Source: a virus
Virus record (IMG/VR): IMGVR_UViG_3300009034_000068
Span: 1 to 46,616 of that record
Length of the DNA stretch: 46,616 nt
Strand: one strand, 5' to 3'
The notes under the pieces were generated by a model. The model saw nothing but the letters and a program-made list of their open reading frames with translations. It was not told where the DNA came from and did no database searches. The position numbers were made by a program, and so were the translations under genes. Shown in pieces: positions 1 through 46,616 of the stretch; the stretch's first letter is position 1, and every line of letters begins with the position of its first letter.

Positions 1-224
1 CTTGCCCCCATATTAGCGGTTGGCTTTCCTATATTCAGAAGGATATCCCTTGCCATACTTGACTTGCCCATCCCTGGTCTGCCTGCTATGGTTGACATCT
101 CCCCCTTGCCGAATCCTAAGATGAAGTCATCCAAGGCGGTAATACCAGATTTAATCCCATCAAAAGGTTTTCCTATGTTCTCCTTAATATCCTGAATATC
201 TTTACGTAAATCGAATACAGGCAT
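1..224 (-). CDS. DnaB-like replicative helicase, partial (N-terminal 74 codons)
   Basis: Leftward gene cut by the window edge. A short N-terminus leads straight into a RecA-fold core with a Walker A loop GRPGMGKSS at residues 48-56, preceded by the strand EMSTIA. This is the layout of DnaB/SF4 replicative helicases, hexameric ATPases that unwind DNA at the fork, but without the usual DnaB N-terminal domain. It begins 4 bases after the stop of the preceding small gene, so translation is probably coupled. Walker B and the arginine finger lie outside the window, so a RadA/KaiC-like ATPase remains possible. Confidence 0.75.
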   Translation of the reverse strand, partial: MPVFDLRKDIQDIKENIGKPFDGIKSGITALDDFILGFGKGEMSTIAGRPGMGKSSMARDILLNIGKPTANMGA

Positions 225-227
225 AAT

Positions 228-488
228 TTATTCCATAAAAGCAAACAATAGTTGTTGATTTTTCTGTGGTAATATCTCAAGAGAATCCCATCCCGTCTGC
301 CACGTTGCTGGTACTGCTTGTGTGGAAAAATCAGATATATGCGTGGATTCTGGCAGAAGAATAAGTGGAAAACCAGCATAATACCCAACTATTTTACCTG
401 TCTTACCTTCATCCCCAGTGTCGCTATAACGACCTGTAAATTTAATCCTGGTTCCTATCGGGTATTTTTTATGCTTATCATCTTCCAT
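228..488 (-). CDS. SH3-like small protein with QLLF C-terminal peptide (paralogue 1)
   Basis: 86 residues. The N-terminal part (KYPIGTRIKF, then GKTGKIVGY) has the alternating hydrophobic/glycine pattern of a small SH3-like barrel, and a Trp-containing strand follows. The protein ends in KNQQLLFAFME. Five other window proteins share this architecture (765-1019, 1305-1550, 2462-2731, 2735-3010, 3586-3813). Only the two ends are conserved, which suggests a variable barrel with a fixed docking tail. QQLLF resembles the bacterial sliding-clamp binding motif (consensus QLxLF), but that role is inference. It overlaps the upstream gene by 11 bases and sits directly before the helicase gene. Confidence 0.8.
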   Translation of the reverse strand: MEDDKHKKYPIGTRIKFTGRYSDTGDEGKTGKIVGYYAGFPLILLPESTHISDFSTQAVPATWQTGWDSLEILPQKNQQLLFAFME

Positions 489-765
489 TTTCCTGCTCCA
501 TTACAATATCCCGTACTGATTTTCCTTTGGGTTTATGATTAGGTTTAACACGGTGTTGCTTATCTAAGTTATTCAAAACCCATCGCATGCAAACTGCTGG
601 CCAATAAGTTATTCCCTTCCATCCCCTGCTCTCAAAATAGAGATAACAACTTTGAGCCATGAAGTCTAATTGTGTGTTACTAAACTTATACCCTTTCTTT
701 TGACAGTAATCTTTCATTATTTCAAAGACTTCTGCATCGGATTGTGGTTTATTTATTTTAGCCAT
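478..765 (-). CDS. Hypothetical protein with DnaD/replication-O-like GW segment
   Basis: 95 residues, predicted mostly helical, with a basic tail (KPNHKPKGKS). The segment YFESRGWKGITYWPAVCMRW (about residues 43-62) resembles the Y-x-x-x-G-W...W-x-x-x-x-x-x-W pattern near the C-terminus of phage replication organisers of the DnaD/O type, which work with a DnaB helicase. The helicase gene is two genes downstream, which fits a helicase-loading or origin-binding role, but the resemblance is short. Stop and start overlap the neighbours on both sides. Confidence 0.6.
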   Translation of the reverse strand: MAKINKPQSDAEVFEIMKDYCQKKGYKFSNTQLDFMAQSCYLYFESRGWKGITYWPAVCMRWVLNNLDKQHRVKPNHKPKGKSVRDIVMEQENGR

Positions 766-1019
766 TATTCCATAAACGAAAATAAAAGTTGTACGTTTTT
801 TAATGGTTCTATTTCATTCCAACTACATTTCCATGTAAATTTAGTACCATCAGATAAAGTAGGATAAGAGTTCCTTTTTGTATGTTTATCTGCTGTGGGC
901 AGAAATATAATTGGACACCCATTGCTTCGTAACCCAACTATCTTTCCTGTTTTACCATTATCTTCACGTTTATACAAAAATCTAATTGGTGTGCCTATTG
1001 GATACTTTTTGGTTGCCAT
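765..1019 (-). CDS. SH3-like small protein with QLLF C-terminal peptide (paralogue 2)
   Basis: 84 residues, closest to paralogue 1: both share KYPIGT near the N-terminus, GKTGKIVG around residue 25 and a P-hydrophobic-hydrophobic-LP strand. The C-terminus is KNVQLLFSFME, so Val replaces the first Gln of the tail while QLLF is kept. Codons of the tail differ from those of the other copies, showing conservation at protein level. The stop overlaps the start of the next gene at base 765. Function unknown. Confidence 0.78.
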   Translation of the reverse strand: MATKKYPIGTPIRFLYKREDNGKTGKIVGLRSNGCPIIFLPTADKHTKRNSYPTLSDGTKFTWKCSWNEIEPLKNVQLLFSFME

Positions 1020-1028
1020 ACTTACCCT

Positions 1029-1289
1029 CTAAAACGGTACATTTTCATCACTTTTGGGCATTATAACATCCTTGACATAGAGATACTCAAGAACTTTGTT
1101 TATCCCAAGCTGTACTTTTACCAAGTCTGTTGGCTTGAAAGACTTTGTGCGTTTCCATGTATCACCATCCTTGTAAGATTTATCTATTGTTATTGATTGG
1201 AACACGCCTTTACCAGTATCATTACTCCATATTGCAATTTGAATACCACCTACTCGTACTGTGTGTTCTGGTTTACTTGAACTTGCCAT
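1029..1289 (-). CDS. Small ssDNA-binding-like protein with SSB-type acidic tail
   Basis: 86 residues. The body (VRVGGIQIAIW, then an FQSITIDKSYKDG hairpin) looks like a small beta-rich nucleic-acid-binding fold. The protein ends KSDENVPF, which closely matches the acidic-Pro-Phe tip of bacterial SSB (DDDIPF in E. coli), the peptide through which SSB recruits replication and repair partners. Its position among replication genes supports a role in coating single strands or recruiting partners. The tail is seen directly; the OB-like fold is inference from strand pattern only. Confidence 0.68.
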   Translation of the reverse strand: MASSSKPEHTVRVGGIQIAIWSNDTGKGVFQSITIDKSYKDGDTWKRTKSFKPTDLVKVQLGINKVLEYLYVKDVIMPKSDENVPF

Positions 1290-1304
1290 AATACTGCCCT
1301 TTCA

Positions 1305-1550
1305 TTAATACATAAATTCAAATAGTAACTGTTCATTCGGTTTACTTGCTAATTCTATCATATTTCCTTGCAACCACCAACAAAACTCATTTGGCTCTTT
1401 TTTACGTCTTGGCCTGCCCATATTTACAATATAGGTGGTGCGTCCACAAATATCTACGATAGTACCTATTTTATTTAATTCATAAGACTCTATCGTAGAA
1501 CACTTGATAATTCTAACATTATCTCCAATTTTGAACTTTTTATTGTTCAT
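1305..1550 (-). CDS. SH3-like small protein with QLLF C-terminal peptide (paralogue 3)
   Basis: 81 residues when started at the ATG at 1550. A GTG 13 codons upstream is in frame but adds a segment (QRFYAF...) that no paralogue has, so the shorter form is preferred. KFKIGDNVRI at the N-terminus and IGTIVDI mark the barrel, and a WW pair sits about residue 65. The end is NEQLLFEFMY. Function unknown; see the family description at 228-488. Confidence 0.75.
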   Translation of the reverse strand: MNNKKFKIGDNVRIIKCSTIESYELNKIGTIVDICGRTTYIVNMGRPRRKKEPNEFCWWLQGNMIELASKPNEQLLFEFMY

Positions 1551-1620
1551 AATATTATAATTCCAACAAAAGGCGTAAAAGCGTTGCACCTCTACGCCTT
1601 TGTTTACTTACCGTTGCCTC

Positions 1621-1992
1621 TTAGTCGATGTCAATGTACTCACGACCATTACCTTCGGGGTCGATGAACTTGTCCTTTTCGCAAGGTAAATCCTCTGTGT
1701 AGAGGCCGTCCTCGCTGTGGAAATCGCCCAAAACCTTTACGACTTTGCTACTGTTCCTTGCACGCCCAGTATCGGTGTTTACCAAGTACGCTCTTTTTAC
1801 ACCACCGACTCGTTGACGAATACTTACCAGTTGGTACTTAGTACCGTTTGCATGCTCAAGAGCCATCCCGATTGGGAATGTTCTTGTGGCACATGCTTCG
1901 ACTAAGGCTGCCAAAGCCTTCGCCACTCTTGGCTTAGAAGGGTCAATAGTAACCTTCTTGCCGTTTAATTTTACTGTCATTTTCTTTGCCAT
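1621..1992 (-). CDS. Hypothetical protein, 123 aa
   Basis: Basic N-terminal half (KKMTVKLNGKKVTI, then an Ala-rich helix AKALAALVEA) and an acidic C-terminal third ending DPEGNGREYIDID. The Ala-rich helix followed by a strand-rich centre (TKYQLVSIRQR) could fit a DNA-associated architectural protein, but no family is recognised. It starts 3 bases downstream of the stop of the 150-residue gene, so the two are probably co-translated. Base composition is less AT-biased than that of the neighbouring SH3-like genes. Confidence 0.75.
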   Translation of the reverse strand: MAKKMTVKLNGKKVTIDPSKPRVAKALAALVEACATRTFPIGMALEHANGTKYQLVSIRQRVGGVKRAYLVNTDTGRARNSSKVVKVLGDFHSEDGLYTEDLPCEKDKFIDPEGNGREYIDID

Positions 1993-1994
1993 TT

Positions 1995-2447
1995 TTACAT
2001 CTCCAAATTTTCTGTTAATGATTGAACAATTTTCTTTACACTCTCTGTTTTGGCGGGATACCTACCAAACGTACTAAGAATGTGAACAAGAATATCGTTA
2101 GGATTAGCACTTGCTTTGTGTGCCTTGTTATACTCATCAATAACTTGATTGAGTATCTTTACATTTGTGGCGTTTGGTATAGCAAGATTTAATCCTATTG
2201 CTAACTGTTCCCAATTCGGTTTGTGTTTGGTAGAGTCGGCTACACAACCGACAGAACCCCTTTTCGTAGCATCTCTACGTTCCGCATAGATATAATCTAT
2301 GTAATTCTCTGCTAATTCAGTAATCTTCTCCACATCATAGACATCCTCCAATGGTAATTTTTCAATCAACGATTTTGTTACTGCTAATTTACTTATCCGC
2401 AAATCTTTTTCTGCAAATGCTTTCACTTCTTTTTCCGTGTATGCCAC
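1995..2447 (-). CDS. Hypothetical helical protein, 150 aa
   Basis: Almost entirely helical by sequence: an amphipathic Lys/Glu N-terminus (TEKEVKAFAEKDLRISKLAVTK...), a central Asn/Tyr helix and a C-terminal KKIVQSLTENLEM. No catalytic motif, membrane segment or zinc site is visible. A linker around KRGSVGCVADSTKHK separates two helical halves. It belongs to the 3010-to-1 leftward unit. The family is not recognised. Confidence 0.75.
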   Translation of the reverse strand: MAYTEKEVKAFAEKDLRISKLAVTKSLIEKLPLEDVYDVEKITELAENYIDYIYAERRDATKRGSVGCVADSTKHKPNWEQLAIGLNLAIPNATNVKILNQVIDEYNKAHKASANPNDILVHILSTFGRYPAKTESVKKIVQSLTENLEM

Positions 2448-2461
2448 AACATTACCCCTTT

Positions 2462-2731
2462 CTATTTGTCCATAAACTCAAATAATAGTTGCTCATTTTT
2501 TACAAAAAATAACTCTATCATATCAGTACCTACTGACCATTTAGGTATATACCCTCTTGCCTTACAAACCTCTTTCATCTGAACCCAAATACCAAAACTT
2601 CTTGTCACATTACGGGATATAGAACTAATTTCCCCGACCTTACCAACTTCCTCAGATTCCACAGATACAGATGTTGCTAATGGGAGTATTTTTACTCTGT
2701 CGCCTACTTTGAATTTAACGTTATGTTTCAT
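2462..2731 (-). CDS. SH3-like small protein with QLLF C-terminal peptide (paralogue 4)
   Basis: 89 residues. Barrel markers are KFKVGDRVKI at residues 5-14 and VGKVGEISSI at about 28-37. A long central insertion with a Trp strand precedes MIEL, which paralogue 3 also has. The tail is KNEQLLFEFMDK, two residues longer than the others. It lies 3 bases downstream of paralogue 5, so the two form a tandem pair that probably arose by duplication. Confidence 0.78.
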   Translation of the reverse strand: MKHNVKFKVGDRVKILPLATSVSVESEEVGKVGEISSISRNVTRSFGIWVQMKEVCKARGYIPKWSVGTDMIELFFVKNEQLLFEFMDK

Positions 2732-2734
2732 AAC

Positions 2735-3010
2735 CTATAGCTCAAATAACATTAGTTGTTGCCCAATTAATGCTTGGAGGGCTTCAACAGGATACCAATA
2801 ATCACATTTTGTACTACTATACTTATTAAAAATCTGTGTGTGTAATTTGCAACCTATATATTTATCAATTTCAATTATTTTATAAATTTTGTTTATTGTT
2901 TGATTCATATCATCGACCCAATCCGTCCTCCTATCATAATATCTCCAAAAGCTAATTTTCTTAACAACTTTAACCTTTTGCCCAACCTTGAATTTCTCAT
3001 ACCATTTCAT
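2735..3010 (-). CDS. SH3-like small protein with QLMLF C-terminal motif (paralogue 5)
   Basis: 91 residues and the first gene of the leftward unit. KFKVGQKVKVV at residues 6-16 is the family N-terminus; the centre is Tyr/Lys rich. The end is IGQQLMLFEL, where QLMLF is an exact match to the bacterial clamp-binding consensus QLxLF, making this the clearest case in the family. The start has AGGGG about 9 bases upstream. It is preceded by the control region with the inverted repeat at 3042-3077 and the repeated element at 3198-3229. Confidence 0.78.
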   Translation of the reverse strand: MKWYEKFKVGQKVKVVKKISFWRYYDRRTDWVDDMNQTINKIYKIIEIDKYIGCKLHTQIFNKYSSTKCDYWYPVEALQALIGQQLMLFEL

Positions 3011-3041
3011 TATATAACCCCTGTATATAATATATTATACT

Positions 3042-3077
3042 TAGTACCTTATATAACTTTGTTTATATAGGTACTTA
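3042..3077. promoter_or_regulatory. Imperfect inverted repeat in the leader of the leftward operon
   Basis: Two arms of about 16 bases, TAGTACCTTATATAAC and its near-complement GTTTATATAGGTACTTA, are separated by three bases (TTT). It lies 32 bases before the first gene of the 3010-to-1 unit and overlaps several TATAAT-like strings, so an operator or a leader hairpin would both fit. No protein ligand can be assigned. Confidence 0.45.
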
Positions 3078-3106
3078 GGTATAAGTATTGTATACTAATG
3101 GGACGG

Positions 3107-3129
3107 GCAAAAGTAACCCACGCTTTTGC
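3107..3129 (-). promoter_or_regulatory. Leader hairpin
   Basis: Perfect 7-base stem GCAAAAG/CTTTTGC with a 9-base loop, between the repeated element (3198-3229) and the first leftward gene. There is no U-tract after it on the leftward strand, so it is not a classical terminator. It could shape or stabilise the leader transcript. Confidence 0.4.
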
Positions 3130-3197
3130 TTTGGAGTACCCAATTAACTACCTATTATCACGCCGCCGCCCCCATTTATTCATTTCTCAAAAAACAC

Positions 3198-3229
3198 ACC
3201 CCTCTATATATACCCCAGAATTGGGGGGG
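3198..3229 (-). promoter_or_regulatory. 30-base repeated control element, copy A (leftward orientation)
   Basis: Bases 3198-3227 match the reverse complement of 11877-11906 at 29 of 30 positions (only 3218 differs). Read leftward it runs CCCC-A-ATT-x-T-GGGG, then GTATATATAGAGGGG. Both copies point outward, toward the first genes of the two divergent operons, at similar distances (188 and 203 bases). This is direct sequence evidence of a shared regulatory site. A phage-specific promoter is the simplest reading, and a regulator-binding site is the alternative. Confidence 0.65.
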
Positions 3230-3318
3230 TTTTCACGCCCGATAAAAAATAATTCTGAAAATAATTTGAAATTTTATCACCTTTTCTCTAACGATTGTAT
3301 TGGTTGTAACGACTATAC

Positions 3319-3561
3319 CTAAAATATCTGTTTTATCTCTCCGCTGTCTGGTAGAACCGCTGCATTTTTTATAGCATCTTTATTTCGTTTGTAAGTTTCC
3401 CGCAAAGCCAAAGCATTATCAAATTCTCTGGGATGGTTTTTACTAAGCGACTTTATGCGTTCTCGTATGGTCGCTAATGATACTATTTGCTTTTTTGCTA
3501 TGGTCTGCAATGAATAATTTTGTGCAAATAGTATCAAGGTTTTTTCTTGTTTCTTAGTCAT
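3319..3561 (-). CDS. Small helix-turn-helix protein
   Basis: 80 residues. Residues 9-37 (LILFAQNYSLQTIAKKQ, then SLATIRERIKSL) have the helix-turn-helix pattern of sigma-region-4/LuxR-like DNA-binding domains, followed by a basic helix. It is the last gene of the leftward unit and faces the control region at 3011-3318, so it could regulate the repeated element or the inverted repeats near it. AAAGGA precedes the start by 8 bases. Confidence 0.65.
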   Translation of the reverse strand: MTKKQEKTLILFAQNYSLQTIAKKQIVSLATIRERIKSLSKNHPREFDNALALRETYKRNKDAIKNAAVLPDSGEIKQIF

Positions 3562-3585
3562 TGTAAGTCCTTTTGTGATATATAC

Positions 3586-3813
3586 TTATTTCATAAATTC
3601 AAACAGTAGTTGTTGGTTTTTGGCTAATTCCAAATCATAGCGATACATCGTGTACCGCTTATTTTCTGGAAAACGTACCCTTAAAAATCTACCATTGCTA
3701 TCAATTTCTATTATTGTTCCGACACACTTCAGGGTTTTAATTAGTTTGGGGGATGAAAGTTTTAATATTAAACTTTCTTTTACTTTTACTTTATTTCCTA
3801 TCCTAAATTTCAT
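3586..3813 (-). CDS. SH3-like small protein with QLLF C-terminal peptide (paralogue 6)
   Basis: 75 residues, the shortest and plainest family member: KFRIGNKVKVKE opens the barrel, VGTIIEIDSNGRFLRVRF forms its core strands and KNQQLLFEFMK closes it. It shows the minimal unit of the family. It is separated from the other five by the control region, so the family spans two transcription units. Confidence 0.78.
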   Translation of the reverse strand: MKFRIGNKVKVKESLILKLSSPKLIKTLKCVGTIIEIDSNGRFLRVRFPENKRYTMYRYDLELAKNQQLLFEFMK

Positions 3814-3873
3814 TTTATATACTCTCTTTAGTTAAATAGTTACTTAACAAGAAAAGGTTGCTGTTTTGTCCTA

Positions 3874-3894
3874 TAATATTGTATCATAATATTA
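3874..3894. promoter_or_regulatory. Perfect inverted repeat upstream of paralogue 6 and HTH gene
   Basis: TAATATT and AATATTA arms (7 bases each) with a 7-base spacer. The repeat sits in the 120-base gap between the peptidase gene and paralogue 6, with TACAAT-like strings overlapping it on the leftward strand. It is a candidate operator for the downstream pair that includes the helix-turn-helix gene. The AT richness makes chance occurrence fairly likely. Confidence 0.35.
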
Positions 3895-3933
3895 AATAAC
3901 GGCGGTTTGCGTATTAGATATTTACTTAACAAC

Positions 3934-5193
3934 CTAATTCTCTTTTACTTCGGTATCGCTTGGGAGAGCACAATCATCACACACCCTTACGCCGAACCTC
4001 TCTATGATTTTATGGTCTTTTGGTATTACCCTGTTACACACAAAACACTTTGCGGGTTCTTTGTCAAATACAAAGAATATTGCAGCACATTTATTGCAGT
4101 ACAATTCTCCGTTTACATATCTTAATGAATCACCTTTCTCCATTTCGTCCTTTTTTATCCCACATTCGTTACAAGCAAGAACCACGACATTGTTCTGTGA
4201 AGTTGCGGGGGGGTTAGTGGTGGCATATGATAACTTAACATCCCACTCTTCTTTAGTGTATTGTTCTTTTTTGCAAGGCCAACAAATTTTATCCCCATGT
4301 TTCCCGTCTTTATCGTTGCCTTTGATTGTGTACAACAAAGCATCTTTTTTCCATTTTTTACATTTACTACATTGACTGTTGTGTTTTGACTGATAGTTAG
4401 TAACATAGGAAACTTTTGTTATGGTCGGCTTGGGAGGTAATGAGGTGTATCTTTTGGGTTTCATGGTGTTTATTATTTCTTCTGTAAATTTCACACTGTG
4501 CCATAAATCTTTTATAGAGATATACTCATAATCAGTATGAGGATTGTAGTACCCACAGGATAAATTGATACAGGAAACCCCAACTTTATTATACCATAGT
4601 TTCATCACATCTGTGACAGTGCCAGTTTTATTTTTGTATTTGTATTTTTTCTTTGTAAATCCAACTTCGGAGGAAAACTCATGGGACACGGTCTTGTTAC
4701 CCCAATAAGTTTGTATAAAATCCTTGTTTCCCCTTCTATCTAATTGGATTAAATACCGACAATTAGCGAAAAATGTTTTATTCACCCCCATACTTCCTTT
4801 GCACCCGTTTTCTTCTCTTGAAAAGAATACAACTTTTATTTGGGGTATTGTTTTTAGTAAATACAGACATGCAAAGACACCACATTTGTCATCCCCACCG
4901 ATACCCACTCTCTGTTTGCCATTCATTGCAAACAGCACATCATCATTGTCTATATCTTTGTATACCTTAAAATTAGGTACGAAATCATGCACGGTGTCCA
5001 TGTGTGATACTACACAAGGATACATATTTGTTTTGCCTTTTATAACAAGGATATTTCCAACAGCGTCAATTTGATAATCTAACTTTAGCTTTCTAAGTTC
5101 TTTATCAAGATATAATACCATCAGCTTTTCGTTTTCGCTGTTCGTTTGTATTTTTAGCAAATTAATCAATTTATTGAACCAGTAGGTATCCAT
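3934..5193 (-). CDS. M20-type metallopeptidase fused to three C-terminal zinc ribbons
   Basis: 419 residues. Residues 1-245 form an M20-type (peptidase T/carboxypeptidase-like) core. The metal-site motifs are all present: SHMD (His64, Asp66), GIGGDD (Asp101), REENG (Glu127-Glu128), LD (Asp152) and NPHTD (His219). These are consistent with a two-metal hydrolase removing amino acids from peptides or hydrolysing a related amide. The C-terminal 150 residues carry CxxC pairs at 275/278 with 304/307, 341/344 with 366/369, and 383/386 with 405/408, which is three zinc ribbons. No signal peptide is seen, so it is probably cytoplasmic. The usual M20 dimerisation insert is reduced. GGGAGA precedes the start. 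The substrate is unknown. Confidence 0.82.
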   Translation of the reverse strand: MDTYWFNKLINLLKIQTNSENEKLMVLYLDKELRKLKLDYQIDAVGNILVIKGKTNMYPCVVSHMDTVHDFVPNFKVYKDIDNDDVLFAMNGKQRVGIGGDDKCGVFACLYLLKTIPQIKVVFFSREENGCKGSMGVNKTFFANCRYLIQLDRRGNKDFIQTYWGNKTVSHEFSSEVGFTKKKYKYKNKTGTVTDVMKLWYNKVGVSCINLSCGYYNPHTDYEYISIKDLWHSVKFTEEIINTMKPKRYTSLPPKPTITKVSYVTNYQSKHNSQCSKCKKWKKDALLYTIKGNDKDGKHGDKICWPCKKEQYTKEEWDVKLSYATTNPPATSQNNVVVLACNECGIKKDEMEKGDSLRYVNGELYCNKCAAIFFVFDKEPAKCFVCNRVIPKDHKIIERFGVRVCDDCALPSDTEVKEN

Positions 5194-5218
5194 AAAACTT
5201 CTCCCATAGTTGCCTATA

Positions 5219-5410
5219 TTAAGGAACTTTTCCTTGCACTAAAATACTATTATCTTTTAGTGGGCATTTTTTCTTAGATAGCCCATAGCAATCGGCATTT
5301 AGAAAAGCACACATACTATCACTGCCTGCTGTGTATTCGCTCATCTGATAAACTTCGGTGTAGTGAAATGGGCACTCAAAGTTAAATTCCACCATTTTTA
5401 CTTTTGTCAT
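5219..5410 (-). CDS. Small cysteine-rich protein
   Basis: 63 residues with six cysteines (FECPFHY near residue 13, MCAFLNADCYGL in the middle, KKCPLKD), spaced like a small zinc- or iron-binding knuckle rather than a simple CxxC ribbon. It lies between the peptidase and the 527-residue gene with gaps of 25 and 11 bases. GAGGA precedes the start by 7 bases. Function unknown. Confidence 0.7.
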   Translation of the reverse strand: MTKVKMVEFNFECPFHYTEVYQMSEYTAGSDSMCAFLNADCYGLSKKKCPLKDNSILVQGKVP

Positions 5411-5421
5411 TTTAGCATCCT

Positions 5422-7005
5422 CTACGTAAATAATAATAGTTGATTTTTATTTGGTGGTTTAAATGTCTGTTCTGTGTCTGGTAGTGTAACCGTTTGCTCC
5501 TCAGACAGCTTAAATGTTTTTCTTATATAATATTTATTATTAAACTTTTTCATGTATTTTTTGTTTTCAGCCGAGTTTACTATCAATTCATTAGTGATGA
5601 GTTGAACAAGGTTATCTTTGCTTACACAATACACCTCTTGGTACTCGATAATGTTTAATCCTGAATTATAAGCAAGGTCATACGCTATTATCGCATGTTC
5701 TTTGGGCACCAAGTTACCTTTCCTTGTTACCGAAGCATAAAGCACCCAAGTTTCAGGCAGATTTGGGTAAAAGAATATTGGTTGCTTTTCTAATTCTTTA
5801 CTGTATTCTTTCCTATCATAATTTATGAAACACTGCGAAATGTGATGCCATTTGTCATTAAAACAAACAATATCAGTATCTTTTTTATGGTACATCTCAT
5901 CCTTGATATTTACAATATTGGATTTGTGTATATACCCTTCATATTTATCGGAGTGTACGGCCTTATTTTTGTCTATTTTTTCACCAGTGAGTGCTTCGGT
6001 TGTAGAATTTACTTTAAGTATATACCCATCAAGTTTTGTTTTCATTACTTTATTGTCATAACAACTATAATAATCACCGTCTATATCTGCAATATTTGTT
6101 TTCAGAACATACCCATTATATCTTTTTACTTTTATAGCATCTTTTTTAGATATGTAATTGCCACTAAGGGCTTCCCTTACTCTATTGGGGTCGAGGTTTG
6201 GATAATATCCACTATTTGTATGTTGGTTTAAGGTTATGAAGTCGCTGTGTTTTATTATATCCGTGCAAATATCGGAAGTGAGGAGGTTATCTTTAGGGTA
6301 TAAATACCTAAATGTATCCATAAATGGCAAGAAACACATATTCGCTATATTTACGTTTTTTATATAATAATTCTTGTTCATGCAATTAACGGTAGTTGTC
6401 GGATACCGCTTCCACCTATTTTCCTTCGCCAAATCATAGAACAATGGCAAAAGAGCATCTGACCTTGCATATACTCTATCTAAATAAGTAAATGGGTTTT
6501 TAAGTTTTGTACTTTTAATATTATCCCATAATAATGCCCTTGCGTGTATTTTGTTTTTGTTATCTACGACCACAACAATTCTTACGTTATTTTTAACGTA
6601 AAGATTTAAGGCTTTTTGCATTTCTTTAAGACGCATACAGCTTTTTCCCAAGTTGCCTGTATCTGAAGCGTAGTAATTGGTGTGAAGGTAAGCATATCTT
6701 ATTTTGCTTGATGGCAGTATTTCTATTTTCAAGTTTAATTTATCTGTTTCTCTGGAACGTATGAAGTCTATAATCTTTCTGGGAGTAAGGCTTGCTGAAA
6801 TTTTATAGTATATGAAAGTAGACAAGCTGCTTTTACGGAAAATAGGGTTTATATCATACATATCCCAATATCCAACACTGAAAGAATTATTAGAATAATG
6901 AGTTATTGTGGCTTCTCTTGTTCTTGAATCGATTTTATAACGGCTTTTGTATTTTTTATTGTACTCTTTTAATATCTCAGCAAAACTGTATTTTTTGTTA
7001 GCCAT
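5422..7005 (-). CDS. 527-aa phage protein of unknown function ending in a clamp-like QLLLF motif
   Basis: Residues about 105-195 carry a recognisable conserved block: GKSCMRL, then RIVVVVDNKNKIHARALLW, then YLDRVYARSD. I associate this with a widespread but uncharacterised phage protein type. The C-terminal half contains repeated YxGYVLK/YEGYIHK-type strands (near residues 294, 326 and 354), suggesting short beta repeats. The last residues NKNQLLLFT match the sliding-clamp consensus QLxLF exactly and echo the SH3-like family tails. The start has GGGGAT upstream, and the structured RNA at 7041-7231 lies in or just before its leader. Confidence 0.75.
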   Translation of the reverse strand: MANKKYSFAEILKEYNKKYKSRYKIDSRTREATITHYSNNSFSVGYWDMYDINPIFRKSSLSTFIYYKISASLTPRKIIDFIRSRETDKLNLKIEILPSSKIRYAYLHTNYYASDTGNLGKSCMRLKEMQKALNLYVKNNVRIVVVVDNKNKIHARALLWDNIKSTKLKNPFTYLDRVYARSDALLPLFYDLAKENRWKRYPTTTVNCMNKNYYIKNVNIANMCFLPFMDTFRYLYPKDNLLTSDICTDIIKHSDFITLNQHTNSGYYPNLDPNRVREALSGNYISKKDAIKVKRYNGYVLKTNIADIDGDYYSCYDNKVMKTKLDGYILKVNSTTEALTGEKIDKNKAVHSDKYEGYIHKSNIVNIKDEMYHKKDTDIVCFNDKWHHISQCFINYDRKEYSKELEKQPIFFYPNLPETWVLYASVTRKGNLVPKEHAIIAYDLAYNSGLNIIEYQEVYCVSKDNLVQLITNELIVNSAENKKYMKKFNNKYYIRKTFKLSEEQTVTLPDTEQTFKPPNKNQLLLFT

Positions 7006-7040
7006 AATTTTATCCCCATAGTTTTAATTAGCTTACAACA

Positions 7041-7144
7041 ATGGCCCTAATGCGATTTGCACGCATATCTTTCCCCTGAGAAGGGACTATCCTTATAGAT
7101 AACTGTGCCCAATGTTACCTATATTCTTATTAGACGACAGGGCC
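7041..7144 (-). ncRNA. Structured RNA candidate with a tRNA-like fold
   Basis: On the leftward strand, 7144-7138 (GGCCCTG) pairs with 7049-7043 (TAGGGCC) as a 7-base closing stem with one G-U pair; the same pair would be A-C on the other strand, which favours leftward transcription. Inside it, in tRNA order, are TATC/GATA with a 6-base loop, TCCC/GGGA with the 7-base loop TTCTCAG, and ATGCG/CGCAT with the 7-base loop TGCAAAT. The last arm directly abuts the closing stem, as a T arm does, and has tRNA-like G53, T54, C56, A58 and C61. The differences are about 36 bases between closing stem and first arm, no GG in the D-like loop and G in place of T55. Confidence 0.55.
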
Positions 7145-7145
7145 T

Positions 7146-7231
7146 ACCAGTAATCATAGGACACAGGGTTAGCCGAAACTATCCACAGCCCTTATTACTG
7201 GTTAAACTATAACATCCACTGATATTATAGT
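7146..7231 (-). ncRNA. Two further perfect stems adjoining the tRNA-like fold
   Basis: 7146-7154 (ACCAGTAAT) pairs perfectly with 7194-7202 over 9 bases and encloses a 39-base GC-richer core. 7206-7212 pairs perfectly with 7225-7231 (ACTATAA/TTATAGT, 12-base loop). The 9-base stem begins one base from the closing stem of the tRNA-like element, so the helices could stack. No open reading frame of note crosses the region. Together with 7041-7144 it fills the 230-base gap upstream of the 527-residue gene, so it may be a leader RNA, a processed RNA or both. Confidence 0.5.
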
Positions 7232-7239
7232 GTGTTGGC

Positions 7240-7560
7240 TTACTTAAACGAAGGCCAGATTGTCTTTGCATACGCTCTGAGTTCTGCTATAAAAGATTTT
7301 AGCTCGGTTTGGCTAAAGTCCCTGCCCCTATGATTTGTAAAGTCACAGGCTTTCAGTTTTGCACTTGATGGTAGGGCAGCAGAAGAGCTTAGCACAAAAG
7401 GATATGTCGATTTAACTGTTTTGCAAGACATGACCATATTGCCATATGCCTTCGGTGCTGGCACTTTTGTCTCCTTTTCTACAGCCCTTTTTAGCTGTGC
7501 TGTTTGTTGTGAAGTTAGTTTTATAACTTCACCATCAATCTTCAACTCTATATTTGCCAT
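7240..7560 (-). CDS. Hypothetical protein, 106 aa
   Basis: The N-terminus (ANIELKIDGEVIKLTSQQ) looks like a beta hairpin followed by a helix (TAQLKRAVEKE). The middle is Ser/Ala/Pro rich and the C-terminal helix (TELKSFIAELRAYAKTIW) is amphipathic. No catalytic motif is seen. AAAGGAACAAG precedes the start. Its stop lies 9 bases upstream of the last stem of the structured RNA. The family is not recognised. Confidence 0.68.
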   Translation of the reverse strand: MANIELKIDGEVIKLTSQQTAQLKRAVEKETKVPAPKAYGNMVMSCKTVKSTYPFVLSSSAALPSSAKLKACDFTNHRGRDFSQTELKSFIAELRAYAKTIWPSFK

Positions 7561-7652
7561 TCTTGTTCCTTTCTGCCAACTTTGTTGGCTACATGACGAT
7601 TTTATCGCCTATATTAAAGTTAGTAAAGTGGTTTATTGTTTACTCTGATTTT

Positions 7653-7844
7653 TTATTTGATATTTATATTATTGGCTTTGATTAAACAACCGCAGATAAA
7701 ATGTAAACACCATGCCTTGCCCCATGTTATCGCTGGCAAGCTGAACAAATATGGCATTGTTACATTCCACGTCCATTTAATCGGGAAAGCCAATAACAAA
7801 CCAAATCCTGCTATAAAAGCAACTACCCCAATTACTTTACCCAT
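7653..7844 (-). CDS. Small membrane protein
   Basis: 63 residues starting at MGKVIGVV; AAAGGG 6 bases upstream decides this start over the ATG at 7850. Residues 2-21 (GKVIGVVAFIAGFGLLLAFP) form a clear transmembrane segment, and a second, weaker hydrophobic stretch with aromatic and Cys residues follows (WGKAWCLHFICGCLI). It would sit in the host inner membrane, and a role in host takeover is only a guess. Confidence 0.6.
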   Translation of the reverse strand: MGKVIGVVAFIAGFGLLLAFPIKWTWNVTMPYLFSLPAITWGKAWCLHFICGCLIKANNINIK

Positions 7845-7916
7845 TTTCATCCCTTTCAAAAGATTTACATTGACTGTTAAGTGTTACTTTGTAATACGTA
7901 TATCGCAAAGCGATAT

Positions 7917-8090
7917 TTACTTAAATTCCTTATAAAACAACTGCATGGCTTCATGTAATTCTTTTCCCTTTTCACTAACGGGAATATTATCATTTATTAG
8001 TAAAAGATAATAGAATTTATGATGTTTTGTTACGTCATCGGGAGTTAATTCGGTGAATTGTATAGGTAGATTGTTCTTATTGTTATTCAT
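7917..8090 (-). CDS. Hypothetical protein, 57 aa
   Basis: Short, mixed-charge protein with LPIQFTELTPDDV at the N-terminus, a Tyr/Leu core (KFYYLLLINDN) and the amphipathic end KGKELHEAMQLFYKEF. It follows the 56-residue gene by 3 bases and has the same codon use. The ribosome site is weak, so translation is probably coupled. No family is recognised. Confidence 0.6.
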   Translation of the reverse strand: MNNNKNNLPIQFTELTPDDVTKHHKFYYLLLINDNIPVSEKGKELHEAMQLFYKEFK

Positions 8091-8093
8091 AAT

Positions 8094-8264
8094 TTAATCT
8101 TTCAATATGTTATTTGCTTTGTTTTGCAGTTCACAATTACCATCAATGGCACAATCGGAGAATACAGCACAGTGAGATATGCAGGTTAGCTCTTTTGGTG
8201 ATAACTTGCTTGCTAATAACTGGTATTTCATACCATAATATACCCTGTGTTTTCTTTGTTCCAT
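8094..8264 (-). CDS. Small cysteine-containing protein, 56 aa
   Basis: MEQRKHRVYYGMKYQ opens the protein. Four cysteines follow in CISHCAVFSDCAIDGNCEL, spaced 3, 5 and 5, which could bind a metal. GGAGAAAG lies 8 bases before the start. It is one of the run of mini-genes from 7653 to 10998. Function unknown. Confidence 0.62.
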   Translation of the reverse strand: MEQRKHRVYYGMKYQLLASKLSPKELTCISHCAVFSDCAIDGNCELQNKANNILKD

Positions 8265-8282
8265 ATTGTTGCTTTCTCCACA

Positions 8283-8459
8283 CTAAGACAATTTACAGTG
8301 CTTTGATTTAACAAATCGCAAGGAATTTCTGTTCTTCCTGCAACGGTTATCTATTCTATTTCTTGCTTGAAACTGCAAGGCAGCACCTTCCCTTGTGGCC
8401 TGCTTGTCAATCTCATCAATATCAATATAACAACCTAATTTTGCGTTGTAGTATTTCAC
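8283..8459 (-). CDS. Small basic protein with GTG start
   Basis: 58 residues. The start GTG overlaps the upstream stop as GTGA, a typical coupled junction. The sequence YNAKLGCYIDIDEIDKQ is followed by a very basic helix rich in Arg/Asn/Lys (FQARNRIDNRCRKNRNSLRF), suggesting nucleic-acid binding. No family is recognised. Confidence 0.6.
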   Translation of the reverse strand: MKYYNAKLGCYIDIDEIDKQATREGAALQFQARNRIDNRCRKNRNSLRFVKSKHCKLS

Positions 8460-8878
8460 AGTCGACCCCCCATCCCTACTCGTTTTCTTGAAATATCTAA
8501 AACCTCATCTTTGGTATGGTAGTAATAACGTATATCAATTCTATATTTTTCGGCAATATCCTGCAATTTACGGAGTCTTTTCTTCAGCAACTTATTAGTG
8601 ATATACCAACAACAAAATAATTTACAAGGCAGGCACCTAATAGGACAACCGGTTTTTGACTGATGTTTACAACGACTACAACACAGGAAATATCCATTCT
8701 GTTGTACATATTTAACACTATTTATATTGTTATATTCCTTGCACAAAATAAATCCTGCTTCAGTAGTGTGTATATTACAAGGGTTGTATTTCTTAATCAA
8801 CCTGTCCGCAATATCGTATATACGGTCATATATAGCAGATAACTCTTGTGTTGATACTTGCTGTGTCTGTACTGTCAT
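8456..8878 (-). CDS. Cysteine-rich protein, 140 aa
   Basis: Nine cysteines lie between residues 59 and 91 (FLCCSRCKHQSKTGCP, then RCLPCKLFCCW), flanked by amphipathic helices. The spacing resembles the metal-binding Cys clusters of uncharacterised phage/plasmid proteins of this size, perhaps zinc or Fe-S. The N-terminal 35 residues are helical with Gln/Ser. Its end is coupled to the GTG gene at 8459. Function unknown. Confidence 0.68.
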   Translation of the reverse strand: MTVQTQQVSTQELSAIYDRIYDIADRLIKKYNPCNIHTTEAGFILCKEYNNINSVKYVQQNGYFLCCSRCKHQSKTGCPIRCLPCKLFCCWYITNKLLKKRLRKLQDIAEKYRIDIRYYYHTKDEVLDISRKRVGMGGRL

Positions 8879-8881
8879 AGT

Positions 8882-9151
8882 TTATACCCCTTTGTTTGTA
8901 TGTCCGGCGAAACCCCCGCCTGGATAATGCTTCTGTCCTTTGGCTTTCGATAATCGCCTGCCGAAACCCAATGAGTAATTATTAAACTGCCTTGACATAT
9001 ATACGCTTTCCTGTTCCGCTTTTATGTTAAACGGGGTATCGTCTATGTGATTAACTTTGGGATTGTGTTGCTTTGGTTTATCAGGCAAACCGTGTATCTT
9101 ATCGTGTTTTAGTTGTTGCAATCTCTGTACCTCTTTAGTTATATTAAACAT
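8882..9151 (-). CDS. Hypothetical protein, 89 aa
   Basis: Hydrophilic, with Gln/Lys/His-rich helices (TKEVQRLQQLKHDK), a Pro/Asn linker and a Gly-rich C-terminus (HYPGGGFAGHTNKGV) that looks flexible. No cysteines, membrane segment or motif. It lies 4 bases upstream of the 140-residue gene and is clearly co-transcribed. The family is not recognised. Confidence 0.6.
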   Translation of the reverse strand: MFNITKEVQRLQQLKHDKIHGLPDKPKQHNPKVNHIDDTPFNIKAEQESVYMSRQFNNYSLGFGRRLSKAKGQKHYPGGGFAGHTNKGV

Positions 9152-9167
9152 ACATTATCCTTATTAT

Positions 9168-9347
9168 CTAATAGCTTGTTTCAATGTAAACGATATTGTA
9201 GTCTTCGTAGAAGTATTGGCCACAATCTTCACAAATAGCAGGATAACGTAAAACATTGTCCAATATCTCTGACGAATGGTAATCAATATTACCACCATCA
9301 CAAACAGGACAACATCCCAAACATTCTTTGTTTTTTGTAGTTTCCAT
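9168..9347 (-). CDS. Zinc-ribbon mini-protein, 59 aa
   Basis: METTKNKECLGCCPVC places CxxCCxxC at residues 9-16, and CEDC at residues 39-42 completes a two-knuckle zinc ribbon. The acidic, Tyr-rich end (YFYEDYNIVYIE) is typical of phage mini-proteins. AGAGGGA lies 9 bases upstream. A role in binding host RNA polymerase or nucleic acid is possible but unproven. Confidence 0.68.
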   Translation of the reverse strand: METTKNKECLGCCPVCDGGNIDYHSSEILDNVLRYPAICEDCGQYFYEDYNIVYIETSY

Positions 9348-9358
9348 AATTAGTCCCT

Positions 9359-9541
9359 CTATATTCTCTGTATATTATCCGGCTTACTACCAAACAACGC
9401 CATTGCTTTGTTCTTTACGTCCTGCAACGATACACTATGCAATGTGCGGGTCTTGCTTATATAGTACCGCTCGCCATTATAGCCATACCATTGCAGTTTA
9501 TACCGCTTTAGTATGTTGTTGCATATTGTCATTGTAAACAT
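9359..9541 (-). CDS. Hypothetical basic protein, 60 aa
   Basis: MFTMTICNNILKRYKLQW begins a strand-rich domain (WYGYNGERYYISK), followed by the helix VSLQDVKNKAMALFG. A strong ribosome site AGGGGAG lies 4-5 bases before the ATG, which settles the start. No family is recognised. Confidence 0.66.
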   Translation of the reverse strand: MFTMTICNNILKRYKLQWYGYNGERYYISKTRTLHSVSLQDVKNKAMALFGSKPDNIQRI

Positions 9542-9650
9542 ATTCTCCCCTTATTTATTTTACAGATTACATATATCGTAATGGGTTTGTGTTTTATCCT
9601 TGTTGGTTTTATTTTAGGACGTGGTGTTTTTGGTGAATTTTTGACATATA

Positions 9651-9821
9651 TCATACTTTTACTCCTTTACGTTTTGTTTCTTTACTTGTGCGTTTGTCTA
9701 ATCCTTTATCACAAATCCGTCTATCTTTTTTACGTCTATCATGCTTGACGGGACGACCGTCTTTGTCTAAAGTAAACCTCCCAATACCATACCCTATTTG
9801 AACATTCTTTTTGTCTCTCAT
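9651..9821 (-). CDS. Small very basic protein, 56 aa
   Basis: Begins with KNVQIGYGIGRFTLDKDGRPVKH, then continues as an almost pure Lys/Arg/Asp stretch (DRRKKDRRICDKGLDKR). This suits RNA or DNA binding. Its ribosome site AGGAGGTGA is optimal and was created by the 27-base tandem duplication at 9827-9872. Function unknown. Confidence 0.68.
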   Translation of the reverse strand: MRDKKNVQIGYGIGRFTLDKDGRPVKHDRRKKDRRICDKGLDKRTSKETKRKGVKV

Positions 9822-9826
9822 ATTTC

Positions 9827-9872
9827 ACCTCCTAAATAGTTTACGTCCTATTTACCTCCTAAATAGTTTACG
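9827..9872. repeat. Tandem duplication of 19 bases, period 27
   Basis: The 19 bases at 9827-9845 are repeated exactly at 9854-9872. On the leftward strand each copy reads CGTAAACTATTTAGGAGGT. The upstream copy encodes the end of the 50-residue protein (RKLFRR-stop) and the downstream copy supplies the ribosome binding site of the next gene. Confidence 0.85.
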
Positions 9873-10004
9873 CATTTTCTCTGTGTTATAATCTGATGTT
9901 TGCTCACGGATATACCTGTACTTGCTTTGTCTGTCTCTGCCTTGTTTACACAACGCCAACCCTTCCCGTTCAGCATCGCTGTCTATTTTGTCTTTGTTAT
10001 ACAT
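9852..10004 (-). CDS. Hypothetical charged protein, 50 aa
   Basis: Highly charged, probably one long helix: MYNKDKIDSDAEREGLALCK, then RDRQSKYRYIREQ, ending MRKLFRR. GGAGGTAGTG sits directly before the start, and the upstream stop is 2 bases away. The end of the gene lies within the tandem duplication. No family is recognised. Confidence 0.62.
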   Translation of the reverse strand: MYNKDKIDSDAEREGLALCKQGRDRQSKYRYIREQTSDYNTEKMRKLFRR

Positions 10005-10006
10005 CA

Positions 10007-10138
10007 CTACCTCCATTTGTGTATCGGACATTCTTTGTTGTTTCTTTTGGCTATTTTAATAATAAGTTCTACAGATTTTTTGTTAGCGTTAACAGCACCT
10101 TTACATACTTTATTGTTTACACATTCTTTACATTTCAT
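10007..10138 (-). CDS. Tiny cysteine protein, 43 aa
   Basis: MKCKECVNNKVCKGAV gives CxxC plus a third Cys, and KECPIHKWR at the end gives the fourth Cys, so a small zinc knuckle is possible. The frame is open 17 codons further upstream without an ATG; the ATG at 10138 has only a weak GAAAGAA site. Coupled to the next gene (TAG, then ATG within 5 bases). Confidence 0.5.
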   Translation of the reverse strand: MKCKECVNNKVCKGAVNANKKSVELIIKIAKRNNKECPIHKWR

Positions 10139-10241
10139 AATATGTTCTTTCAATTTAACAATATCAGAGTCTATGCTATACAGTTGTTATAACCATATAG
10201 CATAGTGTCTGGTACTGTCGCTTTGCGAACAAGCTATGCCG

Positions 10242-10601
10242 TTAGCTTACTTTGACTTTTTTCAAGTCGAATTTTACCGCCGATGTAGCCGTGCCTGCAT
10301 ACCTGTCAAGCAATACTTGCAGTTCGTTGCCAATGACAGTCGCTACAGCCTCCCGTTGTTCCGTTGTTAACCTGGCTTTCAGATTGCCTAATAACTGTAT
10401 GTCCTTAATAGTGTGATTGACACGCAGGTTTGTCAAGTGAGCTGTCTGACAAGGCTTACAACGTGGAGGCGATACAACGACATCGCCATTAGTCCAAGTC
10501 GTTTTTATCGCCGAATGTTTTGCTCCGCAGTCTTTACAAATATTATCCATAATATCCACAGTCGACACTTTTGCTCCCCTGTTCGTTTTTGGCTTTGCCA
10601 T
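10242..10601 (-). CDS. Zinc-knuckle protein, 119 aa
   Basis: Basic N-terminus, then CKDCG at residues 22-26 and CKPC at 48-51 (the ribbon), then helices LKARLTTEQREAVATVIGNE and a basic end KFDLKKVKVS. The layout resembles a small DNA-binding or transcription-associated protein. It is the first gene after the promoter at 10663-10690 and its GC content is higher than its neighbours. GGGGAC precedes the start by 7 bases. No named family is recognised. Confidence 0.68.
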   Translation of the reverse strand: MAKPKTNRGAKVSTVDIMDNICKDCGAKHSAIKTTWTNGDVVVSPPRCKPCQTAHLTNLRVNHTIKDIQLLGNLKARLTTEQREAVATVIGNELQVLLDRYAGTATSAVKFDLKKVKVS

Positions 10602-10623
10602 TTTTTGTCCCCTATTAAATTGT

Positions 10624-10637
10624 CAAATAGCTATTTG
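10624..10637. promoter_or_regulatory. Perfect 14-base palindrome, possible operator
   Basis: CAAATAGCTATTTG lies between the promoter at 10663-10690 and the gene at 10601, about 20 bases before the start codon. The position suits a repressor site acting on the early transcript or its start region. The ligand is unknown. Confidence 0.45.
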
Positions 10638-10662
10638 TCGGCTTGTCCTTGCCTCTATATAA

Positions 10663-10690
10663 AGTATACTACATAAACCGAAAATTGCAA
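10663..10690 (-). promoter_or_regulatory. Sigma70-like promoter, copy 1
   Basis: Read leftward: TTGCAA (10690-10685), a 16-base spacer, TATACT (10668-10663). It resembles the promoter at 11048-11075 well beyond the two hexamers, including TTATGT in the spacer and TTTA after the -10. It would drive the large run of mini-genes from 10601 leftward. Confidence 0.65.
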
Positions 10691-10700
10691 ATGAAATCTT

Positions 10701-10841
10701 TTATTTTTTCACCTTGTTATATAATTGGCAATATTGGAGATACAGCAAACCTGCTTGAGTATAGCCAATACTCCCTTGATTGGCTAATATCTGTAAACGT
10801 TGTCTTTTTTCTTTTTTATTGTTTGGTAATGCTACTGACAT
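10701..10841 (-). CDS. Small basic protein, 46 aa
   Basis: MSVALPNNKKEKRQRLQILA then a Gly/Tyr/Gln-rich helix (GYTQAGLLYLQYCQLYNK). GAGGTGG lies 6 bases before the ATG, a convincing ribosome site for so short a gene. It lies between the two similar promoters. Function unknown. Confidence 0.58.
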   Translation of the reverse strand: MSVALPNNKKEKRQRLQILANQGSIGYTQAGLLYLQYCQLYNKVKK

Positions 10842-10872
10842 AGTACCACCTCTTTTAATAACCTATAAGTAA

Positions 10873-10900
10873 TGGGCGTAGTGGAGTATTGCCACGCCCA
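10873..10900. promoter_or_regulatory. GC-rich hairpin between two mini-genes
   Basis: TGGGCG and CGCCCA pair perfectly, with an inner TGG/CCA extension, in a strongly AT-rich context. No run of T follows on either strand, so a factor-independent terminator is unlikely. It may be a processing or stability element between the 27- and 46-residue genes. Confidence 0.45.
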
Positions 10901-10914
10901 TATATTGTAGGCTA

Positions 10915-10998
10915 TTAAAGTAAAGACAGATAAGCCAACACAAACAGTATGGCTATATTATACTCAAAGCCCACACTATCACATATTCGCTTTATCAT
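10915..10998 (-). CDS. 27-residue membrane peptide
   Basis: MIKRICDSVGFEYN followed by IAILFVLAYLSLL, a basic N-terminus and one short membrane segment ending at the C-terminus. GGGAGG sits 8 bases before the ATG and the promoter at 11048-11075 is 50 bases upstream, so it is the first gene of its transcript. These peptides are often host-membrane effectors in phages, but no function can be assigned. Confidence 0.5.
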   Translation of the reverse strand: MIKRICDSVGFEYNIAILFVLAYLSLL

Positions 10999-11047
10999 TT
11001 TCTTGCCTCCCATTTATTTGTTAAAGAGCGTTCGCCTTTCTAATTAA

Positions 11048-11075
11048 AGTATAACACATAATCGGGATAATGCAA
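11048..11075 (-). promoter_or_regulatory. Sigma70-like promoter, copy 2
   Basis: Read leftward: TTGCAT (11075-11070), a 16-base spacer, TATACT (11053-11048). About 27 of 36 bases match promoter copy 1 from the -35 to just past the -10. It is the most upstream leftward promoter seen and starts the early leftward unit. Confidence 0.65.
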
Positions 11076-11213
11076 ACAAAAAATAAAATATATCTTTGCT
11101 TAACTTATTGAGATATTAGGTAGTTAGTGAACAGTAAGCGGGTATATAAGAGGATAGAGGATAAGTGGTATAAGTGATATAATGGTTGGATATGGCATAA
11201 CTGTTATAAATGG

Positions 11214-11244
11214 GTAGTGGACACACAACCCACACAACCACTAC
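11214..11244. repeat. Inverted repeat, 7-base arms
   Basis: GTAGTGG at 11214-11220 and CCACTAC at 11238-11244, with a 17-base CA-rich spacer. It is the first of several dyads in the control region and may be a protein-binding or extruded hairpin site. Confidence 0.5.
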
Positions 11245-11717
11245 AATAGGTGCAACCCCTATAGGTGGACTACCGCATATCGGACTATGTTGTTAGGTAA
11301 CCATCTAACTAACTTAGGGATAAGCCATGCTGTCAATCACACCTGTTATAACGATTGTAGGGATTGTAGCGACTGGGTGGGGTAGGGTAATCTTGAATAT
11401 AGCAGGCAGGGGAGGTGAATAGGCTACAAAACCTATAATCATATTTTTCAATATTTTGTATCCTATAATCCTCTTGACTGGTTAACCAATGATATGTAGG
11501 TTGACATACTAACGTCCGATTATCCAAATAGTTTACACAAATTAACCCTATAATACCGTACCTTATTGTACCATACTTCGTCATAATATAGGACATAAAA
11601 TTATGACAGATTCTTAGTTACAATATATTTCCTCACAATATAATCAATATCATATTAAAATTAATCTATACAAGAATCTCTCTATAAAATATTTACGAAT
11701 ATGGACTAAGTAATGAG

Positions 11718-11733
11718 TGTTCTATCAAGAACA
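11718..11733. promoter_or_regulatory. Perfect dyad TGTTCT-4-AGAACA
   Basis: Six-base arms with spacer ATCA, in a 200-base AT-rich block. The size and symmetry are typical of a dimeric helix-turn-helix repressor operator. The helix-turn-helix protein at 3319-3561 is one candidate ligand (inference). Confidence 0.45.
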
Positions 11734-11876
11734 TTATAAAAAATTTTATCTCTTTACATAATATATACTTATCATCATTTGCTTGACAGAATCCAATTAT
11801 ATAAGAATTTTATTGAATTTGTATAGGGATTGACGGATGGCTACAGTATTCTGCGTAGGGTTGTTTTTTCGGACTA

Positions 11877-11906
11877 CCCCCAATTATGGGGTATATATAG
11901 AGGGGT
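11877..11906 (+). promoter_or_regulatory. 30-base repeated control element, copy B (rightward orientation)
   Basis: Reads CCCCCAATTATGGGG then TATATATAGAGGGGT. It is the inverted copy of 3198-3227 with one mismatch in 30. It lies 203 bases before the first gene of the virion operon, as copy A lies 188 bases before the first gene of the leftward operon. This suggests a phage-specific promoter or activator site that switches on both operons together. Confidence 0.65.
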
Positions 11907-11935
11907 ATATGTTTTTCTTATATAACCCCAAAAGA

Positions 11936-11978
11936 TACGGGGCTAACCATAGCCGCCCCGTAAATCACTAACGTGATT
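11936..11978 (+). promoter_or_regulatory. Two consecutive leader hairpins
   Basis: TACGGGGC (11936-11943) pairs perfectly with GCCCCGTA (11955-11962). Directly after it AATCAC (11963-11968) pairs with GTGATT (11973-11978). GGCTA/TAGCC inside the first offers an alternative fold. The hairpins begin 30 bases downstream of element copy B, so they would sit near the 5' end of the virion transcript and may protect or attenuate it. Confidence 0.55.
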
Positions 11979-12108
11979 ATTAAATGAAAATTAATTCTAT
12001 AACGTTTATCCACTAATGTGTCTCTAAAAACAAAGTGATATAGACACTGTATATAGAATGTTGTATCAATGGGGTATTCTAATCTAATATAATTAATAGG
12101 AGATGGAA

Positions 12109-12252
12109 ATGACTTTGAAAGTTTATCCAGATGCAGGCCAATGTTGCTTACAAAGAAACAGACGAAGAAAAAGCTCATCTCAACAAAAAAGGGCCAGAAA
12201 AGAGTACGCCAGAATAGAACGTAAAAAATGGCAAAGTAATAGGGTATTTTAA
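12109..12252 (+). CDS. Small arginine-rich protein, 47 aa
   Basis: MTLKVYPDAGQCCLQ followed by a strongly basic tract (RNRRRKSSSQQKRARKEYAR). AGGAG lies 6 bases before the ATG at 12109 and overlaps an alternative ATG at 12103, so the downstream start is chosen. It is the first gene of the rightward operon and suits DNA or RNA binding. No family is recognised. Confidence 0.58.
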   Translation: MTLKVYPDAGQCCLQRNRRRKSSSQQKRARKEYARIERKKWQSNRVF

Positions 12253-12256
12253 TACT

Positions 12257-12793
12257 ATGGCACGTCCGAGAAAAGATTTGGAAAAAGCTTTTTCATTGGT
12301 TGCTAAAGATTTAATTGCCAATGGTAAGGATATTTCTGATATAGGTATTATCCTTGGTGCTCTCGGAGAGAACTCCTTGAAATGGCTTAAAGACCTCAAA
12401 GCGGAGTGTACTACTGTTGATGAGTTTATTGAGATAGCCAGACAGCGTGCTGATATAGCCCTTATCGTGGCAGCAGTTAAAACCGCTTTAGGCTACGAAT
12501 ATGAGGAAATAGACCAGAATTTCATAAGAGTGCCTGCTGGCTATGATGACGCAGGTGTTCCCAAGATGCGAGAGGAAAAGGGAGGCAGGAAAGTCAAGAC
12601 CAAGAGGGCATTGCCTAATGAGGCTTTATTGAGGTTTATCCTGAAATGCCGCCTCCCAGAGTACTTTACAGATACACAGAAAATTGAAATAAATAAAAAG
12701 ACGATTGAAATTAAAGATATAGCCCAGAAGGAGATTGAGGAATTTGGGCGTAAATTATTAGAATCAATTAAAAATAAGGGGACAGAAAAATGA
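12257..12793 (+). CDS. terS: Terminase small subunit
   Basis: 178 residues. The basic start MARPRKDLEKAF and the helix-turn-helix-like ISDIGIILGALGENSLKWLK (residues 25-44) suit DNA recognition. A central oligomerisation helix follows (ADIALIVAAVKTALGYEYEE), then the basic KGGRKVKTKRALPNEALLRF and LPEYFTD, the typical end of small terminase subunits. It recognises phage DNA and presents it to TerL for packaging. It lies directly upstream of the TerL pieces. Confidence 0.82.
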   Translation: MARPRKDLEKAFSLVAKDLIANGKDISDIGIILGALGENSLKWLKDLKAECTTVDEFIEIARQRADIALIVAAVKTALGYEYEEIDQNFIRVPAGYDDAGVPKMREEKGGRKVKTKRALPNEALLRFILKCRLPEYFTDTQKIEINKKTIEIKDIAQKEIEEFGRKLLESIKNKGTEK

Positions 12794-12969
12794 GTACATT
12801 AAGAAGTGATAGAGGAAGTACACAAGAAGTAGAGCGTGAAAAATTGTATTTAGAGACTACAAAAAAACAAAATAAGCTTTTAGATTTAGAAATCGAGATG
12901 AAGAAAGTGTTGCTTGAAATACAAAAGGTTGAGTTAAGACGACTTAATGAAAATCAAAATACCAGATAA
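12790..12969 (+). CDS. Small coiled-coil protein between TerS and TerL
   Basis: 59 residues, almost all helix with Lys/Glu/Leu heptad-like spacing (KLYLETTKKQNKLLDLEIEM). It overlaps TerS by 4 bases (ATGA) and TerL by 23 bases, so all three are translationally coupled. It may help TerS-TerL assembly, but that is inference from position and fold. Confidence 0.6.
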   Translation: MSTLRSDRGSTQEVEREKLYLETTKKQNKLLDLEIEMKKVLLEIQKVELRRLNENQNTR

Positions 12970-13858
12970 CCCAAAAGCTTTTTACGGCCTGATACCAACC
13001 GACCCAAAGGAGAATATAGAGTTTCGTATTAATCTCCATAAGATGCTTGCTACTGACAGTAAAGCACAGGCGGTATTTATGGAGCTTTGCAGACAATATA
13101 TGCCCATCTTCTTTAGTTCTGTGGCTTGGACATATAATCCATGGACACGATTGAACCACCCATTTGTCCTACGACCAGCACAGATACCTGCTGTGGAGAC
13201 TTTGGATTGGTGTATTGAGAATGGGCACGATGCAGGTATTAACAAAAGCAGAGAAGAGGGGGCATCTGAGATTTCCTGCAAGTTATTTGCGGCCAAGGTA
13301 CTTTTATATGAATATGTGAACTTCATCGTAGGTTCACGCAAGAAGGAATTGGTTGATAATAAAGGGGACTATTATACCCTATTTGCCAAGGTGGACAATG
13401 TTTTTGATTGTTTACCCTCTTGGTGGTTAGAGCTTTCCGGTTACAATCCCAAAGTTAACCGTAAAGATATGTTGTTGACAATACCGTTAAACAGTTCTTC
13501 AATAGTAGGAGAGACCACGAATGAGAGTTTTTCTGCTGGAAGCCGTGCTACGGCATTGTTACTTGATGAGTTCGGGCGTGTGGATGCAGCTACAGCTACA
13601 GCAATAGAGGGGTCAGTACACGATGTGTCGCCCTGTATAATCTATAGTAGCACACATTGGCTTGGTTCAGGGCATTGCTTTAATCAAGCTCTCGGCAAAG
13701 CAACCACAAAGGTAGTTGAACTTATCTGGTATGATAACCCGACTAAAAATCAGGGTTTATATACTTCGCCCGAACCCGCACAAATAGAACTACTGGATGT
13801 GGAATATTATAAAAAGAATTATCCAGAAGTGTTAGAATATAGTTTGGAGACAGAATAA
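12947..13858 (+). CDS. terL: Terminase large subunit, ATPase half (split gene)
   Basis: 303 residues. PFVLRPAQIPAVETL (72-86) is the adenine-binding Q-like motif and INKSREEGAS (98-107) the deviant Walker A of packaging motors. LLLDEFG (204-210) is Walker B with catalytic Glu, and SSTHWLGSG (234-242) is the coupling motif. The ORF then stops at residue 303 without the nuclease domain, which is a separate ORF at 14039. Together they make a normal terminase of about 660 residues. The motor pumps DNA into the prohead at the portal. Confidence 0.85.
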   Translation: MKIKIPDNPKAFYGLIPTDPKENIEFRINLHKMLATDSKAQAVFMELCRQYMPIFFSSVAWTYNPWTRLNHPFVLRPAQIPAVETLDWCIENGHDAGINKSREEGASEISCKLFAAKVLLYEYVNFIVGSRKKELVDNKGDYYTLFAKVDNVFDCLPSWWLELSGYNPKVNRKDMLLTIPLNSSSIVGETTNESFSAGSRATALLLDEFGRVDAATATAIEGSVHDVSPCIIYSSTHWLGSGHCFNQALGKATTKVVELIWYDNPTKNQGLYTSPEPAQIELLDVEYYKKNYPEVLEYSLETE

Positions 13859-14049
13859 TGACAGATTTAGAGAAAAGTTTAATTGGTGCACTTAAAACAG
13901 CAGTTGAGGGTTGGGGGTCGTTGAGTTGGGATAACACTAATATTAAGGATATGACAAGAAAAGAATTAGAGCTTCTGTGTTTATTGCTTGGACATCAAGT
14001 TTTAGTTAAAAAGCCTATAATTACTGTTTCATTAAAAAATGAAGATTAA
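13858..14049 (+). CDS. Small ORF between the two terminase halves
   Basis: 63 residues. The start overlaps the ATPase stop (TAATGA) and the end overlaps the nuclease ORF by 11 bases. The N-terminal helix TDLEKSLIGALKTAVEGW is followed by MTRKELELLCLLLGHQ, a helical pattern. It looks like a real coupled gene rather than a remnant of the linker. Function unknown; it may bridge the two TerL pieces. Confidence 0.6.
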   Translation: MTDLEKSLIGALKTAVEGWGSLSWDNTNIKDMTRKELELLCLLLGHQVLVKKPIITVSLKNED

Positions 14050-15115
14050 AATAAATTATTCCGCTTTGCCTGACGAGCTAAAGAAACTCTTTGTGGCCGA
14101 TGGTTGCAAGGGTTTGCCTGGGAAGTATCGTAGCCCTTGGCACGACTATCAGGAGTTACGGCGTAAGGGTAATAAGAGGGATTTCATATCAAATGTTTGG
14201 GCCACTCCTACAGGAGCAAGTGATACTCCCTTTGACCACGCTATTCTTGAGGAGATTAAAAAGAGAGACATCCGTGAACCCGATTATAAAGGGGAGTTAT
14301 ATATTTCTCAGTATTCTAATGGCATGATGAATACCGAGAATATACGATTTATGCCTGGGGTAATGGGAAAACTACAATGGTGGGGGAAACTACCATTTGG
14401 TAGGCCAGAACAGAGACACAATTATATTATTGCAGTTGACCCATCATACGGTTTGGGTTCGGCTAACTCTGCCATAATGGTATATGATAGAAATACCTAT
14501 GAACAGGCTGGGGCGTGGGCAGACGCTAACACTAAACCAGAGGAGTTGGCTGATATAACTGTAGCAATGGCATATTGGTGTGGGGGTATTAGGCCAGCTT
14601 ATATAATTTGGGATGCTGGTGGTGGGTGTGGTTCGATGTTCACTAATCGTTTGGTATTTCACCGATACCCTTATATTTACACCCAACGCAGGGAGGACTC
14701 CAAAACTCGGAAACAAGTTAAGAAATGGGGATGGATTGGACACCCAAAAGCCAAAGATGCTTTATTGGGGGAATTGGCAATAGCGTTAAGTGGTGGTTTA
14801 ACAGACGATATTGGAGAGTACAAATCAATTATAATTCACGATAAAGACCTATTGGATGAGTTATTTGATTATGTATTTAGAGACAAAGGGGTTGGTGCTG
14901 TGGTTTCCAAGAAGGCTGATTTAAGTACTGGTGCTTTGGAAAGACACGGTGATAGGGTTATAACCGCTGGATTGGCTGTGTTGGCTTGCAAGGAGCAAAT
15001 CAAAGGAAGTTGGGAGACAGCGGAGAATCCACCGATTAATTCATTCCAGGCACGGTTTAATAAAGTAAACGAAGAACAAGAGAAACCCCCATTTAGGGTT
15101 CGTAAGAAAAAATAG
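14039..15115 (+). CDS. terL: Terminase large subunit, nuclease half (split gene)
   Basis: 358 residues. Residues 31-75 (RSPWHDY, then FISNVWATPTGAS) match the linker that follows the ATPase core in intact TerL proteins. The RNase H-like nuclease follows with metal-binding acids in AVDPSYG (Asp134), IIWDAGG (Asp192) and HGDRVITA (Asp305). It cuts concatemeric DNA at the start and end of packaging. The ORF has its own start, MKIKI, the same five residues that open the ATPase half. The ribosome site is weak, so coupling to the 63-residue ORF is likely. Confidence 0.85.
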   Translation: MKIKINYSALPDELKKLFVADGCKGLPGKYRSPWHDYQELRRKGNKRDFISNVWATPTGASDTPFDHAILEEIKKRDIREPDYKGELYISQYSNGMMNTENIRFMPGVMGKLQWWGKLPFGRPEQRHNYIIAVDPSYGLGSANSAIMVYDRNTYEQAGAWADANTKPEELADITVAMAYWCGGIRPAYIIWDAGGGCGSMFTNRLVFHRYPYIYTQRREDSKTRKQVKKWGWIGHPKAKDALLGELAIALSGGLTDDIGEYKSIIIHDKDLLDELFDYVFRDKGVGAVVSKKADLSTGALERHGDRVITAGLAVLACKEQIKGSWETAENPPINSFQARFNKVNEEQEKPPFRVRKKK

Positions 15116-15284
15116 GATTAGAACATAGTAATTTATATCAGCATAAAAATGGTGCATTTTGTGTGGAATCCTTGTTTAAGACAATAGCTTTTGTAGAAGG
15201 GAATTTTAAGCGAAATCTTACGGTTTCATTAAAAGATGTGATTACTCTTTGTGAGTGTTATATACAAAAAATAGATGAAAATTA
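15106..15284 (+). pseudogene. Open stretch without ATG, possible gene remnant
   Basis: The 196-base gap between TerL and portal holds a 59-codon open frame with no ATG (only GTG or TTG starts inside). Its product includes LTVSLKDVITLCECY, and its end (KIDEN-stop) overlaps an MKIKI start at 15275, exactly as the 63-residue ORF (ITVSLKNED-stop) overlaps the nuclease start. It may be a decayed relative of that ORF. The similarity is short. Confidence 0.3.
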
Positions 15285-15311
15285 AAATTTTTTGCTTAGA
15301 AAGTTTGATGA

Positions 15312-17090
15312 ATGTCTAACAAAAATAAGAAATATTTATACAATGATGGAACAGGCGAGGACAAGAAGTTTGAAGTTAGATGTCAGAAGCTTGTGAGGGC
15401 ATGGCAAAAACGGCAGGAAGAACCTCTTAAAAAGAGACAGAAACTTCTTGCTCTTTGGGCATCTGGTTTCTTTGATGGTGGGTATGGACGGGAGCATCTT
15501 ATCAACCTCATAGATAGGGGCGTATTCACTATAGTCCCTTATCTTGTGGAAGGTAATCCTAAGATTCTGGTCGAGACAAAGATAGCAAATTGCCGCCCTT
15601 GGGCATTTACCACTCAACTGGCACTAAATTTCATTCTTGACAAAATGAACTTTGCGGAAAGCGTCTTGATACCTGCTGCCATAAACTCAATGTTTGGTGC
15701 TGGTATTACCCGAACATTTACTGAATATGATAGGGTCATAAATCTTGATGATAATATTATAAAGTATGGCAGGCAGGTAATACGGGTTATTGATGACGCT
15801 GATTATATAGGTGATGTTGCGGCCAAGTCAAGAGATGACTTTATTCTTGAGGGTGATATTTACAAACTTCCCACAGAGTATGCCAAAGATTTATACTCTA
15901 AATATGCAGATGATATATCTTCTGACTGTAAGTTGACAAGTGACTATCATCCTGAAAAGATTTCAAATGGTGAGTGGGACTTAAATAGGTTATCCCTGAG
16001 AGAATACACGTCTTTTATAGATTTGTATTTATACGATGAGGGGATTACCATTACTATAATGCCTTATGGTAAAGAGGCTAAGATTCTTCATACTGTTGAG
16101 GAGGACGGCCCTGGTGGTTCTCCGTATGATTTCCTGGGATACAAGTTCTTCCCAGGTTCCACGTATCCCATCCCTCCTGCGTGGGCGTGGCACGATTTGG
16201 ATGTTACAATGAATGTTCTCGCTAAGACTGCAAGGGAGCAAGCTGAAAGTCAGAAGGATTTACTGTTTGTGCCGCCAGGACACACAGAACTTGGTAAGAA
16301 AATAACAAGTGCCAAGAACCTTGATGTGATGGAAATGGATGTCGCTGGTGAAATAAAGAAAGAATCATTAGGTGGGGTAAACCCCGATAATTATAATTGG
16401 ATGAACTTTGCTGAGCAATCATTTACCAAGACAGGGGCTAACCCAGATGTTCTTGCGGGACGTGGTGCTCAGGCACCGACACTTGGCCAGGAACAGATGG
16501 TATTCCAAAATGCCTCTCGTATTGTGGGCAATATGAATACCCGTTTCCAGGGGTTTATGACGAGTATTGTAAATAAGTTGGCTTATAAGGTTCTTCAAGA
16601 CCCATCCGAGTATATACCGCTAATGCACCAAATTCCAGGCGTGGGTGATTTACCTAAAGTCTTTTCTTCTGCTGACAGAGTTGGGGATTTTTATGATTTT
16701 GTGTTTAAGATTACCCCGTACTCTACACAGAGGAAGTCACCAGAGGTATTAGGCCAGCAACTTATGGCCTTTATGACTCAGTGGGTATTGCCAACATATC
16801 AGTTTGCCGCACAGCAAGGTGCAGAGTTGGATGTGCCTACTGTTACAAGAATACTTAGTGAGTATCTTGGGTTTGAGAACTTCAATCAATTCTACCGTAC
16901 GGCGATACCTCACGAACTTGCTGGTGTAGGGTATACGATGCAACCTCTTGGACAAGAACAAAGACCAAAAGGGCCAAATGTAGGTAGTAAGTCGCCTGGT
17001 CAGACCAATGACACCTTTGGGAGCAATGAAGTAAGTCGCACCGCAAATAAAAATCAACAACAAGCACGTACTGGTGGTGGAATGAAGTAA
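15312..17090 (+). CDS. Portal protein
   Basis: 592 residues, and follows TerL as portals do. The centre has the mixed alpha/beta wing (residues about 60-300) with PYLVEGNPKILV and YKFFPGSTYPIPPAW. A long helical stem region follows (LAKTAREQAESQKDLL, and the QEQMVFQNASRIVGNMNTR segment near residue 400). The C-terminus is Gln/Gly/Pro-rich and flexible. It forms the dodecameric ring through which DNA enters. Length suits podovirus-like portals. Confidence 0.8.
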   Translation: MSNKNKKYLYNDGTGEDKKFEVRCQKLVRAWQKRQEEPLKKRQKLLALWASGFFDGGYGREHLINLIDRGVFTIVPYLVEGNPKILVETKIANCRPWAFTTQLALNFILDKMNFAESVLIPAAINSMFGAGITRTFTEYDRVINLDDNIIKYGRQVIRVIDDADYIGDVAAKSRDDFILEGDIYKLPTEYAKDLYSKYADDISSDCKLTSDYHPEKISNGEWDLNRLSLREYTSFIDLYLYDEGITITIMPYGKEAKILHTVEEDGPGGSPYDFLGYKFFPGSTYPIPPAWAWHDLDVTMNVLAKTAREQAESQKDLLFVPPGHTELGKKITSAKNLDVMEMDVAGEIKKESLGGVNPDNYNWMNFAEQSFTKTGANPDVLAGRGAQAPTLGQEQMVFQNASRIVGNMNTRFQGFMTSIVNKLAYKVLQDPSEYIPLMHQIPGVGDLPKVFSSADRVGDFYDFVFKITPYSTQRKSPEVLGQQLMAFMTQWVLPTYQFAAQQGAELDVPTVTRILSEYLGFENFNQFYRTAIPHELAGVGYTMQPLGQEQRPKGPNVGSKSPGQTNDTFGSNEVSRTANKNQQQARTGGGMK

Positions 17091-17107
17091 AGCACTGGAG
17101 GAATAAA

Positions 17108-17812
17108 ATGAGAAAATGGATGTTACGACATGACGGTTGTGTAGCTATATTTATGGTATTGGTAGTTATATCAGTATTTTTATTTATACCCGCTCCACAT
17201 TCTTTAAGAAGCATGTTGCCATTAGAAAACGTAGTACAAATTAAATGTGATGTTGAATACGAGGTATATTATGAATATTATGATATGCCCTATACTGGTT
17301 GGCAGGGTTCGGGTGTATTTATTCGAGATAACTTAATACTCACAGCAGGACACATTGTTGACGGTATATCTAATGCTGATATATTTACTGTTGATGGAAA
17401 AGAGTACAAGGCAAAATCTTGGTATTTGGAAACGGAAGCAGATGTTGGATTTATCGAAGTTGACACTAATGATATCGAAAGTACGTTGTCTTTTGACAAT
17501 GCCAAACTTGGTGAGGTAGTTTGGGCATTTGGTAATCCACTTGGTGTATTTCCTGTTTTAGCTAAAGGTATCGTTTCTGCTGTTGGTGCACCAGATAATT
17601 ATAAAAATACTAAAAATATGATTATCTCTGATGTAGCCGCAAACGGTGGAAATTCAGGTTGTCCATTGTTTGATAAGTGGGGTAATATTGTGGGTATTTG
17701 TTCTTGGCATTATCCAGGACAAGAAGGTATGAATTATTTTGTTCGAGCAGAAGTTATTAAATTATCATTACAAAAATATGACGCAATAAAAGCGTTGGAG
17801 GAAATAGAATAA
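17108..17812 (+). CDS. Membrane-anchored trypsin-like serine protease
   Basis: 234 residues. Residues 11-30 (CVAIFMVLVVISVFLFIPAP) are a transmembrane anchor or signal sequence. The chymotrypsin-fold triad is visible: LTAGH (His82), DVGFI (Asp112) and GGNSGCP (Ser183, with Cys where Gly-Gly-Pro is usual). It sits where a prohead maturation protease often lies, but the membrane segment suggests periplasmic action, for example HtrA-like cleavage of host envelope proteins. GGAG precedes the ATG by 7 bases. Confidence 0.85.
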   Translation: MRKWMLRHDGCVAIFMVLVVISVFLFIPAPHSLRSMLPLENVVQIKCDVEYEVYYEYYDMPYTGWQGSGVFIRDNLILTAGHIVDGISNADIFTVDGKEYKAKSWYLETEADVGFIEVDTNDIESTLSFDNAKLGEVVWAFGNPLGVFPVLAKGIVSAVGAPDNYKNTKNMIISDVAANGGNSGCPLFDKWGNIVGICSWHYPGQEGMNYFVRAEVIKLSLQKYDAIKALEEIE

Positions 17813-17952
17813 TGCCAAAGAAGTTAGAAGGAAAATTGAAAAGGCAGGCACGTAAAAAGGGTTTTGTGAAAGACGGTTTAAGTGAACGTGGCAGAAAATA
17901 TGTATATGGTACATTAAGAAAAACAGGTTGGACACCCTCACACCAGAAATGA
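17812..17952 (+). CDS. Small basic phage protein, 46 aa
   Basis: MPKKLEGKLKRQARKKG then RKYVYGTLRKTGWTP: a very basic protein of a type often found in phage head operons, with the conserved YVYGTLRKTGW core. It overlaps the protease stop by one base (TAATG) and the next gene by ATGA. It may associate with virion DNA. Function unknown. Confidence 0.65.
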   Translation: MPKKLEGKLKRQARKKGFVKDGLSERGRKYVYGTLRKTGWTPSHQK

Positions 17953-18206
17953 AAACAATTAAGACCCACACGTTTGGTGATATAAAATATCGTATTATAT
18001 TAGATAATTTAGATGGTAATTGTGATACTGACAATTATTACTGGCTAATTGTGGAGAGAGATTTATCCAAATTGGTGGGTCTTGAAACAGTTATACATGA
18101 AGCCTTGCACGCATGCGATTGGCGGGCACATGAAGATAGGGTAAGTGTAACAGCAAAAGATATAGCCAGGTTTTTGTGGCGATTAGGTTATAGGAGAACA
18201 AAATAA
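17949..18206 (+). CDS. HEXXH mini-protein (metalloprotease-like)
   Basis: 85 residues from the ATG at 17949, which overlaps the upstream stop as ATGA; an upstream in-frame TTG is less likely. VIHEALH at 49-54 is a zinc-binding HEXXH motif and Glu62 could be the third ligand. C-terminal KDIARFLWRLGY is a helix seen in similar small phage proteins. The domain is short for a protease, so it could be inactive or cleave only a virion partner. Confidence 0.68.
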   Translation: MKTIKTHTFGDIKYRIILDNLDGNCDTDNYYWLIVERDLSKLVGLETVIHEALHACDWRAHEDRVSVTAKDIARFLWRLGYRRTK

Positions 18207-18574
18207 TGGCAGCCGAATGTAATGTTAGCATAATTGCGGAAGTTACTGGGTTGGGTCAATTACAACAATTAGCTGAAAAATTTAGTGTTACAACTACACC
18301 AGCAAGAGTTCATTATCAGTATATGGAACAGGCTACAGCAGATAGTAGTGAAGCTTTAGATGTTGGTGACGTTGGTACAGTTCATTTGATAATCTTAAAA
18401 TGTATTGCCAACGATGTAGATATTGACACAACTTGGGTCACCTCTTTTGTTTCTGAGATTGAAGTTCAAGAGGGTGAGGTGACTGTATTCAAACCAAAAG
18501 GAACAGTACATATTAAGAATGACGATGATGGTGAAAAGAGCACTATAGAGTATCTTGTAATCGGAGCAGCTTAA
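18206..18574 (+). CDS. Hypothetical structural protein, 122 aa
   Basis: Strand-rich: VSIIAEVTGLG, FSVTTTPARVHYQY, GTVHLIILKCIANDVDIDT and GTVHIKNDDDGEKSTIEYLVI. This beta-sandwich pattern suits a small virion or decoration protein. It overlaps the previous stop by one base (TAATG). No family is recognised. Confidence 0.62.
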   Translation: MAAECNVSIIAEVTGLGQLQQLAEKFSVTTTPARVHYQYMEQATADSSEALDVGDVGTVHLIILKCIANDVDIDTTWVTSFVSEIEVQEGEVTVFKPKGTVHIKNDDDGEKSTIEYLVIGAA

Positions 18575-18575
18575 A

Positions 18576-18926
18576 ATGATTGAAGAATTTAATTGCAAGG
18601 GGTGTGATTTTGTTAAAAGGTATCCCAACGAGGATTCTCCAATTCAATGCCCTGAATGTGGTAGCAAGTGGTATATTTTGCGTTTTACAAAAGAAAATGC
18701 AATTAAACGAACCCCAAACTCAGGAGAACATTGGAGGTATTCAGTATCTCTTGGTGTTTCAGAAAATCAAATAGAGGAGGCTAAAAAATTACATCCTCAA
18801 GCTGATTGGAAAAAATTTGGTCATAGCTATAGACCACTTATAAAAAGTAGAGCAGATAAGAAAAAATTAATGAAACAAGCTAATTTTGAGGAGTATGACC
18901 CCAAGGATTTTAAGGGTAGAGACTAA
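18576..18926 (+). CDS. Zinc-ribbon (FmdB-like) protein, 116 aa
   Basis: FNCKGCDFVKRYP (CxxC at 7-10) and IQCPECGSKW (CxxC at 25-28) form one zinc ribbon. The C-terminal 80 residues are basic and helical (HPQADWKKFGHSYRPLIKSRADKKKL), a layout seen in phage head-operon proteins. It may act in prohead assembly; no activity is implied. Confidence 0.65.
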   Translation: MIEEFNCKGCDFVKRYPNEDSPIQCPECGSKWYILRFTKENAIKRTPNSGEHWRYSVSLGVSENQIEEAKKLHPQADWKKFGHSYRPLIKSRADKKKLMKQANFEEYDPKDFKGRD

Positions 18927-18948
18927 ATAAAATTTTAAGGAGACAGAA

Positions 18949-19206
18949 ATGAGACCACTTCACAAAAATTTGTTGATTGAGCCATTAACAAGGGAGCAGC
19001 TTGGGAAGATTGTTCTGCCTGATTCGGTTGAGGATGATTGGAAGAGAGGTAAGGTCATTAGTGTTGGCCCAAAGGTGGAGGAAGATATTAAAGAGGGGGA
19101 TATTGTGATATTCCCACCCGCTCCTCCGCACCTGGGGGACTATCCCGTTATAGGGGATGATGGTTATATTATTCTAAGTGAAAATATGATTTTAGCGTTG
19201 GAATAA
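18949..19206 (+). CDS. GroES-like co-chaperonin
   Basis: 85 residues. The start RPLHKNLLIEPL, the flexible loop REQLGKIVLPDS (about 15-27), GKVISVGPK, GDIVIFPP and the end DDGYIILSENMILAL follow the Cpn10 barrel in order. Phage co-chaperonins such as T4 gp31 replace host GroES and adapt GroEL for folding the capsid protein, and the capsid gene is 2 kb downstream. AAGGAG 8 bases before the ATG supports the start. It is slightly shorter than bacterial GroES (about 95 residues). Confidence 0.8.
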   Translation: MRPLHKNLLIEPLTREQLGKIVLPDSVEDDWKRGKVISVGPKVEEDIKEGDIVIFPPAPPHLGDYPVIGDDGYIILSENMILALE

Positions 19207-19220
19207 GAAAGGGGACAGAA

Positions 19221-19451
19221 ATGGAAAAAGAAAGGTTATATGAAGTTACAATAAGTGAAGAGTATTATACTAAGTCTGCTCTTACTCTCGGTAGTATTGG
19301 ACTTGGGAGTTGTAGGATAGCGGAGGTAACAATAAAATCAGAGTCAGCAGAAAAAGCCGGTGAAAAAGCTTTAGAAAAAGTAAAAAATGAAATTGAGTTA
19401 GATTCACTTTGTGTTAGTGATATAGAATGTATTGGTCAATTTCAATTATAG
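19221..19451 (+). CDS. Hypothetical protein, 76 aa
   Basis: The N-terminus is strand-like (RLYEVTISEEYYTKSALTLG), a Gly-rich turn follows (IGLGSCRI), then a helix (SAEKAGEKALEKVKNEIEL). The alternation suggests a small alpha/beta fold. GGGGACAG lies 5 bases upstream of the ATG. It is flanked by the co-chaperonin and a zinc protein. Function unknown. Confidence 0.6.
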   Translation: MEKERLYEVTISEEYYTKSALTLGSIGLGSCRIAEVTIKSESAEKAGEKALEKVKNEIELDSLCVSDIECIGQFQL

Positions 19452-19461
19452 GAGACAAAAA

Positions 19462-19779
19462 ATGGAAGAGAACAAATGTGCAGTATGTCTTTCTGAGGGG
19501 TTTAAGGCAGGAGCTTTGGATAAAGACAATGTGTGTAAGATGTGCAATAAATTGTGGCCTGGGGCTAAGACACCGGAGGATAGAAATAAAAAGAAGAAAC
19601 CCGAAGTGGAAAGTCACGAAACTCTTATTAAAGAGTTAGTTACTAAACAGATTAATGAGTTGTTGGAATCCTATGGTCTTTTGCATAGGTGTTTAACTTG
19701 CGGTAACTTATTCTATCGTAGGTCGCCAGCTCAAAAGAATTGTGACGTATGTAGAACTGCAAATAAGGAGGTTAAATAA
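19462..19779 (+). CDS. Double zinc-knuckle protein, 105 aa
   Basis: Start at the ATG at 19462, set by AGGAG 8 bases upstream. CAVC and CKMC at about residues 6-9 and 26-29 make one zinc site. A helix (SHETLIKELVTKQINELLES) links to a second site CLTC/CDVC at about 78-98. The two-ribbon dumbbell suits an assembly adaptor or transcription-associated protein. It overlaps the scaffold start (TAATG). Confidence 0.65.
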   Translation: MEENKCAVCLSEGFKAGALDKDNVCKMCNKLWPGAKTPEDRNKKKKPEVESHETLIKELVTKQINELLESYGLLHRCLTCGNLFYRRSPAQKNCDVCRTANKEVK

Positions 19780-20753
19780 TGAATGACAAAGAATTTAACT
19801 CTTATATTGATAATGCTGATGCCCCTACTGCTGAGTTGGAAGGAGATGTCAAAGATAATGAGACTAAAGAGCCAGACGTTAAAGACTTGGATGTTAAGGT
19901 TGATGATGTACCTACATCTTCTGGTGAGAAGGAAGAGGATGGTGGGAAGATTGTTGCAAAAATACAAAGAGAAGTATTAGGACAGCCCGACCCCGACACA
20001 AAAGAAGAAGAGGGCAAAGATATACCAGATGCGTTTACTAACGCTTGTTTAGAACAAGGTTGGTCGGAAGAGGAAATCAGAGAGTTTGCGTCCGACCTTG
20101 ATGATGCTGCATTAATTAGTTTAATACCAGAAATATTGGACAAGGAGGAAAAGCAGGATAAGTCGGAACCTGGTAAAGACCAGGCTAAGCAAGAGGTTAA
20201 AGCCAAAGCTGCCGATGACGCTGCCAAAAAAGAACCCACTAATGAAGAGTTAGCCATAGTAAAGAAGGAACTTGCAGAAATTAAGGAGCAAATAAAAGGA
20301 GCAAGTGAGGAGAGGGATGCCAGGGAAGAAGAGGCTATGCTTCAAACTGTCAACCAAGTATTTGATGAGGTAAGTAAGGATTTTGAGATATTCGGGAAAA
20401 CCGAAGAACTCTTAAAATACCCTGCTGGCCCTAAGAAGGGCCAATTAGTACCTACGTCTCCCGCTATGGTTGCCCGTCAAGATGTGTGGGATAAGGCCGC
20501 TCCATTTATTCAGAGTGGCATACCAGTCAAGGACGCTATGGAGATTGCCTTGACTTGGTACAAGGGAAAGAATCTGGAAAAGGATGTGCAGCGTAACATG
20601 ATAAAGGATTTGAAGAAGCACGAAAAGAAACTATCAGCAAAGCGTTCTGGTAAGGAAACCGTTAAGACATATGACAGTGAGGAGGAACGACAAGCTGAGG
20701 TGGTACGTGCTGCGGCTCGTAAAGCCGGGATCAAAGGAAAGTATGATATATAA
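19779..20753 (+). CDS. Capsid scaffolding-like protein
   Basis: 324 residues, very acidic N-terminal 140 residues rich in Asp/Glu/Lys (low complexity, such as DVKDLDVKVDDVP). A long helical and coiled-coil centre follows (EELAIVKKELAEIKEQIK), then a basic C-terminus (KKHEKKLSAKRSGKE). The gene order portal, protease, scaffold, capsid and the basic tail fit a scaffold that guides prohead assembly and is lost on maturation. Sequence similarity to a named scaffold is not claimed. Confidence 0.72.
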   Translation: MNDKEFNSYIDNADAPTAELEGDVKDNETKEPDVKDLDVKVDDVPTSSGEKEEDGGKIVAKIQREVLGQPDPDTKEEEGKDIPDAFTNACLEQGWSEEEIREFASDLDDAALISLIPEILDKEEKQDKSEPGKDQAKQEVKAKAADDAAKKEPTNEELAIVKKELAEIKEQIKGASEERDAREEEAMLQTVNQVFDEVSKDFEIFGKTEELLKYPAGPKKGQLVPTSPAMVARQDVWDKAAPFIQSGIPVKDAMEIALTWYKGKNLEKDVQRNMIKDLKKHEKKLSAKRSGKETVKTYDSEEERQAEVVRAAARKAGIKGKYDI

Positions 20754-21235
20754 TGGAAAGTATGGAAAATAAGGTTTGTTCTAAATGTAAACAAAAAAAG
20801 CCATTATCTGAGTTTTGGAGAGATAACGCCAGACCTGATGGTCGTAAAAGTCAGTGTAAAAAATGTAGTTCTACTTATCAAAAACTACCAAAGGCATTAT
20901 GGAAGCGGCGAATATACAGCCGTGCTCATTATGCAAAGCACAAAAATCTTCGGCGTTGTCGTGACAATGCACATGCTCATGGGATGACTGTTGAGGAATA
21001 TGATAGCTTTTTTGCTAAACGTAATTACCAATGTGAGGTTTGTGGTATGACACAAGAAGAAAGTTATAAGTTATTAAATCAAACTTTGAGTATAGACCAT
21101 TGTCACGAAACTGGTGAGAACAAAGGTTTGTTATGTAACCTTTGTAATCCGGCATCTGGGATGTTAAAAGACGACCCTGATTTGGCTTTTAGATTATGGA
21201 GATACTTAGAACGAACTCGTAGAAAGGAAAATTAA
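20753..21235 (+). CDS. Recombination endonuclease VII-like nuclease
   Basis: 160 residues. N-terminal CSKCKQKKPLSEFW and QCKKC form a zinc knuckle; YQCEVCG (about 96-102), LSIDHCHETG (about 115-124) and KGLLCNLCNPASG match the T4 endonuclease VII core with its His-Asn-type active site. T4 gp49 resolves branched DNA before packaging. Its place between scaffold and capsid also suits a homing-type nuclease that inserted there. It overlaps the scaffold stop (TAATGG) and ends one base before the capsid gene. Confidence 0.82.
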   Translation: MESMENKVCSKCKQKKPLSEFWRDNARPDGRKSQCKKCSSTYQKLPKALWKRRIYSRAHYAKHKNLRRCRDNAHAHGMTVEEYDSFFAKRNYQCEVCGMTQEESYKLLNQTLSIDHCHETGENKGLLCNLCNPASGMLKDDPDLAFRLWRYLERTRRKEN

Positions 21236-21236
21236 A

Positions 21237-22337
21237 ATGGCAGAGGTTACATTCGCACAGAACCTCGATGTGGCGTATGGGACTCTATGGGATATTCGCA
21301 GGAAGAACCCACCGCTTGCTACCTATGCCTATTCCAACTATCAGTTTTACAATACCTTTTTCAGAGGTAATGTCAAGACTGTGGGAAAGGCGTTGGAGGG
21401 TCACGTGACCCTTAGTAGCGAGGGTAATGCTACACATAGTGGTTTTTGGGCACAGGACAGTCTGATTAAGGATAACATTAATCAGCGATACCGTCTGGGT
21501 TGGGCTAAGGCCACCGGCGGTATGATGTGGAACTTGATTGAGCAGGACATCAATCAGTCCCCCGCACAGATTTATGATGTATGGAGGCAGCAGTACAATT
21601 CGTGCGTAAAGGATATGGTAGAGGAAGTGCTTGATGCCATGATTAACGGCAGAAATGCCTCAACCGATACCAATAGGCCGTACTCTGTATTCCAATGGAT
21701 AGGTATGGGTACTAAAGACCAAACAGGCGGATTTAACGGATATTATGGTTGTTACAATGATGGTGCTACCGCTGGTATTGGCTTCAACAAGGGCGGTATT
21801 AATGCTTCTACTTATACTGATTGGGCTAACTATTTTGGCGACCACGATAACAACATTGATGATAGTTTACTAACCATCCTTGATACAGCTACGAGGAAGT
21901 TGAACTTCCAGCCTCCGGTAATTCCTGAGAAGTTACCGATGGACAAGATAAACTATGCGATGTATACGAATGACACAGTTATCAAAAACCTCAATGCTTT
22001 CTATGCTAAGGCTGATGATAATATGGGTTATCGTCCTGACGCTCATTATGGTACGCCAGGCTTCAATCGTATACCTATGGTTTATACTCCACCGCTGGAT
22101 ACGGCCAATACATCAGTGTATGGCACTAATCCGATTCTTGGATTGAACCACAACTTTATATACCCAGTTATTTTAAGGAACTGGGACTTCCGTATTACAA
22201 AGCAAACCGCTAATCTTAGACATACGGTCATGGAACTGTACATGGACTTGGTATACCAGATTTGGTGTAACAGTTCGCCTAAGTATGCGGGTTTTTTGCT
22301 GACTAATAGTACAGATACGCCCACGTTAGGGACGTAA
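21237..22337 (+). CDS. Major capsid protein (HK97-like fold inferred)
   Basis: 366 residues, no N-terminal delta domain of the HK97 type. Composition is rich in Asn, Tyr, Trp and Gly, for example YSVFQWIGMG and the QIYDVWRQQYNSCVKD helix near residues 111-126. It lies directly after scaffold-like and endonuclease VII genes and has an AAAGG-type site. Length and order are as in HK97-fold capsids of podoviruses. The fold cannot be proved by eye. Confidence 0.76.
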   Translation: MAEVTFAQNLDVAYGTLWDIRRKNPPLATYAYSNYQFYNTFFRGNVKTVGKALEGHVTLSSEGNATHSGFWAQDSLIKDNINQRYRLGWAKATGGMMWNLIEQDINQSPAQIYDVWRQQYNSCVKDMVEEVLDAMINGRNASTDTNRPYSVFQWIGMGTKDQTGGFNGYYGCYNDGATAGIGFNKGGINASTYTDWANYFGDHDNNIDDSLLTILDTATRKLNFQPPVIPEKLPMDKINYAMYTNDTVIKNLNAFYAKADDNMGYRPDAHYGTPGFNRIPMVYTPPLDTANTSVYGTNPILGLNHNFIYPVILRNWDFRITKQTANLRHTVMELYMDLVYQIWCNSSPKYAGFLLTNSTDTPTLGT

Positions 22338-22428
22338 TAAATAATTAAATGGATTGACCAAGGAGGCTCACTTAAAGGAAAACGATGGACAGGTTTGAGC
22401 AACCAATAATTTTTAGAAAGGTTTTATA

Positions 22429-23550
22429 ATGGATAATTTATCGTGGGGAAACCCTGCTGCACATAGAGTTAGAGTGTGGTACAATACAGCATCAAAGACA
22501 ATTTACGAAGGTATGCCAGTATGTTATAACTATGATACAACTACTGACTGGGCTGGTGGAAGTGCCAGTGATGGTGCTGTTACAGCATCAACTTCTTTGA
22601 CAGATGGTACGCCTGAAACATGCCAAGCAAAATATCTCGAAGTTGAAGAGCCTAATGACGGCAATCTTCAATTTTTTGCTGGTGTTGTGGCCAAAGGCGG
22701 TTGGTGTGGTAAGACAACCAGTGCTACTGCTAATGTTGGAATAATACTTGATATTTATGTGCCTAATGGGGCTATTGTTCCTGTGCGTGCTGGTGTTGCT
22801 TGTACAGTAGCTCGTACAATTCTTTCTGTTATAGCAGCCACTCAGTATTTGGGACATGCTTTAAGTGCTACTGAGGCACGTCCTGTAGCTATTGTTGAGG
22901 AAACAGTTAATAGAAGTACCGCTGGTTTAATTCTTGCTAAACTTGACCCTAATCTGTTTATTTATCAGGAACAGCATGGTAGTGCTTTGTTATCGGGTAC
23001 AGGAGCTACTGCTGCTGCGGCCTCGCAAGTAGTAAATCGGATTAATGTTTCTTCCGGTCAAACTGCTGGTTGCTTTACTGCTTTAGATGTTAGAGCAACT
23101 ATAACAGGAACGCCAGCTTGTACTGGTTATGGTATAACTTTATATACCCAAACTGATATTAGTGGAATTGCAACGGGGCAAAATGCTGGTGTATCTCACT
23201 GGACAAATATCAATGCTGGTGGTGATTTGACTGGTCAATATTTTGGTGTGGAGATTGGTATTTATGAAGGTGGGGCCGATTTATCTGGTATGACACATTG
23301 CATAGCTCCTTTGTGTTTAAGGATGCAGATTGATGCGACAGATGGCCCTCCTGCAAATAAACAGTATCACATGTATCTTCGTAGTGAAGCTGGTGGAAGT
23401 CACCCAGATGGTTTATTTATGGCGTATTCATTTGATAGTATTGCTATGGCTATAGGTTCTGCACCTGTTGTTTCTCATGTTATACCTATTGAAATAGAAG
23501 CAGGGTCAAATGCTGGTACTTACTATGTTATGGTAAGTGATGCAGCTTAA
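22429..23550 (+). CDS. Probable head decoration or head fibre protein
   Basis: 373 residues, no charged clusters, mostly beta (Gly/Thr/Ala-rich). Residues 1-180 resemble a capsid decoration domain (WGNPAAHRVRVWYN, then VPVRAGVACTVA, ARPVAIVEE). Residues 190-373 form a second, fibre-like part, with TGQYFGVEIGIYEGGADLSG and an LCLRMQIDA strand. It follows the capsid gene as decoration proteins do. The family is not recognised. Confidence 0.65.
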   Translation: MDNLSWGNPAAHRVRVWYNTASKTIYEGMPVCYNYDTTTDWAGGSASDGAVTASTSLTDGTPETCQAKYLEVEEPNDGNLQFFAGVVAKGGWCGKTTSATANVGIILDIYVPNGAIVPVRAGVACTVARTILSVIAATQYLGHALSATEARPVAIVEETVNRSTAGLILAKLDPNLFIYQEQHGSALLSGTGATAAAASQVVNRINVSSGQTAGCFTALDVRATITGTPACTGYGITLYTQTDISGIATGQNAGVSHWTNINAGGDLTGQYFGVEIGIYEGGADLSGMTHCIAPLCLRMQIDATDGPPANKQYHMYLRSEAGGSHPDGLFMAYSFDSIAMAIGSAPVVSHVIPIEIEAGSNAGTYYVMVSDAA

Positions 23551-23572
23551 TATTAATTAAAGGAGGCAGATT

Positions 23573-23869
23573 ATGTTAGTAAAAGTAGATGTACCACTTA
23601 AAACACTGGATGGTCAAGTGATGAAGGATAATGTGGACGGAAAAGCTGTGGATGCTACAGTTAAATTAGCTATAGTTAATGCAGTTCTTAGTCCAGTACA
23701 GAATGAAAAGGGAGTTGACAAGGTAAAGAAGTATGAATTAGCTAAAAGGATTTATACTTCTGATGAAGTAGATTTGAATGAGGATGAAATTAAACTTATT
23801 AAGGAACGAGTTGGTGAGAGTTATCCACCGATAGTAGTTGGTCAAATCTACGAACTTCTTAAGGTATAA
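23573..23869 (+). CDS. Hypothetical protein, 98 aa
   Basis: MLVKVDVPLKTLDGQVM begins two strands, VDATVKLAIVNAVLSPV a helix, and DLNEDEIKLIKERVGESYPPIVVGQIYELL an acidic helical end. It resembles small head-tail connector or chaperone proteins by size and place, but no specific family. AAAGGAGGC lies 6 bases before the ATG. Two stems follow its stop. Confidence 0.65.
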   Translation: MLVKVDVPLKTLDGQVMKDNVDGKAVDATVKLAIVNAVLSPVQNEKGVDKVKKYELAKRIYTSDEVDLNEDEIKLIKERVGESYPPIVVGQIYELLKV

Positions 23870-23870
23870 C

Positions 23871-23956
23871 AGACAGATAAAGGAAATCTGTCTCCGGCGA
23901 TAGGGTGGTAGCAAGGGCATGTACCCTTCGGGGGAGGGCAAGTAGTTGTCACCCTA
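23871..23956 (+). ncRNA. Structured intergenic block before the HNH gene
   Basis: AGACAGAT (23871-23878) pairs with 23886-23893 over 8 bases with a 7-base loop. TAGGGTG (23901-23907) pairs with CACCCTA (23950-23956) over 7 bases and encloses the hairpin AAGGG/CCCTT (23913-23917 with 23924-23928). It is GC-richer than its surroundings and fills the gap before the HNH gene. It could be a processing site, an attenuator, or part of the mobile unit carrying the HNH gene. No U-tract follows. Confidence 0.45.
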
Positions 23957-23976
23957 ATCCGCTTTAAGGAGTATTA

Positions 23977-24570
23977 ATGGCACGATTAATACCAAAATAT
24001 CCTACAAAAAATTTAGCTGGGAAGAGATTTAATTCTTGGGTTGTACTTAGTTATGAAGGTACAACAAAAAATAAATCTAATACCAAGTCCTATTCTTTGT
24101 GGCGATGCAGATGTGATTGTGGTAAGGAACAAATAAAAAGAAGAGATGTATTATTAAAAAGCAAAATGTGTAAGGATTGTGCAAATAAGCTTAAAGGAGA
24201 AAAATACTCTCTTCCTTTTGGGGAAGCTGCTTTTAATTCTTTGTATTCAAATAATTATAAACGAAGAGCTAAGAAACACAATATTTATTTTGATTTGACA
24301 AAAGACCAATTTAGAAACTTAGTTAAACAAAATTGTTTTTATTGTGGAGCACTTCCTTCTCAAATGGCTCATTATCTTAATCAAAATGGAGAATATATTT
24401 ATAATGGTATTGACCGAGTAGATAATGATGAAGGGTATACTATTGATAATTGTGTGGCTTGTTGCAAAAAATGTAATTATATGAAAAAAGCATCTGATTT
24501 TCAAGAGTTTGTATCTCATATAAAAACAATATATTCAACACTAAAGCAGAGAGGGTATTATGGGAAATAG
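23977..24570 (+). CDS. Free-standing HNH homing endonuclease
   Basis: 197 residues. The N-terminal WRCRCDCGKE and CKDC repeat the zinc motif of AP2/HNH-type phage endonucleases. FYCGALP (about 124-130) and NGIDRVDNDEGYTIDN with CVACCKKCN (about 147-171) form the HNH fold. It is markedly more AT- and Lys-rich than the virion genes around it, as expected for an inserted mobile gene. Its end overlaps the next gene by 11 bases, so it has been absorbed without breaking the operon. Confidence 0.85.
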   Translation: MARLIPKYPTKNLAGKRFNSWVVLSYEGTTKNKSNTKSYSLWRCRCDCGKEQIKRRDVLLKSKMCKDCANKLKGEKYSLPFGEAAFNSLYSNNYKRRAKKHNIYFDLTKDQFRNLVKQNCFYCGALPSQMAHYLNQNGEYIYNGIDRVDNDEGYTIDNCVACCKKCNYMKKASDFQEFVSHIKTIYSTLKQRGYYGK

Positions 24571-25339
24571 GCTAACTCTAAGCTATCAGAACCTCTATAA
24601 CGAGGTGTCCTTCTTCTTAGGGCTTACAGCAAGAGGCACAACCCCGACAGGGGCTAATCTAACCTTATGCAAGGCTTTGGTTGATAGAGGTATTCGTCAG
24701 TTCTTGTACCCTCTTGATATGTCCATTGACCCACCTCAACCGCACGAATGGGAATTTCTCAAGGTTTACTGGGATTTCACGACTGTATCTGGACAATGGA
24801 AATATGCTCTCCCAATAGATTTCTCAGATGTGTATAGCACATTGTATTTTGACACAACAAGTGCTAATCCACCGCTTGCAAAGCGGAATGCCGAGCAAAT
24901 TTTAGATATGCGTACAGGTGGTGCAAACTCCGGTTATCCTGAATACTTTGCCATTACGCCACTTCGGTATGATATTGAGATAGGTTCTTTATATGAGTTG
25001 TGGTTACATCCTGTACCAAGTCAGGCAGAGACTCTTTCTGGATTCTATAGGGCAGACCCAGTTCAATTATCCGCAACCACTGATTTGGTGATTGGTGGGA
25101 TTCGTGCTATTGAGGCCATTTTGGAAAGTTGCCTTGCGGTTGCCGAGCACCAAGAGGATGAGATGGCAAGTAGCCATCATACAGGAAAGGCTGCTGAATT
25201 AATACAGAAACTTATCAAATTTGATAAGGTGACACAAACAGATAAAATTGGTAATTTGTATAGTGATAAGGATAGGGTATGGCCTCCACCGAGAGGCGAG
25301 AAAACCTATCCAAATACGGATGATAATGTATATCCGTAA
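24560..25339 (+). CDS. Probable head-to-tail connector (adaptor)
   Basis: 259 residues. SYQNLYNEVSFFLG and helices around ALVDRGIRQFLYP lead into a strand block (WEFLKVYWDFTTVSG, YWKYALPIDFS) and the Pro-rich LHPVPSQAETLSGFYR. This layout and gene position match tail tubular A-type adaptors that sit between portal and nozzle. The start lies inside the HNH stop codon region. Its assignment is from length, order and composition. Confidence 0.6.
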   Translation: MGNRLTLSYQNLYNEVSFFLGLTARGTTPTGANLTLCKALVDRGIRQFLYPLDMSIDPPQPHEWEFLKVYWDFTTVSGQWKYALPIDFSDVYSTLYFDTTSANPPLAKRNAEQILDMRTGGANSGYPEYFAITPLRYDIEIGSLYELWLHPVPSQAETLSGFYRADPVQLSATTDLVIGGIRAIEAILESCLAVAEHQEDEMASSHHTGKAAELIQKLIKFDKVTQTDKIGNLYSDKDRVWPPPRGEKTYPNTDDNVYP

Positions 25340-25398
25340 GGATGAAAGGCTCAGGGATGGGGAATGTAAATTTTAACCCATAAAGAAAGGGAATCAAA

Positions 25399-25764
25399 AT
25401 GAGTAAAGGTAATTGGTTTGAAACTCGGAGGGGTGCTCACGACCTTCGTACTAAAGAAATAACAACTTCTTCTACTGTTACTTCGTACACAACGAGAGCA
25501 GGTGGGGCCAGTGATAACTTTATTGAAGATAGAGTTGTAGAAGTAACTACGACAGATGGCAATAATTTGGCCCTCACTGTTACTAATGGTACATATCCAG
25601 GTCAGAGGTTACTACTTATCTGGGTTAGTAAAGCTGGTAGTGAAACCGTTACAATAACTATTACTGGCGAGGGTGTCACTTTTACAGGTGAGGATGCTTA
25701 TGCTTCATTGGAATGGATAGACAGTACTAATGGTTGGCGTAACTTGGATAGTGACACAGACTAA
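25399..25764 (+). CDS. Small beta-rich virion protein, 121 aa
   Basis: SSTVTSYTTRAG, VVEVTTTDGNNLALTV and GSETVTITITGEGVTF are successive strands; the protein is Thr-rich and ends with WRNLDSDTD. It resembles an Ig-like or beta-sandwich virion domain. AAAGGGAATC lies 5 bases upstream. No family is recognised, and its place suggests a tail or head-surface role. Confidence 0.62.
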   Translation: MSKGNWFETRRGAHDLRTKEITTSSTVTSYTTRAGGASDNFIEDRVVEVTTTDGNNLALTVTNGTYPGQRLLLIWVSKAGSETVTITITGEGVTFTGEDAYASLEWIDSTNGWRNLDSDTD

Positions 25765-25819
25765 GATAGGAGATAGATAATGCGGCTAAAAGCCGACTAT
25801 AAAATTTAAGGAAAATTTT

Positions 25820-26140
25820 ATGAGTAAATTTTATAACAAAAGTTTAGATAGAGTCCCTAATACTGGCGGTTCTGTTCGTATGACTATTTCCAGTAATGTG
25901 GCACAAGGTAACGATGGTGCAAGTTTACCCTGTAAGAAGGTTTGGCTAATAGCTGACAAGAAAGAAGTAAGAGTAAATATTGGTTCGGCTTGTACTGCTA
26001 CCACTGGTATGCAATTAGGGTATATAGACGGTAGCTCATACTGTGGTTCACCATTGGTATTGGAAATAGATGATGTTAGTTCTTTATATTTTTATTGTGG
26101 CTCAAATAATAGAAATATAGATTGTCTATATAGAGAGTAA
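25820..26140 (+). CDS. Small beta-rich protein, 106 aa
   Basis: VRMTISSNVAQG, KVWLIADKKEVRVNIG, TGMQLGYIDGSSYCGSPLVLEIDDVSS and LYFYCGSN form a compact beta domain, a pattern seen in phage virion surface proteins. Four cysteines are present. AAGGAAAATTTT lies just before the ATG. Function unknown. Confidence 0.6.
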   Translation: MSKFYNKSLDRVPNTGGSVRMTISSNVAQGNDGASLPCKKVWLIADKKEVRVNIGSACTATTGMQLGYIDGSSYCGSPLVLEIDDVSSLYFYCGSNNRNIDCLYRE

Positions 26141-26142
26141 AA

Positions 26143-26631
26143 ATGCCTGGGGTATATAATTTTCAACCGAGAGGTAATTGGGGTAATATTGGGAGTCTTA
26201 CTGCTGCTAAAATAGCGATGGGAGCAGATAAAAGCGATGCAACTATAGATATTTTGGCTTCTACTCGAACTATTATTTATGAAATTCCAAATTTTTGGCT
26301 TGCTTTTGAGTTACGGTTTAAGGGTGTAGCTACCGATGGTGATTCTAATGTGATTAATGTATATGCTGAGCGTGGGGAAGATGACGATTTTATTTTGTTG
26401 GGCACATTAACACTAACTACGGGAACACAAACTGACGGTACTAATCTGTATGTGGATACGATTGTTGAAACCGTTGCTTTGAAATGGCCAAGTACAGTAG
26501 AGGTGATGAGTGGTGCTGATAATAGTATTGCCCGAATCGCAATGAATACACACGGTTATAGGAAATTACTCTTTATCGCTACAACACTTAATAGCACATC
26601 ATTATTGGTAGACATCGCAAGGGCGGGATAA
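26143..26631 (+). CDS. Virion beta-sandwich protein, 162 aa
   Basis: FWLAFELRFKGVATDGDSNV, VYAERGEDDDFILLGTLTLTTG and KLLFIATTLNSTSLLVDIARAG are alternating strands and the whole protein reads as one beta sandwich. It begins 3 bases after the previous stop. By composition it belongs with fibre or surface proteins. No family is recognised. Confidence 0.62.
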   Translation: MPGVYNFQPRGNWGNIGSLTAAKIAMGADKSDATIDILASTRTIIYEIPNFWLAFELRFKGVATDGDSNVINVYAERGEDDDFILLGTLTLTTGTQTDGTNLYVDTIVETVALKWPSTVEVMSGADNSIARIAMNTHGYRKLLFIATTLNSTSLLVDIARAG

Positions 26632-26644
26632 TGGGGTTACTTTT

Positions 26645-27676
26645 ATGATAGGAAATCCTTATATCCTTGGTAGACTTGATGCAGATTTGATAAGCATAGC
26701 AACTTTAGGTACGGCGGCAGATAAAATGCTTTATACTACTGCTGTTGATACTTGGGCTGAAACCAGTCTCACTCCGTTTGCTCGTTCTATTCTTGATGAT
26801 GCTGACGAAGCCACTTTTAAGGCTACGGCGAATTTAGAAATTGGTACTGATGTTCAAGCGTGGGATGCGGGATTAGATTCTTTAGCTGCTTTAACTTATG
26901 TTTCCGATAGTTTTATTAAAGTAACAGCAGAAGATACTTATGCGATAAGGACTATTGCTGAAACCAAAACAGACTTAAGTTTGAACCTTGTTGAAAATAC
27001 TGCTCTTTCAACGTGGGTTGGGTCAGGGAACATTACTACCCTTGGCACAATCACAACTGGTGTATGGGAAGCTACTGATGTAGGAATTGCGGGGGGGGGT
27101 ACAGGGCAATCAACGGCACAATTAGCTATCAATGCCCTGTCTGCTGTGTCAGGGGCTACCAATGAGCAAGTACTCACAAAAGATACAGCAACGGGTAATG
27201 CCATTTGGAAAGCCTCAACCGGCTATCTTGGTTATATCAAAGTTACAGATACCAAAGCACAGAATACAAATGGTGGTACTTTTACAGCGTTGGCCTGGCG
27301 AACCCGTGATTTGACCACTGAGGATACTGATACGAATAGTGATTGCTCTCTTGCCAGTAATCAAATAACTCTTACTGCCGGTACTTATGAATGTCGTATT
27401 AGTTGTTGTGCATATGAGGTTGATACTCATCAAGCACGGCTATATAATACTACTGGGGCAACAACTGTTTTGATAGGAACTTGTGAATTTAGTGCGAGTG
27501 GTGGTCAGGGGGGACATACCAGTAGCATTATTGCTGGTCGATTTACGATTGCTGCCAGCCAAGCGTTAGAGGTACAACAATACTGTGTTATTACACGGGC
27601 AACTTACGGTTTTGGTATAGCACTCAACCAGACTTCTGAGGTTTATGCAATAGCCGAATTTTGGAGGGTAAGTTAA
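26645..27676 (+). CDS. Tail fibre protein with TNF/C1q-like end
   Basis: 343 residues. Residues 1-190 are typical fibre repeats (ARSILDDADEATFKATANLEIG, then the GGGTGQSTAQLAINALSA motif with GGTGQST near 148-155). The C-terminal 140 residues (YIKVTDTKAQNTNGGTF, then ITLTAGTYECRISC) look like a C1q/TNF-like trimeric head, often the receptor-binding end. A run of nine G at 27091-27099 lies in the coding sequence and could slip. It probably binds the host surface. Confidence 0.75.
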   Translation: MIGNPYILGRLDADLISIATLGTAADKMLYTTAVDTWAETSLTPFARSILDDADEATFKATANLEIGTDVQAWDAGLDSLAALTYVSDSFIKVTAEDTYAIRTIAETKTDLSLNLVENTALSTWVGSGNITTLGTITTGVWEATDVGIAGGGTGQSTAQLAINALSAVSGATNEQVLTKDTATGNAIWKASTGYLGYIKVTDTKAQNTNGGTFTALAWRTRDLTTEDTDTNSDCSLASNQITLTAGTYECRISCCAYEVDTHQARLYNTTGATTVLIGTCEFSASGGQGGHTSSIIAGRFTIAASQALEVQQYCVITRATYGFGIALNQTSEVYAIAEFWRVS

Positions 27677-27677
27677 A

Positions 27678-27851
27678 ATGGAGACATATAGCAAAGTTGA
27701 TGATAATACTATATGCTTAACCAGAACTACCATTATCTTACGAAGCAGAGAAGAATTGGACAAGTTAAAGAAATTTTATGAGGGTGAGTTAATAAAAATA
27801 CAGGCTTTGATTGATGATATAGATGCAAAAATACTATTTTTGGATTCATAA
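27678..27851 (+). CDS. Small helical protein, 57 aa
   Basis: METYSKVDDNTICLTRTTII gives a strand pair, and REELDKLKKFYEGELIKIQALIDDIDAK is a long amphipathic helix with heptad spacing. It follows the fibre gene by one base. It may be a fibre chaperone (small helical proteins often follow fibre genes), but this is inference. Confidence 0.58.
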   Translation: METYSKVDDNTICLTRTTIILRSREELDKLKKFYEGELIKIQALIDDIDAKILFLDS

Positions 27852-27875
27852 AAAAGAAAGAAAATTTGGGATAAT

Positions 27876-28097
27876 ATGATGGGAAGAAAAACAAGAAAAT
27901 TAAGGAAAGAAACTGCCAGAAAAAAAGAGTATCTTTCTTATTATCAAATGATGCGAAAAACAGGGAAACAACCAATGACTGCGTATCATTATAAAAGGCT
28001 TGGTAGAACATCCCCTTCTTATTTTAGAGGAGTAGGGCAAACTGGTAAAGCATCCGCACCGAGAAAAATACGTAGAATGGCAGGGCTTCCCGATTAA
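27876..28097 (+). CDS. Small basic virion-associated protein, 73 aa
   Basis: Very basic throughout: RKTRKLRKETARKKEYLS, then YHYKRLGRTSP and KIRRMAGLP. Predicted helical with several Tyr, similar in style to the basic protein at 17812. A DNA-condensing or ejected role is possible. Function unknown. Confidence 0.58.
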   Translation: MMGRKTRKLRKETARKKEYLSYYQMMRKTGKQPMTAYHYKRLGRTSPSYFRGVGQTGKASAPRKIRRMAGLPD

Positions 28098-28106
28098 AGG
28101 ATAATT

Positions 28107-28199
28107 ATGGCTAATATTGAATTTAATCCCCCTGGTACTCAAGTAGGTGCAGCAGAACAACCCGTAGTATCAATGTGTACAGTTTCTTCGGTGGCATAA
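28107..28199 (+). CDS. 30-residue peptide gene
   Basis: MANIEFNPPGTQVGAAEQ then VVSMCTVSSVA. AAAGGA lies 5 bases before the ATG and the stop overlaps the next start (TAAATGG), so it reads as a coupled gene. The product has no recognisable motif; it may be translated only to couple the downstream tail gene. Confidence 0.45.
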   Translation: MANIEFNPPGTQVGAAEQPVVSMCTVSSVA

Positions 28200-29030
28200 A
28201 TGGCGGTATTATATACTTACACTTTTGCACCAGGAGATATAGAAAGTACAACTGCTCTACCAGCTACTTTTTACTTAACGCCCCTTTCGCCCGATGAAGG
28301 AGCTACTTATGCGACAGTAAGTTCTATTACCACTATGTTTTACGCTCCCTCAGTAGAGGGGACGTATGTTATGAAAATGATGATAAAAATCCCAGGAGGG
28401 GATTGGTCTGATTACAGTGAAGAAGATGTAATTTGGGCAGGTGAGAGTACTCAGGTTATTACATTTACTTTCGATGATGTTGCTGCCTCAATCAGTAATG
28501 ATAGATTTGAAATTTATATAGCAAAAGACAGTGGGCCGCCACGTACTACATATATTGCTATTGATGATACAAAGCAGTATTTTGTAGTATCTGGCGAATG
28601 GGCAGGGATTCCAGAAGAGGGTGGCCCAGAAAAGCCAATAAACCCAACACCCGCTGATACGGCGAGCAATGTTACATTAGACCAAGAAACGGTGACTTGG
28701 GAGGATGGTGGTGATGCAGATACTTATAATGTATACTATGGTGACACATCAGGCGATTTAACATTACTTTCCGAAGAACAAACAGGTTTGTCTTTTACTA
28801 TTGACGGTATTACTTTAGGCTCCCCTTTTGATTATTCAGTGACAAGATATTGGAGAATAGATGCAGAAAATGATGCGGGACTTACAGAAGGAGACGAGTG
28901 GTCATTCACAAGTATAGTATTTGACCCGCCTGTACCTACTGCTGCTGGAAGTGCAACTCCTAATATAATGCAAATTATAAAAAGATTAGTGGTGGCAGCA
29001 AACTCGAAAATTTGGTATGAGGATATATAA
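28200..29030 (+). CDS. Tail protein with FN3-like domain and shared C-terminal peptide
   Basis: 276 residues. Residues 1-140 are strand-rich (TFYLTPLSPDEGATYATV). Residues 148-238 fit a fibronectin III/Ig-like domain: NPTPADTASNVTLDQE, TYNVYYGDT, YWRIDAENDAGLT, EWSFTS. The end IKRLVVAANSKIWYEDI recurs at the C-terminus of the next protein and near the N-terminus of the one after, which is the structural hub. Adhesion or hub docking is probable. Confidence 0.68.
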   Translation: MAVLYTYTFAPGDIESTTALPATFYLTPLSPDEGATYATVSSITTMFYAPSVEGTYVMKMMIKIPGGDWSDYSEEDVIWAGESTQVITFTFDDVAASISNDRFEIYIAKDSGPPRTTYIAIDDTKQYFVVSGEWAGIPEEGGPEKPINPTPADTASNVTLDQETVTWEDGGDADTYNVYYGDTSGDLTLLSEEQTGLSFTIDGITLGSPFDYSVTRYWRIDAENDAGLTEGDEWSFTSIVFDPPVPTAAGSATPNIMQIIKRLVVAANSKIWYEDI

Positions 29031-29752
29031 TGTCTGTTGTTCTCACTTCTGCTTCCAGTATGTACTTGAAGGCAAGTACCATTAATGTATCTGCTAAACC
29101 AATTACTGTTGCTGCTTGGGTGAAAAGTGATAGTTTAACATTGAGCCAAGGGATACTTTCTATAACCAATAATAGTAATGAGTTTTTATTGTTGCAATTA
29201 CGCGGTTCGTTTGATGGGGATTATGTTGGTGCATTAGAATATGCTACAGCGTGGAAACTTGCACTTACAACGACAGCATATACTGCTGATAATTGGCATC
29301 ATATTTGTGGGATATTTAAGAGTGATACAAGTCGCTCAATATATATTGATGGTTCAGATTCGTCAGAAAATACTGATTCTCAAAACGTGAACTTTGCCCT
29401 CTTTGACCAAATATTAATTGGAACCCATAAGACAGTTAGTGGTGCTCATTTTAGTGGTAAACTTGCTCATTGTTGTATTTGGGATACGGAGTTATCTGAA
29501 GCCAACATAACATCTTTAGTGGCTGGAACATCTCCAAGCGATATAGCGTCTGATAATTTGGTAGATTTTTGGCCATTAATTTTTGATGGAAAGAACCTTG
29601 TTAATACAAACCATCTTACTGGGTATAACAACCCCACGTATGATAGTACCGATAACCCTACAGTACTTTTTAATTATCCACAACAAAACCTTACTGCTAT
29701 AAGAAGATTAGTGGTAGCTGGGAATGACACAATTTACTATGAGAATATATAA
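29030..29752 (+). CDS. LamG-like (concanavalin fold) tail protein with shared C-terminal peptide
   Basis: 240 residues. ASSMYLKASTINVSAKPITVAAWV, NWHHICGIF, SRSIYIDG and ISLVAG-like strands fit the laminin G/concanavalin A fold used by phage surface proteins to bind carbohydrate. It ends IRRLVVAGNDTIYYENI. The stop and next start overlap (TAATGG). A glycan-binding role is inference. Confidence 0.7.
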   Translation: MSVVLTSASSMYLKASTINVSAKPITVAAWVKSDSLTLSQGILSITNNSNEFLLLQLRGSFDGDYVGALEYATAWKLALTTTAYTADNWHHICGIFKSDTSRSIYIDGSDSSENTDSQNVNFALFDQILIGTHKTVSGAHFSGKLAHCCIWDTELSEANITSLVAGTSPSDIASDNLVDFWPLIFDGKNLVNTNHLTGYNNPTYDSTDNPTVLFNYPQQNLTAIRRLVVAGNDTIYYENI

Positions 29753-31362
29753 TGGTGGTAAGTATAAATGAAAGAGCAGCAATTAAAAGGTTGGTTGCCG
29801 CTTCTGGTGCAAATGAAATTTGGTATGAGGATTTAGACGTGGCAGCAGGAACAATGACAGAATTGACTACAACTGGGGAGACTATTGATACCTCCGACCA
29901 GTTGAATATGTTTGAGGCATTTCAAAAGGTATTTGTGGTTAATGGTGCAAAACTTTATGTAGCAGATTTTGTAAATTATAAATTAACGCATACTGCGTTA
30001 ACAACTCCTCACGCTAAAGGAGATGTTCTTACTCAAGCTACATCTACTGCTACAATGGTCGTTGATTTTACTGATACTGCAAAAACACATACTTATGGAT
30101 ATGTAACAAGTGGAACATTTAATACAGATAACGAAGTAACTGGCAGCGGTTCAGGCACAGCATTTACTCCTTCTGCTTCTACGGCCAAACCACATTGGTA
30201 CGGTTGGACTGTATACCAAGGTGATACCACAACTTACGGAACAATGCCAGCCAAAGCATACCTTGGGTGTTTGTATCGTGGTAGGTGTGTTCTCTCAGGT
30301 AATCCTAACTATCCTCATCAGTGGTATATGTCTAAGATAGGAGACCCCTGGAATTGGCTTTATACTTCTACCGACCCATTGACAGCAGTAGCGGGGAACA
30401 ATGCCGATGCTGGTGAAATTGGTGACATTATAAGAGCATTAATTCCTTACAAAGATGATTACCTAATTTTTGGGTGTGCTTCTACTATATGGTTAATGAC
30501 AGGCGACCCTGCTCACGGTGGTTCAATAGATGAGATAGACGGGACTGTGGGAATGTATGGTGCAAATAGTTGGTGCTTTGACGGGGACGGAAACTTGTAT
30601 TTCTTTGGAACCAACGGTATCTACAAAATACCACTTGGATTTCGTTCCGTTGAAAATCTGACAGAAGTATCTATACCCAATTTAGTTGGGGATGAAGATA
30701 TTGCCCCATCAACACATCGGGTTACAATGGGATATGATAGAAAGCGACATGGGATACTGATTTGCATTACTAAATTATCTGATGGTTCAAACTCTAACTA
30801 TTGGTATGATTTAAGACTTAAAGGATTCTACCCTGAAAGTTACCCTGATGAGTGCGGGGCATATTCGTTGTTTTACTATGCAGCAAATGACAATGACTAT
30901 GCAGACCTACTTGTTGGTGGTAAGGATGGGTATATAAGGAAGTTTGATGAAACATCTGCGGGAAAGAATGATGATGCAGGGGCTTCTGGAAACACGGCAA
31001 TATCAAGTTATGTGGTTTATCCAATTCAGCACTTAACACAAGATAATGACAAAGAAGGTAAACTAACTTCACTAACCATTGAACTTGCTGGTGGTGCATC
31101 AAGTGGGGCTTTTGGTGACACCGATGGAGTTAGTTATGAGATACACGTGGCCGATGATGCGGAAACTTGTATAGAAAATATCAAGGATGGAGATACCGCT
31201 TTTACCAGTGGCACATTAAGTGGTACTGGTCGTAAAGCAAGAATCCGTACAAGAGTTCGGGGGGCTTGGTTAGGAATTAAATTTTATAACTCTACCGCCT
31301 CTGAAACTTGGGCGGTGAATAAGATATTTGGTGAAATAAAAGAAGGTGGGAGAATAAAATAA
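29752..31362 (+). CDS. Probable tail hub/tube protein (tail tubular B-like)
   Basis: 536 residues. IKRLVAASGANEIWYEDL (residues about 10-28) is the peptide shared with the two upstream proteins. The body has a propeller-like pattern: AYLGCLYRGRCVLSGNPNYP, IRALIPYKDDYLIFGCASTIW, GDGNLYFFGTNGIYKIP, and KRHGILICITK. Size and order match gp12-type nozzle proteins of short-tailed phages, which seal the tail and bind fibres. The assignment rests on order and strand pattern. Confidence 0.66.
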   Translation: MVVSINERAAIKRLVAASGANEIWYEDLDVAAGTMTELTTTGETIDTSDQLNMFEAFQKVFVVNGAKLYVADFVNYKLTHTALTTPHAKGDVLTQATSTATMVVDFTDTAKTHTYGYVTSGTFNTDNEVTGSGSGTAFTPSASTAKPHWYGWTVYQGDTTTYGTMPAKAYLGCLYRGRCVLSGNPNYPHQWYMSKIGDPWNWLYTSTDPLTAVAGNNADAGEIGDIIRALIPYKDDYLIFGCASTIWLMTGDPAHGGSIDEIDGTVGMYGANSWCFDGDGNLYFFGTNGIYKIPLGFRSVENLTEVSIPNLVGDEDIAPSTHRVTMGYDRKRHGILICITKLSDGSNSNYWYDLRLKGFYPESYPDECGAYSLFYYAANDNDYADLLVGGKDGYIRKFDETSAGKNDDAGASGNTAISSYVVYPIQHLTQDNDKEGKLTSLTIELAGGASSGAFGDTDGVSYEIHVADDAETCIENIKDGDTAFTSGTLSGTGRKARIRTRVRGAWLGIKFYNSTASETWAVNKIFGEIKEGGRIK

Positions 31363-31886
31363 TGGCATTGGGTGGAATGGTACAAAGAGCAAGGACAAGT
31401 TGGGAAAGAATGATGGGCGGTTTTACTAAACCTTATAGAGAAGCTGCCCCAAGAACTGCTCAACAGGTTCCAAGACCAAGTTATGCTGGTCTAACTGCTG
31501 GGTTTCAGCGTGCTGGTGCACAGGCGAGAGCAGCTAACATAGCAAGACAAAGACGCATTGAGTCAATATATGGTGAGATGATGCAGAGGTATCAACCTGG
31601 TGGAGCATTTGAAAAAAGAGGGTTGGGGGAAATAGAGAGAGCAAGGACAAAAGGTGTTGGCCAGGAAATGCAGCAAATGATTTCTTCTGGTATGTATGGC
31701 ACTACAACCGCTGCCGGTGTCCCCCGACAATGGGAAGCGGAGGTTGGTGCTCCCGCAAGATTAAGGTTGGAAGATATTATGCAGCAAAGGTTGACTGGTA
31801 TCCAACAGCAGAAGGCAGGGTTCCTCGAAAGAATACAAGAACCATATCCTGATTATTCGGCTTTAATGTCAGCAATAATGCGATAA
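31362..31886 (+). CDS. Basic helical virion protein, 174 aa
   Basis: Arg- and Gln-rich from start to end (ARTSWERMMGGFTKPYREAAPRT, QARAANIARQRRIESI, MQQMISSGMYG). Predicted helical. In short-tailed phages such proteins are internal and ejected with DNA. It overlaps the previous stop by one base (TAATGG). No family is recognised. Confidence 0.62.
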   Translation: MALGGMVQRARTSWERMMGGFTKPYREAAPRTAQQVPRPSYAGLTAGFQRAGAQARAANIARQRRIESIYGEMMQRYQPGGAFEKRGLGEIERARTKGVGQEMQQMISSGMYGTTTAAGVPRQWEAEVGAPARLRLEDIMQQRLTGIQQQKAGFLERIQEPYPDYSALMSAIMR

Positions 31887-31924
31887 AGTATAAACTTTAT
31901 CGACAAACTATGTTGAGATAAAAT

Positions 31925-33664
31925 ATGCCACTCGTACCCGACCCAAAGAATTGTGATATTAGTGTAAAAAGAGCTATTCAGGGTCTATCCAAAAAGTTAG
32001 GATATACTGGAAGTCCTGCTCATGCTAACATTACTTTAACAGATTTAACTGCCAGTTCTTTAGTTGGTACTAATGCAAGTAAGTTGTTGGAATCTGTAAC
32101 AGTTGGTACGGGGTTGGATTACACCAGACCAGACCTAACCTTATCCCATTTAGGTATTGAAGCTCTCACTGACCCTGATGATGATAGGATTTTCTTTTGG
32201 GATAATAGTGCAGATGCAAGTAAGTGGTTAGATATAGGTAACTCTGTGGCAATCACAGATGTTACGTTTGACACTATTCAAGATATTCGTACAACCGCAA
32301 GTCCAGACTTTAATCAGGTGACATTGGGTACAGACCCTACTAATGTAGACCATTCTGTTACAAAGTCTTATGCTGACGCTTTAGTAGCTGGTGCTTTTTG
32401 GACGGATGTTACAGTAGGAACCATTGCTAATGTAAGTTTGGCAAATGGTTTGGAGGCGGGAGACACAATAGATGACTATACCCTTGTAGAAGGGGACAGG
32501 GTTCTCGTTAAAGAACAGACCGACCAAACTGAGAACGGGCTATATGTAGTACCTGCGAGTGGTGCTGCTTCCCGTGCTGCTGATGCAGATACGGCAGCAG
32601 AGATTGAAAGTAAAAAATGTATCCCTTTGAATGGGACTGTTACACAACATCATCTTTATTTTTGTATAACTGGTGATATAACTCTCGGTGTAACCGATAT
32701 TAAATTTGCTGAGGTGACGATGGTGGCTGCTCACAATACATTAACTGGAATACAAGGTGGCACAACCAACCAATACTATCATTTGACATCGGCTGAGCAC
32801 GTTGAACTTAACACCTGGCTTGATGATGTTGTTCTGTCCGATGGCGGAGCATTAAGTTTAGGCACAAGCGAACTTACTTGCGGCAGCGTCAATAGAGCAA
32901 CTGGCACGTTAACACTTGAGATTGCCGGAACAGCCGAGGTTTCAATTACTGCTACTACCGTGACGTTAGGCGGGAATCTTATTATCCCGAATAGTGGCAC
33001 TATAGGTTCTGCTTCTGACACAGATGTGATGACTATTGATGCCTCTGGCAATACTACTTTTAGTGTATTCCCCATAACGCCATCGGCTGCACCTGATGCC
33101 AATTATGAGGTTGCCAATAAGAAATATGTTGATGATAATATTGGTACAGCATTTAGCATAGCCCTAACACCTCAATGTGGGATACCACCAGCAACTTCTT
33201 TTGCCACACTTGATACAATAGCGGGGGGTTCTACTCCTGCGGAAACTGTATCTGTTCTTGATTTTGACGCAGATGCTTCAGAATATGCCGATTTCAAGTT
33301 TGCCTTGCCTGCGGGATATGCGGGTGGTGGATTGACCGTAACTGTTATATTCAGTATGACATCCGACCACGATGAGGGTACTCCACATAAAGTGCGATGG
33401 GAAATAGGATTTGCGAGAATTGATGATGACGGAATAGCCATTAGTGCTGACCACGCCTATGATACTAATGGTGTAAGTGCTACTGTCCCAAGTGTTCTCA
33501 CTGAGGTATCCTACGATAATATAACTTTCACAGATGGGGCAGATATGGATTCCCTTGCTGCGGGAGAGATGGCTATACTTCGTATCTATAGAGACCACGA
33601 CCACGCCGATGATAATGCCACAGGAGACGCTGAACTTCAAATGATTCAAATAAAGGAAACGTAA
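31925..33664 (+). CDS. Long tail fibre protein
   Basis: 579 residues. Residues 150-250 carry the known fibre unit LANGLEAGDTIDDYTLVEGD, RVLVKEQTDQTENGLYVV and ASRAADADTAAE. Later come TNQYYHLTSAEHVELN and repeats with NRATGTLTLEIAGTAEV. The C-terminal 170 residues form a beta-rich tip (SVLDFDADASEYADFKFALP). It probably forms trimeric fibres for host recognition. Confidence 0.76.
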   Translation: MPLVPDPKNCDISVKRAIQGLSKKLGYTGSPAHANITLTDLTASSLVGTNASKLLESVTVGTGLDYTRPDLTLSHLGIEALTDPDDDRIFFWDNSADASKWLDIGNSVAITDVTFDTIQDIRTTASPDFNQVTLGTDPTNVDHSVTKSYADALVAGAFWTDVTVGTIANVSLANGLEAGDTIDDYTLVEGDRVLVKEQTDQTENGLYVVPASGAASRAADADTAAEIESKKCIPLNGTVTQHHLYFCITGDITLGVTDIKFAEVTMVAAHNTLTGIQGGTTNQYYHLTSAEHVELNTWLDDVVLSDGGALSLGTSELTCGSVNRATGTLTLEIAGTAEVSITATTVTLGGNLIIPNSGTIGSASDTDVMTIDASGNTTFSVFPITPSAAPDANYEVANKKYVDDNIGTAFSIALTPQCGIPPATSFATLDTIAGGSTPAETVSVLDFDADASEYADFKFALPAGYAGGGLTVTVIFSMTSDHDEGTPHKVRWEIGFARIDDDGIAISADHAYDTNGVSATVPSVLTEVSYDNITFTDGADMDSLAAGEMAILRIYRDHDHADDNATGDAELQMIQIKET

Positions 33665-33665
33665 A

Positions 33666-34355
33666 ATGGCAAGATTATTTGATGACGCTTCAACTGAATA
33701 TCTGGAAATAGACCAGGCTGTATTATCCAGTCCTCCATTGGCTATGGCCTGTTGGTTTAGGCCGGATGTTATAACCGCTTTCTTTTCGATGATTGCAATA
33801 GTAGATAAGGATGTGGATAATCAACGATATGCCTTGGGGGTGAGTACTGGGGGTGTGGAAAAGGGAGTGATAGCACAAGCACAGGACGCAGGTGGGGCGA
33901 ATCACGCAGAAACATCTGCTGATTTTGTCGCAAATGTTTGGCAGCATGGGTGTGCTGTTTTCGCCAGCACAACTGACAGGAGGGCATTTATTGATGGTGG
34001 CTCAAAAGGAACAGACGCAACAGAGAGAACGCCCATAAATCTTGACAGAACCTCTGTTGGAAGAGTTGGCCGTGCAACCCCTGACGGTTATATGACTGGA
34101 GACCTCGCAGAAGCGGCTGTTTGGGATTTATCTGGGTGGCCAGGTGCTACTGATGTCGATAAAGCCAACAACTTTGAAAAGATAATACCAAGTTTGGCCA
34201 AAGGAGCTACACCGGATACATATCCATTGGGTCTTGTAGCCTATTGGGATTTAGTTCGTGGATTAAATGATAAAGTTGGTGGTTATAATCTAACAGCAAA
34301 TGGAACTACCGTTTCTGCCCACCCAAGAATTATTCAACCTTGTGGGGTATTATAA
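33666..34355 (+). CDS. LamG-like tail protein, second copy
   Basis: 229 residues. EYLEIDQAVLSSPPLAMACW, then VWQHGCAVFAS, RRAFIDGGSKGT and GYMTGDLAEAAVWDL follow the LamG/concanavalin strand order; ALGVSTGG marks the centre. It starts 1 base after the fibre stop. It lacks the IKRLV-type C-terminal peptide of the first copy. Carbohydrate binding at the fibre tip is inferred. Confidence 0.68.
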   Translation: MARLFDDASTEYLEIDQAVLSSPPLAMACWFRPDVITAFFSMIAIVDKDVDNQRYALGVSTGGVEKGVIAQAQDAGGANHAETSADFVANVWQHGCAVFASTTDRRAFIDGGSKGTDATERTPINLDRTSVGRVGRATPDGYMTGDLAEAAVWDLSGWPGATDVDKANNFEKIIPSLAKGATPDTYPLGLVAYWDLVRGLNDKVGGYNLTANGTTVSAHPRIIQPCGVL

Positions 34356-34367
34356 TAGGAGAATAAA

Positions 34368-35147
34368 ATGGCTATTAGAATAGAGCAACCTGGGTTAGCA
34401 GGTTTATATGGTGCTGCTGCCGTAATATCCAAACAGGAGGCAGAAGCCCGAAAAAAACAAGAGCAGCAAGCCCGTAAAGAGGAACAGCAAGCGGAACTTG
34501 AGTATAGAACTGCCCTTAGACAGCAGGACATGGCCATAGACTTGCAGATGAGTGAGCGTTCTAAACTATGGGAGATAGAGAAGATGGAGCTTCGCTCTCG
34601 GTTGGACTTTGAACGTGAGGAAAAGGAGCGGGTAAGAAAATTGGATAGCATTGACAGTGCCTTACAGCAAATAGACAAAGAGGTGTTGGCTGGCAGAATA
34701 ACAGAGCAAGAGGCATACCCAATTAAATTGAAGTACCAAATGAACAAGATGGGTGTTGATACCCCTGTTTCTTTACTGCCTACTGGCGACAAGGAAGATA
34801 GGTATGGTGTTAGGCCATATTATCTTGAGCCAGAATTTGAACGTGATTACCCTGAACTTGCAGAAGCAAAAAAGAGAGAGGTTATTTCTGGTCAACGAAG
34901 GGGCACAGTTCCTTACTATCTTGACCCCACATTTATAAGTAATTATCCTGAAGCGGCTCGTCAGGCACAGGAGGCCAGAGGCGTATTTCTTAGTGATGAG
35001 GAGTTTGATACCTTGATGAGAACTCCTATTGAACCTACTCCTACTGTGCCTCGTTTACCTACTATTACATCAGATGTAGAATATGATGCTTTACCGTCCG
35101 GTACAGAGTTTATAGACCCAGAAGGCAATAGACGAAGGAAACCATAA
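34368..35147 (+). CDS. Coiled-coil virion protein, 259 aa
   Basis: Residues 20-110 form a long coiled coil (EAEARKKQEQQARKEEQQAEL, then a WEIEKMELRSRLDFEREE segment). Two related blocks follow, RPYYLEPEF...YPELAEAKK and VPYYLDPTF...YPEAARQAQ, which look like an internal duplication. The C-terminus LPSGTEFIDPEGNRRRKP resembles the end of many phage virion proteins. It precedes the 1054-residue gene with overlapping stop/start, suggesting an internal core protein. Confidence 0.6.
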   Translation: MAIRIEQPGLAGLYGAAAVISKQEAEARKKQEQQARKEEQQAELEYRTALRQQDMAIDLQMSERSKLWEIEKMELRSRLDFEREEKERVRKLDSIDSALQQIDKEVLAGRITEQEAYPIKLKYQMNKMGVDTPVSLLPTGDKEDRYGVRPYYLEPEFERDYPELAEAKKREVISGQRRGTVPYYLDPTFISNYPEAARQAQEARGVFLSDEEFDTLMRTPIEPTPTVPRLPTITSDVEYDALPSGTEFIDPEGNRRRKP

Positions 35148-38100
35148 TGGCTAAATGGCAACAAGCACCTATTATAGAGGCAAGACCTACCAGCTTTGCT
35201 GAAAAACATCCTGAACCTCAACCCGTGTGGAAACAAGCCCCGTTGGTAGCACCGGAGGCAGTTCGTCCATTACAGAGGCAACCAGAGGTTCCTATGGATA
35301 CATTAGAGAAGCCTACGGGCTTATTACCCAGACTTGGTAAACAGTTTTATAATGTGGCATTAGCACAGCCCGCCCAAGCTTTAGCAACAGAATCCCGTGT
35401 GGGTAAAATGGGTATGACGTTGGAGGCTTTATCATCCTTAGAGCAGCAGTTCAAAGACCGAATATCACAGGGTGAACCTGTAACCAAGCAACAGATAGAA
35501 TTTTATGCTAAGCCTTATAAAAAGTGGTCATTAGGGGGGATGCTTAAAAGGGAACGTCCTGAGTGGGCACAGCAAGTATGGCAGAGTTATCAAGCTGGAA
35601 GAATAAAGACAGACAAACCAAGAAGAACTACAGAGCAGGAAATTACTGAATTATATGAGGAGGCAAGGGTTAAGCACATTAAAAAGAAAGATATATCTGC
35701 TCACGTTAGCGAAGCTTCAACTCTTGTTGAATCAGCAATAGATATAGTGGCTGGAATATCAGGATTTATGTTTCAGTTGGTAGCATTAAAACGAGCTTTT
35801 CCTACTGCTCATCCTGCTGTAATATGGGAGTTACAGAATCAAGTTACTGGTGGTACGCCTGGTGAGGGTCTTGTAACTTACGGGGCATTGGCTACCCCTG
35901 GTAAGATTATCAAAGGTGTTACGCTACCAGCAAGAGCTGGTAGAGTAGCCGCCGAGTCTATTTCTCTTGGTACATTATCTGCTATCGAACAAAAGATAGA
36001 TACTGGTGAAATAGATTATGTTCAAGTAGGTATTGCTGCTGGGTTACCTCTTGCTTTGAGAACACCGAAAGCCATTAAAGGCTTAGTAAGAAAACGTAAT
36101 CCTAAGGTTATGAGGGCTGTTGCTGAGGTGCACCCTCTATTCAAGGTTGGTGCTGTGAGAGAGCCTATTGCTAAACCAACCGTAGACACTACTAACAAAG
36201 CAGTAACGGATTGGTCTAAAAAGGCTAAGTTATTAAATAAAACAGAACGTAAAGCAGCGGTGCATAAACTTCGTCAGAAACAAGCGGCGATAAGTAAGGA
36301 AAGATATAAACTTGAAAGAGATGCTGGTACTCCTCGTTTGTTAGCGTTTAGGAGAGCCAGGCGTGCTTCTAAGGGATTAAGGGCCAAGAATCCTGAGATA
36401 GAGCCTTTGAAATTAACCTCAGAACAACAGGATTTATATGGTAGAAGGATAGAACAAGTATATCCAGCAGAATATGAGTTTCAACGTACTGGTGCAGCGG
36501 AAGCTTTACTGAAAATGCAAGAGGGTAGGATTCCCACCAACTATGAGTTCGGGTTACTTGAGCCTATATTTGGTAGAGATGCCACTAAGAAGTTATTTTC
36601 TGAGTTGATAAAGAAACGAGCGTTCAGTGGTTGGGAGTTACCCGCACTAATTATACAGGGGTTTAAGACTAAGTTTGGTTTAGATATTCAGATGTTTAGG
36701 CAGGCAAGGAGTTTGGCTGTTCGGCATCCCGCTCTTTATCTAAAGTCATCTTGGGTTAATGCCCGTGCGTACCTTAGTAACAAGTACGCAGAGCGAATGT
36801 TTACACAAGTGAAAAACAGTCAGGGGTATATGGATTCTGAAAAGCTTGGATGGAATTACGTAGGCGAGGCAGGTTACTCATCCAAACGGTTGGAGTACTA
36901 TAGTTTAGGATTAACTGAAAGACTGCTTACTGCTAAGGGCAAGATTGGTGCACCGTTAAGAGCTTGGGGTAGGTTGCTTGAAGCCTCTGAGCGTGGTGCT
37001 GTGGCTGGTATTAATAATATGCAAAAGGGTCTATATGACCAATCAGCCAAGAACGTGCGTAGATTAAACCTTACCCCCGCCCAACAAAAACTATGGATGA
37101 AAAACAGAGCCAAGACCCACAACACCTTTATGAAAATTCTTAGAGTGCCCCCTGGAAAACAATACCAAGGGCTTCGCCGATTAAAACAAGTGGCTAACTA
37201 TCTCTTGTTTTCCCCGTCTATGACTGTTGGTAGACCTTGGTCTATTAAAGCGTTAGTAGCCAATAAAGGGAGTAGGAAATACGCTGCGGGGGTTATTGCT
37301 TCTAACATAGCCAGTATATATGCAATTACATCTATTCCAACCATCATTGGGCATCAGATGAGGTTACAGAACCCAGAGGAAGAACCTGACGTAAATGGCG
37401 AGCTTAATGTGTTGGATGGTATGTGGGGTAAAATAAGGTATGGCAAAGAAGTCTTTGACTTTAGTGGTGGCGATGCCCCCTTTTATAGAACACTTGCCCG
37501 TATAGGTGTTTCCGCTTATATGCACGGCAAGGAGGCAATTACTGGTAAGGAAATTACAGAAGTTGCTGGTAAGCGAATACCAAGTGCCGGTGAGACAATG
37601 GCACGATATTTTGAAACCCGTGAAACCGCCGCATTAGGATACGCCAAGACTATGCTTACTGGCAAGGATTGGATGGATGAACCTATACCAAGGTTGGAAG
37701 CAACTGTGAGGGCATTAAGCCCAGAACTTATTGAGGCTGTGGTTGAGGCGGGTATAGCTGATGGTACTTGGGCGACCCTTGCTACGTTTGCTGCTGCATC
37801 AACATCAGTAGGTGTATCAACATATCCAGTTAAGGCAGCGGCTACCCGCTCTAAATTTAGAGATATAGTGTCACAGACAAAACACGGGATGGATTGGGAT
37901 GAGTTATCAATGTCCCAACAGAACAGATTGCGGTCTGAACATAGGAAACAGTTTGAAGTCCTGTCTGAAAGAGTAAGAAAAGAACGAGTAGAAAGACCAC
38001 TTACCATTGAGAAAATAAAGGAAGAGGAGTTGAGGTCGGGCAAACGGATTACGGGGATGCTATCTAAACCCAATCGTCAATGGGTTGATGACATAAGCAT

Positions 38101-38311
38101 AGGGGTGAGTAGACGGCCTAAGAATTGGTATCTTACGGACAAAAGATATAATAGGTATCAAGAGTTGATTGCCCAATATCTTGATGAAAGATTATCCAAG
38201 ACTGACTTCACAGGTATGGAAGATAAAAGAAGGGTTGCCAGAGTACAGGTAATTGCAAGAGTGGCAAAGAACAAGGCACTTGGAACATTGAGGCGGGAGG
38301 TAGGGAGATGA
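35147..38311 (+). CDS. Large internal virion/ejection-type protein, 1054 aa
   Basis: Basic and Ala/Arg/Lys-rich, predicted mostly helical. A block at about residues 690-790 (YLLFSPSMTVGRPW, then GVIASNIASIYAITSIPTIIG) has hydrophobic stretches that could insert in a membrane, and I note a loose resemblance to LPD-type regions of large polyvalent phage proteins. Position at the end of the tail genes and size fit the large ejection proteins of short-tailed phages, which form a channel or carry an enzymatic domain. No catalytic motif is certain. It ends overlapping the holin-like gene. Confidence 0.65.
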   Translation: MAKWQQAPIIEARPTSFAEKHPEPQPVWKQAPLVAPEAVRPLQRQPEVPMDTLEKPTGLLPRLGKQFYNVALAQPAQALATESRVGKMGMTLEALSSLEQQFKDRISQGEPVTKQQIEFYAKPYKKWSLGGMLKRERPEWAQQVWQSYQAGRIKTDKPRRTTEQEITELYEEARVKHIKKKDISAHVSEASTLVESAIDIVAGISGFMFQLVALKRAFPTAHPAVIWELQNQVTGGTPGEGLVTYGALATPGKIIKGVTLPARAGRVAAESISLGTLSAIEQKIDTGEIDYVQVGIAAGLPLALRTPKAIKGLVRKRNPKVMRAVAEVHPLFKVGAVREPIAKPTVDTTNKAVTDWSKKAKLLNKTERKAAVHKLRQKQAAISKERYKLERDAGTPRLLAFRRARRASKGLRAKNPEIEPLKLTSEQQDLYGRRIEQVYPAEYEFQRTGAAEALLKMQEGRIPTNYEFGLLEPIFGRDATKKLFSELIKKRAFSGWELPALIIQGFKTKFGLDIQMFRQARSLAVRHPALYLKSSWVNARAYLSNKYAERMFTQVKNSQGYMDSEKLGWNYVGEAGYSSKRLEYYSLGLTERLLTAKGKIGAPLRAWGRLLEASERGAVAGINNMQKGLYDQSAKNVRRLNLTPAQQKLWMKNRAKTHNTFMKILRVPPGKQYQGLRRLKQVANYLLFSPSMTVGRPWSIKALVANKGSRKYAAGVIASNIASIYAITSIPTIIGHQMRLQNPEEEPDVNGELNVLDGMWGKIRYGKEVFDFSGGDAPFYRTLARIGVSAYMHGKEAITGKEITEVAGKRIPSAGETMARYFETRETAALGYAKTMLTGKDWMDEPIPRLEATVRALSPELIEAVVEAGIADGTWATLATFAAASTSVGVSTYPVKAAATRSKFRDIVSQTKHGMDWDELSMSQQNRLRSEHRKQFEVLSERVRKERVERPLTIEKIKEEELRSGKRITGMLSKPNRQWVDDISIGVSRRPKNWYLTDKRYNRYQELIAQYLDERLSKTDFTGMEDKRRVARVQVIARVAKNKALGTLRREVGR

Positions 38312-38472
38312 ATGACCACGATTTACTCATTGAAGCAATCACTATTCTTAAAGAACTTAAAAAGGATTTTGACAATCATTTAGTTCACCACTTTAGATAT
38401 AACATACTTGCTTGGAGCATAGCTTTAGGGGCGATTGTTACACTGGCTATTGCCTTAATCAAGGTTCTCTGA
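38308..38472 (+). CDS. Holin-like small membrane protein
   Basis: 54 residues. N-terminal 30 residues are charged and helical (DLLIEAITILKELKKDFDN), and residues 32-52 (NILAWSIALGAIVTLAIALI) form one transmembrane segment. This resembles XhlA-type or class III phage holins. It overlaps the large gene by ATGA and, at its end, the convergent leftward gene by 14 bases. It is the last rightward gene; no endolysin is recognised nearby. Confidence 0.6.
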   Translation: MNDHDLLIEAITILKELKKDFDNHLVHHFRYNILAWSIALGAIVTLAIALIKVL

Positions 38473-38665
38473 TAATTTTTTCATTAGCTAAGTAGTGCCA
38501 TAAATCTTTTACAGATAGTGTTATTTCCGACAGGTCTTGATTTACACTTCGTATTGTATATCTCATTTTACCTCCACCGAACACTCTACCCAAAGTAAAA
38601 GCATCCATAGTGTGTTCCGGCACAAAATTAATAAGTCTTTCTTTTCCATTTAATTTAAGTTTCAT
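38459..38665 (-). CDS. Hypothetical protein, 68 aa
   Basis: MKLKLNGKERLINFVPEHT, then FGGGKMRYTIRSVNQDLSEITLSV and KDLWHYLANEKII: a small alpha/beta protein. It starts within the stop of the upstream gene (ATGA) and ends 14 bases inside the holin-like gene on the other strand. Function unknown; it is the last gene of the leftward replication operon. Confidence 0.65.
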   Translation of the reverse strand: MKLKLNGKERLINFVPEHTMDAFTLGRVFGGGKMRYTIRSVNQDLSEITLSVKDLWHYLANEKIIREP

Positions 38666-38811
38666 TCTAAACCCCCCAATATTTTATTCACTCTATCTCT
38701 AATCTCTTCTCTAACCAACAATTTAATAATACCCCTATTGTTCTCCCGTGAGATTGTATTACAGTATACCAATATGGCATTTAGTTCATAGATTATTTGT
38801 TCTGTGGTCAT
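38662..38811 (-). CDS. Small helical protein, 49 aa
   Basis: MTTEQIIYELNAILVYCNTI followed by the charged helix IIKLLVREEIRDRVNKILGG. It overlaps the 40-residue gene upstream by 26 bases and the 68-residue gene downstream by 4. GGGGGA-type site upstream of the ATG. No family is recognised. Confidence 0.55.
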   Translation of the reverse strand: MTTEQIIYELNAILVYCNTISRENNRGIIKLLVREEIRDRVNKILGGLE

Positions 38812-38908
38812 TCCCCCACCCCTTCATTATACGTTTTGTTAATATAAAAACTCGATACACAATCCAAACCATAATTGCTATTACCAAGAAACTTTCAAGC
38901 ATCTCCAT
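38786..38908 (-). CDS. 40-residue membrane peptide
   Basis: MEMLESFLVIAIMVWIVYRV is a clear single membrane segment with an acidic N-terminus, followed by the basic tail FILTKRIMKGWGND. Its start overlaps the upstream stop as TAATG, so it is coupled. Likely in the host inner membrane. Function unknown. Confidence 0.5.
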   Translation of the reverse strand: MEMLESFLVIAIMVWIVYRVFILTKRIMKGWGNDHRTNNL

Positions 38909-39129
38909 TACACTATCCCATCCTTTAGAAAAAATAGCGGGTATTTTCTTTTATCTTCTCTTAGTTCTTCCGCTTGTTTCATCTCTTGATAACACTGTTC
39001 CTCTGCCTCACGCATCATTTGTTCGTATCTGCGGTCTTGACGTTCACAATCTCGCACAAATTCTTCATACTCTTGTTGTATAGATGTTCCCGTATCATAA
39101 TTAAAATAATATCCTTCCCAATTAGGCAT
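38908..39129 (-). CDS. Charged helical protein with YPLFFLK tail
   Basis: 73 residues: WEGYYFNYDTGTS, then a long acidic/basic helix (QEYEEFVRDCERQDRRYEQM, then KQAEELRED) and the end RKYPLFFLKDGIV. The upstream gene, unrelated in its body, ends VKYPLFFLKESNNA. The tail codons differ at synonymous positions, so the peptide is conserved at protein level. AAAGGAG in the upstream gene supplies its ribosome site. Confidence 0.68.
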   Translation of the reverse strand: MPNWEGYYFNYDTGTSIQQEYEEFVRDCERQDRRYEQMMREAEEQCYQEMKQAEELREDKRKYPLFFLKDGIV

Positions 39130-39376
39130 TATTACTCTCCTTTAGAAAGAACAAGGGATATTTCACCCTATCCATTGCTTTTTTATAATTAGGGTGTTTC
39201 AGGCAGCGTTTGCAGGTAACCTTTTTGGGGTTGAATGTGCCTTTAGGGTAATCAAAACAATCAGATTTAATAGTTGCTTCGATAGGCATAAGTCTAATGC
39301 ATGTATCACAAACTGCCCTGCTTTGAGGGCCAAATTGTTTTATTAAATGGATAGGTTTAACTCTTGCTTTCGCCAT
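39122..39376 (-). CDS. Zinc-knuckle protein with YPLFFLK tail
   Basis: 84 residues. Basic start (AKARVKPIHLIKQF), CDTC at 23-26 and CKRC at 55-58 with KGTFNPKKVT between them: a small zinc site. It ends VKYPLFFLKESNNA, the tail shared with the next gene. The last codons also contain that gene's ribosome site (AAAGGAG). Function unknown. Confidence 0.68.
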   Translation of the reverse strand: MAKARVKPIHLIKQFGPQSRAVCDTCIRLMPIEATIKSDCFDYPKGTFNPKKVTCKRCLKHPNYKKAMDRVKYPLFFLKESNNA

Positions 39377-39386
39377 AGCGTTCTCC

Positions 39387-39496
39387 AGAATGCAAATTAA
39401 TCATTTATATTTTTCTTCGGAACTTTCTATTAATGCCCCTACAACTATAAACCCTATTATTACTGCTATTATACCAGATATTATCATTTGCATTCT
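39387..39496. repeat. Inverted repeat flanking a 28-residue gene
   Basis: AGAATGCAAAT at 39387-39397 and its perfect reverse complement ATTTGCATTCT at 39486-39496, 11 bases each, 88 bases apart. The right arm overlaps the end of the polymerase gene. They could pair in the transcript and isolate the small gene, or be traces of an insertion. Confidence 0.45.
39401..39487 (-). CDS. 28-residue membrane peptide
   Basis: MIISGIIAVIIGFIVVGALI then ESSEEKYK: one long membrane segment with an acidic end. The ATG at 39487 overlaps the polymerase stop (ATGA); an ATG two codons upstream is also in frame. Likely co-translated with the polymerase. Function unknown. Confidence 0.5.
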   Translation of the reverse strand: MIISGIIAVIIGFIVVGALIESSEEKYK

Positions 39497-41013
39497 CCGT
39501 ACCTTGTACTGTAATTTATATCTATATCCCACTTCAAAAATATAGGTAATGCTTTAATCATACACTCGTTGATATATTTCACACCCTCTTCCACATATTC
39601 CTTCTTGCACTCAACAACAATCTCATCGTGGACAATATTTATTAGCATCAAATTAGGATTTAACACAATCAATGCAGCGGCCACCTTGACAACATCAGCA
39701 CCATAAGACTGAATCTTGAAATTGAAAGCCTGCCGATAGCATCTTTCCTTACCCCATTTGTTTAATTTGTGAAAGTCAGGGAATCTTCTTTTACGCCCCG
39801 ACATATTCCTGACAAACCCATGCTTGTACACTTGCTCCCGTGTTTTCTCAATGGCACGTCTAAGTCCTGGGTATTGGGCAAAGAATTTGTCAATAAACGC
39901 TTGTGCCTCCTTCTCACTACAACCAAAGTCCTTAGAGAATCCATAAGCTGTTTTACCATAAACCGTTCCAAATACCACTGACTTGCAATCAGTACGTTGT
40001 TTGTGGTACTTCTCTTTTGCAATCTTATGTTCGAGAGTCTTATCAGTTAAGCCAAGAGCAGATATATTTAATCCATCTATTTCGTTAGCCGTAGCTAAAT
40101 GAATATCATAACCTTTTCGTAGTTTACTTTTTAGGTTAGTGTCACCGCTCTCCTGAGCCATTATCCTTACTTCTTGGCTAACGTAATCAGCCACGATAAA
40201 CACATCATCATCGTCAGCCACAAACAAATTACGAATGTTCGCAATGTCGTTTTGCTTAGGCAACTGCTCAATATTAGGGGAAGAACAACTAAGACGGCCA
40301 GTGACACACACAGTATTATGAAAGCTACAGCGAATACGTCCATCATCATCTATAAACCTTTCAAAAGGAATTAAAAAACCATTAAGTAATTTCTCCACCT
40401 TGCCAAGTTTAATCAACAAATCTATCGCAGGATGCTTACCTTTCAATCTTTTCTTACTTTGTTTGTTCCAAGACTTCTTTTTCTCCTTCTTGCTTCTCTC
40501 ATATATAGGAAATCCCAATCCTTCTATCAGGGGAACTACCTGGTCTGAACTATTAAAATTTATACTTGGTTTGCAGGATGTCACTCGACTTCTTGGAGTG
40601 ACACTAACAATATACTTACCACCAAATATGTTCAACAACTCATTCTCTATCTCATAAAATAAATGCTGCGTATCATAAGTCATTTGCTTGGCAGCACTTA
40701 CATCACCTTTTATTCCGTTAATAACAAGGTGCATCAATGCTCTTTGAAAAGGAAATTCAATATCATAAGCTAAGTGGTGGAGTCCTTGTTTTTCTATTTG
40801 GGGCGACTGTAATCTATATAAATCATACGTATTAATTGCATCTTCTGTTGCGTACTTAGCAAACTTTGGACTATCTGTACCATATTTTATAGCATCTTTA
40901 TACTCTGTCACTTCCCTATGTAATTGAGTATGGGTTAGATATTTAAGTCCGTTCTCAAGTAGATTCTCATTAAGCAAGTGACTTGCTGTTAGGGTATCAA
41001 AAATGCGTGGCAT
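39484..41013 (-). CDS. DNA polymerase I (family A), C-terminal piece of a split gene
   Basis: 509 residues. It starts inside the 3'-5' exonuclease domain (PRIFDTLTASHLL, then exo III YATED with Tyr54 and Asp58) and continues through a complete polymerase domain. Motif A is VADYVSQE (Asp276), the O-helix RTDCKSVVFGTVYG has Arg340, Lys344, Phe348 and Tyr352, and motif C is VHDEI (His462, Asp463). Exo motifs I and II lie in a separate ORF at 41921. Phe348 corresponds to Taq Phe667, a state usual in virulent phages. It replicates phage DNA with the helicase. Confidence 0.88.
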   Translation of the reverse strand: MPRIFDTLTASHLLNENLLENGLKYLTHTQLHREVTEYKDAIKYGTDSPKFAKYATEDAINTYDLYRLQSPQIEKQGLHHLAYDIEFPFQRALMHLVINGIKGDVSAAKQMTYDTQHLFYEIENELLNIFGGKYIVSVTPRSRVTSCKPSINFNSSDQVVPLIEGLGFPIYERSKKEKKKSWNKQSKKRLKGKHPAIDLLIKLGKVEKLLNGFLIPFERFIDDDGRIRCSFHNTVCVTGRLSCSSPNIEQLPKQNDIANIRNLFVADDDDVFIVADYVSQEVRIMAQESGDTNLKSKLRKGYDIHLATANEIDGLNISALGLTDKTLEHKIAKEKYHKQRTDCKSVVFGTVYGKTAYGFSKDFGCSEKEAQAFIDKFFAQYPGLRRAIEKTREQVYKHGFVRNMSGRKRRFPDFHKLNKWGKERCYRQAFNFKIQSYGADVVKVAAALIVLNPNLMLINIVHDEIVVECKKEYVEEGVKYINECMIKALPIFLKWDIDINYSTRYGECK

Positions 41014-41014
41014 A

Positions 41015-41242
41015 TTATTTTCTACACTTAGGTAATGGACAACCTTCTGGTATTTCAGGCCAACCAGCAGGATTTTTATTATTAGAATTATTCACTTCCC
41101 AATCATCTACAATTCTTGTAATTTCCCCTTCATCATTTTCACAATCCCAACCGGAGTCATAGGACATGCCGTAGTCGCCGTTGTATCGGCAATAAGGACA
41201 ATCTGCACATGTTGGCCCAATCTTTATATTTAATCTTCTCAT
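41015..41242 (-). CDS. Cysteine-rich mini-protein inside the split polymerase
   Basis: 75 residues from the ATG at 41242, set by GGAGGAA 8 bases upstream; the upstream in-frame TTG is unlikely. TCADCPYCRYNG (CxxCxxC at about 12-18), a mid Cys and the end GCPLPKCRK suggest a metal knuckle, with acidic loops between. It lies between the two polymerase pieces, one base before the C-terminal piece. Function unknown. Confidence 0.65.
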   Translation of the reverse strand: MRRLNIKIGPTCADCPYCRYNGDYGMSYDSGWDCENDEGEITRIVDDWEVNNSNNKNPAGWPEIPEGCPLPKCRK

Positions 41243-41303
41243 ATTTATTTCCTCCAAAAACTTTACGCATTTTTAGTAGCTCCGCTCAAAGATTTTAGGT
41301 ATA

Positions 41304-41924
41304 TCATCCCCATTGCTCTGCCATTGCGTCTGCTATGCCTTGGAATGTTATGCTTCTCAACTTCCATCTATCCTTAGAGGGACTCATTGCATCTACAAAA
41401 TATAATGGCCGACCTGATTTACATACATAGACAGGTTTTTCAGGTTCTACTTCATTCGTAGGTTGTAACAACGGTAAATTCTTTAACCATAGACAAGTTC
41501 TTTTTCTTTCGGGATGTCCAAACTGAAACGGATTTATAGTTTGGTCAGGCTTTCTAAAGTGAGTATTTACATATCCAACAGGATTCTCAACACATATTTT
41601 TTCAGTAGGGGCATTGTAGAGTTGCATAAAAAACTCAAATGCTTCTTCTGTCTTTTGTTGTCTGCCTTTTATCTTTTTATTCCAATGTAATCCTGCAACA
41701 CTTAAATAGGTACAAGGGGGATGTGCTATAATCAAATCCCACCCCCAATTAAGTATATCTAATACATTACCATGAACATGCAAGCGTTCCCCCCATTTTG
41801 GGTGAGGTACATTAGATTCTGTTCCTTCATCTTCAAGCAAATCACAACTTGTAGTATTATGGCCTTTCTTAGCAAAAGCATCACGTACTCTACCACTAAA
41901 CTCACAAGCTACTAATACTTTCAT
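41304..41924 (-). CDS. C5-cytosine methyltransferase-like protein inside the split polymerase
   Basis: 206 residues. VLVACEFSGRVRDAF (residues 3-17) is a SAM-binding-like start, and AHPPCTYLSVAG carries a PPC signature like motif IV of C5 methyltransferases. VENPVGY resembles motif VI, and KRTCLWLKNLPLL is a block common in the phage type of this family. The target-recognition region is small, so specificity or activity is uncertain. It overlaps the exonuclease piece as ATGA. It may modify phage DNA against host restriction. Confidence 0.72.
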   Translation of the reverse strand: MKVLVACEFSGRVRDAFAKKGHNTTSCDLLEDEGTESNVPHPKWGERLHVHGNVLDILNWGWDLIIAHPPCTYLSVAGLHWNKKIKGRQQKTEEAFEFFMQLYNAPTEKICVENPVGYVNTHFRKPDQTINPFQFGHPERKRTCLWLKNLPLLQPTNEVEPEKPVYVCKSGRPLYFVDAMSPSKDRWKLRSITFQGIADAMAEQWG

Positions 41925-42211
41925 GTTTCTATCCCTTCCTTTCTAAGTACCATCATATCAAAACTTGCATTATGAAACACCACCATCTTAGCCTCTGATA
42001 AATAATAATCAAGAATCATCAATAAATCTTTCTTGTATCTTCTCTTGATGTCCACATAACACGCTTGAGAACCATCACAAATACTGAATCCGATAATCTC
42101 AAGGTCTAACCAATTAAGAGAGGTTGTTTCTGTATCAAGTGAGAAGATGTCCTTACAGTGACTCATCCAATGCTTAAATTCATCAGCAGTTTTTATGATT
42201 GTCTTTTCCAT
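41921..42211 (-). CDS. DNA polymerase I exonuclease N-terminal piece (split gene)
   Basis: 96 residues. SLDTETTSLNW is exo I (Asp26, Glu28) and VVFHNASFDMMVL is exo II (Asn81, Asp85) of the DEDD proofreading domain. It ends at GIET exactly where an intact family A polymerase would go on to the IFDT segment that opens the 39484-41013 protein. The 0.9 kb between them holds two unrelated genes. Working together with the large piece would be needed for proofreading. Confidence 0.82.
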   Translation of the reverse strand: MEKTIIKTADEFKHWMSHCKDIFSLDTETTSLNWLDLEIIGFSICDGSQACYVDIKRRYKKDLLMILDYYLSEAKMVVFHNASFDMMVLRKEGIET

Positions 42212-42369
42212 TCACCACACCAATCATAAGGTCTGTGCTCTGTTTCTATAGGAAATCTCTTACAATGTATGAACTCAACTTGGTTAGCAGCAGTATTAGA
42301 CATTGAACTAACATAACTATAAAAACAATCCTCACAGTTTGTGTGTTCATATCTATCACATTTATTCAT
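42193..42369 (-). CDS. Small cysteine-rich protein, 58 aa
   Basis: MNKCDRYEHTNCEDCFYSYV, FIHCKRFP and YDWCGEW hold five Cys spaced as in a small zinc site, with aromatic residues. It overlaps the exonuclease piece by 19 bases and so is coupled to it. No family is recognised. Confidence 0.58.
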   Translation of the reverse strand: MNKCDRYEHTNCEDCFYSYVSSMSNTAANQVEFIHCKRFPIETEHRPYDWCGEWKRQS

Positions 42370-42431
42370 AATATGCCTTTCTTGAATTTAAGCATTTCAT
42401 GTATCCGTTAGGATATCCCCAATCTCTGAAC

Positions 42432-42647
42432 TCAGCGGGTTTTGTTATTATGTTTCTTTGCATCGAGAGACCGTAAACAATTCTTACAAGTCACATTTTT
42501 TCTGATAACTGTACTATGCAATATTGTATCATATCCACAAGCTGCGGTTAAATCATAAAATGCTCGTTTTTTATTGTCAGGAAAACCGTAGTAATTATTC
42601 CATACTGGATTACAATAATATGATTTACGTACCCAATGTATTTTCAT
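42432..42647 (-). CDS. Small zinc-knuckle protein, 71 aa
   Basis: MKIHWVRKSYYCNPVWNNYY, then a helix AFYDLTAACGYDT and VTCKNCLRSLDAKKHN. The VTCKxCL element also occurs in the 84-residue protein at 39122-39376. Aromatic and basic, suited to nucleic acid. Function unknown. Confidence 0.62.
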   Translation of the reverse strand: MKIHWVRKSYYCNPVWNNYYGFPDNKKRAFYDLTAACGYDTILHSTVIRKNVTCKNCLRSLDAKKHNNKTR

Positions 42648-42689
42648 AGTTTATCTCAAATAAATTTGTTATTTAGTATGCCTTTGGCA

Positions 42690-43148
42690 TCACAATTCTA
42701 CATCTGATTCAAGTTTCTGGCTGTGTGCTCTGCGAGGTGAGTCTATAAGCCTACGAATATTTTTTGCTATCCTTGGTACACTTCCCCTGTGAGCTAAAAG
42801 ACAAAGTTCAATTGCTCCTCCGCACACCCACCTACCCATAAAACAAACCGGTTTGCCTGTGGAAGTTCTTTTTAGCCACTCAAAAGCAACTGTGCTATAT
42901 TGAAATCCCCATCGTTCAATACACTCTATTGCTAACGGTAGTTTTGAATGGACTGCCCAAAGAAATAACAAACAATTTTTATCTGCCAAATTGCTTATAG
43001 GAAGTTGCAAAATTTCTTTATCTGACATTGTAGGGTAATGGTCTATTATTTCTTTTCCTTTTGTCGCTACATTAAGTTTACAATTTCCAAAACTCCAAGG
43101 TGGGTCTGCATATATAATCTGATATTTTTTATTTGGAAATGGAATCAT
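42690..43148 (-). CDS. MT-A70-family DNA N6-adenine methyltransferase, C-terminally short
   Basis: 152 residues. YQIIYADPPWSF (residues 9-20) holds the catalytic DPPW and NCLLFLWAVHSKLPLAIEC the central sheet. The family's usual last segment, in which KPD precedes an ELFAR-type strand, is replaced by HSQKLESDVEL and a stop, so about 25 residues are missing. It may be reduced in activity or rely on a partner. The upstream 51-residue gene overlaps its start by 20 bases. Confidence 0.78.
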   Translation of the reverse strand: MIPFPNKKYQIIYADPPWSFGNCKLNVATKGKEIIDHYPTMSDKEILQLPISNLADKNCLLFLWAVHSKLPLAIECIERWGFQYSTVAFEWLKRTSTGKPVCFMGRWVCGGAIELCLLAHRGSVPRIAKNIRRLIDSPRRAHSQKLESDVEL

Positions 43149-43284
43149 TATCCTTTTTCTCCTTACCTTCTCTAACCTTAGTTTTTACTCTAAAATCATA
43201 CCCACAAAGATACTTGAATGAATTGACTTCACCCTCATTAATTTTACACTTTTCTCTCCAGCTTAAATCACACCAACTTTTCAT
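43129..43284 (-). CDS. Small charged protein, 51 aa
   Basis: MKSWCDLSWREKCKINEGEV, YLCGYDFRVKTK and the very basic/acidic end REGKEKKDNDS. Three Cys. It overlaps the MT-A70 start by 20 bases, so it is coupled to it. Function unknown. Confidence 0.58.
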   Translation of the reverse strand: MKSWCDLSWREKCKINEGEVNSFKYLCGYDFRVKTKVREGKEKKDNDSISK

Positions 43285-43287
43285 ATT

Positions 43288-43716
43288 TCACCTTAGCATA
43301 GAGGTCAAGTAACAATTAATCCCATACACAATCTTCTTGAAATGCTGTTCATAATCCCCGTCCACAGCCACAATTACGGGAATGTCATTAGCCACAGCAT
43401 AATCTATTTCTATCCGCATGCCTTTAGATATATAATCATCAGGGGATAACACAACAAGAAAGTTGCATCGGGATATAATCTCACAATCTATATCCAATAT
43501 TTGTTCTATAGTTAAATATCCTTTTCTATCGGCGATTATTACAAATTCATCGTGCTCACCTGGAATATAAAAGTCTATATTAGGAAATTCCTTGTACAAT
43601 AATTTACCAAAATCTATAGCTTTTTTGCAATTCGCTATTTTTTGTATATCAGTTGCACTTCTGCCATATTTACCAGCTATACTATGCGAGATATATGCAC
43701 GAATTTTACTACTCAT
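43288..43716 (-). CDS. Nucleoside 2-deoxyribosyltransferase-like protein
   Basis: 142 residues. IRAYISHSIAG at the start, a central helix block, ILDIDCEIISRCNFLVVLS and SKGMRIEIDYAVANDIPVI (about 105-123) follow the order of the DUF4406/NDT-like Rossmann fold, in which the Glu of the GMxxEI segment is the usual active-site residue. NDT enzymes exchange bases on deoxynucleosides and could help nucleotide salvage or modified-base supply. Activity on a given substrate cannot be told from sequence. Confidence 0.7.
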   Translation of the reverse strand: MSSKIRAYISHSIAGKYGRSATDIQKIANCKKAIDFGKLLYKEFPNIDFYIPGEHDEFVIIADRKGYLTIEQILDIDCEIISRCNFLVVLSPDDYISKGMRIEIDYAVANDIPVIVAVDGDYEQHFKKIVYGINCYLTSMLR

Positions 43717-44152
43717 TTTTCTTCTCCTTATCTATTTGTAGAAATGGTTTAACGCAATTAGGGTATTTCTCAATTACCGCAGCAGTTTTTTCATTTAACT
43801 TATTCATATTAATGGGGTTTCGTATTGGCCTGTCATCTATCCAATTACCCACCAACATTGAGTCCCGAAGCACCATCAAGGCCGTCAGAGCCTTTGTGAT
43901 GTGATTCAACCCGCTATCAGGGTCTACATCCTCGCCCTCCCACCAATCCATAACATGACGAAGGGCTGCGTCATAATACACAGTGGCACTAACCCCCATT
44001 GCCCTATAATTGTGCCGTCCATATTTCCTGGCACCCTCCAACATTCCCAACCCCATTTCAAATAGCACAGGACAGGACAATGTGGATAGTGGGGCTTTCT
44101 TTATACCTATTATGTCTTTGGGGTTTGTATCTTTACTCTCCATATCTGTCAT
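43709..44152 (-). CDS. dATP/dGTP diphosphohydrolase-like protein (DUF5664 type)
   Basis: 147 residues from the ATG at 44152, chosen because GGGGGA stands 5 bases upstream; an upstream in-frame start is less likely. SKDTNPKDIIG, ARKYGRHNY (41-49), then LRHVMDWWEGEDVDPDSGLN (64-83) match the conserved core of a phage family annotated as dATP/dGTP diphosphohydrolase N-terminal domain. All-alpha MazG-like enzymes of this type cleave dNTPs to dNMPs and are known from phages that alter their DNA bases. No PurZ gene is in the window. Confidence 0.78.
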   Translation of the reverse strand: MTDMESKDTNPKDIIGIKKAPLSTLSCPVLFEMGLGMLEGARKYGRHNYRAMGVSATVYYDAALRHVMDWWEGEDVDPDSGLNHITKALTALMVLRDSMLVGNWIDDRPIRNPINMNKLNEKTAAVIEKYPNCVKPFLQIDKEKKNE

Positions 44153-44153
44153 A

Positions 44154-44330
44154 TTAATCCCCCACACATAAAGTTTCACTAACTATCTTTTTGCAAATAT
44201 CTGCTTCCACTTCTGGCTCAAGACCACCATAACGAAATGGATAAAATGGACAGTCTTTATCCCTACATATACGAATATCTTTTAACTTGTTACCCGTACA
44301 GTACTTACAAAAATCGTTATATTTACTCAT
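44154..44330 (-). CDS. Small cysteine-rich protein, 58 aa
   Basis: Start at the ATG at 44330 with AAGGA 8 bases upstream. FCKYCTGNKLKDIRICRDKDC gives CxxC plus two further Cys, a four-Cys zinc site, then FYPFRYGGLEPEVEADICKKI. Its stop is 1 base from the diphosphohydrolase start. Function unknown. Confidence 0.62.
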   Translation of the reverse strand: MSKYNDFCKYCTGNKLKDIRICRDKDCPFYPFRYGGLEPEVEADICKKIVSETLCVGD

Positions 44331-44341
44331 AATACCAATCC

Positions 44342-45031
44342 TTAAATTGAACTTTTGAGTATTCTGCAATACGGCAGTAAAGCATCATAATTCTTCTTCA
44401 AGTCAATAACATCCTTTTCACAATGGTCTACCACTTCCGCCACAGCAACCTCATTACCCATCATAGCCTGCCGCCAAGCAGGATGAGAAATTCTGGTCTT
44501 AATCGTCTTGCCCTGCAGGGATTCAGCTACCACATCCTGCCTATTAGAATGCAGGCATAATTTTGTTTTCGCCATTCGCCAAACATCGGTATGATAAAGC
44601 TCACCGTGCTTGGGGAAGTCCAAACCGTGTATGATAGCCCTGCTTCTCAAGAATGGGATGTCAAAATATGTACTATAGTGTCCCACCACCCTATCAAAAG
44701 ATTGCATAGTATCAATACATGTGCTGATTACTCTGCTATCCTCATTACCAGACAGCACGTCCTTCTTGGTCAACCAATCCTCATACAACGTACCATCATC
44801 CGCAAGGATACACCAGCATAGCACTATCCCGAAGTTGGCTTTAAGATTGCTTGTCTCAATGTCTAACCAACCAACCTTCTCCTTGATACCGTAATCTTTT
44901 ATAAAACAATTAAAATGACGGACATAATTATGACGGTGTGTACACTTATGCGTCAATAACCAATGAAGTTGTTGTGAATTAGCCCGCCTAACATTAACTA
45001 AACCTCTCATAATTTTAGGTAGTTTATTCAT
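44342..45031 (-). CDS. DEDD-type 3'-5' exonuclease
   Basis: 229 residues. WLDIETSNL (exo I, Asp and Glu), VVGHYSTYFDIPFL (exo II) and VVDHCEKDVIDL (exo III, with His and the final Asp) match the RNase H-like DnaQ/YprB-type exonuclease fold. A basic N-terminus (KLPKIMRGLVNVRR) precedes it. The start with AAGGAA 6 bases upstream is preferred; an ATG 5 codons upstream overlaps the previous stop. It may assist replication or recombination along with the split polymerase. Confidence 0.78.
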   Translation of the reverse strand: MNKLPKIMRGLVNVRRANSQQLHWLLTHKCTHRHNYVRHFNCFIKDYGIKEKVGWLDIETSNLKANFGIVLCWCILADDGTLYEDWLTKKDVLSGNEDSRVISTCIDTMQSFDRVVGHYSTYFDIPFLRSRAIIHGLDFPKHGELYHTDVWRMAKTKLCLHSNRQDVVAESLQGKTIKTRISHPAWRQAMMGNEVAVAEVVDHCEKDVIDLKKNYDALLPYCRILKSSI

Positions 45032-45045
45032 ACTATTCCTTTCCA

Positions 45046-45186
45046 TTATATATCGTTTGCCCGTTCTTGGTAACAGCTATCACATAAATAACATTCTTGT
45101 ATTTCATCATATATTTCTTCTGCATAAGGACATGTTGTTAGCTTTACATCTTCTTTTTGTTTTTCGCAATCATCACATGTATACAT
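45046..45186 (-). CDS. Zinc mini-protein, 46 aa
   Basis: MYTCDDCEKQKEDVKLTTCP (CxxC at 4-7) and QECYLCDSCYQE (CxxCxxC near the end) in a strongly acidic chain. It overlaps the exonuclease start context. GGAGG precedes its ATG. It resembles tiny phage proteins that bind host enzymes, but no function can be assigned. Confidence 0.58.
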   Translation of the reverse strand: MYTCDDCEKQKEDVKLTTCPYAEEIYDEIQECYLCDSCYQERANDI

Positions 45187-45187
45187 A

Positions 45188-45325
45188 TTAATCCTCCTCT
45201 AATTCATCCATATGATTAGTACACCCTGGGCAATGGTCGCCACACTCCCTACAACCATAGTTGCCACAGGTTTCACAATAATACTGAACTATATGTTCTG
45301 CTCCACATTCTCTGCAAGTAGCCAT
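45188..45325 (-). CDS. Zinc mini-protein with four CxxC pairs, 45 aa
   Basis: ATCRECGAEHIV, YYCETCGNYGCRECG and HCPGCTNHMDE: four CxxC pairs in 45 residues, enough for two zinc ions. The end is acidic. GGAG lies 6-8 bases upstream. The repetitive Cys pattern suggests a compact nucleic-acid or protein-binding module. Function unknown. Confidence 0.6.
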   Translation of the reverse strand: MATCRECGAEHIVQYYCETCGNYGCRECGDHCPGCTNHMDELEED

Positions 45326-45326
45326 T

Positions 45327-45482
45327 TTATTCTCCTTTCGAGAATGGAGTTTTACAGTTCAAGCAAGTAAATACTGTACCCCAATCATAAATACCACTAT
45401 CGTCTTGTAAGGTACAGTGATAAAAAACATCCTTACTTTTACATTCTGGGCAAATAACTTTTGGTTTCGGCACATCTTTCAT
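45327..45482 (-). CDS. Zinc-ribbon mini-protein, 51 aa
   Basis: Start at the ATG at 45482 with GGGGAA upstream. VICPECKSKDVFYHC and FTCLNCKTPF form a classic TFIIS-like ribbon with a Tyr/Trp hairpin between (SGIYDWGTV). Ends basic. It lies one base after the nuclease stop. Possible transcription-associated role, by fold only. Confidence 0.63.
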   Translation of the reverse strand: MKDVPKPKVICPECKSKDVFYHCTLQDDSGIYDWGTVFTCLNCKTPFSKGE

Positions 45483-45483
45483 C

Positions 45484-46437
45484 TTATTCCCCTTTGACCT
45501 TATGGAATGGACAACTTTTACTAAGATGCCAACAACCACACTTTCCTTTTATATAATATTTACACGAATAGCATACTTCTTTTTTTGTGGTTTTCGGACA
45601 AATGCTTCTTGATTTACAGTATCTATTACAAAATACTGCTTCACTCTTTCTTATATCAAACTTCTGTGGCTGTTGCTGACTAACCCATTGATTTACCTCA
45701 TCCAACGTACCCACCTTTGTCGGCGTTTTATTCTTGCCTTTATATGCCTCAAACCGTATGCCTCTTTGTTCGTCACTACAAGGTTTATCATACTCTTGTG
45801 GCGTATCATATATAGGATGTACAAGGTGTTTTGCCACTTGGTCGTATATATATTTATCTTGTGTTTCAAAATCCCACAAGTCTAAGCTAATGCACTCATA
45901 AGGAATCGTAGGATAATCCCTCCAATAGGTATTACCTTGCTTCCAATCCCTATACCACACATCCACTAACAGTTCGTCTACCGCAATATCCCGCATACGG
46001 CGTTGCCACCCGTAGCAATTCATTTGTTTAGTCCACTTAGGTAATCTGTATTTTGGCCCATATACCCCCGTTTGCTTTACCTCAAGAGTTGTGTTCACAA
46101 AATGATTATCAGCTTTGCCAACTACAATTATTCCATCAACCACATCCTCAAATTTATGTTCGGCATCATCATCATCCGTTGCACACATCTCATACCTGCT
46201 ATGCAAGGATATACCCTGTACCATAGTCAGCATATCAGAATAATCACGCACTATATCATCCCAATGGTTTATATATAGTATTCTTGGTAAATTTATTATT
46301 TTACTTGCAAGCCACCAACAAAACTTCTTCCACTTTGGTATATCTGCCCACAGCTTATCATCCTTATTAGAACCCGCTATATTATAAACTAACATACCTA
46401 TCCATACCCTAATTTTTATTATTGCTCCGACCCTCAT
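45484..46437 (-). CDS. RecB/Cas4-like PD-(D/E)XK nuclease with cysteine cluster
   Basis: 317 residues from the ATG at 46437, favoured by GGGGAGG 8 bases upstream. DGIIVVG (acid) and TTLEVKQTG (ExK) form the PD-(D/E)XK core, and KQMNCYGW supplies the QxxxY motif of RecB-like nucleases. The C-terminal 60 residues have nine Cys (CNRYCKSRSICP, then CYSCKYYIKGKCGC), consistent with an iron-sulphur cluster as in Cas4 and AddB. Such enzymes trim DNA ends for recombination or repair. Confidence 0.76.
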   Translation of the reverse strand: MRVGAIIKIRVWIGMLVYNIAGSNKDDKLWADIPKWKKFCWWLASKIINLPRILYINHWDDIVRDYSDMLTMVQGISLHSRYEMCATDDDDAEHKFEDVVDGIIVVGKADNHFVNTTLEVKQTGVYGPKYRLPKWTKQMNCYGWQRRMRDIAVDELLVDVWYRDWKQGNTYWRDYPTIPYECISLDLWDFETQDKYIYDQVAKHLVHPIYDTPQEYDKPCSDEQRGIRFEAYKGKNKTPTKVGTLDEVNQWVSQQQPQKFDIRKSEAVFCNRYCKSRSICPKTTKKEVCYSCKYYIKGKCGCWHLSKSCPFHKVKGE

Positions 46438-46438
46438 T

Positions 46439-46615
46439 TTAATCCTCCCCGTTATCATCACTTTTCAATATAACTTTTATGGCAAATTTCAATGCTTGAA
46501 TTGCGTGTGGGCTTAAATCAGGCATTGAATAAATAGGTATCTTCTCCTGTTTTGCACACTGTAGCTCTTTAAGGATAGCGATGTCGGTGGGTGGTTTGTA
46601 ATCACCAAACAGGAT
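46439..46615 (-). CDS. Partial ORF at the right edge, C-terminal 58 residues
   Basis: Open at the window edge. The visible end includes LKELQCAKQEKIPIYS, MPDLSPHAIQALKFAIKVIL and KSDDNGED, acidic at the end. It carries the ribosome site of the nuclease gene in its last codons. No family is recognised from this end. Confidence 0.55.
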   Translation of the reverse strand: MLFGDYKPPTDIAILKELQCAKQEKIPIYSMPDLSPHAIQALKFAIKVILKSDDNGED

Positions 46616-46616
46616 T

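Follow-up and report, generated by a model that had tools for sequence, protein, structure and literature searches.

Candidate clamp-docking C-terminal peptides on an array of SH3-like phage proteins

Ligands of the bacterial sliding clamp share a short motif whose consensus, defined in work on the E. coli beta-clamp, reads Q-phi-x-[LM]-[FL] in its pentameric form and Q-phi-x-[LM]-x-[FL] in its hexameric form (PMC11139829). The hexameric class includes the C-terminus of Pol III alpha (QVELEF), Pol IV (RQLVLGL) and Hda; in E. coli only Leu or Met is allowed at position 4, and Phe at this position gives weaker inhibition (PMC11139829). Only a few phage proteins with an action on the host clamp are known, and one of these, Gp168 of phage Twort, inhibits the beta-clamp by filling its DNA channel and avoids the peptide pocket, according to the summary of that work (NAR 2021 gkab875) in PMC11139829. 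Clamp-type ends are also found on PcfK-like proteins (PF14058), small mobile-element proteins that exchange the termini QLTLF and QMSLF with QPSLFDF, QQTLFDFM and QLFFDFMEEK. The gene array described here encodes phage proteins that, like Gp168 as there summarized, would act on the host clamp, but would address the peptide pocket instead. Its products resemble the PcfK-like proteins in their ends, whereas the latter have an unrelated N-terminal domain and were seen in no multi-copy array.

The window analysed, the whole 46,616-nucleotide viral record IMGVR_UViG_3300009034_000068, begins inside the N-terminal part of a DnaB-like helicase gene (1..~224, minus strand; Walker A GRPGMGKSS) that is cut by the left end of the record, and the array in this record is therefore probably incomplete. 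The helicase family was assigned via its homologue in L144 (PF03796, E 2e-68; phrog_19), and no tail was seen on the helicase part. Directly upstream of the truncated gene, and likewise on the minus strand, lies an SH3-like paralogue of 86 aa (228..488; tail KNQQLLFAFME), followed by five others: 765..1019 (84 aa; KNVQLLFSFME), 1305..1550 (81 aa from the likely ATG; NEQLLFEFMY), 2462..2731 (89 aa; KNEQLLFEFMDK), 2735..3010 (91 aa; IGQQLMLFEL) and 3586..3813 (75 aa; KNQQLLFEFMK). The open reading frame of the third reaches 1589 with a GTG start, and the ATG at 1550 is probably the true start. A 527-aa protein whose fold is unrelated to the barrels (5422..7005, minus strand) ends in NQLLLFT. Helicase and primase genes surround the tailed array, and small conserved genes lie between the tailed genes in every record read. 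An initial annotation had singled out these seven proteins for a shared terminal peptide, and its particulars are borne out: all of the tails that it quoted are present, each at the extreme C-terminus before the stop codon, and two contain exact QLxLF pentamers (QLMLF and QLLLF). Its remark that the tail codons vary among copies is also correct and extends to the lineage, in which the 54 seven-codon tails comprise 50 different DNA 21-mers.

A profile search with barrel bodies, from which the tails had been removed, identified 55 paralogues in six non-redundant records, and all 55 are tailed. These six related virus records hold 6-12 tailed paralogues apiece; five of the 55 fell outside the profile-building set and bring the position-3 variants QLTF and QLQF. 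Orthologues of the 527-aa protein (the window's and five others) keep a clamp-type tail in 6 of 6 cases, with ends of both types (QLLLF, QLLLL, QLAFDF, QLLFEF, QLQFSF and QSLLF), so that a single protein alternates between the pentameric and the hexameric class. Conservation of the tail among homologues, on which the initial annotation had set store, therefore holds within the lineage but breaks down outside it, where distant or unrelated relatives of both folds lack the tail: it is missing in 64 of 66 short KFKVGDKVK proteins of viral contigs and in the distant homologues of the 527-aa protein from Cellulophaga phages. Its absence from most distant relatives indicates a lineage-specific add-on that most phages do without.

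In an AlphaFold2 model, the paralogue at 1305..1550 forms an SH3/KOW-like barrel of five strands (mean pLDDT 81); the barrel itself scores mostly 84-90, and the last 14 residues, which are without secondary structure, about 52-62. Structure matches of the modelled barrel were SH3, KOW and PsaE barrels (best Z 8.5, rmsd 1.7 over 55 residues). Proteins of similar barrel fold and size include YorP of B. subtilis (2HEQ) and the NusG KOW domain, a likeness of fold only at a middling Z of about 8. Every sequence match of Pfam SH3 models to the paralogues fell under the cut-off, including a weak one of SH3_15 to the protein at 3586..3813 (E 3e-4, under the gathering cut-off). The tail of the 527-aa protein falls in a model stretch with pLDDT below 50, and hence the tails of both kinds of protein lie in low-confidence stretches consistent with flexible segments.

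Across the six records, 54 of 61 tails follow the motif Q-L-x-F-x-F-M; the alternates are QLMLFEL (n = 3), QLLLF, QLLLL, QSLLF and QLLLW. Among the 54, Gln1, Phe4 and Phe6 are invariant, Leu2 and Met7 each occur in 51, position 3 varies freely (L, Q, T, V, M or A), and 1-6 residues of variable charge trail Phe6. Pairwise identity is 0.75 for the tail versus 0.22 for the barrel. A DNA pattern for QLLFxFM gave 37 matches in the six records, every one on the gene strand, whereas the reversed pattern gave 0; in a control of 1673 ORFs from unrelated viral loci, 6 pentameric and 3 hexameric clamp motifs occurred in the last 13 residues, with the hexameric motif defined broadly. The strand-biased count and the rarity in control ORFs led us to reject a chance origin of the tails. 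No comparable C-terminal end was found in the 392 other proteins of the six records. Moreover, a scan of 84,980 genomes with the tail pattern returned 21 matches, none of them a convincing gene end with this tail, suggesting that the exact form is not common on host or prophage proteins.

When the tails are set against the clamp consensus, Gln1 is found in all 61, Leu or Ile at position 2 in 58, and Phe or Leu at position 5 or 6 in 60, the exception being QLLLW. A free position 3 combined with fixed Gln1, Phe4 and Phe6 is what one would expect of a hexameric clamp motif, whose position 3 contributes little (PMC11139829). The tails thus share with known hexameric motifs Gln1, an aliphatic residue 2, a free position 3, hydrophobic residues 4 and 6 and a flexible terminus. 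They differ in the conserved Met7, which lies outside the consensus, in the trailing residues, in their presence on ~6-12 paralogues per genome plus one unrelated protein, and in position 4, which is Phe in 54 of 61 tails and Leu in 7. As the consensus permits just Leu or Met there, those 54 miss its strict form. The lineage has a bacterial-type GluRS and its closest annotated relatives infect Cellulophaga. The host of the phage group is probably a member of the Bacteroidota. DNA polymerase IV is an established clamp ligand, and in several members of this phylum such proteins (NCBIfam equivalog NF002677) end in QLRFEF, QLKFAF, QLKFDF, QLEFSF and QLEFEF, exactly Q-L-x-F-x-F at the extreme C-terminus, although these host enzymes with a folded polymerase domain stop at Phe6 and have no Met7. 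The occurrence of Phe4 in several Bacteroidota Pol IV proteins suggests that the Leu/Met definition may be drawn too narrowly where this phylum is concerned. A register shifted by one, with a [Q/E]QLLF pentamer, was prompted by the PcfK-like ends QQTLFDFM and QPSLFDF and is disfavoured, because the residue preceding the invariant Gln varies (Q, E, K, R, G, V or I), QLTF and QLQF would lose the Leu, and the Pol IV tails fit the unshifted register.

A PF00712 search with a positive control found no phage-encoded DnaN, and the host clamp is accordingly the likelier partner of the tails. We consider it probable that the tails are Bacteroidota-type hexameric motifs, with a few pentameric ones, that attach diversified early phage proteins to the sliding clamp of the host. 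The docking function first proposed for the peptide is in this respect supported, at the level of sequence, by conservation in the lineage and by the same QLxFxF form on Bacteroidota Pol IV.

Other readings of the tail have to be weighed against these data. The tails could dock their proteins to a lineage-specific phage hub, such as a small conserved operon protein, with the clamp likeness reflecting convergence on a simple hydrophobic peptide. Such a hub would be in keeping with the confinement of the tail to the lineage, with a stricter conservation of Met7 and Phe4 than known clamp motifs show and with the conserved small genes among the tailed ones; we nevertheless regard it as unlikely, given that five Bacteroidota Pol IV proteins share the QLxFxF form and that the alternates QLMLF and QLLLF are exact pentameric clamp motifs, which would be unexpected for a private hub. 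It is very unlikely that the tail belongs to the barrel structure, as its last strand or as a dimer contact, and is kept for folding: although it always stands at the barrel end and no other stretch is as conserved, the barrel is predicted to be complete before an unstructured tail, the 527-aa protein of unrelated fold bears the tail too, and in other viruses short proteins that begin with KFKVGDKVK are without it.

The LFxF[ML] end resembles the PIP peptides carried by the large RFC subunit of archaea, and the tail might on these grounds be a PIP-box for the PCNA-type clamp of an archaeal host. A PIP-box (QxxhxxFF), however, needs a small hydrophobic residue at +3 and aromatics at +6 and +7. 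In the tails, aromatics stand at +3 and +5 from the invariant Gln, which leaves the spacing to the aromatic pair short by one residue, and six tails have Thr or Gln where the box would have its position 4. This reading was rejected on the spacing and the Thr or Gln residues; with the bacterial-type GluRS and the Cellulophaga-infecting relatives also speaking against it, we hold it to be extremely improbable. Short hydrophobic C-terminal peptides can act as protease or sorting tags, but a degron, localisation tag or other sorting signal is scarcely credible here, as Gln1 is invariant and the 1-6 freely varying residues after Phe6 imply that recognition does not depend on the free C-terminus.

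Under the clamp-docking reading, flexible C-terminal tails of the form Q1-L2-x3-Phi4-x5-F6, with Phe at position 4, or of the few pentameric QLxLF forms, would place the SH3/KOW-like proteins and the large protein in the peptide pocket of the host DnaN beta-clamp. Speculatively, some 6-12 clamp ligands could together fill the pocket and exclude Pol III and repair proteins during phage replication. The phage's own family-A DNA polymerase (39484..41013, minus strand; PF00476) has no clamp motif at its C-terminus or in its interior, and blocking of the host clamp while the phage replicates is thus conceivable. Equally speculatively, clamps on phage DNA may serve as a landing platform for clients held by the variable barrels. 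We give even odds to the idea that the ~6-12 fast-diverging members, with their invariant motif, form an SH3/KOW-like kit for which the clamp is a common plug or landing pad, and which blocks replication of the host or directs clamp traffic towards phage DNA. The motif class is already known, and a phage array of clamp-docking barrels appears to be new. If the reading is right, the clamp can serve a phage as a programmable platform or as the common target of many ligands, and a group of small SH3-like phage proteins now labelled 'hypothetical' would gain a function. Phe4 in both Bacteroidota Pol IV and the phage tails would moreover indicate that the accepted Leu/Met clamp motif is too narrow, which bears on the discovery of clamp ligands and on clamp-directed inhibitors.

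We assign no function to the 527-aa protein, since the GNAT-like PDB matches of its low-confidence model are weak (best E 1e-2). Searches for close relatives with this protein alone, and with the PcfK-like protein of L006, yielded nothing new. Matches of the 527-aa protein in BFVD are mostly uncharacterised phage proteins. Among the PcfK-like proteins, one plasmid copy is annotated as a member of the AcrIIA9 family.

All seven C-terminal peptides claimed in the initial annotation are present exactly as stated in translations of the window (record length 46,617 bases), where the tails end six minus-strand ORFs of 75–94 residues and one ORF of 527 residues. Viral contigs were scanned at the DNA level, twice with a pattern for the tail and once with one for KFKVGDKVK, the start of the barrel, which added six records with the same gene cluster: IMGVR 3300022538_000217 (G001), 3300022538_000248 (G002), 3300022540_000325 (G003), 3300005253_000289 (G004), 3300022542_000566 (G005, with tailed genes that duplicate the G003 ones) and the more distant 3300005820_000004 (G006, of which 3300008516_000904 is a near-copy fragment). 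A QLLFxFM DNA pattern has 37 matches in the window record (G000) and G001–G005, every one on the gene strand; the reversed pattern has none there. When a profile of the barrel only, built from 50 paralogues with their tails removed, was searched against all ORFs of the seven records, the tail was found to end all 55 non-redundant paralogues with E < 1e-6 in six records (6 in G000, 12 in G001, 10 in G002 and 9 each in G003, G004 and G006), although the training paralogues were chosen by their tails and a very different tail-less barrel could escape the profile. Five of these paralogues lie outside the training set and supply new position-3 variants, QLTF and QLQF. Within this lineage, barrel homologues thus keep the tail.

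Together with the six orthologues of the large protein, window copy included, these paralogues make a comparison set of 61 tails: Gln1 is invariant, 54 tails have the form Q-x-x-F-x-F and seven Q-x-x-L-[FLW]. Pairwise identity averages 0.75 over the tail and 0.22 over the barrel, and 54 tails are encoded by 50 different DNA 21-mers, which argues that the peptide is what is conserved and bears out the earlier proposal of selection on the peptide across varied codons. A clamp-like end occurs in none of the 392 other proteins of the records; in unrelated viral loci, the last 13 residues match a pentameric clamp motif in 6 of 1,673 ORFs and a broadly defined hexameric one in 3. Met occupies position 7 in 51 of the 54 tails from six records, so that this position is almost as constant as the core, but known clamp motifs contain no equivalent residue.

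Retention extends to the 527-residue protein: the window copy (NQLLLFT) and its five orthologues (44–58% identical by tblastn), ending NQLLLLEDKK, KQLAFDFGGIK, KQLLFEFMEK, KQLQFSFMGK and NQSLLFDAKGQ, all carry clamp-type ends. Given both forms among orthologues, this one protein alternates between pentameric (L4 F5) and hexameric (F4 x F6) ends, exactly the two classes of the published clamp motif (PMC11139829). A distant homologue in Cellulophaga phages, of which only the middle part aligns, has an acidic end instead; its gene adjoins a similar peptidase gene. The pair of M20/M28-like peptidase and 527-residue protein genes (window 3934–7005) recurs in two Cellulophaga phages, phi38:1 and Calle. 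In G004 the 527-residue protein gene has a tRNA-Glu gene as neighbour (L028:7934–8008), as does the same pair, at close range, in Cellulophaga phages, and a 291-residue GluRS-like ORF lies inside the G006 array (L144:12945–13820); a glutamate-tRNA link to the protein is possible.

Because a review of the published motif restricts position 4 to Leu or Met and reports weaker inhibition with Phe (PMC11139829), we examined the ends of DNA polymerase IV, a bona fide clamp ligand that carries its motif at the C-terminus. A clamp-type motif lies near the end of 27 of 29 Bacteroidota Pol IV genes, some of which end QLRFEF, QLEFSF or QLEFEF, with QLKFAF and QLKFDF in two further genomes. The QLxFxF form was found in one of 30 Bacillota Pol IV genes (QMKFPF) and none of 29 from Pseudomonadota. 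Phe4 is thus natural in Bacteroidota, and the phage tails share the form of these Pol IV ends. Bacteroidota loci with such an end, its Phe4 outside the published consensus, are L203, L212, L223, L286 and L306; the first three exceed the Pol IV equivalog cut-off. Among PcfK-like proteins (PF14058), first met as two chance matches, some have QLTLF or QMSLF at the end and others QPSLFDF, APTLFDF, QLFFDFMEEK or (internally) QQTLFDFM, which is again an exchange of the canonical clamp motif for LFDF-type forms. The Pol IV and PcfK-like comparisons are the main support for docking on the clamp. These PcfK-like loci (L006:8010–8357, L081:3119–3493, L173:1141–1956, L175:1495–1905, L176, L177, L178, L186, L188, L189, L192 and L193) bear the terminal forms just listed, canonical or variant, besides ALTLFDL and QFSLFEGL. 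The PcfK-like protein of one plasmid is annotated as AcrIIA9 family, and the family, widespread on mobile elements, is a candidate for a role at the clamp.

A bacterial-type GluRS in G006, the Cellulophaga phages as source of the nearest annotated relatives of the 527-residue protein (the peptidase is also close to theirs) and the Bacteroidota-type motif all point to Bacteroidota as the probable host phylum. Shine-Dalgarno-like motifs precede 41–45% of genes (about 44% in the window), a higher share than expected for a Bacteroidota phage. No DnaN homologue is encoded in the six records searched, and the phage family-A polymerase, helicase and primase bear no such tail; the host clamp is the likeliest partner. 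We consider it quite probable that the tails dock on the clamp. Docking could have two outcomes, neither of which can be called probable. In one, a set of small ligands would fill both pockets of each clamp, so that repair proteins, Pol III and Pol IV are displaced and the phage polymerase carries on clamp-free; in the other, clamps loaded on phage DNA would be a landing pad for whatever the variable barrels bind. Strong barrel divergence against a fixed tail fits a single dock that serves many clients, which gives the landing pad a slight edge over blocking. The motif class is already known, and Gp168 of Twort, a known phage clamp inhibitor, blocks the DNA channel of the clamp, according to a passage of the review (PMC11139829); searches of the open-access literature turned up no account of phage paralogues arrayed with clamp tails.

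AlphaFold2, run with the 54-sequence alignment, models a paralogue as a five-stranded barrel (mean pLDDT 81) whose last 14 residues lack secondary structure (pLDDT about 52–62). The modelled barrel resembles SH3, KOW (NusG, Spt5) and PsaE-type folds and B. subtilis YorP, with middling Z scores (best 8.5). The model of the 527-residue protein is poor (mean pLDDT 60.7), its tail lying within a stretch below 50.

A DnaB-like helicase gene, starting a few bases past the first tailed gene, is truncated by the left edge of the window. Two related records have further tailed genes interleaved with their helicase and primase genes, so the array is probably incomplete in the window. The family-A DNA polymerase appears split in the window (39484–42211 and 44342–45046): a DNA methyltransferase gene (41304–41924) lies between the polymerase domain (39484–41013) and an exonuclease-like piece (41921–42211), and a separate exonuclease subunit occupies 44342–45046. 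Also in the replication cluster, an 86-residue protein (window 1029–1289) with no match in Pfam or PHROG ends in DENVPF, and its homologues in NDGIPF and GDTPF; the DENVPF end recalls the C-terminal tip of SSB.
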